Source of the DNA: Acidobacteriaceae bacterium
GTDB taxonomy: Bacteria > Acidobacteriota > Terriglobia > Terriglobales > Acidobacteriaceae
Direction of reading: 5' to 3'
Assembly (NCBI GenBank): GCA_003132405.1
Contig: PKXQ01000149.1
Location: 1 to 64,000, forward strand
DNA length: 64,000 nucleotides
In this document: piece after piece, positions 1-64,000 of the stretch
How the letters are laid out: every line of letters begins with the position of its first letter
How positions within the stretch are numbered: position 1 is the stretch's first letter
Translations under genes and position numbers: made by a program
The notes under the pieces: generated by a model
What the model was told of the DNA's origin: nothing
Seen by the model: the letters and a program-made list of their open reading frames with translations, nothing else
Databases searched by the model: none

Positions 1-240
1 CAGTGTCGCGGAAACCTCTTTGTGAGCCGCCAATTGCTGACGAAGCACCGAGTTTTCGAGAAGTAGCATCGCAAAGCTGGCACTGAGGAAATTGCGCAAG
101 CTTTTGCTTTCGAGATTGGACGAGCTGGTCGCTCGTGTCTCGAAGAAGATCCGATAAAAGTCGTAGTGCAAGGAGACTGTTGTGAGCTGTGTTTGCACGA
201 TCGGAGCAACGTCGGTTCCCTGGAGTTCTGTGGGCGACGA
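1..240 (-). CDS. Partial open frame, unknown protein
   Basis: A minus-strand frame stays open from just inside the 3' end of the luciferase-like gene to the window edge. No ATG begins it; a TTG lies deep inside. The peptide has a plausible protein composition, with a stretch ending in ENSVLRQQLAAHKE that looks helical. I do not recognise the family. It could be the start of a gene that continues outside the window, a gene fragment, or a chance open frame. Confidence 0.25.
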
Positions 241-241
241 T

Positions 242-1267
242 TTAGCGCCAACCGAGGGCTGGGGCGACCGTAGTCAGAATTGCCTCCATGACATGCGCAT
301 TGTAGGCAACACCTAGTTGATTTGGAACGGTTAGCAACAGCGTGTCGGCCTCGGCGATCGCCTCGTCTTTCTTAAGCTGCTCGATGAGAATCTCTGGTTC
401 AGCAGCGTAGCTGCGGCCGAAGATTGCCCGTGTGTTTTCGTCAAGGAACCCGATCTTGTCCTCTTCTTCCTGAGAGCCTCGTCCGAAATAGCCACGATCG
501 CGGTCATCGAGCAACGCAAAAATACTGCGGCTAACGGAAACGCGCGGAGTACGCGTGTGACCAGCTTCCTTCCAGGCTGCGCGAGAGGCGCGAATCTGGG
601 CAGCCTGTTGGATGTGCAGCGGCTCACCGGTCTCATCGAATTTGAGGGTTGAGGTCTGCAGGTTCATTCCTAGCTTCGCGGCCCATGCTGCTGTCGCGTT
701 CGAAGCAGACCCCCACCAGATTCGATCACGCAATCCCGCAGAGTATGGCTCAAGACGTAGCAGTCCCGGAGGATTGGTAAACATTGGACGTGGGTTAGGC
801 TGAGCGAAGCCCTTGCCGCGCAGCAACTCGAGAAATTCTTCGGCATGCCGGCGGCCCATATCGGCATCGTCCTCGCCTTCAATCGGACGGTAACCAAAAT
901 AACGCCAACCATCGATGACCTGCTCGGGGGAACCGCGGCTGATTCCCAACTGCAGTCGGCCGCCAGAGATTAGATCCGCAGCCCCAGCGTCCTCCGCCAT
1001 GTAATGAGGGTTCTCATACCGCATGTCGATCACTGCGGTGCCAATTTCAATCTTTCGCGTTTTGGCACCAACCGCCGCGAGTAGTGGAAACGGTGATGCC
1101 AGTTGCTGCGCGAAGTGATGAACACGGAAGTAGGCTCCGTCCATTCCCAGGCGCTCGGCCTCCACGGCGAGGTCAATGGACTGCAGGAGCGCGTCGGTCG
1201 CCGACTGCGTTCGTGACTGCGGTGAAGCTGTCCAATGACCGAATGAGAGGAAGCCAATTTTCTTCAT
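242..1267 (-). CDS. LLM class flavin-dependent oxidoreductase (luciferase-like monooxygenase)
   Basis: The protein of about 341 residues has the bacterial luciferase-like TIM-barrel layout. It opens with KKIGFLSFGHW, then a helix rich in AVEAERLGMDGAYFRVHHF, a TRKIEIGTAVIDMRYENP strand, and the GGRLQLGISRGSP phosphate-binding region typical of FMN or F420-dependent members. Such enzymes reduce or oxygenate small substrates in the cytoplasm; the substrate cannot be read from sequence. I chose the ATG at 1267, not the upstream ATG at 1285, because GGGAG lies in front of it and homology starts there. Its ATG overlaps the TGA of a short upstream fragment. Confidence 0.85.
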   Translation of the reverse strand: MKKIGFLSFGHWTASPQSRTQSATDALLQSIDLAVEAERLGMDGAYFRVHHFAQQLASPFPLLAAVGAKTRKIEIGTAVIDMRYENPHYMAEDAGAADLISGGRLQLGISRGSPEQVIDGWRYFGYRPIEGEDDADMGRRHAEEFLELLRGKGFAQPNPRPMFTNPPGLLRLEPYSAGLRDRIWWGSASNATAAWAAKLGMNLQTSTLKFDETGEPLHIQQAAQIRASRAAWKEAGHTRTPRVSVSRSIFALLDDRDRGYFGRGSQEEEDKIGFLDENTRAIFGRSYAAEPEILIEQLKKDEAIAEADTLLLTVPNQLGVAYNAHVMEAILTTVAPALGWR

Positions 1268-1350
1268 GCAATATAAGTCTCCCATATCACCGATAAGGCC
1301 GTGCGCCGCTTCTCCGCGTCGCGCTCGCCGAATGCTTCCAGGTTCTTTGT
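1264..1350 (-). pseudogene. Possible SnoaL/NTF2-like gene fragment
   Basis: About 28 codons read NLEAFGERDAEKRRTALSVIWE and then stop at the TGA that overlaps the start of the luciferase-like gene. The phrase resembles the first helices of SnoaL/NTF2-like proteins (AFGERDAxRRxxxxxxIW). Nothing of the remaining fold is present. This is a short similarity and could be coincidence. Confidence 0.22.
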
Positions 1351-1753
1351 GCGGTGAACGGTGTGACCGTGCTCGACTATCGGGATTCCGCTTCTGGGGT
1401 GATGGAGGAAGGTAATGATGGTTCAGGAGAGTTCGTCCGAGTGACGCTGAGACCTAGAATGAAAGTTTCTCATTGCGATGAGCGAGCACGAGCTCTTGCT
1501 CTTCACAACGAGGCCCATCGCCTTTGCTTCATTGCGAGGTCGGTGAGGTTCCCTGTAGACATCGCCCCGGAAATCATGGACGCAACGGCACCTTCCGTAT
1601 AGGAAAAACTGTCCAGAAACGGGCTTCGGGGAGATCGGAGCACTGACGACGGTCAACACCATCACGCTTCCTCCAAGCCGACTTCTGAGGGGCCGCAAGA
1701 CCTCAAGTGTCCAACTAGCGTTTTGTCGGCTGTAACAACTTCTTGCCACGACA
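1351..1753. other. Intergenic stretch without a supported gene
   Basis: Short frames of 80 to 120 codons exist on both strands, but none has a convincing start signal or recognisable motif. I see no RNA gene, repeat or clear promoter here. It separates the luciferase-like gene from the chimeric recombinase frame. Confidence 0.5.
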
Positions 1754-1774
1754 GTGGTTCTGCATTGTGAGAAC

Positions 1775-2758
1775 ATGCTTTTCATGGATGCGAATAACCC
1801 TTACGCCGAGGACTTCGGCCCTTTCGACGGGCGTGTTTGGCTGAATACCGCACACCAGGGTCCGCTTCCCCGAGTCGCGGTTGAAGCTGCAAGAGCTGCG
1901 CTTGAACGAAAAGCCCGACCACATCTCCTTCGGGATGAGGATTTTTTTGAAGTGCCGAAGAGGCTGAGACCAGCGCTTGGCAAGCTAATAGACGCTGCGC
2001 CAGAAGATATCATTCTCGGTAACAGTACCACCTATGGCCTTGACCTGCTGGCCAATGCAATGCAGTGGCAGCCTGGAGACGAAGTCTTAGTAGTCGACGG
2101 AGATTTTCCTGCCGATATTTTCCCATGGTTGATACTCCGCAACCAGGGCGTGACAGTTCGTTTCATCGAAGCACGATCAGGAAGATTGGAGCCGCAACAA
2201 CTCGCTCGCGAGATCTGTGCGGCGACCGCGCTGCGCTCGTCGGAGATTCTGGCGTTGCGCTGGGCGGACGTGCTGTGGGGTGAAGGAAGGATTAGGGTAT
2301 CGAAGCGCTGGGCCAAGGGCGAAGACGGAGAAACGAAAACCGATGCATCGGACGGCTACGTCCCGCTGCATCCGGTCCTGGCCGGGCATCTTCGCGCGTG
2401 GCAAAGACAGACGCCGCATGCGAAGGCAACCGACTTCGTGTTTCCGTCGATGAGAGCCGAGGGAAGGAAACCGCTCTGCTCCTCCGTATTCGTCGCCGAC
2501 CATCTGCGACCGGCCGCAAAGAAAGCCGGAGTACACATCGAGGACGGCCAACGGTTCGGGCTTCACAACTTGCGTCACAGCTTAAGCAACTGGCTGGTGA
2601 ACAAGGCGAAAGTCGAACCTAAGACCGTGCAGGGACTCTTGCGTCACAGCAAGATTCAAACGACCCTCGATCTGTACACGCAGGAAGACAGCGACGAGAC
2701 ACGGGCGGCGCAGGGTGAATTCCTGACGGCCGTGGGAATGAATGTAACGGTGCAGTAG
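1775..2758 (+). CDS. Chimeric frame: class V aminotransferase N-part joined to tyrosine recombinase catalytic domain
   Basis: Residues up to about 150 match the N-terminal half of class V PLP aminotransferases (selenocysteine lyase/isopenicillin epimerase type): WLNTAHQGPLP, a STTYGLDLLANAM helix and a GDEVLVVDGDFPA strand. The half carrying the PLP lysine is missing. From about residue 158 (near 2225) the frame becomes a phage-type integrase catalytic domain. Arg is in LRSSEILALRW, Lys in the TKTDASDGYVPL hairpin, HxxR in HNLRHSLSNW, His in LLRHSK and the nucleophile Tyr in LDLYTQ. The core-binding domain of the recombinase is missing. Both parents are truncated, so this is probably a deletion or recombination scar that stayed in frame. 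It lies 62 bases from the 3' end of tRNA-Asp. A GTG at 1754 is an alternative start. Confidence 0.75.
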   Translation: MLFMDANNPYAEDFGPFDGRVWLNTAHQGPLPRVAVEAARAALERKARPHLLRDEDFFEVPKRLRPALGKLIDAAPEDIILGNSTTYGLDLLANAMQWQPGDEVLVVDGDFPADIFPWLILRNQGVTVRFIEARSGRLEPQQLAREICAATALRSSEILALRWADVLWGEGRIRVSKRWAKGEDGETKTDASDGYVPLHPVLAGHLRAWQRQTPHAKATDFVFPSMRAEGRKPLCSSVFVADHLRPAAKKAGVHIEDGQRFGLHNLRHSLSNWLVNKAKVEPKTVQGLLRHSKIQTTLDLYTQEDSDETRAAQGEFLTAVGMNVTVQ

Positions 2759-2820
2759 ATGTGGGTTGGATTGTGGGTTGGAGTTGCCGGTGTCACGTCC
2801 GGTAACTCTTTGAAAAGAAA

Positions 2821-2897
2821 TGGCGGGGACGACGAGACTCGAACTCGCGACCTCTGCCGTGACAGGGCAGCGTTCTAACCAACTGAACTACGTCCCC
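2821..2897 (-). tRNA. tRNA-Asp (anticodon GTC)
   Basis: The reverse strand folds as a standard tRNA. GGGGACG pairs with CGTCCCC in the acceptor stem, the anticodon stem CTGCC/GGCAG encloses loop CTGTCAC with anticodon GTC, and the T arm carries GTTCGAGTC. The discriminator is G, as in other tRNA-Asp genes, and CCA is encoded. Its 3' end faces the recombinase frame, the usual layout where an element has used a tRNA gene as its attachment site. Confidence 0.95.
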
Positions 2898-3154
2898 AAC
2901 TTCGTTTTTCTTACCTTTATCGGAACCCCGCATGTCTAACCCCGTAGCACCAAATTTCTGGGGTAATACACCAGGACGCCAAGCTAAAGCAAATATAGGC
3001 CAAGAAACCAAAAAGCAGCTGTCCCTGCTCGCAGATTGGATTGTAGCAGACCGAATTCGGATGAGTACAGACTGGTGAGAAGCATCGTTGAGAAGCATCG
3101 TAAGGTCTGGCTAGTTAAACTGCCGCTCTGCCATAAAGTAGAAAAGGTGTGATT

Positions 3155-3160
3155 TATACT
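3155..3160 (+). promoter_or_regulatory. Putative -10 box of tRNA-Leu
   Basis: TATACT sits eight bases before the first base of tRNA-Leu. A convincing -35 box is not obvious. A 10-base direct repeat (GAGAAGCATC twice) lies further upstream. Confidence 0.35.
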
Positions 3161-3168
3161 GATGCGAA

Positions 3169-3253
3169 GCCCGGATGGCGGAATTGGCAGACGCGCACGG
3201 CTTAGGACCGTGTGCCGCAAGGCGTGCAGGTTCAAGTCCTGTTCCGGGCACCA
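3169..3253 (+). tRNA. tRNA-Leu (anticodon TAG)
   Basis: GCCCGGA pairs with TCCGGGC in the acceptor stem. The D arm contains the class II GGCAGACGCG pattern, the anticodon stem CACGG/CCGTG encloses loop CTTAGGA with anticodon TAG, a variable arm follows, the T arm has GGTTCAAGTCC, and CCA is encoded. The class II form fits leucine. Confidence 0.95.
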
Positions 3254-3329
3254 TCAATCCATCGCAAGAAAGCCGGTGCGTTTTAAGCTTGGTTCGGAAG
3301 GCCTTTCCGAAAAGCTCCGCGCAGCCTCC

Positions 3330-3608
3330 CGCCTGTTCTTGCGATTGATTTTGCTGCGGACGGACCTTGACGCCATCGCGCACATCATCCGTCACGGAAG
3401 TCACGACCCAGTCCCCTTCTTTGATACCGCTCAGAATTTCTACCGAGGGCCCGTAATCGCGGCCGATCTGCACGGCACCATCTGGATTTTCTGATTGCGG
3501 ACGAGCGCCACCGATGTGCGATCCTATCGCACCGCCATGGCGTCGCCCGGCACCACCAGCGGCGCCGCGCACTTGCACAAAACTCACCACCGCATACATA
3601 CCGGGACT
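3330..3608 (-). pseudogene. Remnant of RND efflux periplasmic adaptor (HlyD/MFP family)
   Basis: A minus-strand frame reads PGMYAVVSFVQ, then VQIGRDYGPSVEILSGIKEG and DWVVTSVTDDVRDGVKVRPQ. These are the C-terminal beta-barrel and membrane-proximal motifs of adaptor proteins such as MdtA/AcrA relatives. The frame lacks the lipoyl and hairpin domains in front. It also lacks the proper stop, running on antisense through tRNA-Leu to 3111. Both ends are therefore truncated. No RND pump gene lies nearby. Confidence 0.6.
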
Positions 3609-3886
3609 TCGACGAAGGTGTAAGGACGCCGCAGCGCCACCCTCACGATCCACACTACCCTTAGTTCCTCATGTAAAGCACGAAGCCCTTTGATGCGATG
3701 CCGTGTCAGTTAGTAAACGACGTCGGCGCTAGTTTTGTCGATTTTGCAAGGGAATTCCTAAGAGAAGCCAAGGGCGAGACGGCAGTCTTGGGAAAGATAG
3801 GCCGATAACAGATCAGTTTCAAATCAGGTGATCGCTGTAAGACCGCGCAAATTATTCAGCAGAGCGTGGAATTTGCGGGCGCCCCG

Positions 3887-4513
3887 TCAGATTTCCTTTT
3901 TTGCCACCAACTCGGCGACAGCCTTCTCCGACACTTTTTCGCTATATTGCAATATTTGCAGCCCAGAGGCGAGTCGCAGGAGTTCATTCGGCTTCAGCAA
4001 ATGCTCCGGGTTCTTCGGTCCCCTCAATAGCTTCGCTTGTGGCGACGTGTAGGTTTTGTAGATCAACAGCCCGCCCGGTCGCAACACCTTCAGGATTTCC
4101 GCAAAGATCTTTCGCTCCAGGTAAAAAAATACCATTACGACGTCAAACGCGTTCGCAAACTGCATTTGCGCAGCCTTGAAGCGGGTGAGATCATCTACTA
4201 CAAAGTGAATGTGGGACGCGACCGGTCCGGCGCTCTGCCGTGCCTGTTCGACTCCGGCTTCGGAAATGTCAATCATGGTCACTTGCCAGCCCTGTTTCGC
4301 CAGCCAGATAGCGTGCCTTCCGGCTCCTCCGGCGACGTCGAGCGCGCTGCCACCCTTCGGAAATGCGGGCAGAACAAATTCAGAAAAAGTGCGCACGAGA
4401 AACGGATCGGGTGCGGTTCTCGGCTCCGTGCATGCGACAACTTCCCCATATTTGCGGTTCCAGCGCTCGCGCTCGTTATCGGTAGAAGAAGTCTTCTTGG
4501 GCATTGACTGCAA
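3887..4513 (-). CDS. Class I SAM-dependent methyltransferase (TehB-like)
   Basis: The 208-residue protein has the Rossmann methyltransferase core. Motif I is ALDVAGGAGRHAIWLA near residue 58, an acidic strand end follows in MIDISEAGVEQA, then VDDLTRF, and a post-core strand LRPGGLLIYKTY. The N-terminal WNRKYGE pattern is usual in TehB/UbiE-like small-molecule methyltransferases. The substrate is unknown. A second ATG three codons in (MPKK) is possible. The gene is divergent from the oxidase subunit that follows. Confidence 0.8.
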   Translation of the reverse strand: MQSMPKKTSSTDNERERWNRKYGEVVACTEPRTAPDPFLVRTFSEFVLPAFPKGGSALDVAGGAGRHAIWLAKQGWQVTMIDISEAGVEQARQSAGPVASHIHFVVDDLTRFKAAQMQFANAFDVVMVFFYLERKIFAEILKVLRPGGLLIYKTYTSPQAKLLRGPKNPEHLLKPNELLRLASGLQILQYSEKVSEKAVAELVAKKEI

Positions 4514-4615
4514 CTTCGATCACAACTTCGATCGCGATCCTGATTGCAGCTCTGATCTTAAACTTGATTCGAGCTCCGGCAATTTTAACGTCTGTCAGCA
4601 AAGCGAGTCTCTAGC

Positions 4616-5395
4616 ATGGCGCGACTGACTCCCTTCACCACCCGCGCATCCGGCCACCATGGAGCGTCGCTTCCGCCAAACCACGGCGGCGGTAACGGCG
4701 ATGGCCGCGGAGGCGACGACGGCGCACCCGATTTTGTGCCGAATTCCATGCCTGACTCCATGCCGAACTACGGCGAGCGCCTCCGCCGTGCCCGGCTGGG
4801 ATTGGCCATCGTGATGACGCCGATCGCCATGCTTTTTATTTCCTTCACCGCTGTCTATCTCATTCGCCGCGGATTCCTGACTTTTGATCAGAGCCAGATG
4901 GCCTACATTCGATCCTGGCTTCCCGTGCGATTGCCATGGATGTTGTTGCTCGTCAACACGGCAGTTCTCATCGCCAGCAGTATTACGATTGATCTGGCGA
5001 GGCGTGAGATCACGCGCGAGGCGGCGCTCGCTCCCGTGCGCTCGATCCCCGGTATCTCGCTCGGAGATGAACGCCGCTTCCCATGGCTCGGCGTGACCAC
5101 CGTGCTAGGCGTAGCGTTTCTCCTCGGCCAGCTTTTTGTCTGGAGCAAGCTTTCTTCCAGCGGCTTTCACTTAGCCGGCGGCACCAGCAGTTCTTTCGTT
5201 TACATTCTTACCGCGATGCATGGATTGCATCTCGCAGGCGGCATTCTGGCACTGATCTTCGCCAACGTCGCAGCCGTGCTGCATCGGCCGGTGGAAACGC
5301 GGCGCATCGTTGTCGACATCACATCATGGTACTGGCATTGCATGACCGCCCTTTGGATCTACATCCTTATATTGTTCTCGTTCGCTGCACAGTGA
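4616..5395 (+). CDS. Cytochrome c oxidase subunit III family protein
   Basis: The 259-residue protein begins with a Gly/His-rich soluble stretch and then has about five membrane spans. Typical heme-copper oxidase subunit III motifs are YILTAMHGLHLAGGI and WYWHCMTALWIYI near the C terminus. In the family this subunit packs against subunit I in the inner membrane and helps keep the enzyme active. No subunit I or II gene is next to it, so it is an orphan here. No clear ribosome site precedes the chosen ATG; a later Met near residue 45 is possible. Confidence 0.82.
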   Translation: MARLTPFTTRASGHHGASLPPNHGGGNGDGRGGDDGAPDFVPNSMPDSMPNYGERLRRARLGLAIVMTPIAMLFISFTAVYLIRRGFLTFDQSQMAYIRSWLPVRLPWMLLLVNTAVLIASSITIDLARREITREAALAPVRSIPGISLGDERRFPWLGVTTVLGVAFLLGQLFVWSKLSSSGFHLAGGTSSSFVYILTAMHGLHLAGGILALIFANVAAVLHRPVETRRIVVDITSWYWHCMTALWIYILILFSFAAQ

Positions 5396-5495
5396 TGCGC
5401 TCCGTGTCCTGCCCTTCTGCGCAACCGAGTACTCGTCCGACAAATCTCTTGCATTCTGCGGTGACCGGTATAATCTCCCAACGGAGAAAGCGACC

Positions 5496-6149
5496 GTGTG
5501 TTTTTCAGCAACAGCCAACTTTGTGGGCAGCGGAGTCCTCGGCACCATCGGCGTCGTCACTTTAACCAGGGTGAAGCACCGCCGCGAACTTCTCTTTGCG
5601 GCGTTGCCCACGCTATTCGCCATTCATCAGTTTATGGAAGGATTCGTCTGGCTGGGCTTGGACGGAATACTATCGCCTGCGGTGGCTCACGATATGGGCG
5701 CAGCTTTCATGCTTTATGCGCAAGGGTTGCTACCGTTTCTCCTGCCGCTAAGCGTATTTCTTTTTGAGGCTGATCGAAAAAGCCGACAGCGCATGCTCCC
5801 CTTCCTCGCGCTCGGCCTGGGAACGACTCTCTATATTCTCTGGGCCCTGACCGCGTTTCCGTTGCAGCTCTATGTCAGGCAAAACACTATTGTGTACATC
5901 AATCAAGCCACAAACCACATGGCGGTTGCAGTGCTCTACGTTATCGCAACCTGTGGCTCTCTATTTTTTTCGAAGAACAAGATGATGGTCGTATTCGGAG
6001 CGGCGAATCTGGCCATCCTGCTGATCGTGATGGCATTCAAACGTTATGCCTTCACTTCGCTGTGGTGTGCGTACGCGGCGATTGCCAGCATCATCATTCT
6101 TGTCTACTTCTGGACTAGCAGCGAAGAGCGGCCATTCCGCTACGCCTAG
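5496..6149 (+). CDS. DUF6629-type membrane protein
   Basis: The protein starts from GTG with MCFSATANFVGSGVLG, the signature opening of a family of small bacterial membrane proteins of unknown role. It has about seven hydrophobic helices over 217 residues and no soluble domain. GGAG sits nine bases before the GTG, which supports this start. No function is known to me. Confidence 0.7.
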   Translation: MCFSATANFVGSGVLGTIGVVTLTRVKHRRELLFAALPTLFAIHQFMEGFVWLGLDGILSPAVAHDMGAAFMLYAQGLLPFLLPLSVFLFEADRKSRQRMLPFLALGLGTTLYILWALTAFPLQLYVRQNTIVYINQATNHMAVAVLYVIATCGSLFFSKNKMMVVFGAANLAILLIVMAFKRYAFTSLWCAYAAIASIIILVYFWTSSEERPFRYA

Positions 6150-6192
6150 CGCGGCGATTGTAGCGCCGCCATCCCATATCCCCGCCACCATT

Positions 6193-6198
6193 TATAAT
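6193..6198 (+). promoter_or_regulatory. Putative -10 box of uvrA
   Basis: TATAAT matches the consensus exactly and lies 47 bases before the uvrA start. I see no matching -35 TTGACA and no LexA-type palindrome. Confidence 0.3.
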
Positions 6199-6245
6199 AG
6201 AAAGATTCGTTGCGCGTTTTGATCAGTCTGTAGTGCCAGGGGAAG

Positions 6246-9188
6246 ATGTCGACAGATAGCATTGTGGTTCGCGGGGCCCGGGTTCACAACCTAAAGAACA
6301 TTGATTTTGAAATCGAACACAACACTCTGACCGTCGTTACCGGTGTGTCTGGGTCGGGCAAGTCGTCGCTCGCCTTCGACACCATCTACGCCGAAGGCCA
6401 GCGGCGATATGTCGAATCATTGTCGGCGTATGCACGCCAATTTCTCGAGCGGATCGAGAAGCCGGACGTCGATGTAATCGACGGGATCGCCCCCGCGGTT
6501 GCGATCAAGCAAAAAAACTCTACCCGCAATCCTCGTTCGACTGTCGCGACAGCCACCGAGATCTTCGATTATCTGCGTCTGCTCTTCGCCCGCGTAGGCC
6601 GCACCTACTGCCTGCTCTGCGGACAGGAGGTAAAAAAAGATACGGTAGATGAAGTCGCGGAACGCGTCCTGGCTCTGGGCGAGGGCACGCGGCTGAATGT
6701 GTTTTTTCCGATCCAGATCAACACTCCCCCCCCGTCGGCCGAAAAGAAAACCGGCAAAAAGATTCGCGCCAAAAAAAACACGCCTGACTCGCGTCTGCCA
6801 TCGGATGCAATTAAAGAGCGGCTCTTCGATCTACGCAAGCGCGGCTTCAATCGGCTTTATCAGAATGGCCAGGTGTTCGAGTTCTCGACTCCAGAATCAT
6901 TGCTCGATATCAACTTTTCCGAGCCGGTTTATGGCCTCGTAGATCGTCTAGTCATCTCCGCCGATCAGCGCTCGCGCATTGTCGATGCAGTCGAGATCGG
7001 CTATCGCGAAGCCGGCGAGGTTATTTTCGAGACCGCCCCTCGCGAGAGCGACGGCGAAAAAAGCTCGCCGGAGCGGCTGCGCTTCTCACAACGCTTCGAA
7101 TGCAAAAACGACGGCACCCGCTACGAAGAGCCCGAGCCTCGCCTGTTTTCATTTAACAATCCTTACGGCGCTTGCCCGCGTTGCCAGGGATTTGGCAACA
7201 CCATTGATTTCGATCTCGATCTTGTCATCCCCGACAAGGGCAAGACTTTGACTGAAGGCGCGATCGAGCCTTGGACGAAGCCAAAATATCGCCCGTTATT
7301 CACCGAACTCAAACGCTTCGCGCGCTCCACTGAAATTCCGCTGGATGTGCCCTGGTACGACCTCGAAGAGGAACAGCGGCAGTTGATTGTCGACGGCGGC
7401 CCGGGATTCTCCGGTGTGCGTGGCTTCTTCCAGCATCTTGAGCGCAAGAAATACAAGCTGCACGTGCGCGTCTTTCTCAGCCGCTATCGCGGATATTCGC
7501 TTTGCTCAGAATGCGGCGGCACTCGGCTGCGAGCCGAGGCGCGCCAGGTCAAGATTCAGGCCAAGAATATTTGCCAGGTGTGCAGCATGACGGTCGAAGA
7601 GGCCGCCCGCTTCTTCGATCAACTCTCGCTATCGCCGCAACAGGCTGCCATTGCCGATAAACTTCTAATTGAACTTCGCGAGCGCCTGCGTTTTCTCAAC
7701 GAAGTGGGTCTGGAATATCTGACCCTTGATCGCCTCGCCTCGACGCTATCAGGCGGCGAGGCGCAACGCATTCAACTCGCAACCTCTCTCGGCTCGCGAC
7801 TGGTCGGCACACTCTATGTGCTCGATGAGCCGTCCATCGGCCTGCACAGCCGCGATACGCACCGCCTCATCAAGATCCTGCACGATCTGCGCGACTTGGG
7901 AAACACCATTCTCGTGGTTGAGCATGATCCCGACATCATGCGCGCCGCCGATCGCATTCTCGATCTCGGTCCTGGCGCGGGTGAGAATGGTGGGAAGGTG
8001 GTTGGCGCCGGCACCTACAACGAGATCATCAAGATGCCACAATCGCTCACCGGCCGCTATCTGGCCGATGAATTGCACATTCAGATTCCGACGAAGCGGC
8101 GCCAGCCAGGGTCGCACAAACTTCGCATCACCGGAGCGCGCGCCCACAACCTGAAGCGCATCGATCTAGAAATCCCGCTCGATATTCTGGTAGCGATCAC
8201 TGGCGTTTCCGGCTCGGGAAAATCTTCGTTGTTGCACGACGTGCTCTATCAGGCTGTTGCGACAGCGAAGCGGCAAACCAACGGCAGCGCGCCCTCCACC
8301 ATTTTGTGGGACAGCCTCGAGGGCGAAGATTATCTCGATGAAGTGGTGCTCGTCGATCAATCTCCCATCGGCCGCACTCCGCGGTCGAATCCGGTCACGT
8401 ATATCAAAGCGTTCGACATTATCCGTGAACTTTTTGCGTCGCTGCCGGAAGCAAAAAAGCGCGGCTTCCCTGCCGGGCATTTTTCCTTCAACGTTCCCGG
8501 CGGGCGCTGCGAAAATTGCCAGGGCGACGGCACGGTCACCGTCGAAATGCAATTCCTCGCTGACGTCGAACTGATCTGCGATGAATGCAAAGGCACGCGC
8601 TATAAGCCGCAGGTGCTCGAGATCCATTACAAGGGAAAGAACATTCACGAAGTGCTGAATCTTACGATTCGCGAGGCGCTGAAATTTTTCGCTGAAGTTC
8701 CCCGCCTTACGGAAAAGTTGCGCGTGCTCGATGAAGTAGGCCTTGGCTACCTGCGCCTTGGACAGTCCGCCACCACGCTCTCCGGAGGCGAAGCGCAGCG
8801 CATGAAGTTGGCCGCACACCTACAGCCGGGAGCTCGCGCCGTGAGTCGGCCATCGGAGGGCGGCGATGCACCCAGGCGCAAGCGCCGCATGCTTTATATT
8901 TTCGATGAGCCCACGACCGGCCTGCATTTTGACGATGTAAGCAAACTACTGTCAGCGTTTCGCCGTCTAATCGATGCAGGCGGATCGATCGTCGTCATCG
9001 AGCACAATCTTGAAGTCATCAAAACGGCCGACTGGGTAATCGATCTCGGTCCCGAGGGCGGCGATCGTGGCGGAAATATAGTCGGCTCAGGGCCGCCCGA
9101 AGCGATTGCCGAGCTGAAAGACTCCTATACTGGGCAGTATCTGAAGCAGGTTTTGAACGGAAACGGCGCTCTCCATGGTGGCCAATAA
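6246..9188 (+). CDS. uvrA: Excinuclease ABC subunit A
   Basis: UvrA recognises DNA damage as a dimer and loads UvrB in nucleotide excision repair. Walker A motifs GVSGSGKSS occur near residue 33 and again in the second half, each followed by LSGGEAQR signatures and [17 protein letters not shown] Walker B loops. Zinc-finger cysteines are in [24 protein letters not shown] and CDECKGTR. At 980 residues it is longer than the common 940. Lys-rich extra sequence sits in the first insertion domain (about 158-180), and a charged insert lies between the second signature and its Walker B. AGGGGA precedes the ATG. The stop lies inside the next gene, so the two are coupled. Confidence 0.97.
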
Positions 9189-10551
9189 CATTGAGAAAGA
9201 TCGTTGCAACACCCGCCCGGCGGCTAGAGCCACGTTCGATCCCGCAGTACTCTTAGTCCTCACAATTGCTTTTTGTTCGTGCCTGCTCGCGCAAACCCAC
9301 ACCACCGTTCGCCATTACAAAGAGCGCGTAGATGACACGCCGCCCGAAATTGCGCAGGCTGAAGATGCCATCCAGAAAAACGATTTTACCTCGGCGGAAA
9401 CCCTGCTTAAAAAGGCTCTAGACAAAGACACCGACAGTAAACAGCCCTGGGCCTATCAGGCATGGTTCGATCTCGGATTCGTTCTGAACCGCCTCAACCG
9501 CACCGACGAATCCATCGCCGCGTATCGCAAATCGGTCGCCGCCAAGCCTGATGTTTTTGAATCAAACCTCAATCTCGGCCTCATGCTAGACCGCGCCAAC
9601 AATCCGGACGCCGAGCAGTTCTTGCTCGCCGCCACAACTCTCAAACCCAGCGCGCGCGTCGAGGAGGGTCAGGCCCGCGCCTGGCTTGCGCTAGCGCACC
9701 TGCTCGAAAATAAAAAGCCGAACCAGGCGCTCGCGGCCTATGTGAAAGCGGAGGACCTCACCCCGAAAGATCCCGAACCTCATCTCGCCGCCGGGCAGTT
9801 GCTCGAACGTCAAAAGGAATTCTCCGACGCCGAAGCGGAATACAAACAAGCACTGGCACTCGATCCTCACTCGACCGACGCCGCCGTCGGCCTCACCAAC
9901 ATTTATATGAAATCGAATCGCCTCAGCGACGCCGAGCCGCTGCTGCGACGGTTGGCCGCCGCACGCCCAAACGACGCAATCATTCACCTGCAACTGGGGC
10001 GCGTTCTTGCGGCGGAAAACAAAAAAGACGATGCTGTAGCCGAACTGCAAACCGCGCTGAAACTTTCTCCAACTGACGCGGACGCACAGCGCGAAATTGC
10101 CGACCTCTACGCCAGCGCCGGAAAGAATGATCTAGCGGAAACCGCATACCGCACGCTGCTCACCGCGCACGCGAATGACCCAGAACTACATCGTTCTCTC
10201 GGCCAGGCCTTACTGCGCGAAAAGAAGTTTCCCGAGGCACAGCAGGAGTTCCTGATCGCGCTCCGACTCAAGCGCGATTGGCCCGATATCTACGTCGACC
10301 TCGCGTTTGCAGCCAATGAAAACAAAAACTATGAGCTGACCGTCCGGGCCCTCAACGGACGTGCGATCTTAAACACCGAGATGCCCGCCCTGTGCTTTTT
10401 TTTGCGCGCCTCAGCCTATGATCACCTGCGCGATTACAAATTGGCCGCCGTCGATTATCATCATTTTTTAGATGTAGCCGGAGGCAAGTATCCTGACCAG
10501 GAGTGGCAGGCTACCCATCGCCTGATCGCCATTGAACCGAAGAAGCGTTGA
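9175..10551 (+). CDS. Secreted or membrane-anchored TPR-repeat protein
   Basis: After a hydrophobic segment at about residues 24-40 (signal peptide or anchor), most of the 458 residues consist of roughly nine to ten tetratricopeptide units. Helices such as AWFDLGFVLNRLNRTDESIAAYRK, split over two repeats, recur with the usual A/G/Y/P spacing. TPR arrays are protein-binding scaffolds; the partner is unknown. The start codon overlaps the end of uvrA by 14 bases, and the stop is five bases before the next ATG, so it is transcribed with both neighbours. Confidence 0.85.
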   Translation: MVANNIEKDRCNTRPAARATFDPAVLLVLTIAFCSCLLAQTHTTVRHYKERVDDTPPEIAQAEDAIQKNDFTSAETLLKKALDKDTDSKQPWAYQAWFDLGFVLNRLNRTDESIAAYRKSVAAKPDVFESNLNLGLMLDRANNPDAEQFLLAATTLKPSARVEEGQARAWLALAHLLENKKPNQALAAYVKAEDLTPKDPEPHLAAGQLLERQKEFSDAEAEYKQALALDPHSTDAAVGLTNIYMKSNRLSDAEPLLRRLAAARPNDAIIHLQLGRVLAAENKKDDAVAELQTALKLSPTDADAQREIADLYASAGKNDLAETAYRTLLTAHANDPELHRSLGQALLREKKFPEAQQEFLIALRLKRDWPDIYVDLAFAANENKNYELTVRALNGRAILNTEMPALCFFLRASAYDHLRDYKLAAVDYHHFLDVAGGKYPDQEWQATHRLIAIEPKKR

Positions 10552-10555
10552 TGAC

Positions 10556-11011
10556 ATGCGCCACCTCGCCTATAGCGTGCTTCTCCTCGCAGTTGTCTCT
10601 GTCTGCGGCGCAGCCAAGGAAGAAACGCTCGACGAACTAAAGATCGGGTTTGCCAGCGCGCGCCTCGAAGATCGCCCCGAACTTGGCATCCGAATCGCGC
10701 GCACACAACTCCGCAATGCTGACCAACTTTACGCCGCTAGCCACGTGGAGCAGGCCCGCGCCGCGGTCGATGACATCGTCAGTTACTCCGAGAAAGCTCG
10801 CGACGCGGCCACGCAAAGCAAGAAGCGGCTCAAGAATGTCGAGATCGACGTGCGAAAAATCGCGGATAAACTACGCGACATCAAGCGCACTCTGGCCTTC
10901 GAAGATCAGCCTCCGGTAGAGCAAGCCATTCGCCGCCTCGAAGATGTGCGCACCACTCTGCTGCAAGCAATGTTCGCCAAAGATAAAGACAAGAAAGACC
11001 AAAAGAAATGA
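10556..11011 (+). CDS. Small secreted coiled-coil protein, unknown
   Basis: The ATG at 10556 gives a clean signal peptide (MRHLAYSVLLLAVVSVCGA). A TTG 24 bases earlier would spoil it and overlap the TPR gene. The mature part of about 130 residues is almost entirely charged helix with heptad-like spacing and ends in a Lys-rich tail. The stop overlaps the next start as ATGA. I recognise no named domain; the layout suggests an envelope partner of the TPR protein. Confidence 0.7.
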   Translation: MRHLAYSVLLLAVVSVCGAAKEETLDELKIGFASARLEDRPELGIRIARTQLRNADQLYAASHVEQARAAVDDIVSYSEKARDAATQSKKRLKNVEIDVRKIADKLRDIKRTLAFEDQPPVEQAIRRLEDVRTTLLQAMFAKDKDKKDQKK

Positions 11012-11583
11012 CGCGGAACAGCCATCCTGAAGCACGCAGGCGTTGGCGCACGGCTCTAAGCTGCGTGCTGTTGCTTGCGTCGCTGATTGTGTCGGCTGCT
11101 TCTCCGCTCTCGGCACAGCAGCAGCGCCGCGATCCGCTCAACCCGCTCGAGATCAACCAGCTCCGCGATGCCATGCTCGATCCTGAAGAGCGCTTAAAGC
11201 TCTTCGTGAAGTTTTCCCGCGATCGCATTACGAAACTTGAGCAAATGCGCGCCGATCCCAAGGCCACCGAGCGCGGCCAGCAGAGCCACGACATGCTCGA
11301 GGATTTCCTCGCCGTCTACGACGAACTCAACGATAACGTTGACATGTATTTTGGCCGCAAGGATGACATCCGCAAGCCGCTAAGACTCATCATCGAAGCC
11401 AACACCGAATTTCAAGCCAAACTCCGCGCCCTAAAGACCTCACCGAATAGTAACGCCGCTGAAATCAGCCAGTACGAATTCATGCTCACGAACGCGCTCG
11501 ACACCGTCGACGCCAGCGCCGACGATCATCGCAAAACCTTGGCCGACGTCGAAGAATATATGAAGCACAAAAAGAAAAAATAA
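11008..11583 (+). CDS. Small secreted helical protein, unknown
   Basis: A signal peptide with a LSCVLLLASLIVSAAS core ends near SAQQQ. The remaining 150 residues are mostly helical and charged, with EERLKLFVKFSRDRITKLEQ and a Lys-only tail. The start overlaps the previous gene by four bases. With the TPR and coiled-coil genes it forms a three-gene secreted set behind uvrA. No family is recognised. Confidence 0.7.
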   Translation: MTRNSHPEARRRWRTALSCVLLLASLIVSAASPLSAQQQRRDPLNPLEINQLRDAMLDPEERLKLFVKFSRDRITKLEQMRADPKATERGQQSHDMLEDFLAVYDELNDNVDMYFGRKDDIRKPLRLIIEANTEFQAKLRALKTSPNSNAAEISQYEFMLTNALDTVDASADDHRKTLADVEEYMKHKKKK

Positions 11584-11596
11584 GCACCGCCTTGAG

Positions 11597-11624
11597 CACT
11601 CAGCAATCAGCATTCAGAATTCAG
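11597..11624. repeat. Short direct repeats of CAGCATTCAG type
   Basis: CACTCAGCAATCAGCATTCAG-like units follow each other as variants of the eight-mer CAGCATT(C), directly after the stop of the secreted-protein gene. The array is short and imperfect, like other simple intergenic repeat units in this window. Confidence 0.4.
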
Positions 11625-11644
11625 CGCTTAGAAATTCATCGAAG

Positions 11645-12391
11645 GTGCTGCCGAGCGCGGACCGCTGCATGCTGACGGCTGTCCCGTGCTACCCTTCCCT
11701 CAACGTGTCCCCAAAGCTAACTGAAATCTTCGGCGAAGCTTTCCGCGAACTGCGTCCGCACACCGACGCCCCGCCTATGCATGTGCGTTTTTATGCCTTC
11801 GTCTCGATCAACAATACGATTCGCCTGCGCCAGGGAGAACTCTATATGCGGTTATCCGATCTGCTTGAGGGCGCTCCCGAAACCGTGTTGTACTCGATCG
11901 CTCACATCCTGCTCGCCAAGCTTTATCGCAAGCCGATCGATCGCGTCCACAGCACTCGTTATCGGCGCTACATCTCCAGCCACGATATAAACGCCAAGGC
12001 TCGCCTGGTGCGGCAAATGCGCGGACGCAAGCACATTCACTCCGCCCGCGGCCATCACTATCACCTCGAAGAAATTTTTGAGGACCTCAATCAGCGCTTC
12101 TTTCACGGCCTGATGGGGCGTCCGCAACTAACCTGGAGCCGCAATCACGCCCGCAGCAGCCTCGGTCACTACGATCCCGCGCATAACACAATTGTGATCA
12201 GCCGCGTCTTCGACCACCCGCGCGTGCCCCGCTACGCGGTCGAATACATCCTGTTTCACGAAATGCTCCATTTGAAGCATCCTGTGAAATTACGCGGCAG
12301 CCGGAGATGCGTGCACTCGCGAGAATTTCTGGCCGAAGAGAAAAGCTTTCCGGAGTTAGAAAAAGCGCGGAAATTTTTGCGCACTGTATAG
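11645..12391 (+). CDS. SprT/YgjP-like zinc metallopeptidase
   Basis: The 248-residue protein carries HEMLHLKHP near residue 205, an HExxH zinc site. Upstream it has NTIVISRVFDHPRVP and downstream CVHSREFLAEE, which may give the third ligand. This order matches SprT-like proteins, cytoplasmic metalloproteases related to SPRTN. The GTG at 11645 is the first start; an ATG at 11669 would also keep the whole domain. The gene lies after the secreted operon but is separated by 61 bases of repeat-like sequence. Confidence 0.7.
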   Translation: MLPSADRCMLTAVPCYPSLNVSPKLTEIFGEAFRELRPHTDAPPMHVRFYAFVSINNTIRLRQGELYMRLSDLLEGAPETVLYSIAHILLAKLYRKPIDRVHSTRYRRYISSHDINAKARLVRQMRGRKHIHSARGHHYHLEEIFEDLNQRFFHGLMGRPQLTWSRNHARSSLGHYDPAHNTIVISRVFDHPRVPRYAVEYILFHEMLHLKHPVKLRGSRRCVHSREFLAEEKSFPELEKARKFLRTV

Positions 12392-12455
12392 AGTATGGCG
12401 GAATCCAGCCAGTTGAAGGCCGCGGCCCAACCCCATTCAATGTCCGATTCTCCCA

Positions 12456-12471
12456 TGTGATGCAAATCACA
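12456..12471. promoter_or_regulatory. Perfect CRP-type palindrome TGTGA-N6-TCACA
   Basis: TGTGATGCAAATCACA matches the consensus half sites of the Crp/Fnr family exactly. It lies 102 bases before the FTR1 start, an activator-like distance. The Crp/Fnr protein encoded at 54171-54884 has the Arg-Glu recognition helix expected for TGTGA. Confidence 0.6.
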
Positions 12472-12527
12472 GCGATTCGTGATTCGTTGCGTTGACTGCC
12501 CCTGCCTGAAACCGTATCCTATTGATA

Positions 12528-12550
12528 TTGAAATTGAAATTCATTTTCAA
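12528..12550. promoter_or_regulatory. Fur-like (or DtxR-like) operator palindrome
   Basis: A 23-base inverted repeat centred on 12539 has 10 of 11 positions paired: TTGAAATTGAA, then A, then TTCATTTTCAA. It resembles overlapping Fur hexamer sites (GATAAT-type, here TTGAAAT) and sits 22 bases before the start of the FTR1 iron permease. Fur is the simplest reader; the DtxR-type domain encoded in the same operon is the alternative. Confidence 0.6.
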
Positions 12551-12572
12551 TTAGAAAGCGGCCCTTTTTCCA

Positions 12573-13823
12573 ATGTTACAGGCATTCATCATTACCCTCC
12601 GCGAAGGCGTAGAAGCCGCGCTTATTGTCGGCATCACCCTCGCCTATCTCGCCAAAATCGGCCGCAACGATCTGCGCAAGTCTGTCTACGCCGCTCTGGC
12701 CGCAGCTTTCGTAGGATCGATCGGCGTCGCCGTCGTGCTCTCGCGCTTCCGCTTGAACGAAGACATCTTCGAAGGCTGGGTCATGCTGGTCGCGGCCGTC
12801 TTCGTCGTCACCATGATCGTCTTCATGATGAAGACCGGGCGCAAGCTCAAAGGCAAAATCGAGAGCAAAGTCGGCCTGTTCGCCCGGGGCGACGCCTGGA
12901 TCGGCCTCTTCGCCTTCGTCTTTCTAATGGTGCTGCGCGAGGGCGCCGAAACCGTTCTGATTCTCTCCGCCGTCACCCTGAACTCCAGCGAACTGATGAG
13001 CTTCATCGGCACCGTCATGGGAGTCGTCGTAGCCGTGCTCTTTGGCGTAATGTTCGTCAAGGGCAGCGTCAAGATCAATCTCCAGAAATTCTTCAAGGTT
13101 ACGACCGCGATTCTTTTCCTGGTGGCTGGGCAGTTGGTCATCTCTGGACTGCACGAACTGTCAGAGAATGGCGTCCTTCCCTCTTCTCGGCAAGAGATGG
13201 CGATCATCGGTCCAATCGTGCGCAACGATTTCTTTTTCTTTATCACCATTCTGGCTTTGGCAGCGCTTATGGTGCTCTTCGAAATGAAAAGCCGCCAACC
13301 GGTCACTCTACCCGAAACGAGCGCAGCACGCCGCAAAGCGTTATGGACAGCCCGCCGCGAGCGTCTCTGGATGGCCTCGGTTTATATCTTCTCGTTCGCC
13401 TTTATCGTCATGGTCACCGCCAGCTTTATCTATGAGAAGAGCGCCAGCGCGCTTTCGCCTGCCACGGAAGTTACCTTTGTCGATGGAAAAGTCTCGATCC
13501 CCTTGAAAGAGGTCTACGACGGCGAACTGCATCGCTTCGAAGCGAAAGAAGGCGGCGTTGAGGTGCGCTTCTGGCTCTATCAGAAGCCCGATGGAAAAAT
13601 TGCCACGCTCTTCGACGCCTGCGAAATCTGCGGCGCGGTCGGCTTCTACAAGGGCGCGAACGGAGTCGTTTGCAAAAACTGCGCCGCGCCCATTAATCCG
13701 CAATCGGTCGGCATGGCTGGCGGATGCAATCCGATACCGCTGAAAGCACAGGTCACCGACGATGCGGTCATTGTTTCCGAGGCCGACATCGCCGCCGGCA
13801 AACACTACTTCGAGCAGAAATGA
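12573..13823 (+). CDS. FTR1-family iron permease fused to a DUF2318-type cysteine domain
   Basis: The first 290 residues are a seven-helix FTR1 permease with both iron-binding motifs, REGVE at 10-14 and REGAE at 122-126. FTR1 proteins move Fe3+ (or oxidised Fe2+) across the inner membrane. After a last helix (about 267-285) comes a soluble C-terminal domain with C350, C353, C367, C370 and C385, in the patterns ACEICG, VCKNCAAPI and GGCNPIPL. This is the DUF2318 signature, a domain usually encoded separately beside FTR1. The stop overlaps the next start. The operator palindromes upstream suggest iron and redox control. Confidence 0.9.
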   Translation: MLQAFIITLREGVEAALIVGITLAYLAKIGRNDLRKSVYAALAAAFVGSIGVAVVLSRFRLNEDIFEGWVMLVAAVFVVTMIVFMMKTGRKLKGKIESKVGLFARGDAWIGLFAFVFLMVLREGAETVLILSAVTLNSSELMSFIGTVMGVVVAVLFGVMFVKGSVKINLQKFFKVTTAILFLVAGQLVISGLHELSENGVLPSSRQEMAIIGPIVRNDFFFFITILALAALMVLFEMKSRQPVTLPETSAARRKALWTARRERLWMASVYIFSFAFIVMVTASFIYEKSASALSPATEVTFVDGKVSIPLKEVYDGELHRFEAKEGGVEVRFWLYQKPDGKIATLFDACEICGAVGFYKGANGVVCKNCAAPINPQSVGMAGGCNPIPLKAQVTDDAVIVSEADIAAGKHYFEQK

Positions 13824-15109
13824 TGTTTCCCCGTTTGGTCTACGAATCGTTTCGCCACCAGCCGCGCCGCAAACTTCTGGCCGGCATCGCGATCACGTTG
13901 GGAGTAGCCGTCGCAACAGCGATGATTGCTGTCGCTACCGACATCGGCGACAAAATAAATCGCGAGCTCCGCAGTTACGGCGCTAACCTCGTTGTCACGC
14001 CGCAGGAAGACACGCTGGACGTGGAAGTCGGCGGCGTCAATCTGAAGCCGCCAAGCGATGGCGCCTTTCTCAACGAAGCGGACTTGCCGAAAATACGCGG
14101 CACCTTCTGGCACCACAACATCGTCGGCTTCTCGCCTATGCTTCCGGTCAACGTGAAGATTGACGGCGAAGAAAACGACGTTGTGCTGATGGGTACCTAC
14201 TTCAACAAAGCACTGCGATTCGGCAAAGAAGATTTCACCACCGGCGTGCGAATGACGCATCCGTGGTGGAAAGTTTCGTGCGGAGATGGAAAGCCGTCGT
14301 CAAACTGCACCTGGCCCGATGACAATTCACAAAATATACTGCTGGGCGAGCGCCTGGCGGCGAACCTCGGCAAGAAACCCGGCGACATGCTCGATGTTTC
14401 TGGCCACCAACTCAAAATCGCAGGCATTCTTTCGACCGGCGGCGCGGAAGACGATCAGATCGTCGCACCGCTAGCGTTGGCTCAGGAGATTCTCGGCAAG
14501 CCCAGCGCGGTACGCCGCGTCTACGTCAGCGCACTGACCAAGCCTCCCGACGCGCTTTCCGCGCGCGATCCCAAGACGATGACGCCCGAGGTTTACGACC
14601 GCTGGTATTGCTCGCCCTATGTGGAGTCGATCGCCTACCAGTTACAGGAAGTCATTCCCCATTCCCACGCAGAGCAGATTCGCCAAGTCGCGCAAAACGA
14701 AGGCACGGTACTCGCGCGTATCAAAGGACTGATGCTGCTGATCACCTTTGCCGCGCTCTTTGCTTCCGCGCTCGCGGTATCGGCCGCCATGGCCACTGCG
14801 ATTTACGAGCGTCGCGTTGAGGTTGGCTTGATGAAAGCTCTGGGCGCAGGCAATCTCGCAGTCTCTGCGATCTTCTTTGCGGAGGCGCTGCTGCTGGCGC
14901 TGGTCGGCGGCATCGCCGGCTTTTCCGCCGGAGCACTGCTCGCGCACCAGATCGGCCGCTCCATTTTCAGTTCGCAGATTTCCATCGAGCCGGTCCTCTT
15001 TCCGTTCATCCTTGCCATCGCCGTGTTCGTGACCTTCGCTGGAAGCGCCGCTGCCATCCGCCGCGCGGTGAAATTCGATCCTGTCTTCGCTTTGCGAGGT
15101 GAAGGATGA
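13820..15109 (+). CDS. FtsX/MacB-like ABC transporter permease (first)
   Basis: I start at the ATG at 13820, which overlaps the FTR1 stop; the longer frame to 13724 is a shadow. One N-terminal helix (LAGIAITLGVAVATAMIAVA) is followed by a periplasmic domain of about 230 residues. Three C-terminal helices carry YERRVEVGLMKALGAG, the coupling-helix motif of MacB/LolE-type permeases. The final RAVKFDPVFALRGEG is also typical. It works with the next permease and the ATPase. Related permease pairs accompany FTR1/P19 iron systems such as FetMP loci and the Campylobacter p19 locus. Confidence 0.85.
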   Translation: MMFPRLVYESFRHQPRRKLLAGIAITLGVAVATAMIAVATDIGDKINRELRSYGANLVVTPQEDTLDVEVGGVNLKPPSDGAFLNEADLPKIRGTFWHHNIVGFSPMLPVNVKIDGEENDVVLMGTYFNKALRFGKEDFTTGVRMTHPWWKVSCGDGKPSSNCTWPDDNSQNILLGERLAANLGKKPGDMLDVSGHQLKIAGILSTGGAEDDQIVAPLALAQEILGKPSAVRRVYVSALTKPPDALSARDPKTMTPEVYDRWYCSPYVESIAYQLQEVIPHSHAEQIRQVAQNEGTVLARIKGLMLLITFAALFASALAVSAAMATAIYERRVEVGLMKALGAGNLAVSAIFFAEALLLALVGGIAGFSAGALLAHQIGRSIFSSQISIEPVLFPFILAIAVFVTFAGSAAAIRRAVKFDPVFALRGEG

Positions 15110-16269
15110 GCACCGCTCCCGAGACGCTCCTCACGTCGAAGCAGGTCGCCGATCGCCGCGCTCCGGCGGCACATGTCTCCATGTTCGCTCGCATGTTGGT
15201 GCGCGCCGCCGTCCTTCGCCGCAGGCGTGCCGCCTCAGCGCTCCTCGCCATGATTGTTGCGGCCGCAGTCGCCACCGCGATGATGAACCTCTACGTCGAC
15301 GTACAAGCCAAGCTGCGCACCGAGTTTCGAAACTATGGCGCCAACGTAGTCATCGTCGCTAAAGATGGCGAGACGCTTCCCGCCGACGCGCTGACTAAAA
15401 TTGAATCGGTCGTTGGCCCCAAAACGCTCGCCGTTCCTTTTTCATACGCCGTAGCTCGCACCAAAGATGGGCAATCGGTTGTCATCGTAGGCACCGACTT
15501 CGCCCGTGCCCGTCAGCTCAACCACTGGTGGAAGGTGAGCCATTGGCCCGTAGCACCCGATGACGTACTCGTTGGCATGCGCGCCGCCAACGTGGTCAGC
15601 GCGAATCGGCAGCCCTTCGAACTTACTTTCCAAGGCAAATCGATCCAACTCACGCCCGCCGGAATGCTCCAGACCGGCGCCGGCGAAGACAGTCGTATCT
15701 ATCTCGATCAATCTGAATTCCAGAACTGGACCGGCATCGCTCCATCGACCATCGAAGTCGCCGCTAACGGCACAAGCGCAGAAGTGGAAGAATCAATCCG
15801 CCAACTCGCGCAGATTCTGCCCTCGGCCAGCATTCGCCCTGTCCGCCAAATCATGGAAGGCGAAGCGAACGTGCTCAACAAGACGCGGGCTACACTCTAT
15901 GCTTCCGCCACGCTGGTAGTTCTGACCTCCGCGCTCTGCGTGCTTGCGACGCTGATGGGGTGGGTCTTCGATCGTCGCCGCGATTTCGCAATCATGAAAG
16001 CGCTCGGCGCCTCCGAACGCTTGGTGAACGGTTTCTTCGCCGCCGAAGCTGCAGCGTTAGGCGTAATCGGCGCAATCTTTGGCTTCTTCATCGGTATCGG
16101 CGTAGCTGCCTGGATAGGTCGCGTGAATTTTCATGCGCCGGTAGTGCCGCGGTTCAGCGTTTTTCCCTATGTGCTAGCCGGCAGCGTTGCGGTAGCTCTG
16201 ATCTCGGCCATACTACCAATTGTGCTGCTGCGGCGCGTGCAACCGGCTATCATTTTGAGGGGAGAGTAG
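15106..16269 (+). CDS. FtsX/MacB-like ABC transporter permease (second)
   Basis: The same fold as its neighbour in 387 residues: an N-terminal helix (ALLAMIVAAAVATAMMNLYV), a periplasmic domain, and three C-terminal helices. The coupling motif is DRRRDFAIMKALGAS and the end is PAIILRGE. The periplasmic parts share NHWWKVSHWP/THPWWKVSCG elements with the first permease, so the two look like diverged duplicates forming a heterodimer. It overlaps the previous gene by four bases. Confidence 0.85.
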   Translation: MSTAPETLLTSKQVADRRAPAAHVSMFARMLVRAAVLRRRRAASALLAMIVAAAVATAMMNLYVDVQAKLRTEFRNYGANVVIVAKDGETLPADALTKIESVVGPKTLAVPFSYAVARTKDGQSVVIVGTDFARARQLNHWWKVSHWPVAPDDVLVGMRAANVVSANRQPFELTFQGKSIQLTPAGMLQTGAGEDSRIYLDQSEFQNWTGIAPSTIEVAANGTSAEVEESIRQLAQILPSASIRPVRQIMEGEANVLNKTRATLYASATLVVLTSALCVLATLMGWVFDRRRDFAIMKALGASERLVNGFFAAEAAALGVIGAIFGFFIGIGVAAWIGRVNFHAPVVPRFSVFPYVLAGSVAVALISAILPIVLLRRVQPAIILRGE

Positions 16270-16283
16270 AAGGTGAGACTCGA

Positions 16284-17510
16284 ATGATTCGACTCAACAA
16301 TGTCACCAAGAGTTATCCCGCGAGAGCGGAAGAGAACAATGGCGGCCTGATCAAAGCGCTCGACGACATTTCTCTCGCCATCGCGCCGGGCGAGTGGGTC
16401 GCAATGATGGGCCCTTCAGGTTCCGGCAAGAGCACCATGGTCAATCTCATCGGATGCCTCGATCGCCCCACCAGCGGCGAGATCTGGCTGGATGGGCAAA
16501 ACGTCGCCAGCCTCAGCGCCTCCGAGCTCAACCATGTTCGCGCCGAAACCATCGGCTTCGTCTTCCAGCAGTTCCACATGATCCCGTATCTCAGCGCTGT
16601 CGAAAACGTCATGCTCGCGCAATACTTCCACAGCATGACCGATGAAAAAGAAGCGCTCGAAGCGCTCGATCGCGTCGGCCTCAAAGACCGCGCCGGTCAC
16701 CTACCCTCCCAGCTTTCCGGAGGCGAGCAACAGCGTGTGTGCATCGCGCGCGCCCTCATCAACGATCCGAAGATCGTGCTAGCCGACGAGCCTACCGGCA
16801 ACCTCGACGCCATCAACGAAGAGATTGTCCTGCGTCTCTTGCGTGAGCTTCATCAGCAAGGCCGCACCATCGTGATGGTGACGCATGATCCCGTGGTGGC
16901 GCGGCTGGCCGATCGCCGCGTCGAATTGCATCACGGCAAAATCGCCGCCCAGGAAGTTTTCTCCATGGCCGACGACGAGCAGTTCGACGAAGTGCTCGAA
17001 GAATTATTTGCCCTGGAAGAAAATGGCCAACTCGCCGAAATCGGTAGGATGGAAGTTCACGGCGCTTTGCCGGTGTCGATCGCCGTGGAGAAAATGGCCG
17101 CTATGGGTTTGGTTGTCACGCACCCTCACCCGCCGGAGCCGCACCTTCACAAGCCGTTCGTCAATCCCTGTCACGACGCCCTCAAGCCGGCTGGCTTTTC
17201 CACGGGCGACGGATCTTCGATCGTCGAACTTACCCCCCGCGGCTATCAGCGCGCCGCCGATATTATCCGCCGCCATCGCCTGGCCGAGCGCCTCTTCACT
17301 GATTCTCTAGCGATGGACAGCGAAACTGAAATCGAGCAACAGGCCTGCAAGTTCGAACACATTCTTTCGCCGGAAGCCACCGACAAAATCTGCGCCTTCC
17401 TCAATCACCCGCTCACCTGTCCGCACGGCGCACCAATCCCGCCCGGACCGTGCTGCGGACGCCGCGCCGAACCACGGCAGTCTTCCACGGAGTTGTCTCG
17501 TCAACGTTAG
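16284..17510 (+). CDS. ABC transporter ATPase fused to a DtxR-family metal-sensor domain
   Basis: Residues 1-225 are a LolD/MacB-type ATPase with Walker [10 protein letters not shown] (43-51), signature LSGGEQQ (144-150), Walker B IVLADEP (164-170) and H-loop His201. Residues about 232-395 match DtxR/MntR regulators. A degraded winged-helix part ends in [11 protein letters not shown]. Then come [21 protein letters not shown] and [12 protein letters not shown], whose Cys355, Glu358 and His359 fit the C102/E105/H106 metal site of DtxR, with His331 and Glu335 as ancillary ligands. CPHGAPIP closes the domain. A linear fusion of pump ATPase and metal sensor is unusual; it may let bound iron gate the pump or act as a repressor. 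The ATG at 16284 begins ATPase homology. Confidence 0.88.
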
Positions 17511-17556
17511 TCTGGTAAGGTTCGCTCGAATATTAGAAGCCTCGCCGCGCGCGGAA

Positions 17557-18156
17557 CTACTTTTTGCCGAAAAATTTCCCGAATCCCAAACGCAGCTCCA
17601 CCGTATTCACCCCTGGGTTCGGCACCGTAAGCCCGGCATTCGAAATGTGCAGATAACGAACGTCGACCGACCACGTATGATCTCCAAAACAATACATGCC
17701 AAACGCCGCGCCGGGCGTGAAGTTAATCGTCGAAGTGCCTGTAGGCACATTGTGTGAAGTAAAAAGAACTCCACCATTTAACTCAAGGAACGGAGCGACG
17801 TGCCCGCGAGTGGCAAAAATCCATTTGAATCCGACCGGGTTCACTCCCGCCCCATACGCCGTGTTTGCCCGCTGAAAGACGACGAACGCGGGCACCGCAT
17901 CCACCGCCAGTTCGAAGCGCCCGCTAAGAAAGCCCGGCAGGTGGGGCTGCGTCAGAATCCATCCATAGCGAACCCCCGCGTTCCAGACATTGGTATCGCT
18001 GGTGCCGCCCGGCACCGAATGCCCGCCGCCGGTCCAAACCTGGAGTTCTCGACCGCCTTCCTCAGGCCGATCCTGCGCGCGCATCTGAGTAGCCAGAAAT
18101 ATCGTCAGCAACATTGAGAGAAGAAAAACTCCATTGTTCCACTTGGATCGTGTCAT
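17557..18156 (-). CDS. PagL-like acyloxyacyl hydrolase, outer-membrane beta barrel
   Basis: A signal peptide (MTRSKWNNG then FLLSMLLTIFLATQ) precedes a small beta barrel ending in Phe-Gly-Lys-rich strands. The segment YLHISNAGLTVPNPGVN followed by VEL matches the catalytic His-Ser region and downstream Glu of PagL, which removes the 3-O acyl chain from lipid A in the outer membrane. The ATG at 18195 is also possible, but the one at 18156 gives the better signal peptide. It is convergent with the iron operon. Confidence 0.68.
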   Translation of the reverse strand: MTRSKWNNGVFLLSMLLTIFLATQMRAQDRPEEGGRELQVWTGGGHSVPGGTSDTNVWNAGVRYGWILTQPHLPGFLSGRFELAVDAVPAFVVFQRANTAYGAGVNPVGFKWIFATRGHVAPFLELNGGVLFTSHNVPTGTSTINFTPGAAFGMYCFGDHTWSVDVRYLHISNAGLTVPNPGVNTVELRLGFGKFFGKK

Positions 18157-18229
18157 AGATATGAGTAGCGTCGAAAAGGAACGATACGCGAACATTCACC
18201 CGATATTCAATGCAAGATACTTGGCGCAG

Positions 18230-18973
18230 TCACAGTCCCAGCCCGCCATCGACCGCCAGAATCTGTCCCGTAATAAAGTGAGGAGCGGAAGCGAAGAACA
18301 TCACCGCTGCGGCAATGTCGGATGCAGTTCCATTCCGCCGCATTGGAGTTTGCTTGGACATTTTCTTCATGAAGGCTGCCGCCGATTTCTCTCCCAAATC
18401 AATCATTCCGGGAGCAACCGCATTCACCGCAATCTCCGGCGCGAGCGCCTTGGCCATCACTTTCGTCAGCATGTGAACCGCCGATTTCGATGAGCAATAA
18501 TGCGCGTGCGTCGCCCACGGCCGCAGGCCGCCGAGCGATCCCATATTAATGATGTGGCCTCTGCGTTTTTTCAAGTATGGCAGGGCTTCACGCGACACCA
18601 GAAAAGGTCCCCGAGTGTTCGACGCGAAAATCGCGTCCCACTGTGCCACAGTGATTTTTTCGAAGTCAGCTGTTTCGTAGTTCGCCGCATTGTTCACCAA
18701 CACGTCGATTCCGCCAAATCCGCTCCCCACTTCCTTCACCATTTCGCGGACGCTCTGCTCATCCGTAACATCGCATCGAATCGCCAGCGCCTCCACTCCC
18801 AACCGCGCCAGTTCTTCGGTCAACGCCCGCGCCTCGCGTTCCGACTCGCGAAAAGTAATCGCGACGTCCGCGCCATTCTCTGCCGCCGCCAAAGCGATCG
18901 CGCGCCCCAACCGCTTCGCCGCCCCCGTAACCAGCAGCGTCTTGCCAGAGAGTATGCGTCCCGTCATTGTCAT
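18230..18973 (-). CDS. SDR-family NAD(P)-dependent oxidoreductase (FabG/pteridine reductase-like)
   Basis: The 247-residue protein shows the classical short-chain dehydrogenase layout. It has TGAAKRLG at the cofactor loop, CDVTDEQ, NNAANYE, the catalytic Ser region INMGSLGG, Tyr and Lys in HYCSSKSA, and the C-terminal ITGQILAVDGG. The TGAAKRLG form of the loop is common in pteridine reductases. The substrate is not defined. A second Met at codon 3 is an alternative start. Confidence 0.88.
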   Translation of the reverse strand: MTMTGRILSGKTLLVTGAAKRLGRAIALAAAENGADVAITFRESEREARALTEELARLGVEALAIRCDVTDEQSVREMVKEVGSGFGGIDVLVNNAANYETADFEKITVAQWDAIFASNTRGPFLVSREALPYLKKRRGHIINMGSLGGLRPWATHAHYCSSKSAVHMLTKVMAKALAPEIAVNAVAPGMIDLGEKSAAAFMKKMSKQTPMRRNGTASDIAAAVMFFASAPHFITGQILAVDGGLGL

Positions 18974-19122
18974 CCCGAAATTCTACGCGAATTCGCAAAA
19001 CCGTTAACCACCAACAACACTAAGGGTCACCTAGGCAGCTCTTCATATTCAGAGCCGGGCTGAGACTTTTGTGCGGCCCATAGTCTTGGATAGGCCTGCC
19101 CAAAACTGCTACACTGCCTCGC

Positions 19123-19368
19123 ATGACGCAGCCCCGGGAGGTCGTCGTTTATTCCCGCAAGGGATGTCATCTCTGCGAGATCGTCAAGGAGAGCCTCGTC
19201 AAACTGCACAAGCGGGGTGGCTTCACCTGGCGTGAAATCGATGTCGATTCCGACGCCGAAATTCGGCGTCAATATACCGACGAAGTTCCCGTTGTCTTCA
19301 TCAATGGCCGCAAAGCTTTCAAATACCGCATGGACGAGCAGGAATTCCTCCGCAAATTAAGCGCCTAA
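19123..19368 (+). CDS. Glutaredoxin-family protein
   Basis: An 81-residue thioredoxin-fold protein with VVVYSRKGCHLCE (redox cysteines C15 and C18), EIDVDSDAEIRRQY and the cis-Pro strand EVPVVFINGRKAF. It is in the DUF836/glutaredoxin-like group of cytosolic disulfide reductants. It stands alone between the SDR gene and the acyl-CoA ligase. Confidence 0.85.
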   Translation: MTQPREVVVYSRKGCHLCEIVKESLVKLHKRGGFTWREIDVDSDAEIRRQYTDEVPVVFINGRKAFKYRMDEQEFLRKLSA

Positions 19369-19443
19369 ACTGCTTGTTCGTCTTGTCCGCGTCCGTGTTG
19401 ATCCGCTTTTAACTTCGACGCACTGCCACTACAATCTCCTGCG

Positions 19444-21027
19444 ATGCTTCGCACCCAACTTTACGCCGATCCCACCGGACGCTTTGTCCACGACATCGTC
19501 CTCGACAGTTGCCGACGAAATGGCGCTAAGACAGCTCTGGTAGATACTTCCTGCGCCCGCCGCGTCACTTTCGCCGAATACGGCAGCCTCGTCGAATCGT
19601 TGGCTCGCGGCCTGATCTCCGCCGGACTCGCTCCCGGAGAAGTCGTGGCTATATTTCTCCCCAACTCGTGGGAGTTCGCCATCACCTACCACGCGGCGAC
19701 ACTCGCCGGAGGCATCCCCACGCTGCTCAATCCCTCCTACCGCGAGCGTGAGATTCGCTATCAACTGGAAAACTCCGGCGCGGTTTTTCTCATCACTGAC
19801 GCTCCACTTCTTGAAAATGTCAATCTCGCCGGACTTCCCGCCCTCCGCCACGTCTTCACCACGCGCACCGAACGCCGCGGTTGCGAAAGCTTCGCTACTC
19901 TGTTGCACTCGACGTCCGCCAAATTTCCAGAAGCCGCTCAGAGTCCGCAAGAAACCATCGCTGCTCTTCCCTACTCCAGCGGCACCACCGGATTGCCCAA
20001 GGGCGTCATGCTCTCTCACTACAACCTCGTCGCCAACGTCTATCAGATCCTCGGTCCAAATGCCGCGCCGCTCGTGCCCAATACGGTCATGCTCTGCTTC
20101 CTGCCGCTCTACCATATTTATGGCCTCACGGTGGCGCTCACACTTTCGCTGGCTCTTGGTTCGACGTTAGTTCTGATGCCGCGCTTCGATGTGCAAAAAC
20201 TCTGCGCGCTGCTGATCGACGAAGGCATTACCATGATGCCCTTGGTACCACCCGCCATCAATGCGCTTTGCCAAGCCGTCGAAGCTGGAATCTTCCCCAA
20301 GGAGCACAAAGTACGTTGGGTAAAATGCGGCGCCGCGCCGCTCGCACCCGATCTTGCCCGCCGCCTTACCGACCTCACCGGAATCCTCGTCAGTCAGGGT
20401 TACGGGATGACGGAAGCTTCGCCTGTCACCCACGTCGGCTATATCACTCCTGAAATGTATCGTCCCGCCTCGATTGGCCAACCTGTGGCCCTGACCGAAT
20501 GCCGAATCATCGATGTGACCGAAAAAAATATCGACGGCCAAGAGGTCGCCCAAGGCGAACCTGGCGAACTCGTTATGCGTGGCCCCCAAATCATGATGGG
20601 ATACTGGAAAGAACCGCAAGCTACCGCCGCCGTGCTCCGCGACGGCTGGTATTTCTCCGGCGATGTTGTGCGCCGTGACGCCGAAGGCTTCTATTACGTC
20701 CTCGACCGCAGCAAAGAAATGATCAAGTACAAGGGATTCCCGGTCGCTCCAGCTGAAGTCGAATCCGTACTGCTCGAGCATGCGGCCGTGCGTGACTGCG
20801 GCGTGATCGCCAAACCCGACCTCGCCGCCGGAGAAATTCCCTGCGCTTTTGTCGTGCTCCGCGAAGGTTTCGCCGCGTCGGCCGCGCTCGACCAACAGCT
20901 TCGAGGTTTTGTCGCCGATCGTCTCGCCCACCACAAACAGCCCCGCGAAATTCACTTTGTGGATGCGGTACCCCGCACGCCGTCAGGCAAGATTCTGCGC
21001 CGCGAGTTGCGCAAGATTATTTCGTGA
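19444..21027 (+). CDS. AMP-forming acyl-CoA ligase (long-chain fatty acid or 4-coumarate type)
   Basis: The 527-residue enzyme has the adenylate-forming core motif YSSGTTGLPKGVMLSHYNL, the A5 motif GYGMTEASP, the A7 motif GWYFSGDVV, A8 DRSKEMIKYKGFPVAPAEVE, and the A10 lysine in PRTPSGKILRRELR. It activates a carboxylic acid to an acyl-AMP and then to the CoA thioester. The likely substrate is a fatty or aromatic acid; sequence alone does not decide. The domain is full length. Confidence 0.92.
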   Translation: MLRTQLYADPTGRFVHDIVLDSCRRNGAKTALVDTSCARRVTFAEYGSLVESLARGLISAGLAPGEVVAIFLPNSWEFAITYHAATLAGGIPTLLNPSYREREIRYQLENSGAVFLITDAPLLENVNLAGLPALRHVFTTRTERRGCESFATLLHSTSAKFPEAAQSPQETIAALPYSSGTTGLPKGVMLSHYNLVANVYQILGPNAAPLVPNTVMLCFLPLYHIYGLTVALTLSLALGSTLVLMPRFDVQKLCALLIDEGITMMPLVPPAINALCQAVEAGIFPKEHKVRWVKCGAAPLAPDLARRLTDLTGILVSQGYGMTEASPVTHVGYITPEMYRPASIGQPVALTECRIIDVTEKNIDGQEVAQGEPGELVMRGPQIMMGYWKEPQATAAVLRDGWYFSGDVVRRDAEGFYYVLDRSKEMIKYKGFPVAPAEVESVLLEHAAVRDCGVIAKPDLAAGEIPCAFVVLREGFAASAALDQQLRGFVADRLAHHKQPREIHFVDAVPRTPSGKILRRELRKIIS

Positions 21028-21067
21028 TTAGATTCCCAATCGTCGCGCATCCTCTTTCGTGCTCCCG

Positions 21068-22093
21068 CTACCGACATGGATACGGTGTGCCCGGCGTCTC
21101 TGGCGAGCCAGGGATAACCGTGGCGGGCGTACCGGGGCTATCTCCGATCGCCGGCGTTCCGGGAATAACTGTCGGTGGCGTTCCTGGAGTGCCCGGCGTA
21201 AAACATATACCGCGATCATAGTACGGGTAGGGCAACGGCCGTGGAGCGGCCGTCGGCACGGCGACTGGATGTTCCTGAGCTTGTCGAACCGCATCGGCTA
21301 CCCGGCTCGCGGACAATGTCAGCGGCTGCGGCAATGTCATCTCCATAGGCGAGCCCACATCTACAAAGAAGTGGCGACTGTTCAGCAAAATGGCGAGCGA
21401 CACCGCGCCGCCTATAGCCAATCCAACCATGCTCCCGATCGCTAAACCTTTTGGCGTACTCGACGTGAGCGTAGTTCCGCCCAGGCTGGTGCTCTGCGTG
21501 GTGTGAACGGCGCTGCCAATGAGCGCGCCCAGACCGCCTCCGGCAATCGGCGCGATGATCGCTCCGGTTCTCGCCGCGGTGCTCGGATTTCTCCAAGCCG
21601 TTCCCTCATCGCTTTCCACGTTCAGCGGTCCGGCAATGTTGACGACGTAGCCGTTCGGAAAAACCACCGAAGCAGAAGTCATCAGCATCTCGGCACGGCT
21701 GCCGTTGCGCGTGAGTTTCTCGATCTTTCCCTGCACGAATATACCCGCAGGAATCACCGTGCGGTCGCCCACAATAACCGGCGCGGTAGTTTGCGCATAG
21801 ACCACATCTCCTCGATGCATGGTGTTGGTCGATACCGGATTCGTCAGCACGAGCGCCAATGTGGTGCTCGCGGGGATGGTTACGAACTCGGCTTGAGTTG
21901 GCGCTACCGCGGCCGAGTCGGCCGGCGGAGCGGAAGATGAAGTTTGATCCTGAGCAAAGCTGGTGATGGTAATGAGAAGAATCGAGGCAATCGCAATACT
22001 CTGCTTCGCCTTGGTAGCGGCCAGAATTGGAAATTGAGCTATGGCCGAAACGGTTCGACGGCAGTGGTCATAATTCGGCACTGTGTTCGGCAT
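21068..22093 (-). CDS. Secreted protein with TrbI/VirB10-like barrel and PGTP repeats
   Basis: After a hydrophobic export segment (SIAIASILLITITSFA) comes a region reading FVTIPASTTLALVLTNPVST, then MHRGDVVYAQ, DRTVIPAGIFVQGKIE and FPNGYVVNIAGP. This resembles the beta-barrel portion of TrbI/VirB10 proteins, but no conjugation genes are near. A glycine-rich GAIIAPIAGGGLGALIGSAVH segment could be membrane-active. The last 40 residues are repeats of GTPGTP/VIPGTP/GSPETPG, encoded by near-repeat DNA (about 21080-21210). Function unknown. Confidence 0.6.
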   Translation of the reverse strand: MPNTVPNYDHCRRTVSAIAQFPILAATKAKQSIAIASILLITITSFAQDQTSSSAPPADSAAVAPTQAEFVTIPASTTLALVLTNPVSTNTMHRGDVVYAQTTAPVIVGDRTVIPAGIFVQGKIEKLTRNGSRAEMLMTSASVVFPNGYVVNIAGPLNVESDEGTAWRNPSTAARTGAIIAPIAGGGLGALIGSAVHTTQSTSLGGTTLTSSTPKGLAIGSMVGLAIGGAVSLAILLNSRHFFVDVGSPMEMTLPQPLTLSASRVADAVRQAQEHPVAVPTAAPRPLPYPYYDRGICFTPGTPGTPPTVIPGTPAIGDSPGTPATVIPGSPETPGTPYPCR

Positions 22094-22310
22094 TGTCGGT
22101 CTCCTGCGAGAGCGCTTGGAGCTTACGACTTGTGCGTATTTTGTATGGAACTCGCTCTCGATCCGTTAGACCTTAACGCTTCAGAAACGGTATCGCTTCG
22201 CGGGTAAAGGTTTGCATAGAGTCAGTAGGGATTTGTAAAGGTAGTGACCGCCAGAATGATCATCGCGGTCACATACTCAATCAGCATTGCAAATGCTAAA
22301 CTCGCAACGC

Positions 22311-22619
22311 ATGCGGACGGACATTCTGCCCCTTTGCGACCAGCATTACCGCACCATGGAGCCTGTATTAGCTCCTTACAATGCCGACTATTCCATCGAA
22401 TTCTTTCGCTGCACCGACAAATTTTGCCATCGCTGCTTCGGCGAGCGCGTAGGTTACACCACGCCAAAGCGAGGAGAAGCTCCCACTCTCGCGCCCAATC
22501 AGCCATCTTGCGATCGCCACGGGCGTCCTATGTTTATCATCAGCCTCGACCGCCAGCGCAACCACGTGACGTATGCCTGCCCCGAACCAGATTGCCCGGA
22601 GCGCTTGCTCCGGCCGTAG
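22311..22619 (+). CDS. Small cysteine/histidine-rich protein, unknown
   Basis: From the ATG at 22311 the 102-residue protein carries CDQH, FRCTDKFCHRCFG, CDRHGRPM and YACPEPDCP, a pattern fitting one or two zinc sites. Two in-frame ATGs lie upstream at 22287 and 22293. I do not recognise a named family; a cytoplasmic zinc-binding role is an inference from the cysteine spacing. Confidence 0.6.
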   Translation: MRTDILPLCDQHYRTMEPVLAPYNADYSIEFFRCTDKFCHRCFGERVGYTTPKRGEAPTLAPNQPSCDRHGRPMFIISLDRQRNHVTYACPEPDCPERLLRP

Positions 22620-22640
22620 ACGACGGTTTCCCCATTCTGT

Positions 22641-23021
22641 CTAACCATCCACCAGCCAGCCATACTGCGCCGCCGTCAGCGGCACCACGCTCAATCGCCC
22701 CTGCCTCACCAGCGGAGAATCGGCAAACGACGCCTTCGCTTTTATTTCCGCCAGCGTCCTCGGCTTCGCGACCGGCTTCCCCACCTTGATCTTCACCAGC
22801 GGAGTCTTCGGATCGCTGGCATCCACCGACACCACGGCCGCTGTGCCCACGGCGCTCTTCTCCTCGCCGGTGTGGTAGATCACCAGCCGCTCTCCCGGCT
22901 TCATCTCGCGCAGATGCTTCACAGCTGCAGGATTGGTCACGCCGTCCCAGATCGTTGTCTTGTCACGCTCAAGATCGGCAAACGAATATACAGTCGGTTC
23001 AGTTTTCAGAAGGTAGTCCAT
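22641..23021 (-). CDS. EVE-domain protein
   Basis: The 126-residue protein begins MDYLLKTEPTVYSFADLERD and continues WDGVTNPAAVKHLREMKPGE, RLVIYHTGEEKSAVG and QGRLSVVPL. This is the EVE fold (thymocyte nuclear protein 1 family), related to PUA and YTH domains that bind modified bases in DNA or RNA. It is full length. EVE genes often act in RNA modification or defence, but no partner of either kind is next to it. Confidence 0.88.
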   Translation of the reverse strand: MDYLLKTEPTVYSFADLERDKTTIWDGVTNPAAVKHLREMKPGERLVIYHTGEEKSAVGTAAVVSVDASDPKTPLVKIKVGKPVAKPRTLAEIKAKASFADSPLVRQGRLSVVPLTAAQYGWLVDG

Positions 23022-23142
23022 GGGGAAGCATTGTAAACAAGTCGCAACGCGTCGTCTCGCCAGTCTCGTCCCCAGGTAGCGGCCTCATCTTGTTACCCCC
23101 GACACTTCCCTTCCGCGCCGGTTTCGCCAACAATAGAACCTG

Positions 23143-25383
23143 GTGACCCAAGCCTCCATCAATCCTAGCGTAATGACCACGTCCAAAGCGATCGAGCGCT
23201 ACTTTACCGTCGCGCTTTATCTGCTCGTGCTCACTGGCTTCGGCGTTCTGGCTTCGACCGGCGGCCTTGATCTGCCGGCAGTGACGCTGGTTGGGCTGGC
23301 TCTTATCCTTCGCGGATTTCAACTGGTGACGCGCGGCGAATCTGTCATCTCCGAACAATGGACGAACGTCCTTACGCTGCTCTATATATTCGTTTACCTC
23401 ATAGATTATTTTTTTGTTTCGCGCGGCTTTCTGGGCGCAACCGTTCACCTTGCACTTTTTGTTATGGTCGTCCGCCTGTTTTCCCTCCGCGGAACACGTG
23501 ACCACTACATGCTCGCCGCACTTTCATTTGGCATGGTACTGGCCGCCAGCGTGCTCACGGTCGGCAGCGTATTCCTCTTCTCTTTTGCCATTTTCCTGCT
23601 GGTTGCGATTATCACTTTCGTGTTGATGGAGATGCGGCATTCCATCTCCGAACAGCCTGCCCAAGCCAACGAACCGCCCGCTAGCGCCAGCGGAGCCGCG
23701 GCAGCAGCCAGCATGGCATCTTCCAATCAGCGCATGGCATACGCGATCCTCGCCATTGCGCCCGCGCTCATGCTAATGGTTCTGGCTGGAAGCTTTCTGA
23801 TTTTCTTTCTCCTTCCCCGCGTTTCCTCCCGTTATCTCAGCGCCTACGCTCCCACTAGCGACGTCTCCACCGGCTTCAGCGATCGCGTGCAAATAGGACG
23901 CATCGGTCAGATTCAACAATCCAGTGCCGTCGTGATGCACATCGAGATTCAGGACGATATGCAAGGCGCTTACGACTTGAAATGGCGCGGAATCGCCCTC
24001 AGCAGCTTTGACGGCAAAGCCTGGACGAATTCTTACGAACAAACCCCGCTGCGCCCATCGAGCGATGGCAGCTATCGACTCGCCCCATTCGTCGTAACGC
24101 GTAACACATTCTCTCGCCGCTCGATTTGCTATCGCGTCTTGATGGAGCCGCTGGGAACGAACGTTTTTTTTCTAGCAGAGAGAGCACAAAGTCTCACTGG
24201 AAATTTTCGCCAGGTGAGCATGGACGGTGGCGGATCGGTCTATGATCTCGATGCCGATCACCCCATCACTCGTTACGACGCGGAGTCGCTGCTGACCGAA
24301 CCTGACAGCGACGACCTTCGCCTCGCCGCAAACCTGCCGCCTCGCGGCATGGAACAGTATTTAAAATTACCGCCCCTCGATCCCCGCATCGCAAAGTTGG
24401 CGGAGGACATTACCGCGACCGCTCCCAGCAACTATGACAAAGCGGTTGCCCTGGAGCGCTACCTGTCCACCCATTTCGGCTATACGCTGGAACTACCGCG
24501 CACTCTCCCAGCCGATCCGCTGGCCTATTTCTTGTTCGAAAGAAAGAAAGGTCATTGCGAGTATTTCGCCAGTTCCATGGCCGTAATGCTGCGCTCTTTG
24601 CGGATTCCATCACGCATCGTCACAGGGTTTCGCGGCGGTGAGTTTAACGACCTCACCGGGCAGTACGTCGTGCGCGCGAGCGACGCTCATTCCTGGGTTG
24701 AGGCTTACTTTCCAGGATCGGGTTGGGTCAGCTTTGACCCTACTCCCGCGGGAAGTGTTCCGACACGAACCGGTTGGTCGCGTTTGCAGTTGTATGTCGA
24801 CGCAGCCGCATCCTTCTGGCGAGAGTGGATTGTCAATTACGACGTCAGCCATCAGCGCAGTTTGGGAAAGACCGCAGCGACCAACACCCGCCAATTCTTT
24901 GAAGGAATGCGGGAGTGGCTGGGACGGCAGCATCGCGCCCTTCTGCGATCGGCCCGGCGCGTGCACCGGCACATATCCGACTTTCCTATGCACTGGCTGG
25001 GCGGTGCAATCGCGTTCGCGGCAGTATTCATCACACTGCTGAATTTGCGACGCTTGCTTAAAGGCCTGCGCGATCATCGCCTGCGTACGCACCCAGCAAA
25101 TGCCCCGCGCGAATCGGCTGCGCTCTGGTATGACCGGATGGTGAGTCGCATGGCGCGACTGGGCTGGCTCAAGTCGCCGTCGCAGACGCCGCTTGATTTT
25201 GTCGCCGCTATACAGGAAGCAACACTACAGAACAAAGTCGCGAAGTTTACGCGCGCCTACGAATCGGCGCGTTTCGGCCGCTCAGCGGATGACGCGGCAA
25301 CCCTGCCAGAACTTTTCCGCGAGATCACGACCGGCGAAGCCACGGAATCGCGCACGCCGACCAAACACGCAGCCGTCGGCTAG
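23143..25383 (+). CDS. Membrane transglutaminase-like protein (TgpA family)
   Basis: The 746-residue protein has about six N-terminal helices (DUF3488 region). A periplasmic transglutaminase-like domain carries the triad: Cys in KKGHCEYFASSMAVMLRSLR, His in ASDAHSWVEAYFPG and Asp in GWVSFDPTPAG. One more helix near residue 620 and a cytoplasmic DUF4129-like tail complete it. This is the TgpA architecture, thought to act on envelope proteins or peptides. The GTG at 23143 is the first start; an ATG at 23173 is equally usable. Its stop overlaps the convergent barrel gene by four bases. Confidence 0.87.
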   Translation: MTQASINPSVMTTSKAIERYFTVALYLLVLTGFGVLASTGGLDLPAVTLVGLALILRGFQLVTRGESVISEQWTNVLTLLYIFVYLIDYFFVSRGFLGATVHLALFVMVVRLFSLRGTRDHYMLAALSFGMVLAASVLTVGSVFLFSFAIFLLVAIITFVLMEMRHSISEQPAQANEPPASASGAAAAASMASSNQRMAYAILAIAPALMLMVLAGSFLIFFLLPRVSSRYLSAYAPTSDVSTGFSDRVQIGRIGQIQQSSAVVMHIEIQDDMQGAYDLKWRGIALSSFDGKAWTNSYEQTPLRPSSDGSYRLAPFVVTRNTFSRRSICYRVLMEPLGTNVFFLAERAQSLTGNFRQVSMDGGGSVYDLDADHPITRYDAESLLTEPDSDDLRLAANLPPRGMEQYLKLPPLDPRIAKLAEDITATAPSNYDKAVALERYLSTHFGYTLELPRTLPADPLAYFLFERKKGHCEYFASSMAVMLRSLRIPSRIVTGFRGGEFNDLTGQYVVRASDAHSWVEAYFPGSGWVSFDPTPAGSVPTRTGWSRLQLYVDAAASFWREWIVNYDVSHQRSLGKTAATNTRQFFEGMREWLGRQHRALLRSARRVHRHISDFPMHWLGGAIAFAAVFITLLNLRRLLKGLRDHRLRTHPANAPRESAALWYDRMVSRMARLGWLKSPSQTPLDFVAAIQEATLQNKVAKFTRAYESARFGRSADDAATLPELFREITTGEATESRTPTKHAAVG

Positions 25384-25994
25384 AAGCGGTGCATGATTCC
25401 GGCACCGACGTAGTAATTGTGCTGGCGGCTTCGTCCGGTATCGACGTCCAGATTCGGAACCCCGGAATAAAAATCACGCGCTTCGAAGCGTGCCCCCCAA
25501 CGGTGCCAAAACCAAACGTCCAGGCCGGCTCCAGCTTGCACTACGCCCGTGTTCGTGCCAGTCGGGCCCGGATTCGTTCCGTAGTAATAGAGGGACGAAG
25601 ATTCGCGTAGGCGGCCATATCCGCCGCCGGCGCTAACCCACGGAGTCACCGAGTCGCCGGAAAAAATATTCAACCGAATAGAGGGAGTGGCGAATATCGC
25701 CCCAATGTCCTTGGGAATTCCGCCGGGATAATAGTTCAAATCCATCTTCGGAAGAACCGCAACCGGTATCTCCGCGCGAATTCCGAAAATCTTACGCGTG
25801 ACGAGAAGGCGGCTGTAATCGACGGTAAAGCTCGGCGGGTTTCCGAAGTGAATCGGATCCCCGCTGCTCGGCACCGTTTGGGTGCTGACGAAGAATCGCC
25901 CCGCCGTGACGGAAATCTCATTCTTCTGCGCCCACGCACTGGACGCCAACATTAACACTGGAACTACCAGAACTGCGAGGCGCTTGGCCAACAT
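25380..25994 (-). CDS. Outer-membrane beta-barrel protein
   Basis: Starting at the ATG at 25994, which has a strong GGAGGAGAG ribosome site, the product has a signal peptide (MLAKRLAVLVVPVLMLASSAWA). The following 180 residues alternate as an OmpA/porin-like barrel with AGGGYGR and WGARFEARDFYSG turns and a C-terminal Phe. The longer frame to 26459 is noise antisense to rimO. Function beyond a structural or adhesive barrel is not visible. Confidence 0.75.
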   Translation of the reverse strand: MLAKRLAVLVVPVLMLASSAWAQKNEISVTAGRFFVSTQTVPSSGDPIHFGNPPSFTVDYSRLLVTRKIFGIRAEIPVAVLPKMDLNYYPGGIPKDIGAIFATPSIRLNIFSGDSVTPWVSAGGGYGRLRESSSLYYYGTNPGPTGTNTGVVQAGAGLDVWFWHRWGARFEARDFYSGVPNLDVDTGRSRQHNYYVGAGIMHRF

Positions 25995-26157
25995 CTCTCC
26001 TCCGGAGTCTTGAAAGATGTATTTTTGTTTGAATAAGATTAGCACGGGCCGCCCGAATCGGCAGAAAAACGATCGGCAGAGAACATAGTATACCCTGCGT
26101 GGTGCCCGGGCTCCCCGACCCGGCGGGCGTTGGCGAAGGCGATCGGATGCTAGAATT

Positions 26158-26171
26158 AAACAGGCCTGTTT
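26158..26171. promoter_or_regulatory. 14-base palindrome before rimO
   Basis: AAACAGGCCTGTTT is a perfect palindrome 43 bases before the rimO start, in the divergent region with the barrel gene. It could be an operator; no known regulator is implied. Confidence 0.25.
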
Positions 26172-26213
26172 CCAGTTCCTAGTAACCGTCAATATCGTTA
26201 TCGCTTTATCCCA

Positions 26214-27686
26214 ATGCCCGTAAAGAAAAGCATTTCCGCGATCTCGGAGCCCACCGCCCCGGCCAAGGTAGGCTTTGTAAGCCTCGGCTGCCCCAAAAAC
26301 CTCGTAGACAGCGAGGTGATGATGGGCATGCTGGCGCAAGCCGGCGCCGAACTTACTCCGGACGCCGCGGATGCCGACGTTATTGTAGTCAACACCTGCT
26401 CTTTCATTGGCAGCGCGCAACAGGAATCCATCGATACCATCCTCGAAATGGCCCGTCACAAGACGGGAGGCAAGGCAAAAAGGCTAGTGGTAGCCGGTTG
26501 CCTGGTTGAGCGTTTTCACGACGAGATTCTAAAGAACATTCCCGAAGTGGACGCGGTCGTCGGCACCGGCGAATTGGAGAAAATCCTGGCGGCTGCCGGC
26601 GTGGCAAAAGCGCCGCCAGCGCCATCTCCTTTCAATATCCTTACCTCGCGTCCCGAGGGCGATCATCGCCGCGAACAAGGCCGCTTCGCGCGCGATTCAT
26701 GGGACGGCGCTGTCGCCGATCTGCCCAACTACCTCTATGACGACCATACTCCTCGCATCCTGACCACCCCGCGATATTCGGCCTACATCAAGATCGCCGA
26801 GGGATGCGATCATCCCTGTAGCTTCTGCATTATTCCGCAGCTTCGAGGACAATTCCGCTCGCGTCGATTCGAATCTGTGATCGCCGAAGCCGAGCGCCTG
26901 GCGCAATCCGGCGTGCGCGAGATCACCCTCATCGGCCAGGACACCACCTGTTACGGCGAGGATCTTGGATTAAAAGACGGCTTGGCGCTGCTGCTGGAAA
27001 GACTGGCCAACGTCGAAGGACTCCAGTGGATTCGTTTCCTCTACGCTTATCCCAACAAAATTACGGGACGCCTCCTGACGACCATCGCCGCTCATGACAA
27101 TATTTGCTCCTACATCGATGTGCCGCTACAGCACGCTTCCGCGACGGTTTTGAAACGCATGAAGCGCGGCGGTGGAGCAGAAATATTCCTCCGTTCAATT
27201 GAAAAAATGCGCCGCGAAATTCCTGGCGTCACCTTAAGGACATCTTTCATCGTCGGCTTCCCCGGCGAAACAGAGAAGGAATTCGATGAACTGTGCGGCT
27301 TCGTGAAAGAGGCAGCCTTCGATTGGATGGGCGCCTTCGGCTATTCCGATCAGGAAGGCGCTGGCGCGTTCCATTTTGACAACGACAAGAAGCTTTCCGC
27401 GCGCGAGATTGAGAGCCGCCGCAAATCGCTGATGTCGATCCAGAAGAGAATCAGCAAGTCCAAGAAGAAATCGCTAGTCGGACGAGAGTTCGATTTGCTG
27501 CTGGAAGGCGCTTCGGCCGAGTCCGATCTGCTGCTCGAAGGCCGCACCGCCATGCACGCGCCAGAGATTGACGGAACGGTTTTCGTGAACGATTATCCCG
27601 AAGGTGACGAGCCAAGAGAAGGCGAGTTCTATCGTTGCCGCATCACGGCTGCGCACGATTACGATTTGGTGGCGGAGATCATTTAA
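26214..27686 (+). CDS. rimO: Ribosomal protein S12 methylthiotransferase RimO
   Basis: RimO adds a methylthio group to an aspartate of ribosomal protein S12. The N-terminal UPF0004 domain reads VGFVSLGCPKNLVDSEVMMG with further cluster cysteines in NTCSFI and VAGCL. The radical-SAM motif CDHPCSFC sits near residue 198. A C-terminal TRAM-like domain ends in YDLVAEII. The GCPKNLVDSE form separates RimO from the tRNA enzyme MiaB. At 490 residues it is somewhat long, owing to a linker around residues 120-170. Confidence 0.95.
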   Translation: MPVKKSISAISEPTAPAKVGFVSLGCPKNLVDSEVMMGMLAQAGAELTPDAADADVIVVNTCSFIGSAQQESIDTILEMARHKTGGKAKRLVVAGCLVERFHDEILKNIPEVDAVVGTGELEKILAAAGVAKAPPAPSPFNILTSRPEGDHRREQGRFARDSWDGAVADLPNYLYDDHTPRILTTPRYSAYIKIAEGCDHPCSFCIIPQLRGQFRSRRFESVIAEAERLAQSGVREITLIGQDTTCYGEDLGLKDGLALLLERLANVEGLQWIRFLYAYPNKITGRLLTTIAAHDNICSYIDVPLQHASATVLKRMKRGGGAEIFLRSIEKMRREIPGVTLRTSFIVGFPGETEKEFDELCGFVKEAAFDWMGAFGYSDQEGAGAFHFDNDKKLSAREIESRRKSLMSIQKRISKSKKKSLVGREFDLLLEGASAESDLLLEGRTAMHAPEIDGTVFVNDYPEGDEPREGEFYRCRITAAHDYDLVAEII

Positions 27687-27772
27687 GGTCAGAGGGCAGA
27701 GGTCAAATCGCAGAAGTGAAGCGTCTGGCCGAAAAATCTCTCACCTCTGCAATCTGACCTTTGACCTCTGCA
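27687..27772. repeat. Intergenic inverted-repeat element, copy A
   Basis: Immediately after the rimO stop, GGTCAGAGGGCAGAGGTCA and AGCAGAAGTGAAG-like sequence form the left arm, and ACCTCTGCAATCTGACC then TTGACCTCTGC the right arm. The arms pair into a long hairpin. A second copy with the same arms but a different loop lies at 41395-41500. Confidence 0.7.
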
Positions 27773-27780
27773 AACTCTAT

Positions 27781-27981
27781 ATGCCGCGCAAACGCTCCGT
27801 CAAACTTCGCTGCCCGATCTGCAAGAAGCCGACAAGGACCGCAGACGCAGACTTCCCTTTCTGCAGCGATCGCTGCCGCCTCATCGACCTAGGCAAGTGG
27901 GCCAGCGGCGAGTACGTCATTCCGTCGACGGTGAATGACGCCGACGAAGCAATCGCCGACCGCGACGAAGAAGAACCATGA
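27781..27981 (+). CDS. yacG: DNA gyrase inhibitor YacG-family zinc protein
   Basis: This 66-residue protein has the YacG pattern LRCPICKKPT, then FPFCSDRCRLIDLGKWASGEY, with zinc ligands C11, C14, C28 and C32. In E. coli YacG binds GyrB and blocks DNA binding. The ATG at 27781 follows the repeat element directly and begins family homology; an upstream extension of the frame is repeat sequence. The tail is acidic (DRDEEEP). The stop overlaps pgpA as ATGA. Confidence 0.88.
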   Translation: MPRKRSVKLRCPICKKPTRTADADFPFCSDRCRLIDLGKWASGEYVIPSTVNDADEAIADRDEEEP

Positions 27982-28556
27982 ATCCCGCTCCCCAACCCGC
28001 AACCGATCCGCGGCCAAAATCCGCGCCTCTCGACCGTAGCGCCGGCGTCCCGCCGGCTGTCGCGGGGGCGTCTCGCCCCCGCCCTCCGGTCTTGGCCGCA
28101 TCGGTCGCCACTTTCTTCGGCGTGGGTCGTCTCAAGCCTGGCCCCGGAACTTGGGGATCACTAGCGACCGTGCTCCTGTGGGCGGCCGCAAGCTCGCGCA
28201 TCCCTTTCGCGGCCCGCACCTCGGCTACAATCATCGCAGCCCTTGTCATAACCCTCATCGGCATTCCGGCCGCTACCTTGGTCGCACGCGCCGCGAGCTC
28301 AAAGGATCCGCAATTTGTCGTTATCGATGAAGTTGCCGGGCAGCTCGTTGCCCTCATCGCCGTTCCTCTGGCGTGGAAAACCTTTCTCGCGGGCTTTATA
28401 CTTTTCCGTGTCTTCGATATGTGGAAGCCGTTTCCCATCCGACGATTGGAACGGCTGCCCGAAGGCACTGGCATCGTCGTCGACGACCTGGGCGCGGGAC
28501 TCTACGCCTTGATCGTCATGCATCTCTTGTTGCACTTTGGTCTTCTAATGAAGTAG
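27978..28556 (+). CDS. pgpA: Phosphatidylglycerophosphatase A
   Basis: PgpA removes phosphate from phosphatidylglycerol phosphate in the inner membrane. Family motifs are FFGVGRLKPGPGTWGSLA, FVVIDEVAGQLVALIAVP (catalytic Asp/Glu) and LFRVFDMWKPFPIRRLE. The first 35 residues are not family sequence. They are encoded by a dispersed GC palindrome (28036-28082) and read SAGVPPAVAGASRPRPP, so the repeat inserted into or created the N-terminal extension. The gene overlaps yacG by four bases. Confidence 0.9.
   Translation: MNPAPQPATDPRPKSAPLDRSAGVPPAVAGASRPRPPVLAASVATFFGVGRLKPGPGTWGSLATVLLWAAASSRIPFAARTSATIIAALVITLIGIPAATLVARAASSKDPQFVVIDEVAGQLVALIAVPLAWKTFLAGFILFRVFDMWKPFPIRRLERLPEGTGIVVDDLGAGLYALIVMHLLLHFGLLMK
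28036..28082. repeat. Dispersed GC-rich repeat inside pgpA
   Basis: A 26-base unit (GTAGCGCCGGCGTCCC then GCCGGCTGTC) at 28036-28061 recurs with one mismatch at 33477-33502 and in part at 6160-6175. It is followed by a perfect hairpin with 9-base arms GCGGGGGCG/CGCCCCCGC (28062-28082). A relative of this hairpin lies at 57591-57613. Confidence 0.7.
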
Positions 28557-28586
28557 CACGAACTTGAAGGGTTCTGGAATAAATTC

Positions 28587-29657
28587 ATGAGCATTTCCGA
28601 TCGCCTCCTGGGAAAAAAGAGCGTCAACGGCAAGCCACATATCGAAGCGGTGGCGCCCACTTGCGCTTTGCCCGGAGGCGACATTCGCATCGTTGGAAAA
28701 GGCCTGCGTCCCGCTGAGTTGCGGCGCCCGAGCGTCCACTTTGGCGAGATCGAGGGCTCCGTGCTGATCAGCTCCGACGATTTCGTGGTCGCCCGAGTCC
28801 CCGAGGGAGCAGCGTCCGGGCCCGTTTTAGTGAGCACGAACGGAGGGGCGAACGGGCACGTCAGCAATCCCCATTCGATCAAGGTTGCGGCTCCCGTGGC
28901 TGACACTCTCCATCCCGTCACCAATCCTGCGCTCGACCGCGAAGGCAACATCTACGTAACTTTCTCCGGATCGCGCGGCCAAAAAGTTCCCGTGTCGATT
29001 TTCAAAATCGATACGAACTACAACGTGAAACCGTTTCTCAGCGACATGATGAACGCCACATCAATTGCCTTCGATCGGGAAGGACAGATGTACGTCTCGT
29101 CGCGGCACGACGAAGCCGTCTACAAAGTCGCACCCAACGGCACCATGTCGACTTATGCCGAAGGCATGGGGATCGCGACCGGAATTGCCTTCGATGCCGC
29201 CGAGAATCTTTACGTCGGCGACCGCAGCGGAACTATTTTCAAGATCGCGCGCGACCGGCAAATTTTCGTGTTCGCCACACTGGAGCCGAGCGTTTCCGCG
29301 TACCACATTGCCTTTGGCCCTCACGGCGATATGTTCGTCACAGGACCCAGCACTTCCAGTTTCGACTGCGTCTACAAAGTCGATCCGCACGGGACCGTCT
29401 CAGTGTTTTACCGCGGCCTTGGGCGTCCTCAAGGCTTGGCGCTCGACGTTGAAGGCAATATTTACGTTGCTGCGTCTCTCGGCGGCAAACGCGGCATCGT
29501 AAAGATCACTCCTCAAGGCAAAGCAAATCTTGAAGTCTCCGGCCAAGGCTTGGTCGGACTGGCATTCGCTCCGGGCAAGTCGGCCATCCTCGCCACCAAC
29601 GGCGCGGTGCATCACATTTCCTGGAACATTCAAGGACTGCCGCTTCCGGCAGAATGA
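28587..29657 (+). CDS. IPT/TIG plus NHL-type beta-propeller protein
   Basis: Residues about 18-105 resemble an IPT/TIG immunoglobulin-like domain (IEAVAPTCALPGGDIRIVGKGL). Residues 110-350 repeat the NHL/SMP-30 blade pattern, for example GIAFDAAENLYVGDRSGTIF, LALDVEGNIYVAASLGG and IAFDREGQMYVSSRH. No signal peptide is present, so it may be cytoplasmic. No catalytic metal site of SMP-30 lactonases is evident. Role unknown. It ends against the convergent PilZ gene with no gap. Confidence 0.75.
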   Translation: MSISDRLLGKKSVNGKPHIEAVAPTCALPGGDIRIVGKGLRPAELRRPSVHFGEIEGSVLISSDDFVVARVPEGAASGPVLVSTNGGANGHVSNPHSIKVAAPVADTLHPVTNPALDREGNIYVTFSGSRGQKVPVSIFKIDTNYNVKPFLSDMMNATSIAFDREGQMYVSSRHDEAVYKVAPNGTMSTYAEGMGIATGIAFDAAENLYVGDRSGTIFKIARDRQIFVFATLEPSVSAYHIAFGPHGDMFVTGPSTSSFDCVYKVDPHGTVSVFYRGLGRPQGLALDVEGNIYVAASLGGKRGIVKITPQGKANLEVSGQGLVGLAFAPGKSAILATNGAVHHISWNIQGLPLPAE

Positions 29658-30074
29658 CTACGAATCGCTGAGCAACTTGCTTGCCACTTCATACAACGAC
29701 GGGAATAGCGACTCTTCGTGCCCGTTCATTTCTTTTATCCACTCCTGTATTTCCTGCTGAGCAATCGAAGACAGCGGATAAAATTCGAATCCCGATTTAG
29801 CGTCACTGCTGTGGCGCACTGTCGCGAGTAGTTCTAGCGTGGAATTGCGAACGGGCAGCGCGATCACCACCGTCTCCCCTTTGCGTGGCGCGCCACAGAC
29901 AATGGCCGACATGCCTCGGGCGCTTACATCGAGAATAATTGCCCGCGTCGTGAATGGTCCGAAGCGCAAGAAACGTTGAACCTTAACCGGAACACTGGAA
30001 ACAAACCGTCGTTCGCGCCGGCGGATGTTGTATGCCACGGCTCGCGCAAGCGCGCTCCCGCTGTCCAAATACAT
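29658..30074 (-). CDS. PilZ-domain protein
   Basis: From the ATG at 30074, with GGGGAG nine bases upstream, the protein carries RRRERRF, the c-di-GMP contact arginines, and DVSARGMSAIV, the (D/N)xSxxG motif, spaced as in PilZ domains. PilZ proteins bind cyclic di-GMP and alter motility, exopolysaccharide or transcription. It follows a receiver gene and a hybrid kinase in the same direction, so it is probably an output of that signalling cluster. Confidence 0.78.
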   Translation of the reverse strand: MYLDSGSALARAVAYNIRRRERRFVSSVPVKVQRFLRFGPFTTRAIILDVSARGMSAIVCGAPRKGETVVIALPVRNSTLELLATVRHSSDAKSGFEFYPLSSIAQQEIQEWIKEMNGHEESLFPSLYEVASKLLSDS

Positions 30075-30127
30075 AGTGCTCTCCCCTGGGTAACTACGGT
30101 GACCAGAAATGGCGAAGGCTACCACCA

Positions 30128-30562
30128 TTAGGACGGCAGCGGTCCGCCCCAACCCCATCCAGCTTGCAGGCTGGCACGAATCACTCCCAGCAATTCCTCA
30201 TTGTCGGCGGGCTTTTGAAAGAAGGCGACGGCACCCGACTCAAGAGTCCGTTTTTCGTTGCCCTCGGCATCGCGAGCTGTAAGTACGATGACCGGTATGC
30301 CGGAAAGCGCGGGGTATTGCTGCAGATTTTTCAGCACGGTAAATCCGTCGCCCGCTGGCAAACCAAGATCGAGAATGATCAAGTACGGTTTTTCATTCCG
30401 AGCCATGGCGATGGCGGAATAACCGTCGCAAACATTTACAGTGTCGAAGTTGTTGGCGCGTAATCGCAGGCTCAGCGCCTGTCGGAGATCGGGATCATCA
30501 TCCACTACCATGATTTTTGCGCGATTCATGAGCGGTCCATCGATGTTCGTTTCGCTACGCAT
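30128..30562 (-). CDS. Stand-alone response-regulator receiver
   Basis: The CheY-like fold is complete: IMVVDDDPDLRQAL acidic pocket, phospho-Asp in LIILDLGLPAGDG, Thr in VIVLTARD and Lys in AFFQKPADN. There is no output domain beyond residue 135. The ATG at 30562 has AGGAG ten bases upstream and overlaps the hybrid-kinase stop by eight bases; an ATG at 30529 is an alternative. It probably receives phosphate from the upstream kinase. Confidence 0.85.
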   Translation of the reverse strand: MRSETNIDGPLMNRAKIMVVDDDPDLRQALSLRLRANNFDTVNVCDGYSAIAMARNEKPYLIILDLGLPAGDGFTVLKNLQQYPALSGIPVIVLTARDAEGNEKRTLESGAVAFFQKPADNEELLGVIRASLQAGWGWGGPLPS

Positions 30563-32147
30563 TGCCTTGGTGCTCCTTTTCGATTAAGTTGGGTTTGCTT
30601 GCCAGACCCTGCTGAATTACTTCTGTGACATAATCGGCGACTCCCCAGACTTGTTGTTCCAGGGTTCGGGGATCGATAGTGGACGGTCCCGGAATCGCTT
30701 CGGCGGTTACACGCAGCGTGCCGCTGGCCTTCGACTTCGGCAGTGAGCCTACCTGTTGGCGAATTCGATCCATCAGGATGTGGGCTCGCGCCATATCGGT
30801 GGAAGCGACCACGAAAAATGTTTCGATGGGCCCGCTCGTTCCCATCGGCGGAAGAACCACATCCTTGTCCACTTCAATGCATTGGCGAAGGCTATCCAGA
30901 CATTGTTGCCGAGTTTCTTTCCAACTTCCGCGCAATGCCTTAAACCGCGGGGCGAGTTCAACCCCCACCAGCACCAGCGATTCCCGCAGGTGCCCCTGCG
31001 TCGTAATCACCGGCTCCAGCAGCTTGCCCAGAGAATAAAGCGGCAAGGTGAATGAAAACGTACTGCCGCTTCCGGGTTCGCTTGCAACCCACATCCTCCC
31101 GCCATGGAGATTGACAATTTCTTTCGCAAGGAACAGTCCCAGGCCGAGGCCGCTGCGGTTCCCATCCACTGCGTCTGGGTCCTGATAGAGACGCTCAAAA
31201 ACCAGCGGCAGCGAATCCTGCGGAATGCCCCGGCCGGTGTCGCAGACCGACAGATACACTGAAGTTGGATCGGTTTCGACCAGCGCCGCTTTCACGGTCA
31301 CTGAGCCATTGGGAGGCGCGAACTTGATGCCATTGTCAATCAGGTTAATAAGCACCTGGCAGGTGCGGTCCGGATCCGCATAGACGAGAGGAATCGCTAG
31401 ATCCAATGCCATGGCCAGGCCAACGTGTTTTTCCGCTGCCCGAGGTTGCATCATGGCTACCGCCTGCTGCATCAGATCGCCAATATCGATGCAGCGCGAT
31501 TCGATGCGCGTCTTCCCGCTTTCGACGCGCGCCGCCTCCAGCAGGTCGTGAATCATGGCGTGCAACTGATTCACGCTCTTGAGAACAGTTTTCAGATGGT
31601 CGATTTGGTCCGGAGCCACTGGACCCGCTAGCCCATCCAACAGAAGCGTGATGTATTGGTGAATGCAGGTCAGTGGAGTTCGCAACTCATGCGATACGTG
31701 AGATAAAAACTGATTCTTAAACTCAATCTGCTGCTTGCGGGTAACTTCCAGAGCACGGAGGATGCCTTGGCGTTCGACCGCGAAGCGGAGAGCGTGCTCC
31801 AGTTGCTTGCTGGTAACGTCACTTTTCACGAGGTAATCTTGCACACCGTGGTGAACGGCTTTGATCGCCATCGACTGATCGTCCTGACCGGACAGGACCA
31901 CCACCGGCACGTTCGGCGCCTTCTTCATAATCTGGCGAAACGTATCCGCGCCGTGGCTATCGGGCAGATTCAGGTCCAGCAGTACGAGGGTGGGCGCCTC
32001 CGCATCCAGGCACGCCAGCGCGTCAGAGAGTCTGGGGACGCAGTTCACTTGCACGTCCGAGTGACTTTCCACCAGCCGCAGCCGTACCAGGTCGGCGTCC
32101 CCGGGATTATCTTCTATCAACAAAACGCGTGCCGGTTCATTTTCCAT
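30555..32147 (-). CDS. Hybrid histidine kinase with N-terminal receiver and degenerate GGDEF-like tail
   Basis: Domains in order are a receiver (1-120; VLLIEDNPGDAD, LLDLNLPDSHG, DYLVKSD) and a HisKA dimerisation domain with SHVSHELRTPL near residue 155. A HATPase_c follows with LIDNGIKFAPPNG, CDTGRGIPQD and SGLGLGLFLAKEI up to about 370. The 160-residue tail follows the secondary-structure pattern of a GGDEF domain (CIEVDKDVVLPPMG, FFVVASTDMARAHILMDRIR) without the catalytic GGDEF motif. There is no membrane span, so it is cytoplasmic. It lies between two receiver genes. Confidence 0.88.
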   Translation of the reverse strand: MENEPARVLLIEDNPGDADLVRLRLVESHSDVQVNCVPRLSDALACLDAEAPTLVLLDLNLPDSHGADTFRQIMKKAPNVPVVVLSGQDDQSMAIKAVHHGVQDYLVKSDVTSKQLEHALRFAVERQGILRALEVTRKQQIEFKNQFLSHVSHELRTPLTCIHQYITLLLDGLAGPVAPDQIDHLKTVLKSVNQLHAMIHDLLEAARVESGKTRIESRCIDIGDLMQQAVAMMQPRAAEKHVGLAMALDLAIPLVYADPDRTCQVLINLIDNGIKFAPPNGSVTVKAALVETDPTSVYLSVCDTGRGIPQDSLPLVFERLYQDPDAVDGNRSGLGLGLFLAKEIVNLHGGRMWVASEPGSGSTFSFTLPLYSLGKLLEPVITTQGHLRESLVLVGVELAPRFKALRGSWKETRQQCLDSLRQCIEVDKDVVLPPMGTSGPIETFFVVASTDMARAHILMDRIRQQVGSLPKSKASGTLRVTAEAIPGPSTIDPRTLEQQVWGVADYVTEVIQQGLASKPNLIEKEHQGNA

Positions 32148-32150
32148 TTT

Positions 32151-32609
32151 TTATTCTTCCTCTCGTGGCAGGCTCGCGGATCCGAACCAGAATTCGGCGA
32201 TTGAGTGCAGAGCCAGGAAATAGTCGTTCAGATTTCCCGGCTTGCTGACGTAGCAGTTGGCTCCTAATTCGTAACTCTTCGCGATATCCGACGGAGCGCG
32301 CGATGTACTGAATACGACGATGGGAATCATCCGCAGATCCTTGTCGGCTTTCGCCATCGCTAGCACCGCTCGACCATCTTTTTTCGGAAGATTCAGATCC
32401 AGTAGGATCAGGTCCGGACGGAACGCCTCTGCATACCGGCCATCGCGACGCAGAAACGCCAGCGCTGCCTCACCATCCGGCACATCGCTGATATCGGTTG
32501 GGTGCCTACCCCCGGTCAACGCCTCACGTGCAAGACCGACGTCGGCCGGGTTGTCATCTACAAGAAGGACCTTAGGTAATCGTTTCACCGTCTGGCTCCC
32601 CCCTCTCAT
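32151..32609 (-). CDS. Rcp1-like response regulator receiver
   Basis: A single receiver domain with VLLVDDNPADVGLAREAL, LILLDLNLPKKDGRAVL, IVVFSTSRAPSD and NCYVSKPGNLNDY. The long loop and the DLNLPKKDG form are typical of Rcp1-type partners of phytochrome-like or hybrid kinases. It is three bases upstream of the hybrid-kinase start and is likely the first gene of the operon. Confidence 0.85.
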   Translation of the reverse strand: MRGGSQTVKRLPKVLLVDDNPADVGLAREALTGGRHPTDISDVPDGEAALAFLRRDGRYAEAFRPDLILLDLNLPKKDGRAVLAMAKADKDLRMIPIVVFSTSRAPSDIAKSYELGANCYVSKPGNLNDYFLALHSIAEFWFGSASLPREEE

Positions 32610-32946
32610 CTTGATGACTGGCAGGCAAAGTGAAGTTCAAATCCGGACCGTGACGCTCACGAAATCCCACGTAGCCCTCCCAGAGATGCCGACAACAATT
32701 AGCGGATCGCAGCGCCGATGCAAGACACGTAGCTCTTCATATACATACCTATCGTCTTCTCCATAAGGGTCTTGACACCCTAAAGACAAACGGAAAACTC
32801 GCCGAAGAACGCAGGAAGGCTGCTGTTCGGCCCTGTCCTTATGGACGTATTAGGAAAGATGCCGCAAGAATTCCACTGGAAGGCACAACTAACAACGTCA
32901 GAAAAGCGGATGGCCGAACTTCATTTCGACCTAGGCAAGTGAGAAA
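32610..32946. other. Intergenic region, nothing firm
   Basis: This stretch upstream of the receiver operon and downstream of nuoI holds no recognisable gene, RNA or repeat. A TTGACA at 32772 has no matching -10 box. The operon promoter should lie here on the minus strand but cannot be placed. Confidence 0.4.
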
Positions 32947-33411
32947 TTACTTTCTGTATACAGTAGGTTGCGGGCCCTTTTCGAGCATCTCACGATCCCA
33001 GATCATGCCTTCGCGTGTGTAGTTCGCGAGCTCGAAATCCTGGGTAAGCTCCAGCGCATCGGTGGGGCAAGCATCTTCGCACAGACCGCAGAACATGCAG
33101 CGGCTCAGGTCGTAGGTAAAGTTAACGAGCTCTTTGCGGCGAGTTTTCTCGTTGCGCTCGCTGGTAACAACAATCAGGTTTTCCGGACACACTAGGGCGC
33201 ACAGGTCGCAAGATATGCAGAGCGACTCGTTGGTATCGGGATTGACATTCAGCCGCGGTGCTCCTCGATAACGCTCGGCGACTTGCGGCCGCTCCAGAGG
33301 ATACTGCTCTGTATAGATTTCCTTAGGATCCTGATAGCGGAAGGTCACGCCCAATCCCTGGATCAGATCGAGCAATAACACCTTCCGCACGATATCGGGA
33401 ATTCGCATCAC
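32947..33411 (-). CDS. nuoI: NADH-quinone oxidoreductase subunit I (8Fe ferredoxin-like)
   Basis: The 154-residue protein has two [4Fe-4S] motifs, CISCDLCALVCPENLI and CMFCGLCEDACPTDAL, in the NuoI layout with YPLERPQVAERYRGAPRL before the first. NuoI carries clusters N6a and N6b in the peripheral arm of complex I. No other nuo gene is in the window, so it is an isolated copy. Two adjacent Met codons allow a start one residue later. Confidence 0.88.
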   Translation of the reverse strand: MMRIPDIVRKVLLLDLIQGLGVTFRYQDPKEIYTEQYPLERPQVAERYRGAPRLNVNPDTNESLCISCDLCALVCPENLIVVTSERNEKTRRKELVNFTYDLSRCMFCGLCEDACPTDALELTQDFELANYTREGMIWDREMLEKGPQPTVYRK

Positions 33412-33476
33412 GCTCTAGCATAACACCGGGACAAAGCGGCAGCCATAACAGCGCCCTAAGTCTCCGCTCCGCGACT

Positions 33477-33502
33477 GTAGCGCCGCCGTCCCGCCGGCTG
33501 TC
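33477..33502. repeat. Dispersed GC-rich repeat, second copy
   Basis: GTAGCGCCGCCGTCCC then GCCGGCTGTC matches the unit inside pgpA at 25 of 26 positions. Here it is intergenic, between nuoI and tadA. Confidence 0.65.
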
Positions 33503-33601
33503 CCAAAATTAGACGCTCCTCTAGAATAACTTCTGTGGCAACCCGCCCTCGGTGGCAAACAACTGACCCTCCCCGACGAGCTTTCTTCTGACGAACTGTG
33601 G

Positions 33602-34030
33602 ATGGACGAAGCCCTGCGCTGCGCTCAGCGCGCGCTCGATGCCGGCGAAGTGCCGGTGGGAGCTGTCGTCGTGTGCGCCGCGCGTATCGTGGGCCGAGGT
33701 TGGAATCGCAACATCAGCGAGCACGATCCCACTGCCCATGCTGAAATCATCGCCCTGCGTGAAGCCGGCCGAAATGTCGGAAACCACCGTCTCGTCGACT
33801 GCGATCTGTTTGTCACCATCGAGCCCTGCTCGATGTGCGCAGGCGCGGTCGTGCACGCACGCATTCGACGACTGGTGTATGGCGCCGATGATCCCAAAGC
33901 GGGCGCCGTCCGTTCCCTGTTACAGGTGGTAAATCACCCTCGCCTGAATCATCAGATGGTGATCCGCAGTGGAGTCTTGGCCGCACGTTGCGCAGAAATC
34001 GTTCAGGAATTTTTCAGGCAGCGTCGATAA
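33602..34030 (+). CDS. tadA: tRNA-specific adenosine deaminase
   Basis: TadA converts A34 of tRNA-Arg to inosine. The zinc deaminase motifs are intact: HAE at 46-48 in DPTAHAEIIAL and PCSMC at 74-78 in TIEPCSMCAGAV, followed by RRLVYGADDPKAGAV. The frame is open upstream to a TAG at 33521 and reads DELSSDELW before this Met, which looks like family sequence. No ATG, GTG or TTG exists there in frame, so the true N terminus is uncertain. Confidence 0.9.
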   Translation: MDEALRCAQRALDAGEVPVGAVVVCAARIVGRGWNRNISEHDPTAHAEIIALREAGRNVGNHRLVDCDLFVTIEPCSMCAGAVVHARIRRLVYGADDPKAGAVRSLLQVVNHPRLNHQMVIRSGVLAARCAEIVQEFFRQRR

Positions 34031-34156
34031 AAATTAGGATGCCTCGGCGCTGTGGCGAGCACTCTTTGCCCGCACTGACGCATGAGATCATCCCCAACAC
34101 TGCGGGCGGGGCGCCGGCGCCGCACGAGAATCGACGGGGATGTAATGCCGAACGAA

Positions 34157-34912
34157 CTAGGCTGCGGCAGCCTGTTGATACGTGGGCACGAAGACCTCGG
34201 CAACAAAAGTTTCGAACCGTGTCGGCGTTGTGTTGCTGGCGCCGCGCGCTTCGAGCGCACGCATGTGCCCACGATTCAAAGCATCCGCCATTTCGAGAAT
34301 CAGTTCTGCGACATTGGCGGACATGCCCATCTGCACCATCGCGGCTCGAATCTGATCCTCCGGCGCCTGCACGTATCCGAGATCAGAGTTGCCGATCGCC
34401 TTGCCCATAATGGCAGCCGCTTCGGTGTAGTCGAGATCGCGCTGTCCCTGCAATTCGTGCGTCTGCTTGCCCCGGAATTCCAACCGCAGCAAAGCATCCG
34501 CCGCAGCCGCTCCAATGTCGCGAGTCGCAATCATGGGCAGTTTGAGATCGGGGCGAACCGGCCCTACCGCCGACCCAGTCATCCGAATCGCGCCCACCTG
34601 AGGCAGCGTGTTCTCCATAAAGTAGCCCGCCCGCAGGTGGAGCACATTCGCACCCTCAATCGTATTCAGCTTTTGCTCCAGGTTATGCAGGCCGACCACC
34701 GGACCGGTGCCGCTCGCTTTATCGGCCCCAAAACTACTGAGCGAAACCACATTGCTAACGCCGGTGTTTTTCACGGCAGCCGCAATCGCATCGCTGACCG
34801 TCTCTTGAAAACCGCGTAAGTCATTGCTGGTTGGATTCGGTGGAATCATGACATAAGCCGATTCCGCTTGCTGAAAGGCGCCGGCGGGCATCGAGCGCCC
34901 GAAGCTCAAAGC
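34157..34912 (-). pseudogene. 5'-truncated NmrA-like NAD(P)-binding protein
   Basis: The frame holds the back two thirds of an NmrA/quinone-oxidoreductase-like protein: FQQAESAYVMIPPN, VSLSSFGADKASGTG, LRAGYFMENTLPQ, and ATRDIGAAAADALL. The N-terminal nucleotide-binding GxxGxxG strand is missing. Upstream in DNA the sequence is instead the start of a zinc-ribbon gene in another frame, so a deletion joined two genes near 34905. The open frame to 34981 would make a protein without a cofactor site. Confidence 0.65.
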
Positions 34913-35063
34913 ACTTCCGGCAAGCACACTTGAAGTTCTCGTCGCTGGGAATCGCCAAGTGGCCGCATTTGCCACAGGCAAACCGGCCGTCCGAGAGGGC
35001 TACCATCGGCCTGAACTCATCGTCCGAGACGCAGTAAGGGCACCGAACTACGGTCGTAGTCAT
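34821..35063 (-). CDS. Small zinc-ribbon protein with altered C terminus
   Basis: The first 53 residues carry paired cysteines in VVRCPYCVSDDEF, RFACGKCGHLA and FKCACRKCFELR, consistent with two zinc ribbons. After CFELR the frame runs out of phase through the truncated NmrA gene and stops after ALDARRRLS-type sequence. The natural stop codon was probably lost in the same deletion. No named family is recognised. Confidence 0.55.
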   Translation of the reverse strand: MTTTVVRCPYCVSDDEFRPMVALSDGRFACGKCGHLAIPSDENFKCACRKCFELRALDARRRLSASGIGLCHDSTESNQQ

Positions 35064-35324
35064 GGCGATATTTACCCCGCACGTCTGTTTCGCTAAAGTT
35101 CCGCCGCCGTGAACTCTACCCGTTGATGATTACAGGAATGTGAAAATTCGCAGGTGCGGTACGTCCGGCCTGTGGTCGAAATGGATACCCACGCATCAAG
35201 GAGCCATCCAAGAACGTGACGCGGCATCGTCTGCCAGATCCATGGTTGCCCGGCCATTTTCGAAGCACCGCACTCCCATGGGCTTCACGCAAGGTTCATT
35301 CGTCTCCCATAGTAAACATTGTTC

Positions 35325-35633
35325 TCAGACACGCGAGAGCGGCTTGCCGAGTACCTGTTCCACATCCCTGACCTTGCCTTCAAGACGGCCGGTTGCGCCT
35401 CTGCGATCGTCGATGGTGATGCTGGTGAGCACGCGCGGCGCCAATTCCAGCATGCGGCGGTGACAGCGGAGAATTACGTCCATGACGCGACCTGAATCTC
35501 CTTCGATGGTGGTGTGCATGGCTCCCAGTTTGTAGGAAAGGCCAGATTCGTCGACAAGTTTTAGGGCTTCGGCTACCAGATCTTTAACGCCACCTGTGAC
35601 GCCCATAGGAACTACTGCGAAGTCCGCAAGCAT
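35325..35633 (-). CDS. MTH1187/YqgV-family thiamine-binding protein
   Basis: From the ATG at 35633, preceded by GGAGGAAGC, the 102-residue protein reads MLADFAVVPMGVTGG, then SYKLGAMHTTIEGD, MDVILRCHRRM and APRVLTSITIDDRRG. This is the UPF0045 ferredoxin-like fold, shown in relatives to bind thiamine or hydroxymethylpyrimidine. It is full length and probably intact, unlike its neighbours. Confidence 0.82.
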   Translation of the reverse strand: MLADFAVVPMGVTGGVKDLVAEALKLVDESGLSYKLGAMHTTIEGDSGRVMDVILRCHRRMLELAPRVLTSITIDDRRGATGRLEGKVRDVEQVLGKPLSRV

Positions 35634-35753
35634 AAAGCTTCCTCCGATCAACTAATTCTCAAATAAATTTTGACGGCATTTCAAAATGTTCTCGGAACGG
35701 TTACGATACCACCATCGATTAGCTGGCGGTCCTCCAGTTCGGGGGCACGCTAC

Positions 35754-35879
35754 TCAAGCCAATGCCGAGCGCTTGCTATTTTTCAGACTGGCGAGCAGCC
35801 CCGAGTACCGCCTCTGCGGTCGGTCGTTGCGGACCGCGATGCCCAGCGCCTTCTTCTGCCCGATCAGCACGAGCAGCCG
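35754..35879 (-). pseudogene. C-terminal fragment of a RecD2-like helicase
   Basis: About 41 codons before a TGA read RLLVLIGQKKALGIAVRN, then RRYSGLLASLK. The phrase VLIGQKKALxIAVRN is the conserved last helicase motif of RecD2/TraA-type superfamily 1 helicases. The rest of the gene is absent; a SEC-C tail abuts it upstream. Confidence 0.55.
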
Positions 35880-35883
35880 GGGT

Positions 35884-36024
35884 TTAGTTCACCGTCGCCC
35901 CGCCGCAGCACTTCTTGTATTTCTTCCCCGAGCCGCAGGGACACATTTCATTCCGACCGACCTTCTTATCGTCGATGCGTTTCCCAGTACCGATCCACCG
36001 ACCAGCGATTCCTTTCGCAATACG
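35884..36024 (-). pseudogene. SEC-C domain gene-end fragment
   Basis: A 46-codon frame ends [20 protein letters not shown] followed by a short tail and TAA. This is the SEC-C zinc motif found at the end of SecA and several other proteins. The frame is closed upstream by a TGA and has no start codon, so only the gene end survives. It abuts the RecD2 fragment in the same orientation. Confidence 0.6.
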
Positions 36025-36121
36025 TCAGCAAGATAAGGTACAGCAGCACGTAGATGAGTTGCGCTCCGGCCAATGATCAGCGCGGTGTTCGAACGCGCTC
36101 CTGAGCGTAAGATGTTTGCCT

Positions 36122-37141
36122 ATGCGGAAGGGAATCATTGGAACGATAACGCTGCTGCTTGTGGCAATGAGCGTGTCCGCCAAAATTTCGCAAACCAACA
36201 ACACCGATTCAGTGCACGAAGGGAGTTGCGGAGGACAGCACGTACCCGGCGACACGCTAACTTGCTATGTGACATTCGACGGTGCTACAGACTTCGCGAT
36301 GGTTCAGTTAACTTTCAGTCCACTGAAAACGCGTGGCAGCCAATTCATACTCCAAGAAAACCGGAGATTGGACCCTCGGACGTATGAAGTCAGCGGAACG
36401 ATACCCGCACAATGTCTTCCCGGCACCTACAAACTCCTGGCAGTTAATGCAAGTCTGGGTTGGAACAAGGGACATCGCTTGTATCAGGAAGGATTCAACG
36501 TAAGCATCGACATCTTAGAAAAGGTGGTTCCGGTGGAGGAGTTGCCGCCCAGCGCAAAAGGTACCTCCCGAGAAGGGCAAGCCGTTGATCGGGTTTTCAA
36601 GCAAGTCCCGCTAGAGGATCAGCCGTTGATACCAAGCGGCTCCACGGACATCGCGATGCAGGGTGAGCCTGCGAAGCCGGAAACCAACCATTTCCCCGAT
36701 ATCGAATCCATAAGTTTGTGCGGCGGCACGCACGCGCCCGGCGATAGAATGACCTGCGATGTGAGATTTAGCGGCGAGGTTGAACTTAGTGCTCTGGCGT
36801 TTTCGTTTGATATGAACGCTCAGGAGCGTGCGAAATCCTATTACACGAGAGCAAAAGACCAGCAGGGGTTGGGCATGGATTTTGTTCTCCAAGAATTCAG
36901 CAAAATTGATTCCCGCACTTATCGGGTAGCAGGGCTGGTTAATCCATGCGCTTCGGGACAATATTCTCTCGAATGGGTGACCGCGTTTGAGGCGTGCGGA
37001 ACAAACAAGTATTGTCGAACGAGAGCATATAGAAGCGATGACATCAAAACTCCTGTAACCTTCCTCCTAAGAAACGCAGATCAAAAAATGTTCCCGGAAA
37101 TCCTATCGATAGGTTCGGCACCAATTGCCCCGACTCATTAG
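36122..37141 (+). CDS. Secreted protein with two tandem repeats of an unknown domain
   Basis: The ATG at 36122 gives a signal peptide (MRKGIIGTITLLLVAMSVSA). The mature protein holds two related units. Each opens with CGGxHxPGD then TCxVxFxG and continues with a strand-rich segment: FILQENRRLDPRTYEVSG in the first and FVLQEFSKIDSRTYRVAG in the second. Each closes with a Cys-Pro/Ala-x-G-x-Y turn (CLPGTYKL, CASGQYSL). The cysteines could form one disulfide per unit. The fold looks like a beta sandwich. A linker of about 60 residues joins them. I do not recognise the family; the gene sits in an eroded island. Confidence 0.7.
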   Translation: MRKGIIGTITLLLVAMSVSAKISQTNNTDSVHEGSCGGQHVPGDTLTCYVTFDGATDFAMVQLTFSPLKTRGSQFILQENRRLDPRTYEVSGTIPAQCLPGTYKLLAVNASLGWNKGHRLYQEGFNVSIDILEKVVPVEELPPSAKGTSREGQAVDRVFKQVPLEDQPLIPSGSTDIAMQGEPAKPETNHFPDIESISLCGGTHAPGDRMTCDVRFSGEVELSALAFSFDMNAQERAKSYYTRAKDQQGLGMDFVLQEFSKIDSRTYRVAGLVNPCASGQYSLEWVTAFEACGTNKYCRTRAYRSDDIKTPVTFLLRNADQKMFPEILSIGSAPIAPTH

Positions 37142-37383
37142 ATATTCTGACTGAAGCTGATTCGGCTTTAAGCGCCATGAACGATTCACCTCGTCTCCCG
37201 ATTGATCCATTTCTCCACCCGCACCGAACGCCACCATTCCAGTGCTTGCAGTAGGAAGTCGATTGTCCGGCTCGTGATGATCAGGAGCGCAAGCGCGTCG
37301 ATGCGTGACGTGGCGATTCTTCGACAGCAATCCGGCTCCTGCATTAAGCTGGCGACACTGGAGGTAGTCGCGTGAGCCAGAAG

Positions 37384-37751
37384 ATGCCTTGCTCGAAGTG
37401 CGGAGTGCCCATCCTTGCGAGCACCGCCTTGAGAACGGATGGCCTCTGCATGCCCTGCAAAGGCGGCTACCGCGAGAGCAACGAGGAGGGGAAGCGACAC
37501 ATTCGGGAGCAGCGTGAAAGGATGCTCACCGATCCCTACCGCAGGCTTTGGATATGGCTGGTGGAACAGGTTCACCATTCCCCGAGCGGCTTCGATGGCC
37601 TCTCCCATCCCCTGAAGACAATTCGCCAACGCCCAAGTGGAGCGAAAAACTGGACGACCTCGACAATCTTTACTGGGCCGATTCGGAGGGCATCACTCTT
37701 CGGTTGGAAGCCTTCGCACGGAATCATGGACTTGTGTCCATTGCGGAGTAA
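37384..37751 (+). pseudogene. Frameshifted zinc-ribbon protein gene
   Basis: The frame starting at 37384 (or GTG at 37372) reads MPCSKCGVPILASTA, DGLCMPCKGGYRE and WIWLVEQVHHSPSGFDGL. Natural-looking sequence then continues in another frame as KWSEKLDDLDNLYWADSEG and LEAFARNHGLVSIAE up to 37751. The shift lies near 37600-37630. Either a single frameshift has split one gene, or two short frames overlap by chance; the first is more likely because both halves have normal composition. Confidence 0.45.
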
Positions 37752-37790
37752 CCGTCGAGAACAGTTATCACTCGGCACCCGGCATTGTGA

Positions 37791-38660
37791 GTACAGGAGT
37801 GTCGTCGGTCATGGCAAGTTGTTCGGCTGGATGAAATCAGCGGTCCGATTGTGCAGCGCCTAGTCAACGCGGAAATACGGAATAAGCTGTCGCGCAAAAC
37901 CATCATGAACATTCTGGGAACGTTCCGAGCCTTGCTCAAGCGCGCCCAAACCTGGCAGTACCAGGTCAAAGTGTTCAGGTATGGCGACGTGAGCCTGCCC
38001 CCGGAAGAGATTCCAGTGACAGCGCGATCCTACACGCCCGCAGAATCCCTACAGCTAATCGAGGCTGCTCCCAGCTTGAAATGGAAAGTCTGTTTCGCGC
38101 TGACGGCTGTTCTCGGTCTCAGATGTGGCGAGGTGTTGGGCTTGGCTTGGGACGCCATCGACATTCCGGGTCGCTGGCTACAGGTGCGTCAAAGCGTTGT
38201 GGAAGGTCAGATTCAGACGGTGAAGTCGAAGAACAGCCGTCGCGATTTGCACCTTCCCGAATATCTGGTGAACTTGCTGAACGCCTATCGTTCGGCGGAA
38301 TGGAGAGAAAACAAGTGGAACCTGCTATTTACGAATCACCGCAATAAGCCGTACCACGCCAACCGCGTTCGTGAGTTCGTGTTCAATCCCCTCAGAGACC
38401 GTCTAGGACTCGGCGAGGGAGCACTACACGCTTTCCGTCATGGTGCTGCAACTGCACAGCTACAGGCGGGGGCTTCAATCGTGACGGTGAAAGAGAATCT
38501 CGGTCACGCCAAGATCGAGACCACCATGCGATACACACACGCCATTTCTGCCGATCAGAGGGAAGCCGTAAACAAGCTAGCGGCTCTTTTTGAGACGCAG
38601 CGGGCTATCCCCGCAGAGTTTTGCGGCGTTTTGCGGCGAAATGAGCGGTTAAGTGCTTGA
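37791..38660 (+). pseudogene. Tyrosine recombinase (integrase), 5'-truncated
   Basis: The catalytic domain is complete: Arg in LGLRCGEVLGLAW, Lys in SKNSRRDLHLP, HxxR in HAFRHGAATAQLQ, His in LGHAKIETT and Tyr in MRYTH. Only part of the core-binding domain remains (LDEISGPIVQRLVNAEIRN, LSRKTIMNIL). The frame is closed upstream by TGA at 37788 and no arm domain precedes it. A GTG at 37851 could start a short product. The gene ends 17 bases before the 3' end of ssrA, the usual position of an integrase that uses tmRNA as its attachment site. Confidence 0.75.
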
Positions 38661-38676
38661 TTTGTAAAGGCAAAAG

Positions 38677-39045
38677 TGGTGGAGGCGGCGGGAGTCGAAC
38701 CCGCGTCCGAAAATGTTACTGGTCAAGAGACTACATGCTTATTCCGGTTCATGCCCTGGGCATTACCCCAGGACGTTCGCGACAGCTGCTCAGAACGGAC
38801 AAGAAACAGTCGGCGCTAGCCTGTGATCTTAGCCCCGCTGCCCAGACGTAGCAGAGAAGAGCGGCCCGCTGTGTGACGTCCTGACCGCAGCCCACGGGCG
38901 AAGCCGCGGAGGACGGCTACTTAACTAATTAAGCAGCGTATGCCATCTGTTGATTGGCAATTATCATTTTGCACGCGATTACGGGTGTGTGCACCCCGGC
39001 ATGCCTCTTGGCCGCAAGCATCTCCGTCGAAGCCGTGACGCCCCC
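38677..39045 (-). ncRNA. ssrA: Transfer-messenger RNA (tmRNA)
   Basis: The 5' end GGGGGCGTCACGGCTTCGAC and the 3' end, with GGTTCGACTCCCGCC and encoded CCA, form the tRNA-like domain; GGGGGCG pairs with CGCCTCC. A reading frame ends GCATACGCTGCTTAA, giving a likely tag ANQQMAYAA if translation resumes at GCC near 38960. tmRNA rescues stalled ribosomes together with SmpB. The length of 369 bases is typical. An integrase remnant abuts its 3' end. Confidence 0.93.
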
Positions 39046-39124
39046 ACTTTGTGGGAATTGGCCTTTAAAGAACTACTTCTATTCTCGGCGGGAAATGGCG
39101 GGAAGTCAAATATCGGAAAACAAG

Positions 39125-39238
39125 TCTTAGGGTGTCAGGTCTTAGGTCTTAGGAAAAGCATTCTTTCCCGGTTTTGCCTTTCCTAACCCCTGCTTTTTCT
39201 GGTCTTTTCTGCTTTTCCTAACACTTAACACCTGCCCT
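39125..39238. repeat. Intergenic inverted repeat with TCTTAGG/CCTAACA arms
   Basis: The left arm (AGGTCTTAGGTCTTAGG then AAAAGCA) pairs with the right arm (TGCTTTTCCTAACACTTAACACCT); the loop holds partial copies. It directly follows the lipoprotein stop on the minus strand and could terminate it. The sequence style parallels, but does not match, the elements at 27687 and 41395. Confidence 0.55.
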
Positions 39239-39239
39239 T

Positions 39240-39638
39240 CTAAGGTTCGTCGATGGCGATCGTCGCTGTCACCGACTTCGTGGAATCCGTCACCGAGGTT
39301 GCGGTAACAGTCACGCTCCCTCCGGACGGAACTGCCGGCGGGGCCTGATAGGTGGTCGGAACATTGCTGGCTACGGGGTTTGGGGAAAATGTTCCGCATT
39401 CCTTGGCAGGAAGACAGGAGAAATTTACCCCCGCGTTTTTCGGATCGTTGGTGACAACAGCAGCAATGCCTGTAGTCGCGCTGATCTCCAGCGCGGTGGG
39501 AGGCGGAAATCCGGTACTGACTGCCACGACAATTGCAGGCGCCTGATATTTCGGATCGCCGCATGCGACCAGAGCGGCAATCGCGGCCATGGCGATCATC
39601 GCCCATGCGGTCAGGACTTTCGCTTGAAGAAACTTCAT
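39240..39638 (-). CDS. Lipoprotein with Ig-like domain
   Basis: The start at 39638 gives MKFLQAKVLTAWAMIAMAAI and a lipobox LVACG near residue 27, so the protein is probably lipid-anchored. The remaining 105 residues resemble a bacterial Ig-like fold with two cysteines (FSCLPAKECGTF) and PSGGSVTVTATSVTD strands. Proteins of this type are often multi-domain; this one has a single domain. Function unknown. Confidence 0.7.
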   Translation of the reverse strand: MKFLQAKVLTAWAMIAMAAIAALVACGDPKYQAPAIVVAVSTGFPPPTALEISATTGIAAVVTNDPKNAGVNFSCLPAKECGTFSPNPVASNVPTTYQAPPAVPSGGSVTVTATSVTDSTKSVTATIAIDEP

Positions 39639-39747
39639 GGAATGGTTCGATGCAATCCGCAATACGGGAGTCTAGCACGGGCGGCTGGAGCGCGAGACAG
39701 TCTGCAGTGGCCCAATCCAGGGCGCTATGCGGGCCGGTCAGACGTGA

Positions 39748-39933
39748 AGCTCGGGCAGCAGCATTCAGGTCTATGACACGCAGAGAAATCTGGTGGAGTC
39801 GCTCAACGGCTTCAATTTCTCAAATGCATTCAATGTAATCTTCACGCACCTCGCGCTCAATCCCAGTAATCGCAGCGGATACGTCGATGGCCCGGATTCC
39901 GGAGTGACCGAGATTCAGTCGTTCAAATATTAG
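39748..39933 (+). pseudogene. C-terminal fragment of a secreted repeat or propeller protein
   Basis: A 61-codon frame after a TGA reads SIQVYDTQRNLVESLNGFNF, then NVIFTHLALNPSNRSGYVDG and TEIQSFKY before TAG. This resembles the end of YVTN/NHL-type propeller proteins (IxVYDT, LALNP). No start codon or earlier blades are present, so it is a gene end left behind by a deletion, facing the lipoprotein gene. Confidence 0.4.
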
Positions 39934-40014
39934 AGAGCTACCGAGGCGAAATTGGTCGAGTTCCTATTGAGTTAGAATCGGGCAGAGGGCCGCGCTTCTG
40001 CTTCCGAACACTCC

Positions 40015-40503
40015 ATGACCGATATCTCTCGCCTGTTTCAAGCCTTTCTTGCTCCTGCCATTTTCGTCTCCGCAACCGCTCTATTGATCCTGTCGATCAA
40101 CGTTCGGTTGATGGGTATTGTCAGCCGATTGCGGCAGTACGTTCATGCAAAGCATGATGCCGCTAAGAACGAGCGCTTACAGGAGGCCGAAGCCTACACA
40201 ACGCAGATCAACGCCATCGTCCAGCGAGCGGAAATGATGCGCCGCTCCTTTCTGCTGGTCCTTGTTTCTCTGGTGGGAACCATCGCTTCGTGCCTGCTTC
40301 TTGGGGTCGGCCTTTACTGGAACCAGGCAGCGGTGGCATCGGTTATCGTTTTTGTTCTCGCTTTGATCTGTTTGTTGGCGGGAACCTTCTACTACATCCG
40401 CGAAGTCACTCTCGCGTTGAGTTCCGTACATGAGGAGGCGCGTGACGCCCGCTTCATGGACCTGGGTGGCCAACCCGAAGCTCGAATCCGCGATCCGCTG
40501 TAA
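40015..40503 (+). CDS. DUF2721-family membrane protein
   Basis: The 162-residue protein has an N-terminal helix, a charged cytosolic segment (RLRQYVHAKHDAAK, QINAIVQRAEMMRRS) and two C-terminal helices. This matches DUF2721 proteins of unknown function. It is not obviously coupled to the two-component genes that follow. Confidence 0.78.
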   Translation: MTDISRLFQAFLAPAIFVSATALLILSINVRLMGIVSRLRQYVHAKHDAAKNERLQEAEAYTTQINAIVQRAEMMRRSFLLVLVSLVGTIASCLLLGVGLYWNQAAVASVIVFVLALICLLAGTFYYIREVTLALSSVHEEARDARFMDLGGQPEARIRDPL

Positions 40504-40677
40504 AAGTCGGGGATCTTTCCCTTGTCAACAAATTGTCAAATCTATGTCACTTTCTATCCGAAACTGCGCCATTCCGCTGCTATCACGCTACAGTTTGGAG
40601 GTATGATTCAAGCCAAATATGGCGCGGGGTCGGTTGTGTATAAGAACATATCTTCAGCGGTGGTAGGGGCGGCAACG

Positions 40678-41388
40678 ATGACGATGGAGGCGGCGCCGGC
40701 GGCCGCGGAGCGAATCCTGGTGGTCGAGGATGATCGCGCCGTGCAGAAAGCTCTCAAACGTCTATTCGAAGCGGAAGGCTTTGCGGTCGACATCGCGGGG
40801 AACGGAGCCGCGGGTCTGGAAATGTTTCGTGCGGCCGCACCTGCCGTCCTGGTGCTCGATCTGAGTTTGCCGGGTACGCCCGGGCAAGACGTCTGCCGGG
40901 AGATCAGCCAGGCTGATCCATCGCTTCCCATCATTATTCTGAGCGCGCGAACCGAAGTGGTGGATAAGGTACTGCTGCTGGAACTGGGCGCGCATGACTA
41001 CGTGACCAAGCCCTTCAGTCCGCGGGAACTTCTGGCGCGCGTGCGCACCGCGATGCGGCGCTCGCCATCCGCCAAGACTCCGCTAGCCCAGGCTTTTGAG
41101 TTTGGCGATGTGAAGGTTGATTTCGCGAAGATGGAATTGTGGCGGGACGGCAACCTGGTGCAGCTGACTTCGCAGGAATTCAAAGTCCTGAAATTCATGA
41201 CCCAGAACGCCGAACGCGTCCTGTCGCGCGCGGAACTGCTCAATCATGTTTGGGGATACAGAAATTATCCCAGCACCCGCACCGTGGATAATCATATTCT
41301 GCGCCTGCGGCAAAAGTTAGAGAAGGATCCCGCGAATCCTTTACACTTCCGCACCGTGCATAGTTCAGGTTATAAATTTGTGCCGTAA
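40678..41388 (+). CDS. OmpR-family response regulator
   Basis: A receiver (ILVVEDDRAVQKAL, phospho-Asp in LVLDLSLPGTPG, ILSARTE, DYVTKPFSPREL) is joined to a winged-helix DNA-binding domain (LTSQEFKVLKFM, RAELLNHVWGY, RTVDNHILRLRQKLE, SSGYKFVP). I start at 40678, which has TAGGGG eight bases upstream; an ATG at 40603 is too close to its GGAGG. It is followed by a repeat element and then its probable kinase. Confidence 0.9.
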   Translation: MTMEAAPAAAERILVVEDDRAVQKALKRLFEAEGFAVDIAGNGAAGLEMFRAAAPAVLVLDLSLPGTPGQDVCREISQADPSLPIIILSARTEVVDKVLLLELGAHDYVTKPFSPRELLARVRTAMRRSPSAKTPLAQAFEFGDVKVDFAKMELWRDGNLVQLTSQEFKVLKFMTQNAERVLSRAELLNHVWGYRNYPSTRTVDNHILRLRQKLEKDPANPLHFRTVHSSGYKFVP

Positions 41389-41394
41389 AGTAGA

Positions 41395-41500
41395 AGGTCA
41401 GAGGTCAGAGGTCAGATTGCAGAAGTGAAGCCTTCAGCCCTTATTTCATTCGAGTCGGGCCCTTACCTCTGCAATCTGACCTCTAACCTCTGACCTCTTG
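41395..41500. repeat. Intergenic inverted-repeat element, copy B
   Basis: AGGTCAGAGGTCAGAGGTCA and GATTGCAGAAGTGAAG form the left arm. The right arm is the near-exact reverse complement (CTTACCTCTGCAATCTGACC then TCTAACCTCTGACCTC). The loop is about 30 bases. The same arms occur at 27687-27772. Here it lies between a response regulator and its kinase. Confidence 0.72.
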
Positions 41501-41530
41501 TAACCTATCTCCTGCGACTCCTGTTGAGGC

Positions 41531-43303
41531 ATGACCATGGCGGGAATTCGGCTGCGTACGAAGTTCCTGCTCTCCATGGTCGCGGTATCGGCGGCTCTCA
41601 CGTTTGCAACCCTCCTTGTGGTGCGGCACACGGTCGAGCAAGAGGTGCGCCTCGGAATTCAGCGCGACCTCGAAAATTCCGTTTCCGCGTTCCACAATTT
41701 TCAACAGCAGCGCGAAGCCACACTGGAACGATCAGCGGCCCTCCTCGCCGACCTGCCAAACGTCCGTGCGCTGATGACCACGCACGACCCCGCGACCATC
41801 CAGGACGCATCGCGCGACTTGTGGCAACTGGCAGGCAGCGACCTGCTCTTGCTGGCCGATGCCTCCGGCAAGGTGATGGCGCTGCAAGCAACTCCGCCCG
41901 AGATCACCGTCCGCGACGGGCAGGATTTTTTCCCGCATGTCGTTGCGCCCGATGAGATGCGGCATTGGTGGTATGTCGAAGGCCACCTCTACGAAGTTTT
42001 TCTCCAGAATATTTATTTCGGCCCAGCCAGCGGACAACACGTTCTGGGATATTTGCTGCTCGGTTACGAAATCGACGACCGCTTTACCCGCGACCTCAGC
42101 CGCGTTGCCGCGAGTGAAGTCGCGTTTCGCTATGGAGACTTAATCGTACGCAGCACCCTGAAGCCTGCCCAGGAATCGGAATTACGGCACGTGTCACCGA
42201 GAACCGCTGCGGGTGGCCCGCCGCAAGGCGATGAAATTCGGTTGGGTGGAGAGCTTTTTCTAGCGACCTCAGTCGACCTAGCCACAGTCGGCGACCGAAC
42301 TCTAAATCTCTGGGTCTTGAAGTCGTTTGATCAGGCGACGGCATTCTTGAGCAGCCTTAACGAACTGCTGCTGGCGCTCGGGTTGGCCGCAGTGCTGGCT
42401 GGCAGCTTGCTGGTTTTTCTGATTTCTCACACCTTCACGCGGCCGCTAGAGAATTTAGTCGCCGGAGTGCGCGCGCTAGAAATGGGTGACTTTGCCTATC
42501 CCTTGCAGGCACACGGCGGAGACGAAGTTGCCGAGGTCACCGGAACTTTCGACCGCATGCGAACCAATCTCCAGCGCACTCAGCGCGAGTTGCTCGACGC
42601 GGAACGGCTCGCCACGATTGGCCGGATGGCAAGCTCGATCTCGCACGATCTGCGGCATTCGCTCGCAGCCGTTGTCGCCAATGCTGAATTTCTTTGCGAG
42701 AGCAATTTGACTCCATTGCAGCGCGAAGATCTCTACGCGGAGATAAGAATCGCCGTCGACCAGATGACAGAGTTGATCGAGTCTCTGCTGGAATTCTCGC
42801 GCACCCGGGAATCATTGCGTCCCACCTACGGTGACGTGCGATCGGCCGTGGAGCGCGCGGTGCAAGGCGTCAAGGCCCACCCGGAGTTCCAGCGCATTCG
42901 AATCCGCATCGCATGTGACGGCTCGACCGAAGGCTGGTTCGATTTCAAGAAGCTGGAACGCGCCCTTCTCAACTTGCTGCTCAATGCCTGCGAAGCGGTA
43001 TCATCGGACTCCGGCAAAATTGATATTGCACTGCGGCGCCAGGGCGAAAATCTGGAAGTTCGCATTGAAGATAACGGTCCGGGGATAGCGGAAGCGGTGC
43101 GGGACCGGCTGTTCGAGCCGTTTGCGAGCCATGGCAAGGAAAATGGCACGGGCATGGGACTGACAGTGGTGCAGAAGATTCTCCAGGACCATGGCGGTGA
43201 TGTCGCGGTGATCCAGACTTCGACCTCGGGAACGACATTCCGCTTGAATATTCCGCTGAGTCCTTCGGCGGAAAATGTCTTGACCGCCCGCCATGCAACG
43301 TAG
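41531..43303 (+). CDS. Membrane sensor histidine kinase
   Basis: A first helix (FLLSMVAVSAALTFATLLVV) leads into a periplasmic sensor of about 240 residues with a dCache-like look. A second helix (LLLALGLAAVLAGSLLVFLI), a HAMP linker (TRPLENLVAGVRALEMGDF), HisKA (SSISHDLRHSLAAVVANAEF) and HATPase_c (LNLLLNACEAVS, IEDNGPGIAEA, GTGMGLTVVQKIL) follow. It is likely the partner of the regulator upstream. The ligand is unknown; the porin and cupredoxin genes behind it suggest a small molecule or metal at the envelope. Confidence 0.88.
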   Translation: MTMAGIRLRTKFLLSMVAVSAALTFATLLVVRHTVEQEVRLGIQRDLENSVSAFHNFQQQREATLERSAALLADLPNVRALMTTHDPATIQDASRDLWQLAGSDLLLLADASGKVMALQATPPEITVRDGQDFFPHVVAPDEMRHWWYVEGHLYEVFLQNIYFGPASGQHVLGYLLLGYEIDDRFTRDLSRVAASEVAFRYGDLIVRSTLKPAQESELRHVSPRTAAGGPPQGDEIRLGGELFLATSVDLATVGDRTLNLWVLKSFDQATAFLSSLNELLLALGLAAVLAGSLLVFLISHTFTRPLENLVAGVRALEMGDFAYPLQAHGGDEVAEVTGTFDRMRTNLQRTQRELLDAERLATIGRMASSISHDLRHSLAAVVANAEFLCESNLTPLQREDLYAEIRIAVDQMTELIESLLEFSRTRESLRPTYGDVRSAVERAVQGVKAHPEFQRIRIRIACDGSTEGWFDFKKLERALLNLLLNACEAVSSDSGKIDIALRRQGENLEVRIEDNGPGIAEAVRDRLFEPFASHGKENGTGMGLTVVQKILQDHGGDVAVIQTSTSGTTFRLNIPLSPSAENVLTARHAT

Positions 43304-43439
43304 ACGGCATAATCTCTGTTGCGCACTCTTGATCTGGATAAGAGCCTCGATTAGAACAATGTACGCTTCCATGTACTCCACATGCGGAGCGAGTACCGAG
43401 TAACTGCAATGTAATTTGCAATGCGGTGCAGGAGGAAAA

Positions 43440-45125
43440 ATGAGCACGAGCGAGTCGGCGAAGTTCAACCAGTGGCGTTGGGGGTTACTGATATGCGTTT
43501 TCCTATGGGCCGCCTCCGGCGTCGCGCAGGAATCAGCTACGCGTGTAAAACCAGCTTCTCCCGCAGCAAGCTCAGAATCACCGGCTGAACCGTTAAATGA
43601 CTCGGTGCGCGACTTGCGCGAGCAGCTACGCCAGTTGCAGGCGGCGGTTGCCGAGATGCGCTCCGACTGGCAGAGCGCCCGCGAGGAAACGAGTGAACTG
43701 CGCCGCGAGCTCAACGAAGTCCGCGCCGGCACCGGAGCAGGCGATGCGGTCCTACGAGATGCGATGGTTCAGTCAAGCAACGGAAGCTCATTAAAAACAC
43801 AGCAAAACGGGGCGGCAGAGAATCTAGCGGAGCAAAATCCTCCAGACGATCGGACGCAAGACGATCGAAAGAAAAATGAGCATGCGGCAAGCGTCGAAGA
43901 GGAATATCAGCTGCTCAGCGGGAAAGTAGACGATCAGTATCAGACAAAAGTGGAGAGCGCATCCAAGTATCGCGTGCGGCTCTCGGGAATCGTCCTCATG
44001 AATCTGGTGAGCAATCAGGGTGTTGTCGACAGCATCGACATTCCGACCTTGGCCTATGCCCGTCCAGCCGGCGATTCCGGCGGGAGTTTCGGAGCAACGC
44101 TGCGCCAGTCCGAGATCGGATTTGAAACCTTCGGGCCCAGCGTTGCGGGTGCGAAGACCAGCGCCGACCTGCAACTCGATCTCGCCGGCGGATTCCCTGC
44201 TATTCCCAACGGAATTAACTCCGGTATCGTACGTTTGCGCACGGCCACTATGCGCATGGATTGGACGAACACCTCTGTGGTGGTTGGCCAAGATGCGCTT
44301 TTCTTCTCGCCGAATTCGCCAACATCATTTGCGTCGCTGGCGATTCCAGCGCTTACCAATGCGGGCAACTTGTGGAGTTGGGTGCCGCAAATACGTGTCG
44401 AACATAAAATCGCATTCAGCGAAGATTCAAGCCTGCTTTTCCAGGGAGGAATCCTCGATCCTGTAACCGGTGAAACACCGGGCGCTCCGCCAGGTGCACC
44501 GGCGGGCGACAGTTATTATCGGCAAGCCGGACCGGGAGAAGAATCCCGCCAACCGGCCTACGGCACCCGCATCGCATGGACGAGAAATGTTTTCGGCCAG
44601 CCGCTGCGGCTGGGCGTCGGAGGGTACTACAACCGCCAGGATTATGGCTTCAACCGCAACGTCGACGGCTGGGCCGGAATGACCGATATTGAACTGCCTC
44701 TCAACCGACAGCTATCCTTGAGCGGAAAGATCTATCGCGGCCGGGCGGTGGGTGGACTGTATGGCGCGTTAGGCCAAAGTGTTTTGTTCAGCGGCGATCC
44801 AACAATGGCCACGACTCAAGTCCGAGCCTTGAACTCGATTGGCGGCTGGGCGCAATTAAAATACTGGCCCGCGAATAAATGGGAGTTCAACGCAGCCTTT
44901 GGCATGGATAATCCATACGCAAGCGATCTGACATACTTTCCCTATGTGCAAAGTTATGGGGATCCTTCGCTGGCGAAAAATCAGGCGGGCTTTGTGAATT
45001 TCATTTACCGTCCTCGTTCGGATATTTTATTTTCCGCCGAGTATCGGCGCCTGAAAACCTATTCCCTCACCGAAGGCGCAAATGGCGCGGGACATTTGAA
45101 TTTAATGATGGGCGTTCTTTTTTAA
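43440..45125 (+). CDS. Outer-membrane porin with N-terminal coiled coil
   Basis: The ATG at 43440 has GGAGGAAA ahead of it and gives a signal peptide (WGLLICVFLWAASGVAQ). Residues 50-100 form a coiled coil (SVRDLREQLRQLQAAVAEM), then a low-complexity linker. From about residue 180 a beta barrel follows with alternating strands ending in LMMGVLF. The plan matches OprO/DcaP-like porins whose coiled coil trimerises in the periplasm. It is expressed in line with the kinase and the cupredoxin, which starts five bases after its stop. Confidence 0.82.
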   Translation: MSTSESAKFNQWRWGLLICVFLWAASGVAQESATRVKPASPAASSESPAEPLNDSVRDLREQLRQLQAAVAEMRSDWQSAREETSELRRELNEVRAGTGAGDAVLRDAMVQSSNGSSLKTQQNGAAENLAEQNPPDDRTQDDRKKNEHAASVEEEYQLLSGKVDDQYQTKVESASKYRVRLSGIVLMNLVSNQGVVDSIDIPTLAYARPAGDSGGSFGATLRQSEIGFETFGPSVAGAKTSADLQLDLAGGFPAIPNGINSGIVRLRTATMRMDWTNTSVVVGQDALFFSPNSPTSFASLAIPALTNAGNLWSWVPQIRVEHKIAFSEDSSLLFQGGILDPVTGETPGAPPGAPAGDSYYRQAGPGEESRQPAYGTRIAWTRNVFGQPLRLGVGGYYNRQDYGFNRNVDGWAGMTDIELPLNRQLSLSGKIYRGRAVGGLYGALGQSVLFSGDPTMATTQVRALNSIGGWAQLKYWPANKWEFNAAFGMDNPYASDLTYFPYVQSYGDPSLAKNQAGFVNFIYRPRSDILFSAEYRRLKTYSLTEGANGAGHLNLMMGVLF

Positions 45126-45130
45126 ATGCG

Positions 45131-45916
45131 ATGAGCCACACAAGAATCTTGATCTGGATCGCGGTGTTATGGACCGGCGCATTCGTCATGCCGCCCTGCG
45201 CGACGACACAGGTCACCACCACAACCGTGCGTGGACGCATCGAGGTCATTGGTGCTGCTAAGACCGCCAAGTCAAAGCATGAGACGCTCCCCGGGACGGT
45301 GGTTTGGCTGACGCCGCTGGCCGCGACCGGAGCCGAAGCCCCTGCGGCGACCTCAGGGGCGGATCCAACTCCGGCGCCAAGCCCGGCGCAAGTCCCGCGG
45401 CTGGTGCAGAAAAACAAGAGCTTCATCCCGCATATCCTGGTAGTGCAGGCCGGTTCGATGGTGGAGTTTCCCAATCGCGATCCTTTTTTCCATAACGTCT
45501 TTTCGCTTTTCGAGGGCAAGCGCTTTGACCTAGGACTGTACGAGGCGGGAACAACGCGCATGGTGCGATTCGACCGGCTCGGCATCAGCTACATTTTCTG
45601 CAATATCCATCCGGAAATGAGCGCCGTGGTGATTACGATTGTAACGCCGTTCTATGCGATCTCAACTCGCGACGGTCAGCTCAGCCTCGCCAGCGTTCCC
45701 TACGGGCGTTATACCTTGCACATCTGGAGCGAGGGCATGGGTTCGGAAAACGCGCAGCCGCTGACGCGCGCGATCACCATCGGCGAGAACGCTTCATCTT
45801 TGGGCGTGATTCGAGTTCCAGAAGCGAACGGCGAGCACATGGCGCACAAGAACAAATACGGTCGCGAATATGACGAACCTACGCCGAACAGTTCAGTCTA
45901 TGAGCAGCAACGCTGA
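45131..45916 (+). CDS. Secreted cupredoxin-like copper protein
   Basis: After a signal peptide and a Pro/Ala linker (about 60-90) a cupredoxin domain shows a type 1 copper set: His121 in RDPFFHNVF, then Cys157, His160 and Met163 in FCNIHPEMSAV. A carboxypeptidase-regulatory-like beta domain follows (GQLSLASVPYGRYTLHIWSE). Such proteins carry electrons or bind copper in the periplasm. It starts five bases after the porin stop, so they are one transcript. The partner oxidase is not visible. Confidence 0.82.
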   Translation: MSHTRILIWIAVLWTGAFVMPPCATTQVTTTTVRGRIEVIGAAKTAKSKHETLPGTVVWLTPLAATGAEAPAATSGADPTPAPSPAQVPRLVQKNKSFIPHILVVQAGSMVEFPNRDPFFHNVFSLFEGKRFDLGLYEAGTTRMVRFDRLGISYIFCNIHPEMSAVVITIVTPFYAISTRDGQLSLASVPYGRYTLHIWSEGMGSENAQPLTRAITIGENASSLGVIRVPEANGEHMAHKNKYGREYDEPTPNSSVYEQQR

Positions 45917-45947
45917 GCTTGACGAAGCGGTCAGGCTCTAGGTTGAA

Positions 45948-46403
45948 ATGGCAAAAATAAAACAGCGCTGGCTAATCAATCTCTATCCGCCATTCCTCGG
46001 CGCGGGCATCCGCATAACTCGCCTGCAACCGGATTGGAAGGCGATCGATGTAGAGATGGAGCTAACTTTCTGGAATCGCAATTACGTCGGCACTCATTTC
46101 GGCGGCTCGCTTTACGCCATGACCGATCCTTTTTATATGCTGATGCTCATCGAAAATCTCGGGTCGGATTACGTCGTTTGGGACAAATCCGCGAGCATCC
46201 GCTTCCGTAAGCCGGGAAGAGGCAAAGTAGTCGCGACCTTTCGCTTAACCGATCAGCAGATCGAAGCTCTGCGCGCGGGATTGAAAATCCAGGGCAAAAT
46301 CGAACCCACCTTTACCGTGGAAGTAAAAGATGAAACTGGAACCGTAATCGCCGAAGTAGACAAGGTGTTACATATTCACAAGAAGCGAATCGGGGGAGCG
46401 TAG
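45948..46403 (+). CDS. DUF4442 hotdog-fold protein
   Basis: The 151-residue protein reads NLYPPFLGAGIRI, FWNRNYVGTHFGGSLYAMTD and KSASIRFRKPGRGKV, matching DUF4442, a hotdog fold related to acyl-CoA thioesterases. The HFGGSLYAMTDPF segment would hold the active-site helix. The substrate is unknown. It is full length and lies 31 bases after the cupredoxin gene. Confidence 0.78.
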   Translation: MAKIKQRWLINLYPPFLGAGIRITRLQPDWKAIDVEMELTFWNRNYVGTHFGGSLYAMTDPFYMLMLIENLGSDYVVWDKSASIRFRKPGRGKVVATFRLTDQQIEALRAGLKIQGKIEPTFTVEVKDETGTVIAEVDKVLHIHKKRIGGA

Positions 46404-46538
46404 CCGTAATTCGCCATGGGATTCGCGACGGCCGGCCCGCGCGCGTCACTTGCAGTAGTGATTCAGGACACGGAGTCCCGCCCATCCTCATGTTTTAATA
46501 AGTGTGTCTCCGAATTCAACCCTTGGGGGGAGATCCCG

Positions 46539-46925
46539 ATGAGTTTACGTAACTGGTCAAAGTCGAATGCCAACTATGGGCGAAGGCTCGTCCAATCCGG
46601 AATCGAGGGAGTGCGATCGGCCAGCAGAGAATTTTTCGACGAGGAATCTCTCATCCCTGATCTGTCTGACTCCGTTCGAAGTGCCATGGCTCCCGCCGTT
46701 GTGGGTGCGTGCATCGGCGTGTTGGGAGGGGGCTCAGCATCCCGCCAGAAATCTGTAGGCCGCGCCTTGGTGTTCGGTCTGCTCGGAGGCGCCATCGGGC
46801 TGGGCGCAGGTCTCGCATGGGAAAGCCGACGCTTGACCGCAACCGCTCTCGGTGGAGCCCTACGAAATATTGGCCGCGTGCGCGACGAGCAGTGGCTGAC
46901 TAAACATCCAATCAACTACGCATAG
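46539..46925 (+). CDS. Small glycine-rich protein, unknown
   Basis: The ATG at 46539 follows GGGGGGAG, a strong ribosome site. The 128-residue product has a charged N terminus and a glycine-zipper-like hydrophobic region of two short segments (APAVVGACIGVLGGGSA, ALVFGLLGGAIGLGAGLAW). It could insert in a membrane as a hairpin. No family is recognised. Confidence 0.55.
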   Translation: MSLRNWSKSNANYGRRLVQSGIEGVRSASREFFDEESLIPDLSDSVRSAMAPAVVGACIGVLGGGSASRQKSVGRALVFGLLGGAIGLGAGLAWESRRLTATALGGALRNIGRVRDEQWLTKHPINYA

Positions 46926-46958
46926 AGCTGTTGCGGACGATAACCGTATCACCCTTGA

Positions 46959-48200
46959 TCAGGCGGTCGCGGACTGCTTTCTAAGCAGACTCCAACACGC
47001 TCGCGCAATCATCCAATCTTCCTGCGCATGAATTACCAAAACGCGCACCGCCGCATCTGCGTTCGAAATATCTGTATCACCTTTCATGGGCGACTGTGCG
47101 TTTTTCGCGCGATCAAGTGTCACGCCTGCAAATCCCAGATTCTCGCACGCAGCGGCACGGACTTCCTGTGAGTTTTCGCCAACTCCCGCGGTAAATACTA
47201 GCGCGTCGATCCCACCGAGCACGGCGATCATGCCCCCGATTCCCGACCGCAAGCGATGTACGTACATGTCAAATGCCAGTTGGGCTCGCGCTTTCACCGG
47301 CTCGTCGCCATTTCGCGTGGCCGCGAGAACCTCTCGCATATCGCCCGAGATGCCAGAGATCCCCAATAACCCCGATTTGTTATTAAGCACGTCGTCAAGT
47401 TTTTCGTCGAAAAAATGTCTCTGCCGCATCAGATACGTGAGCACCCCCGGATCGACCGAACCCGAGCGCGTGCCCATCATCAGGCCCTCGAGCGGAGTAA
47501 AACCCATAGTCGTATCCACGCTTCGACCTTCGCGAATCGCGGCCAGCGAGCAGCCGTTGCCCAGGTGGCAAGTGATAAGTCTCAGGGAATTCAGATTCTT
47601 GCCCAGCATTTGCGCCGCCCGCTCGGCACAATATTGATGATTGATGCCGTGAAATCCGTAGCGCCGAATTCCCTGCTCGAACCATTCATACGGCCCGGGA
47701 TAAGTGGCCGCCGCCAGCGGCATCCGATGATGAAATCCAGTGTCGAAGACGGCAACTTGCGGAACTGGTCCCAGTACCTTCGCGACAATTTCCATGCCTT
47801 CGAGTTCGGCGCGATTGTGCAGCGGCGCAAAGGCAGAAACCTTTTCGATCTCGGACTTGACCTCAGGCGTAACCATCGTCGGCTCGAAATAACGCGGGCC
47901 TCCGTGAACCACACGATGCCCCACTACTTCGATTGCTGCAGGGCCGGAAATTGCCTTAGTCTTGCCGCCCCACAAAGTGTCGAGCAAGCGCCTGATGGCC
48001 TCCCCGCGGGAAGTCACCGCAGCGACATCCTTTACAGTATCGCCTCGCGAATTCTTAATGGAATAGTGAACCCGTCCCTCCACCCACTCGACCTTCCCCT
48101 CCCACACACACGCCGGCGGGTTCTCGGGCAGCGCATCGCCAATTTCGTAAACACAACTCTTCTGGCTGCTGGAACCGGAATTGAGTACAAGCACTCTCAT
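46959..48200 (-). CDS. ackA: Acetate kinase
   Basis: The enzyme interconverts acetyl phosphate plus ADP with acetate plus ATP. Family motifs are VLVLNSGSSSQKSCVYE at the start, GHRVVHGGPRYF, FDTGFHHRMP, YGFHGINHQY, ITCHLGNGCSLAAI, DTTMGFTPLEGLMMGTRSG and LVFTAGVGENS. At 413 residues it is full length. Its ATG shares one base with the phosphoketolase stop, so the two form an operon that turns sugar phosphates into acetate with ATP gain. Confidence 0.95.
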   Translation of the reverse strand: MRVLVLNSGSSSQKSCVYEIGDALPENPPACVWEGKVEWVEGRVHYSIKNSRGDTVKDVAAVTSRGEAIRRLLDTLWGGKTKAISGPAAIEVVGHRVVHGGPRYFEPTMVTPEVKSEIEKVSAFAPLHNRAELEGMEIVAKVLGPVPQVAVFDTGFHHRMPLAAATYPGPYEWFEQGIRRYGFHGINHQYCAERAAQMLGKNLNSLRLITCHLGNGCSLAAIREGRSVDTTMGFTPLEGLMMGTRSGSVDPGVLTYLMRQRHFFDEKLDDVLNNKSGLLGISGISGDMREVLAATRNGDEPVKARAQLAFDMYVHRLRSGIGGMIAVLGGIDALVFTAGVGENSQEVRAAACENLGFAGVTLDRAKNAQSPMKGDTDISNADAAVRVLVIHAQEDWMIARACWSLLRKQSATA

Positions 48201-50647
48201 TAGTAAGGCCAGGTCCAGTCCCGGATTTCCGGCATATCGTCGCCGCGTTCGCGAATGTATTGTTTGTGTTCGACGAGTCTGTTGCGCAGCATCTGCTTGA
48301 AGTGGCCTCCGACTTTCTGCAGCCGCGGAACCCTGTCCACCACATCTCCGGCGAGATGGAAGCGATCGAGGTCGTTCATCACCGTCATGTCGAACGGCGT
48401 GGTAGTTGTCCCCTCTTCCTTGTAACCGCGCACGTGCATGTTGTCATGATTGTTCCGCCGGTAAGTGAGACGGTGAATCAGCCAGGGATAGCCGTGATAG
48501 GCGAAGATGATCGGCTTATCGACCGTAAACATCGAATCGAAATCCACATCGGAAAGGCCATGTGGATGCTCGCTCGACGGTTGAATGGTCATCAGATCGA
48601 CGACATTCACCACCCGAATCCTGATGTCGGGAAAATGCTGCCGCAGAAGGTCAACCGCCGCCAGCGTCTCCAGCGTAGGAACGTCTCCCGCGCACGCCAT
48701 TACCACATCGGGCTCGACACCTTGGTCGGTGCTGGCCCAATCCCAAAGGCCGATGCCAGCAGTGCAATGTTCGATCGCCGCCTCCATGCTGAGGTACTGT
48801 AACGCCGGCTGCTTGCCGGCGACGATCACATTAACGTAATGACGGCTGCGCAAACAATGGTCGCCCACAGACAGCAGGCAGTTGGCGTCGGGTGGAAGAT
48901 AGACGCGAACAATATCAGCCTTCTTATTGATCACGTGATCGATGAACCCCGGATCCTGATGCGTGAATCCGTTGTGATCCTGCCGCCACACGTGCGAAGT
49001 CAGCAAATAGTTGAGCGACGCGATCGGGCGCCGCCACGGGATCTCGCGCGTAACCTTCAACCATTTGGCATGCTGATTAAACATTGAATCGACAATGTGG
49101 ATGAAGGCCTCGTAGCAGGAGAAAAAGCCGTGGCGCCCGGTGAGTAGGTAACCTTCCAGCCAGCCCTGGCACATATGCTCGCTGAGCATCTCGAGCACGC
49201 GCCCGCCCCGCGACAGATGTTCGTCGACCGGAAGGATCGTCTCCATCCACTCTTTATCCGTGACCTCATAGAGAGCCTCCAGCCGGTTCGACGCAGTCTC
49301 GTCCGGTCCGAACACGCGAAAGTTTTTCGCATCGGCGTTCAGCTTCATCACGTCGCGCAAGAATCCTCCCAGCACGCGCGTGGCCTCCGCATTCTCGGTC
49401 CCCGGCCTCGAGACTTTTACGGCATACTCGCGAAAGTCGGGCATGATCAGATCGCGCAACAGCAATCCGCCATTTGCATGCGGATTCGCCCCCATCCGGC
49501 GATCGCCCTTAGGAGCCAGCTCCGCGAGCTCCGGAATCAACTTGCCGTTCTTATCAAACAATTCCTCGGGCCGATAACTCCGCATCCAATCTTCGAGAAT
49601 CTTCAAGTGCTCGGGCTTCGACTGCAGATCGGCCACCGGCACCTGATGCGCTCGCCACGTGCCCTCAATCTGTTTTCCATCGACCACCTTCGGTCCCGTC
49701 CATCCCTTCGGGCTGCGCATCACGATCATCGGCCACGCCGGCACGGCGGATTCTCTTCCGCCCACAGCCTTGTCGCTTCGAGTTCGATCCCCACGTGCCG
49801 CGTCTTGAATCGATCGAATTTCTTTCACAATGCCATCCAGCGTTCCGGCCATGAGCTGATGCATCGCTTCCGGCTCGTGTCCCTCCACAAAATATGGCTT
49901 CCAGCCGTAGCCGGTGAATAGCTGCGTCAGTTCCTGATCATTCATCCGCGCCAGCACGGTTGGATTCGCGATCTTGTAGCCATTGAGATGAAGAATCGGC
50001 AAGACCGCGCCGTCGCGAACCGGATCAAGAAATTTATTCCCATGCCAGCTCGTGGCCAGCGGCCCGGTCTCCGCCTCGCCATCTCCCACTACGCAACAGG
50101 CGATGAGGTCGGGATTGTCAAACACCGCACCGCAGGCGTGCATGATCGAATACCCGAGCTCGCCACCTTCGTGAATAGAGCCCGGAGTCTCGGGAGCCGC
50201 GTGGCTCGGAATTCCTCCCGGAAACGAAAACTGTTTGAACAGTTTTTGCAAACCCTCTTCATCTTGCGTGATGCTCGTATATAACTCGCTATAAGTGCCC
50301 TCTAAGTACGTGTTCGCAACCATCCCCGGCCCGCCGTGGCCTGGCCCCGCGAGATAGATAACATTCAGATCGTAGTTCTTGATCAGTCGATTAAAATGCG
50401 CATAGATAAAATTCAGCCCCGGCGTGGTGCCGAAATGCCCCAGCAGCCGCGGCTTGACGTCTTCGATCTTCAGCGGTTCGCGCAGAAGCGGATTAGCGAA
50501 GAGATAGATCTGACCCACGGAAAGATAATTAGCCGCTCGCCAATAGGCGTCGAGCTTACGCAATTCTTCCGCGCTTAGTGGTTTAGCCGTAGTGGGTGCG
50601 TTAGCGGTGCGAGACTGGGAGGGATTCAACGTGGCTGGAGGAGTCAT
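48200..50647 (-). CDS. xfp: Xylulose-5-phosphate/fructose-6-phosphate phosphoketolase
   Basis: This thiamine-diphosphate enzyme splits xylulose 5-phosphate (often also fructose 6-phosphate) into acetyl phosphate and an aldose phosphate. Phosphoketolase signatures include [69 protein letters not shown] and [18 protein letters not shown]. The 815-residue length is normal for the long form. It is the first gene of the xfp-ackA operon. The promoter region upstream shows no complete CRP-type site. Confidence 0.95.
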
Positions 50648-50927
50648 TCGATTACACCTTTCTCACTGCTACCCTCCATTTTAGTTTCTTGCCGTCAGCT
50701 GCGCCAACGCCCGCGAGATCACCTTTCTCTTGCAGCATATCTCTCAGCAACGATTATCTTTCGGCGGCGTGTTCGTAATCACCCAATGATGTATACAGAA
50801 TCACTGACTTTCGTCGGTGAAAGTCTAGTCTGGCATCGCTTGATGATCTTGACCTGTGAGCAATCCGCTTCCGGGCGGATCAGCTCGCAGGCCGCACTCA
50901 TCTTCACCAAGCCAAGGAGAATCCATC

Positions 50928-51251
50928 ATGTTTGCACGCCTTGTCGAATTTACTCCGAAGCTGGCAAAGCAAGACGAACTTCTAAAGGTTCTGCGCAAGG
51001 ACGTAACGCCCATCCTGAAAAGCCAGGCCGGCTTCCTCGAATTTCTGCCCTTCGTACCCGACGTCGCCGCGGAAAAGTGGGTCGCCATCACCCTCTGGGC
51101 CGAGAAGCGGGATGCCGAACGCTATGAGATTGAGGTGTATCCCAAAGTCGCAGGCATCCTCAATCCCTATCTGAGCACCCCGGTCAACTTCAGGCACTAC
51201 AATGTCGAAACCTCGCTCTGCCAGCACTTCGTGGAGGCCCTGACGGCCTGA
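50928..51251 (+). CDS. Small ABM/dimeric alpha-beta barrel protein
   Basis: The ATG at 50928, with AAGGAG upstream, starts MFARLVEFTPKLAKQDELLK, followed by VTPILKSQAGFLEFLPF and EKWVAITLWAEKRDAERYE. The pattern (strand, helix, QxGF, W-x-T-x-W) is that of antibiotic-biosynthesis-monooxygenase-type ferredoxin-like dimers. They act in quinone or haem oxidation or serve structural roles. The actual substrate is unknown. Confidence 0.68.
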   Translation: MFARLVEFTPKLAKQDELLKVLRKDVTPILKSQAGFLEFLPFVPDVAAEKWVAITLWAEKRDAERYEIEVYPKVAGILNPYLSTPVNFRHYNVETSLCQHFVEALTA

Positions 51252-51423
51252 CCCATAGGCCCGACGGACATGGCCGGGGCAGCTTGGCTGCTCCGGCTTC
51301 GAGCACGCGCATGCCCCGTTTGTGATCTACAACACACAGGGCTGTACCAGCTATCATGGCCGCAAACGCGGCGGACGATGACACTGTATTCTAGGTGCAT
51401 GCGCAGAACCGGAGGCCATTATT

Positions 51424-51900
51424 ATGATGATGCTATACCGGCTGGTTCGCCTGATTGAGACTCATTCCGAAGCACTCGCCGGTTGCCTTCTCGATCGCGT
51501 CCGCAATTCCGAATTAACCGCAAGCTACCAGAAAAACGTTCCGCCTGAAGAATTAAAAAACCGCGTACGCGAGGTCTACCGACATCTCGGCGAATGGCTC
51601 ATCGGCAAGGATGAAATGCACTTGGAGCAGCGCTACCTTAACATTGGCGCCCAGCGCGCCGCCCAGCACGTGCCCGTCAGCGAGTTGATCTGGGTCATCG
51701 TTTTAACCAAGGAGAATCTGTGGGAGTTCATCAAAAAAGAATCGGTAATGGAGCGCCCGGTCGAAGTATTTGGGGAACTCGAGATGCTCCAGCTGCTGGA
51801 ACAATTTTTTGACCGCGCAATTTATTACGCCACGGTCGGCTACGAACTGGCCACCGCGGAACAAGCGGTCGGGGAAAATGTTTCAGCACGGAAAGCGTAA
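51424..51900 (+). CDS. Helical sensor-like protein (RsbRD N-terminal type?)
   Basis: The 158-residue protein is all helical with no signal peptide. MLYRLVRLIETHSEALAGC, VYRHLGEWLIGKDEMHLEQR, GAQRAAQHVPVSELIWVIVL and LEQFFDRAIYYATVGYE follow the layout of RsbRD N-terminal-type helical bundles. In stressosome proteins that bundle is joined to a STAS domain; here it stands alone. The assignment is tentative. Confidence 0.5.
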   Translation: MMMLYRLVRLIETHSEALAGCLLDRVRNSELTASYQKNVPPEELKNRVREVYRHLGEWLIGKDEMHLEQRYLNIGAQRAAQHVPVSELIWVIVLTKENLWEFIKKESVMERPVEVFGELEMLQLLEQFFDRAIYYATVGYELATAEQAVGENVSARKA

Positions 51901-52041
51901 GGGTCGGCCACGGATGCTATGAATTCTGCGAAAAAACAAAATGGCTGCACCGGCCACCCGCAGCGGCGGTGATGCCATCACTCTAACATCGGCTACAATA
52001 GAGTTACATAACGGAAACACAACATTGCACCTGGGACTTAT

Positions 52042-52281
52042 ATGATCAATCGAAATGAGAAGCGACAAACCATCTGCGAAAGGCTTCAACAACTAGGTTA
52101 CGAAAGAGAAAAAGATATAAGGCTCTATGGAGAAGAATTCCACTTAGTTTCCAATCCCGTTCCTGACGGCGATGGATTTGCCGTTGAAGGTATTTCCCGA
52201 AGGTCCGTCAGCGTCAGACGAGTGCGCATTCCGCTCTCGCTCGTACATACGGTGAAGAAGGAAGTCGCTCTCGGCAACTAG
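52042..52281 (+). CDS. Small basic protein, unknown
   Basis: A 79-residue frame begins MINRNEKRQTICERLQQLGY and ends with RRVRIPLSLVHTVKKEV. Composition and a TACAAT -10-like box 48 bases upstream (51994-51999) suggest a real gene. No family is recognised and no partner is evident. Confidence 0.5.
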   Translation: MINRNEKRQTICERLQQLGYEREKDIRLYGEEFHLVSNPVPDGDGFAVEGISRRSVSVRRVRIPLSLVHTVKKEVALGN

Positions 52282-52382
52282 CGCGTTATCGCTGTCCGAT
52301 CGATCACTTCGCGAGCCCTCCGCGGAATGTCACGGAGTGTGTTCCCCCGGCTCGCCTATCATCTCTTCGTCCACTTCGCCCT

Positions 52383-52420
52383 TGTGAGATATGTCACCGT
52401 CCATTGTGTTCGCGGTCACT
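52383..52420. promoter_or_regulatory. Two tandem CRP-type half-palindromes upstream of usp
   Basis: TGTGAGATATGTCACC (52383-52398) matches TGTGA-N6-TCACA at 9 of 10 positions. TGTGTTCGCGGTCACT (52405-52420) matches at 8. They are 22 bases apart, two helical turns, and about 215-250 bases before the usp start. They could be read by the Crp/Fnr protein encoded at 54171-54884. Confidence 0.45.
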
Positions 52421-52466
52421 TCATATTTCGGGATTGAGTCGTAATGTTTCGCTAGGCACGTGTTTC

Positions 52467-52512
52467 CATTTTGCAATTTTCAGTTCGACTTTCGCCGGAA
52501 AATTGCAAAATG
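52467..52512. promoter_or_regulatory. Perfect 15-base inverted repeat before usp
   Basis: CATTTTGCAATTTTC and GAAAATTGCAAAATG pair without mismatch around a 16-base loop. It lies 120 bases before the usp ATG. With no T run behind it, a simple terminator is unlikely; a leader hairpin or an operator for a dimeric regulator is possible. Confidence 0.5.
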
Positions 52513-52631
52513 CGGAGGCGGCTATGGCATCGCTGTGCGCAGACCCTTACTGCTCCGGTAATGGATGTCGCAGTTCCACCCAGCCAAGCGCTGTCCAGTG
52601 CGCCTATGCGTGACCCGGAAGGAAGGCACTT

Positions 52632-53588
52632 ATGTCCGCCACCGCACAGGTACGCGAACGCAAGCATCGCATTGATTTCAAACAGATCCTAATCGCAACC
52701 GACTTCTCGGAAGCATCACAGCGAGCCCTCGACTACGCCATCGCCCTCGCGCACCGCTATGGTTCCGCGCTCTCGATAGTCCACGCGATTCCGTCAGACC
52801 CGCATGAGCCCGCGCCCATCTATCTCTTGCCTCGCGAATTGGACCGCGTGCGCCTGGCAGCGGAACGACAAATAAAGCAGATCGATGCCGACGCACGACT
52901 CAGTGATCTTAACCACCGCGTGCTGGTGGAGCGTGGGCCCGTTTGGGATGTTCTGGCAGCAGAGATTCAACGCGAGAACATCGATCTATTGGTGCTCGGT
53001 ACACGCGGTCGCGGCGGGCTGAAGAAGTTAGCGCTCGGCTCGATCGCGGAATCAGTCTTGCACCAGGCTCCCTGTCCGGTGCTCACCATCGGCCCAAATG
53101 TTCCGGCCGCCGACTCGAAGACGACCGAGTTCAAACACATTCTTTTTGCTACCGATTTCACCCCGCTTTCCACCAAAGCTTTCCCCTACGCCCTGTCGCT
53201 GGCAGAGGACTACCAAGCACAGTTCGTCCTCCTCCACATGGTGCCGCCGATGCCGATCGCCGATCTTGGCCCGACGAGCTACTGCCCCGGGCCTTTCGCT
53301 GCTGAGTCACTCCTCAAGTGGCAAGACGCGACGCGACGGGACAGCGCCAAAGCATTGCGGACGCTGCTTCCAGCCGATGCTAATTTGGCGGCGACGCCGG
53401 AATACCTCGTCGGGCTGGATTTCGTACCTGAAGGAGTGCTCGAAGTCGCGCAGGCGCACAAAGCCGAGTTGATCGTCATGGGCGCGATGCGAGCGCGCTC
53501 CCCGCGGATCGCCGCGCACATACCCTGGAATCTCACCCATGAGGTGATCGCTCACGCTTCGTGCCCGGTCCTGACGGTCTGTAACTAA
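52632..53588 (+). CDS. Tandem universal stress protein (two UspA domains)
   Basis: Two UspA domains lie in one 318-residue chain, each starting with the I-x-ATDFS-type strand (QILIATDFSEASQRALDYAI and HILFATDFTPLSTKAFPYAL). The first ends with the ATP-binding motif GTRGRGGLKKLALGSIAE (G-2x-G-9x-G). In the second the site is eroded (GAMRARSPRIAAHIPWN). Such proteins help cells through oxygen or energy stress. GGAAGG precedes the ATG. A paralogue is at 56620. Confidence 0.9.
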   Translation: MSATAQVRERKHRIDFKQILIATDFSEASQRALDYAIALAHRYGSALSIVHAIPSDPHEPAPIYLLPRELDRVRLAAERQIKQIDADARLSDLNHRVLVERGPVWDVLAAEIQRENIDLLVLGTRGRGGLKKLALGSIAESVLHQAPCPVLTIGPNVPAADSKTTEFKHILFATDFTPLSTKAFPYALSLAEDYQAQFVLLHMVPPMPIADLGPTSYCPGPFAAESLLKWQDATRRDSAKALRTLLPADANLAATPEYLVGLDFVPEGVLEVAQAHKAELIVMGAMRARSPRIAAHIPWNLTHEVIAHASCPVLTVCN

Positions 53589-53613
53589 GAGATCGACTCG
53601 AAGAGGCTAGACG

Positions 53614-53988
53614 ATGCCAAACAAAACTAGCAACATGCTCGACATCCTGCGCTCCGAGCTCGAGTTACTGCAATCCGGCTATTACACCAGTCCGCCCCAT
53701 GCGCCCTGGCGCGCTTCTTACATTTTTGAGGATTCTCCGAGTTGCCTGAACTTCAAGAACTCGACCCGCCCTCATCCCTGCACCGAATGTCCGTTGATCC
53801 GGTTGGTCCCAGCCGAACTTCGCGAACAGGAATTTCCTTGCCGATATATTCCGCTGAACGACAAAAAAGAGACCGTTGAATCTCTTTATCGCACCGGGAC
53901 CCACCAGGAGATGGAAGAGGCTCTTCGCGATTGGCTGAACCGTGTGATCGCGCAGCTCGAAGCAGAAAACACCCAGGAGAGTAACTGA
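53614..53988 (+). CDS. Small cysteine-containing protein, unknown
   Basis: The 124-residue protein has cysteines in SCLNF, HPCTECPLIRLVP and FPCRYIPLN and ends in a charged helix (MEEALRDWLNRVIAQLEAEN). It follows the usp gene by 25 bases in the same direction and is probably co-transcribed. The cysteines might bind a metal or sense redox state; this is inference. Confidence 0.6.
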   Translation: MPNKTSNMLDILRSELELLQSGYYTSPPHAPWRASYIFEDSPSCLNFKNSTRPHPCTECPLIRLVPAELREQEFPCRYIPLNDKKETVESLYRTGTHQEMEEALRDWLNRVIAQLEAENTQESN

Positions 53989-54170
53989 TTGGCTTTTTCA
54001 ATTAGGCTTTTGTCGGGAGAGCAAGCCGCCGATTTGCTGCCAGTAGAGAGCGTCAAACAGATCGACATTTATAAATCGTCGATTTTCCCCTGTCATCCTC
54101 TGTGACCCCTGTAGTGAAGTCCTTGACTTCTTCCTCGGACGCCAGAATTTACCATCGTCGGCGCGCTACA

Positions 54171-54884
54171 CTACGAGGTAACCATCTTTTCGAGCGCGCT
54201 GCGATCGCGGATAATCAAGGTCGCGCCCTTAAGCTGCAGCAGTTGTTTTTTCTTGAACTGCGAGAACAACCGGCTGACCGTCTCGCGCGTGGTGCCGATA
54301 ATTTCTGCGATCTCCTCGTGCGTGAGCGTGAGCTTCACCTGCACCGGACCTCCATTGCTCGCCGCCGCCGACCACTCCAGCAGCAATTTTGCGAAGCGCT
54401 CTGACGGCGAGTTCGTCAGCCCTAAGGTGCGGATCCCTTCATACGCCGTGTAGTAATTGCGGCTCAACTGTTCGGCCACCCGCACCGCTACCTGCCCATA
54501 TTCACGCATGAATTGCAGCAGCGCGTCGCGGGTAATGAAATTCGCCTGGCCCGGTTCGATCATCTCGGCCGTCACTTCGTAAGGCCGATTTGAAATTGTA
54601 GCGCTGAGTCCAAGAACATCTCCTGCCTCAGAGATTTTAGTGATGACCGTCTTGCCCTCCGACGATGACGTCGAAAGTTTCGCCTTCCCTGTGCATAGCA
54701 CAAACACGCCCCGCGGCTGCTGCCCCTCTATAAACAACATGGCGGATTCCGGGTAGGTCGCGGACGATCGGATCTCATTCAACTTTTGCACCGCTGCCGG
54801 CGGCAAATTACAAAATAGATGCTCCTCCCGCATCGGGCAGGTCATGCAATTGTCGATGATATTTAGACCATAAGGCGCGCGCAT
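54171..54884 (-). CDS. Crp/Fnr-family transcriptional regulator with N-terminal cysteines
   Basis: From the ATG at 54884 the 237-residue protein opens with C13, C16 and C25 (DNCMTCPMREEHLFCNL) and has C64 in the effector barrel. This is reminiscent of the Fnr iron-sulfur cysteines, though Fnr spacing is C-2x-C-5x-C and here it is C-2x-C-8x-C. The cNMP-like barrel, a long dimer helix and a winged helix follow. The recognition helix GTTRETVSRLF has the Arg-Glu-x-x-x-Arg of Crp, predicting TGTGA half sites. It may sense oxygen or redox state. A near-consensus site lies in its own promoter region. Confidence 0.87.
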   Translation of the reverse strand: MRAPYGLNIIDNCMTCPMREEHLFCNLPPAAVQKLNEIRSSATYPESAMLFIEGQQPRGVFVLCTGKAKLSTSSSEGKTVITKISEAGDVLGLSATISNRPYEVTAEMIEPGQANFITRDALLQFMREYGQVAVRVAEQLSRNYYTAYEGIRTLGLTNSPSERFAKLLLEWSAAASNGGPVQVKLTLTHEEIAEIIGTTRETVSRLFSQFKKKQLLQLKGATLIIRDRSALEKMVTS

Positions 54885-54926
54885 CTTGGCACCGCTATCC
54901 GCGCAAATTGTATCACCTGCTCGCTC

Positions 54927-54942
54927 CGTGATCAGAATCACC
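54927..54942. promoter_or_regulatory. Near-consensus CRP-type site between crp and tonB genes
   Basis: CGTGATCAGAATCACC matches the inner GTGA-N6-TCAC exactly and differs only in the outermost bases. It lies 43 bases upstream of the crp-like start and 98 bases before the divergent tonB start, fitting autoregulation. Confidence 0.45.
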
Positions 54943-55039
54943 CAAAAAGGTGACCCGGCGCATCGTTTCCGCCCCGCATCACGCGACACAATATAGGCGC
55001 ACGGGAGTGTGGAAGCTGTGCAGTTGCATGGAGGCCGCC

Positions 55040-55942
55040 ATGAGCACCGCCACCGAAATTAAAGGGCCGCTGGTTAAAGAACTAAGTAAAGAACTAGGTA
55101 AAGAAAAAGAAAGCGAGCTTCGGATCAACGCAGCAGTTCTACCGTCCGAGCCGCGGCCAGTGCCGCGGGCGGCAAAACCGGCACAGATTGAACTGTTCCG
55201 TGACGTGTTACTTGAAAGCAGCGTCTTCGAACGTCGTCGCAGCCGACTGGCAGCGACGCTATCGTTCGTCATCCAATGCCTCTTGGTGGGCATACTTCTC
55301 ATCATCCCACTAATGTTTACCGACGCATTACCGCGCGAGCAACTGCTGACATTTCTGGAGGCGCCACCCCCTCCTCCACCACCACCCCCCGCCGCGTCCG
55401 CAGCCGCTGCCAGGGTCGTACGCCATATCGAAAGCGATCTCCTGAACGGCCGTTTGCGCGCGCCCAGCAGAATTCCGCAAGCCGTACAGATGATTCGCGA
55501 AGATGAGGCACCCCCCGATCTATCGGGCGGCGGAGTCCCGGGCGGCGTTCCCGGTGGAATCCCCGGAGGACAGATTGGTGGAGTCCTCGGCGGCATTCTC
55601 AGTTCAACTCCGAAGGTCGTGGCCGTGCCGAAACTCGTCACGCCGATGCCTCCGAAACGCATCCGCGTTTCTCAAGGCGTAACCGAAGGCCGTCTCATTC
55701 TGAAGGTTGAACCCAAATACCCAGTCATTGCTCTGGCCGCCCGCGTTCAAGGTCAGGTTGTACTCAGCGCAGTCATCTCCAAAACAGGCGAGATTCAAAA
55801 CCTCGTATTAATCAGCGGACATCCCATGTTGGTGCCGGCTGCCATCGCCGCCGTCAAGCAGTGGCGCTACCGTCCCTACTTGTTGAACGGAGAGCCTGTA
55901 GAAGTGGAAACCACCGTCAACGTAAATTTCGAAATTAACTGA
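55040..55942 (+). CDS. TonB-family energy transducer
   Basis: The ATG at 55040 follows GGAGG. A cytoplasmic stretch of 55 residues precedes one membrane helix (LSFVIQCLLVGILLIIPLMF), then a poly-Pro run of about ten residues and a GGVPGG/GGIPGG repeat linker. The C-terminal TonB domain (EPKYPVIALAARVQGQVVL, KQWRYRPYLLNGEPV, TTVNVNFEIN) contacts TonB boxes of outer-membrane receptors. No ExbBD genes are adjacent. The long cytoplasmic head is unusual for classical TonB but common in TonB-like proteins of this phylum. Confidence 0.85.
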   Translation: MSTATEIKGPLVKELSKELGKEKESELRINAAVLPSEPRPVPRAAKPAQIELFRDVLLESSVFERRRSRLAATLSFVIQCLLVGILLIIPLMFTDALPREQLLTFLEAPPPPPPPPPAASAAAARVVRHIESDLLNGRLRAPSRIPQAVQMIREDEAPPDLSGGGVPGGVPGGIPGGQIGGVLGGILSSTPKVVAVPKLVTPMPPKRIRVSQGVTEGRLILKVEPKYPVIALAARVQGQVVLSAVISKTGEIQNLVLISGHPMLVPAAIAAVKQWRYRPYLLNGEPVEVETTVNVNFEIN

Positions 55943-55981
55943 GGCCGTGATGGTCTCGCGACTCCGCGCATTGCGGAAGCA

Positions 55982-56491
55982 ATGAAAGAAAGCGGCAACA
56001 TCATGGAAATGGAAGATGTACATCGGTTTCGAGTCACAGCGTGGCGTGCATCGGGCCGCACCGGCATCGCCCAGGCCAGTTCCGCGCCGAATGTTATCCA
56101 TTTCTCCGACCCGCCCGCTTTTGGCGGCGTCGATGGCCGCTGGTCGCCGCAAGACCTCTTGCTCTGCGCCATCGCCAGTTGCTACACCACGACATTCGAG
56201 GCCCTCGCGGAAAAATCGAAGCTCGCCTACACCGATCTGCAAGTGGAAGCGGAAGGCGAAGTCGCCCAGACTGACGCTGGCTACAGTTTGCGGGAAATCG
56301 TCATGCGCGCGACTTTGATCCTTCCGCGTGAAGCTGAACGGGCGACTGCGCTTTTGCAGAAGGCTCACGCGCTATGCCTGGTGTCGCGCGCGCTCTCGGT
56401 TGCGCCCCGATTTGAAGCGCATGTACACATCGGTGAACTCTCCTTAACAGTTGCTCACCCCATTTCCGTTTCTGGCAAGGAGGTTTTGTAG
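55982..56491 (+). CDS. OsmC-family peroxiredoxin-like protein
   Basis: The 169-residue protein reads PPAFGGVDGRWSPQDLLLCA, ASCYTTTFEALAEKS and AHALCLVSRAL, with the two OsmC cysteines (about 67 and 131). OsmC/Ohr proteins reduce organic hydroperoxides in the cytoplasm. It is 40 bases after tonB in the same direction and stands between stress genes, in keeping with an oxidative-stress role. Confidence 0.85.
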   Translation: MKESGNIMEMEDVHRFRVTAWRASGRTGIAQASSAPNVIHFSDPPAFGGVDGRWSPQDLLLCAIASCYTTTFEALAEKSKLAYTDLQVEAEGEVAQTDAGYSLREIVMRATLILPREAERATALLQKAHALCLVSRALSVAPRFEAHVHIGELSLTVAHPISVSGKEVL

Positions 56492-56619
56492 ATAAAGCAC
56501 GCAAGCCTGATCATCGTCGCTCTCGTAGTATCCGCGACGATATGGCCATCACGGCGAAGATGACACCTCCCAGGACGCGCTCATCTTAGCCAGCAGGAAC
56601 AGTGCAGTTGGAGGCTAAT

Positions 56620-57534
56620 ATGCAGACGGTAGAATCGACCCAGCGGATCGCCCTCAAGAACATTCTTTTTGCCACTGACTTCTCTCCATGCTCGAGCGCG
56701 GCGCTGCCTTACGCCTTTGCGCTCGCGCGCAAGTATGAGGCTACGTTGCATGCGGCGTATGTCATGCCTAATGACGCCGATCTGTTATTTATGACGCCGG
56801 AAAACTGGCCGACCGCTATGGTCGAAGAAGACCGGCGCATAAAGCTTGGTATCGAAGACCTGGAACAAAAGCTTCAAGGACTTTCCCATAAGCTGCTGAC
56901 GCCAAAAGGCAAGGTCGTCGATGCTCTCATCCAAATCATTGAAGAACGCGACATCGATTTGCTCGTGCTCGGCACTCACGGCCGCTCCGGATTCGAAAGA
57001 TTATTTCTCGGCTCGGTCGCGGAAGAAATTTTTCGCCGTGCTCCCTGTCCCGTCCTGAGCGTGGGCCCGCACGCGTCCGCCAAACTGAATGACGGAAGTG
57101 AATTCAAGAATATTCTGTTCGCAACCGATTTCAGCGAAGAATCCCTGGCGGCCCTGCCCTATGCCATTTCTCTGGCCGAGGAAGACCAGGCGCAACTATC
57201 ACTACTCCACGTCGTCGAAGAACCCGCCGCAGGCATAGTGGATCTCGACGCTTTCAAGTCTTCCCTGCTGTTCCGTCTCGATGAACTGGTGCCACCCGAA
57301 GCCGAATTATGGTGTCATCCCGAATCTCTGCTCGAGTTCGGCCATCAGTTTTCGCGGCCGGCGGAGCGGATTGTCGAGACTGCAGCCAATCACCAGGCAG
57401 ATCTCATTGTTCTCGGAGTGCGCCCCGTACTTGGCAAGTTCGGACTGGCCACACACATGGCCAGCACTACCGCCGAGATTTTGACTTGGGCCGCTTGCCC
57501 CGTACTTACCGTGCGTGGCGGTGGTTCCAAGTGA
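56620..57534 (+). CDS. Tandem universal stress protein (second copy)
   Basis: The ATG at 56620 has GGAGG seven bases upstream; a GTG at 56602 is less likely. Two UspA domains start NILFATDFSPCSSAALPYAF and NILFATDFSEESLAALPYAI. The first carries the intact ATP motif GTHGRSGFERLFLGSVAE. In the second it is altered (GVRPVLGKFGLATHMAST), as in the copy at 52632, so domain 2 has lost nucleotide binding in both. The shared plan indicates a duplicated gene. Confidence 0.9.
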   Translation: MQTVESTQRIALKNILFATDFSPCSSAALPYAFALARKYEATLHAAYVMPNDADLLFMTPENWPTAMVEEDRRIKLGIEDLEQKLQGLSHKLLTPKGKVVDALIQIIEERDIDLLVLGTHGRSGFERLFLGSVAEEIFRRAPCPVLSVGPHASAKLNDGSEFKNILFATDFSEESLAALPYAISLAEEDQAQLSLLHVVEEPAAGIVDLDAFKSSLLFRLDELVPPEAELWCHPESLLEFGHQFSRPAERIVETAANHQADLIVLGVRPVLGKFGLATHMASTTAEILTWAACPVLTVRGGGSK

Positions 57535-57590
57535 GCCCAAAAGTGAGCCGGTGTTTGTAATACTGGCCACAAGAATGGATCGTAACGTGA

Positions 57591-57613
57591 GGGGCGGGCA
57601 TCTCGCCCGTCCC
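57591..57613. repeat. GC-rich palindrome, relative of the pgpA repeat
   Basis: GGGGCGGGC then ATC then TCGCCCGTCCC forms a near-perfect hairpin, resembling GCGGGGGCG-TCT-CGCCCCCGC at 28062-28082. It lies between the usp gene and the acyl-CoA synthetase/acetyltransferase gene. Confidence 0.45.
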
Positions 57614-57689
57614 GTCCGCCTATGTCACTTCCAGCCGCTCCTCGACGTAGCCGACTCGCCGTGGCAAGATTAAGAACAGAGGAGCTTCC

Positions 57690-60476
57690 ATGAGTTCAAC
57701 CGAAGCTGATCTCGCCGGACAATCGCCGCAAAAAGAAGAAGACGAAGAATCCCAAACCCATCGCTCCAGCCTTGACGCCATGTTCGCTCCCGCGTCGGTC
57801 GCCCTCATCGGCGCAACCAGTAATCCCGGCACCGTCGGCCGAACCATTCTTGAAAATTTGTTGAGCGGCGAATTTCAAGGCAAGGTCTATGCCGTCAACC
57901 CAAAGCGCCCCGAAGTCCTCGGCCTCAAAGCCTACGCCAGCATTCGCGACATCGCAGGCCCTGTCGATCTTGCTGTAATTGCCACGCCGGCGGCAACCGT
58001 CCCCGAAATCATCAGAGAATGCGTCGATGCCCGCGCGAAATCCGCGGTTGTGATCTCTGCCGGCTTTCGCGAAAGTGGCGCCACCGGCACGGCACTCGAA
58101 AAACAGATCCAGGACCAGTTGCGCCGCGACCAGTCGACCATGCGCTTGATCGGTCCCAACTGTCTCGGCATCATGAATCCGACCATCGGACTCAACGCCA
58201 CCTTCGCCAAGAACCCGCCCAAGACAGGGAACGTCGCCTTCCTCAGTCAAAGCGGAGCGCTCTTAACCGCAATCCTCGATTGGAGTATCCGCGAAGAAGT
58301 CGGCTTCAGCGCCATCGTATCGACCGGTTCGATGCTCGATGTCGGCTGGGGCGATCTGATCTACCACTTCGGCGATGACCCGCGTACCAAAAGCATTCTC
58401 CTCTACATGGAATCCGTGGGCGATGCGCGCTCGTTCGTATCCGCGGCCCGCGAAGTCGCGTTAGCCAAGCCGATCATCGTGATCAAAGCGGGTAGGTCGA
58501 ATGAGGCTTCCCGCGCGGCCGCGTCGCACACCGGCGCGCTCACCGGCAACGATGAAGTGCTCGAAGCAGCCTTCCGCCGCTCTGGAGTTCTGCGCGTGCA
58601 CAGCATCGCCGATCTTTTCTATATGGCGGAGGTCCTCGGCAGGCAGCCGCGCCCCAAAGGTCCGCGTCTGACCATCGTCACCAATGCCGGCGGACCCGCT
58701 GTCCTGGCCACTGATTCGCTGGTAGCGAGCGGCGGAGAACTGGCCGAGCTTTCCCCGGAAAGCCTGCAGCGCCTCAACGAATTTCTTCCCGCTCACTGGA
58801 GTCACAACAACCCCATCGACGTCCTCGGGGATGCCGATGCGGAGCGCTACGGTCGCACCCTCGAGATTGCAGCGCGCGATCCGAACAGCGATGGTCTCCT
58901 GGTTATTCTCGCTCCCCAGGGCATGACCGATCCGGCGCAAGTCGCAGAGCGCCTGAAGCCTCATGCTCACGACTCCGGCAAACCCGTACTGGCAACCTGG
59001 ATGGGCGGGAAAAGCGTCGCTGGCGGCAAGGACATTCTCAATGCCGCAGGAATTCCGACCTTCCGCTATCCCGACACGGCGGCCCGCGCATTCACTTACA
59101 TGTGGCGCTACACCTACAATCTGCGCGGACTCTACGAAACTCCCGCCCTGCCTGACGAATTCGAGCTGGCGAATGCGTCCCGCGATCATGCCGAACAAAT
59201 CATTCAAAACGCGCGTTCGCGCCGCCGCGTTCTGCTCAATGAATTGGAATCGAAGCAAATCCTGACGCTCTACGGCATCCCCACTGTAGAAACGCAAGCG
59301 GCCTCCAGCGAAGACGAAGCGGTCAGGATCGCGTCGGAGATTGGCTTCCCAGCCGTGTTGAAAGTCCTCTCCGAAACCATCACCCATAAAACCGACGTCG
59401 GCGGAGTCAAACTCAACCTGCCGGATGAAGCCGCAGTTCGCGCCGCCTATCGCGCCATCCAGGCTTCTGTGGCAGAGAAGGCGAGCGCTGAGCAATTCGC
59501 CGGCGTAACCGTTCAGCCCATGGTGACGCTCGACGGCTACGAGCTGATCATCGGCAGCATTTCCGATCCGCAATTCGGCCCTGTCATTTTGTTCGGCTCC
59601 GGTGGGCAACTGGTCGAGGTCTATGGCGACCGCGCACTGGCGCTTCCACCACTGAACACCACACTCGCGCAAAGAATGATGGAGCAGACCCGCGTCTACA
59701 CGGCGCTCCGCGGCGTTCGCGGTCGCAAGCCGGTCAACACCGCCGCCATAGAAAATCTGCTCGTCCGCTTCAGTCAACTTGTCCTCGAACAACGCTGGAT
59801 CGCGGAAATTGACATCAATCCTCTGCTCGCTTCTCCCGACCGCCTGCTCGCCCTCGATGCCAGAATCGTGTTGTATGGACCCGATGTAACTCCCGATCAA
59901 TTACCCAGGCCCGCCATCCGTCCCTACCCGCTCCAATATGTTTCTTCGTGGACGATGAAAGATGGAAGCCCCATAACCATCCGCCCAATCCGTCCCGAAG
60001 ACGAGCCGCTGATGGTCAAATTTCATGAGACGCTTTCCGATCGCAGCGTCTATCTACGCTACTTCTATTCCCTCAGCCTCAGCCGCCGCGTGGCCCATGA
60101 GCGTCTATTGCGCATCTGTTTCGGAGATTACGATCGCGAAATGGCGCTGGTCGCCGAGCTCACCGATCCCGAGAGCACCGCCCCTGATTCCGCCTCAGCC
60201 GAGCGCCGCATCATCGCCGTCGGCCGCATGAACAAATTGCACAATAAGAATGAAGCCGAAGTCGCCGTGCTGGTCGCCGATCTCTATCAGAACCAGGGCT
60301 TGGGAGACGAATTACTCCGGCGCGTCGTCGAGATCGCCCGCCATGAAAAGTTAAGCCGTTTATCCGCAGAAATGTTGCCCGACAACATCGGCATGCAGGT
60401 CCTCTTCAAGCGCCTGGGCTTTCGGATCACCGCCGGAGAAGATTTAACTTCGCTGATGGCCCTCCTCGATCTTTGA
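57690..60476 (+). CDS. NDP-forming acyl-CoA synthetase fused to GNAT acetyltransferase (PatZ/Pat-like)
   Basis: The order is a CoA-binding Rossmann domain ([20 protein letters not shown]), a succinyl-CoA-ligase-like domain ([32 protein letters not shown]), the phospho-His motif [13 protein letters not shown] near residue 279, and an ATP-grasp domain ([20 protein letters not shown]). The last 160 residues are a GNAT domain ([34 protein letters not shown]). Such fusions include PatZ/Pat, which acetylates lysines of acetyl-CoA synthetase. The SHTGAL motif is kept here, so ADP-forming acetyl-CoA synthetase activity is possible too. GGAG precedes the ATG. Confidence 0.9.
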
Positions 60477-60567
60477 GGAAATAGATCTCGCGTGCCGGTC
60501 CGAGCCGCCGACTGTACTTCCCTGCCCGCCGCGCGAAAGAAGTAACATCCCTCAAGTTTGCCCCTGT

Positions 60568-60583
60568 TGTGATCTGGATCACA
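60568..60583. promoter_or_regulatory. Perfect CRP-type palindrome before nifJ
   Basis: TGTGATCTGGATCACA is an exact TGTGA-N6-TCACA site 107 bases before the nifJ start. Together with the identical consensus before FTR1 it supports control by a Crp/Fnr protein with an Arg-Glu recognition helix, such as the one encoded 6 kb upstream. Confidence 0.6.
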
Positions 60584-60689
60584 CCCGTCTGTGAGGTGCG
60601 TCTCCGACAATCCCCGCCCGTTCCGACATACTTTCCCTGAGCTGTTCTCACGAATTTGGTCGCTCGTAGAACGTATCGAAGGGGATCTC

Positions 60690-64000
<3,311 letters not shown>

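Follow-up and report, generated by a model that had tools for sequence, protein, structure and literature searches.

Decay of a tRNA-Asp island: a deletion very probably fused the front of an aminotransferase gene to the tail of an integrase gene in an Acidobacteriaceae bacterium

Genomic islands located at tRNA genes end in a regenerated tRNA gene on one side and a displaced tRNA fragment on the other (Islander, PMC4383910), and "grounded" prophages are elements fixed by damage to the recombinase or to the att sites, which go on rearranging afterwards (PMC6379469). The locus analyzed here is a decayed example of these known kinds, and no new mechanism is needed to account for it; a narrow literature search returned no specific description of an aminotransferase-integrase chimera. 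As in Islander-class islands (PMC4383910), the tRNA target is intact and has the integrase sequence next to its 3' end, and the boundary is marked by a displaced tRNA 3' fragment in two of the genomes compared (G003 and G017); in contrast, the integrase of this locus is truncated and the distal fragment unplaced, as befits a dead remnant. In grounded or cryptic prophage remnants (PMC6379469), loss of the recombinase likewise fixes the element, and deletions and insertions follow, but no phage structural genes were identified in this case and the integrase tail alone is in view.

The window (the whole stretch of DNA that was analyzed) covers the initial 64 kb of contig C25 from a metagenome-type draft genome (5.7 Mb, 158 contigs, 88.8% complete), which among named genomes is closest to MAGs labelled Acidobacteriaceae. 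Since its position 1 is the contig end, the left flank is limited to 1.78 kb. The features of the locus are as follows:

242..1285, minus strand: luciferase-like monooxygenase gene, a flanking gene, accessory in the genus, with a paralog (93% amino acid identity) on contig C141 of the same genome
1606..1687, no strand: palindromic dispersed repeat of ~80 bp upstream of the aminotransferase segment, with matches in several genus members
1742..2214, plus strand: aminotransferase-homologous segment (blastn, 75% over 473 bp against G014/bog_207), which also takes in about 42 bp ahead of the start
1784..2758, plus strand: in-frame chimeric ORF, 324 aa from the ATG at 1784 (alternative start GTG at 1754), stop ending at 2758
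2212..2216, plus strand: junction zone, lying between the last base clearly assignable to the aminotransferase (~2211) and the first clearly assignable to the integrase (~2217)
2216..2758, plus strand: C-terminal part of a tyrosine integrase, 180 residues, from residue 211 of 391 (parents L059 in G008 and L145 in IMG/VR)
2759..2820, no strand: integrase-tRNA spacer containing direct repeats of TGTGGGTTGG; a counterpart can be recognised in G012, G017 and L145 (pairwise alignments, blastn)
2821..2897, minus strand: intact tRNA-Asp (GTC; ARAGORN), a putative attachment site, 3' end toward the integrase stop

Pfam analysis of the single 324-aa product placed Aminotran_5 on residues 60-150 (E 8e-8) and Phage_integrase on residues 138-302 (E 5e-20), and the occurrence of both matches in one product is far beyond chance. 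An earlier note on this DNA had proposed an aminotransferase-recombinase chimera in one open frame, which these two domains and the identity of each portion to an intact parent (81% and 71%, respectively) bear out; the span that it gave (1775-2897) was too wide, the chimera occupying 1784-2758 only and 2821-2897 being the tRNA-Asp gene. It was also right that both parents are cut and the frame is open, the product consisting of the front of the aminotransferase (residues 1-144) followed by the C-terminal 180 residues of an integrase of 391 aa. The absence of stops and frameshifts across the 324 codons counts against a scar, but a young scar needs none. A search with the whole chimera against the 24 members of the genus comparison set returned partial matches only, so that a full-length fusion kept in close relatives, the finding that the note held would overturn its reading, was found in no other genus member. 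A conserved fusion gene was ruled out on the basis of the same search.

The aminotransferase portion comprises the front third only (residues 1-144 of about 380), the part with the PLP-lysine being missing. Residues 2-144 showed 81% amino acid identity to the intact parent, a 406-aa ORF (L049) of bog_207 (PLHP01000212.1) that is found on the same 3,920-bp contig in G014. This parent is a class V aminotransferase near cysteine-desulfurase-like proteins, under every NCBIfam cut-off, and the chimera matched profile positions 47-142 of 371 of PF00266, short of the full class V fold with its PLP-binding lysine. The likeness between the two extends over the 42 bp upstream of the start, whereas the bog_207 gene is full length and lies between pepA and smpB, as it does in G014. 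Close copies were present in three of the 24 genus members: the gene is intact in G014 and truncated in the genome studied here, and G008 has a 301-bp remnant that contains a stop. A reading of the gene as an ordinary core gene at the locus studied here was discarded, as it is accessory, with no copy between pepA and smpB in G017 and G034. Judged by these sequence comparisons, the aminotransferase is an intruder at the integrase/tRNA-Asp locus. A viral scan for it on phages and plasmids yielded 17-residue matches only.

The integrase portion retains the full set of six tyrosine recombinase catalytic residues (R151, K185, H261, R264, H288 and Y298), as had been claimed. The accompanying description of a "catalytic half" holds for these six positions and is slightly generous as to the domain: the Pfam match begins at profile position 24 of 172, indicating that the start of the catalytic domain and everything N-terminal to it are missing. 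Without parent residues 1-210, neither a complete catalytic domain (PF00589) nor the N-terminal core-binding domain is present, and by its predicted domain content the integrase part is a truncated remnant, not a functional PF00589 member. Two intact 391-aa parents were found, with 69-71% identity over the shared 175 residues. One of them (L059, 71% identical) is encoded on G008 contig C23 beside tRNA-Val, and the other on IMG/VR contig IMGVR_UViG_3300014155_000266 (L145), where an HTH_17 (excisionase-like) gene, the full integrase gene and tRNA-Asp follow one another in an order, spacing and orientation that match the window. Positions 2216-2912 of the window aligned to L145 at 71%, the alignment continuing across both spacer and tRNA. 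Because L145 shows the same arrangement undisturbed, the integrase tail is taken to occupy its native position, the aminotransferase front having replaced everything upstream. In named phages and plasmids only remote matches to the integrase were found (identity <30% for the best among the matches listed).

Shorter stubs of this integrase, truncated independently and joined to unrelated sequence, were detected in two other species. In G012, about the last 39 residues remain (cut at residue ~353), in a tRNA-Asp/tRNA-Leu/methyltransferase/COX3 locus like that of the window, with tRNA-Leu inverted; G017 retains about the last 92 residues (cut at ~300), which adjoin a 45-bp duplicate of the tRNA-Asp 3' end. 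Divergence from the window is lower for the G012 stub (dS 0.44, on only 38 codons) than for the COX3 gene of that genome (dS 1.24), which fits a horizontally moving element. The different points at which the stubs are cut show that the tail of an integrase can persist next to a tRNA gene after the element itself is gone. The missing halves of both the aminotransferase and the integrase had no close match in the genome's own assembly (89% complete), where only distant paralogs were found; the search for the lost aminotransferase end suggested in the earlier note thus returned it as absent. The native position of the integrase in L145, the stubs of G012 and G017, the missing halves and the lack of the fusion in relatives agree with the note's proposal of a recombination scar left by a decayed integrated element, and we consider it very probable that a deletion at a tRNA-Asp island fused the aminotransferase front to the integrase tail, leaving a pseudogene-like scar.

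In order to place the junction, the window was compared base by base with L049, L145 and L030. The frame switch between two parents that had been located near 2225 is real, its position being 2212-2216. The alignment to intact homologues, which the earlier note had recommended along with a check for microhomology, showed that the parents share two to three bases in this zone (GA at 2212-2213 and T at 2216), and that the join is gapless and without filler, their common sequence amounting to about five bases at most. Aminotransferase codon 144 is followed directly by integrase codon 211. Of the three possible frames only one encodes the integrase, the remaining two being interrupted by 6 and 4 stops over 540 bases, so that an in-frame join is a 1-in-3 event.

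A wrong joining of an aminotransferase-bearing fragment to the integrase/tRNA-Asp contig would also produce such a junction, and the draft nature of the assembly (158 contigs), the distance of only 2.2 kb between the junction and the contig end, the recurrence of the first 97 bp as the terminal part of contig C124, a fork in the assembly graph, and the difference in third-position GC on the two sides of the junction (0.50 vs. 0.72) are consistent with it. However, the few bases shared by the parents are far below the usual assembler word length, there is no N gap at the join, neither gene has its other half anywhere in the assembly, and the left side also resembles the same genome (luciferase paralog on C141). 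On these sequence data, misassembly is considered unlikely. In the C124 recurrence, all but one base of window positions 1-97 are the same as the last 97 bp of that contig (reverse strand).

The point at which the aminotransferase is broken coincides with the end of the G008 fragment, which random deletion does not explain. This 301-bp fragment (contig C17) ends within a few bases of the position homologous to window ~2213, and GAGATCTG occurs both at the window junction and 12 nt past the G008 break, as would be expected of a preferred recombination site or, for the shared end, of an inherited truncation. Either is highly improbable: the dN/dS of 0.08 between the two fragments indicates divergence while both were still whole genes and so disfavors an old truncation common to both, the sequences past the break are unrelated, and the probability that two breaks in a 1.2-kb gene fall within about 15 nt of each other by chance is estimated at 1-3%. 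No remains of integrase, excisionase or aminotransferase beyond noise were found past the G008 break, nor in window positions 1320-1760. The G008 fragment itself (L050, 4989-5289) pairs with window positions 1914-2213 and is decayed; in a 222-aa ORF of contig C17 it, too, continues the reading frame of an unrelated sequence, which lies upstream and has no Pfam match.

Differences from the relatives were distributed over the three codon positions as 17/16/70 in the aminotransferase part (dN/dS about 0.08) and 36/27/96 in the integrase part (dN/dS about 0.14-0.15), ratios that are approximate, as dS was near saturation in several pairs. The dominance of third-position changes in both halves indicates that both belonged to working genes until recently. 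The same bias, together with the open frame, the retention of all catalytic residues and the fewer amino acid changes on the integrase branch of the window than on that of either intact relative, might instead reflect a real fusion gene, expressed and selected, whose product could be a DNA-binding or regulatory protein built on the C-terminal part of the integrase. This is very unlikely, since low dN/dS reflects selection on the separate parents, which before a recent fusion fully accounts for the pairwise values, and is no demonstration of a selected fusion. Moreover, each moiety is missing portions that its fold requires, other genus members are without the fusion, and the stubs of G012 and G017 join unrelated sequence. 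More specifically, the translated chimera might have acquired a role, such as binding DNA at tRNA-Asp attachment sites and thereby keeping new islands out of the hotspot, but this is hardly credible; were it true, translation would give peptides spanning QQLAREICAATALR.

Under the favored explanation of a deletion scar, an island or prophage with a tyrosine integrase would have inserted at tRNA-Asp, with some 60 bp separating the end of the integrase gene from the 3' end of the tRNA. One later deletion, with its breakpoints in two genes of the same orientation and the ends joined through no more than a few shared bases, would then have removed the back of the aminotransferase, any DNA in between, the small HTH/excisionase-like gene and the N-terminal half of the integrase. 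Aminotransferase codon 144 would thereby have met integrase codon 211, in frame by chance, and the aminotransferase may have been a cargo or neighbor gene, on or next to the island. A single deletion would be the simplest explanation. According to the Pfam and NCBIfam alignments, the chimera lacks the catalytic-lysine region of the aminotransferase and the DNA-binding and early catalytic parts of the integrase, suggesting that it is most likely inert, translated or not, with neither aminotransferase nor integrase activity expected. This soil bacterium very probably once carried a mobile element beside tRNA-Asp, and the scar is of an ordinary genomic type. The locus offers a clear, datable case of an integration hotspot yielding in-frame chimeric ORFs through deletion, and automatic annotation could easily misname such a product as a functional aminotransferase or integrase.

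With regard to the island, the integrase remnant lies next to the tRNA gene in the orientation usual for tRNA-integrated genomic islands, and the recombinase end faces the 3' end of tRNA-Asp (2821-2897, minus strand, 3' end toward the integrase stop), as the earlier note had stated. The flank past tRNA-Asp differs in each genome compared, in keeping with the sporadic distribution and variable content of such islands, and the tRNA-Leu/methyltransferase/COX3 side is common to them. Integrases of only distant similarity were also found at tRNA-Asp in G003, G009 and G008, which makes the site an integration hotspot. The segment duplicated in other genomes covers about 2821-2865, from the anticodon loop to the 3' end; copies of 45-52 bp were detected in G017, G003 and G031 and on contig C27 of the same genome, and their extent, from the anticodon loop onward, marks the attachment segment. 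The copy on C27 (45 bp, 93%) has no established linkage to C25, and nothing ties it to the island; the distal boundary of the island was not found, the contig ending 2.2 kb left of the junction. Just ahead of the C27 copy (L053, 7590-8011), scraps resembling tRNA 3' ends were observed at ~7610-7650 and ~7730-7765, next to Fur-like and peroxidase genes, perhaps an attachment-site graveyard.

On the left side, the dispersed repeat and the luciferase-like gene with its copy on C141 (91% DNA identity to window positions 238-1322) indicate that the flank is accessory DNA. Some copies of the ~80-bp palindromic repeat in the genus lie near contig ends. A 5' half of tRNA-Asp without the 3' half was found on C141 (L052, 645-715), with upstream flank matches and followed by a globin gene and the luciferase-like gene, as well as on contig C399 of G014 (L115, 8771-8800). 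In G003, contig C47 (L056, 7602-11181) carries tRNA-Asp, a full integrase gene and, at a distance of 3.5 kb, a second duplicate of the tRNA-Asp 3' end, and is thereby a candidate for a small island of which both ends can be seen.
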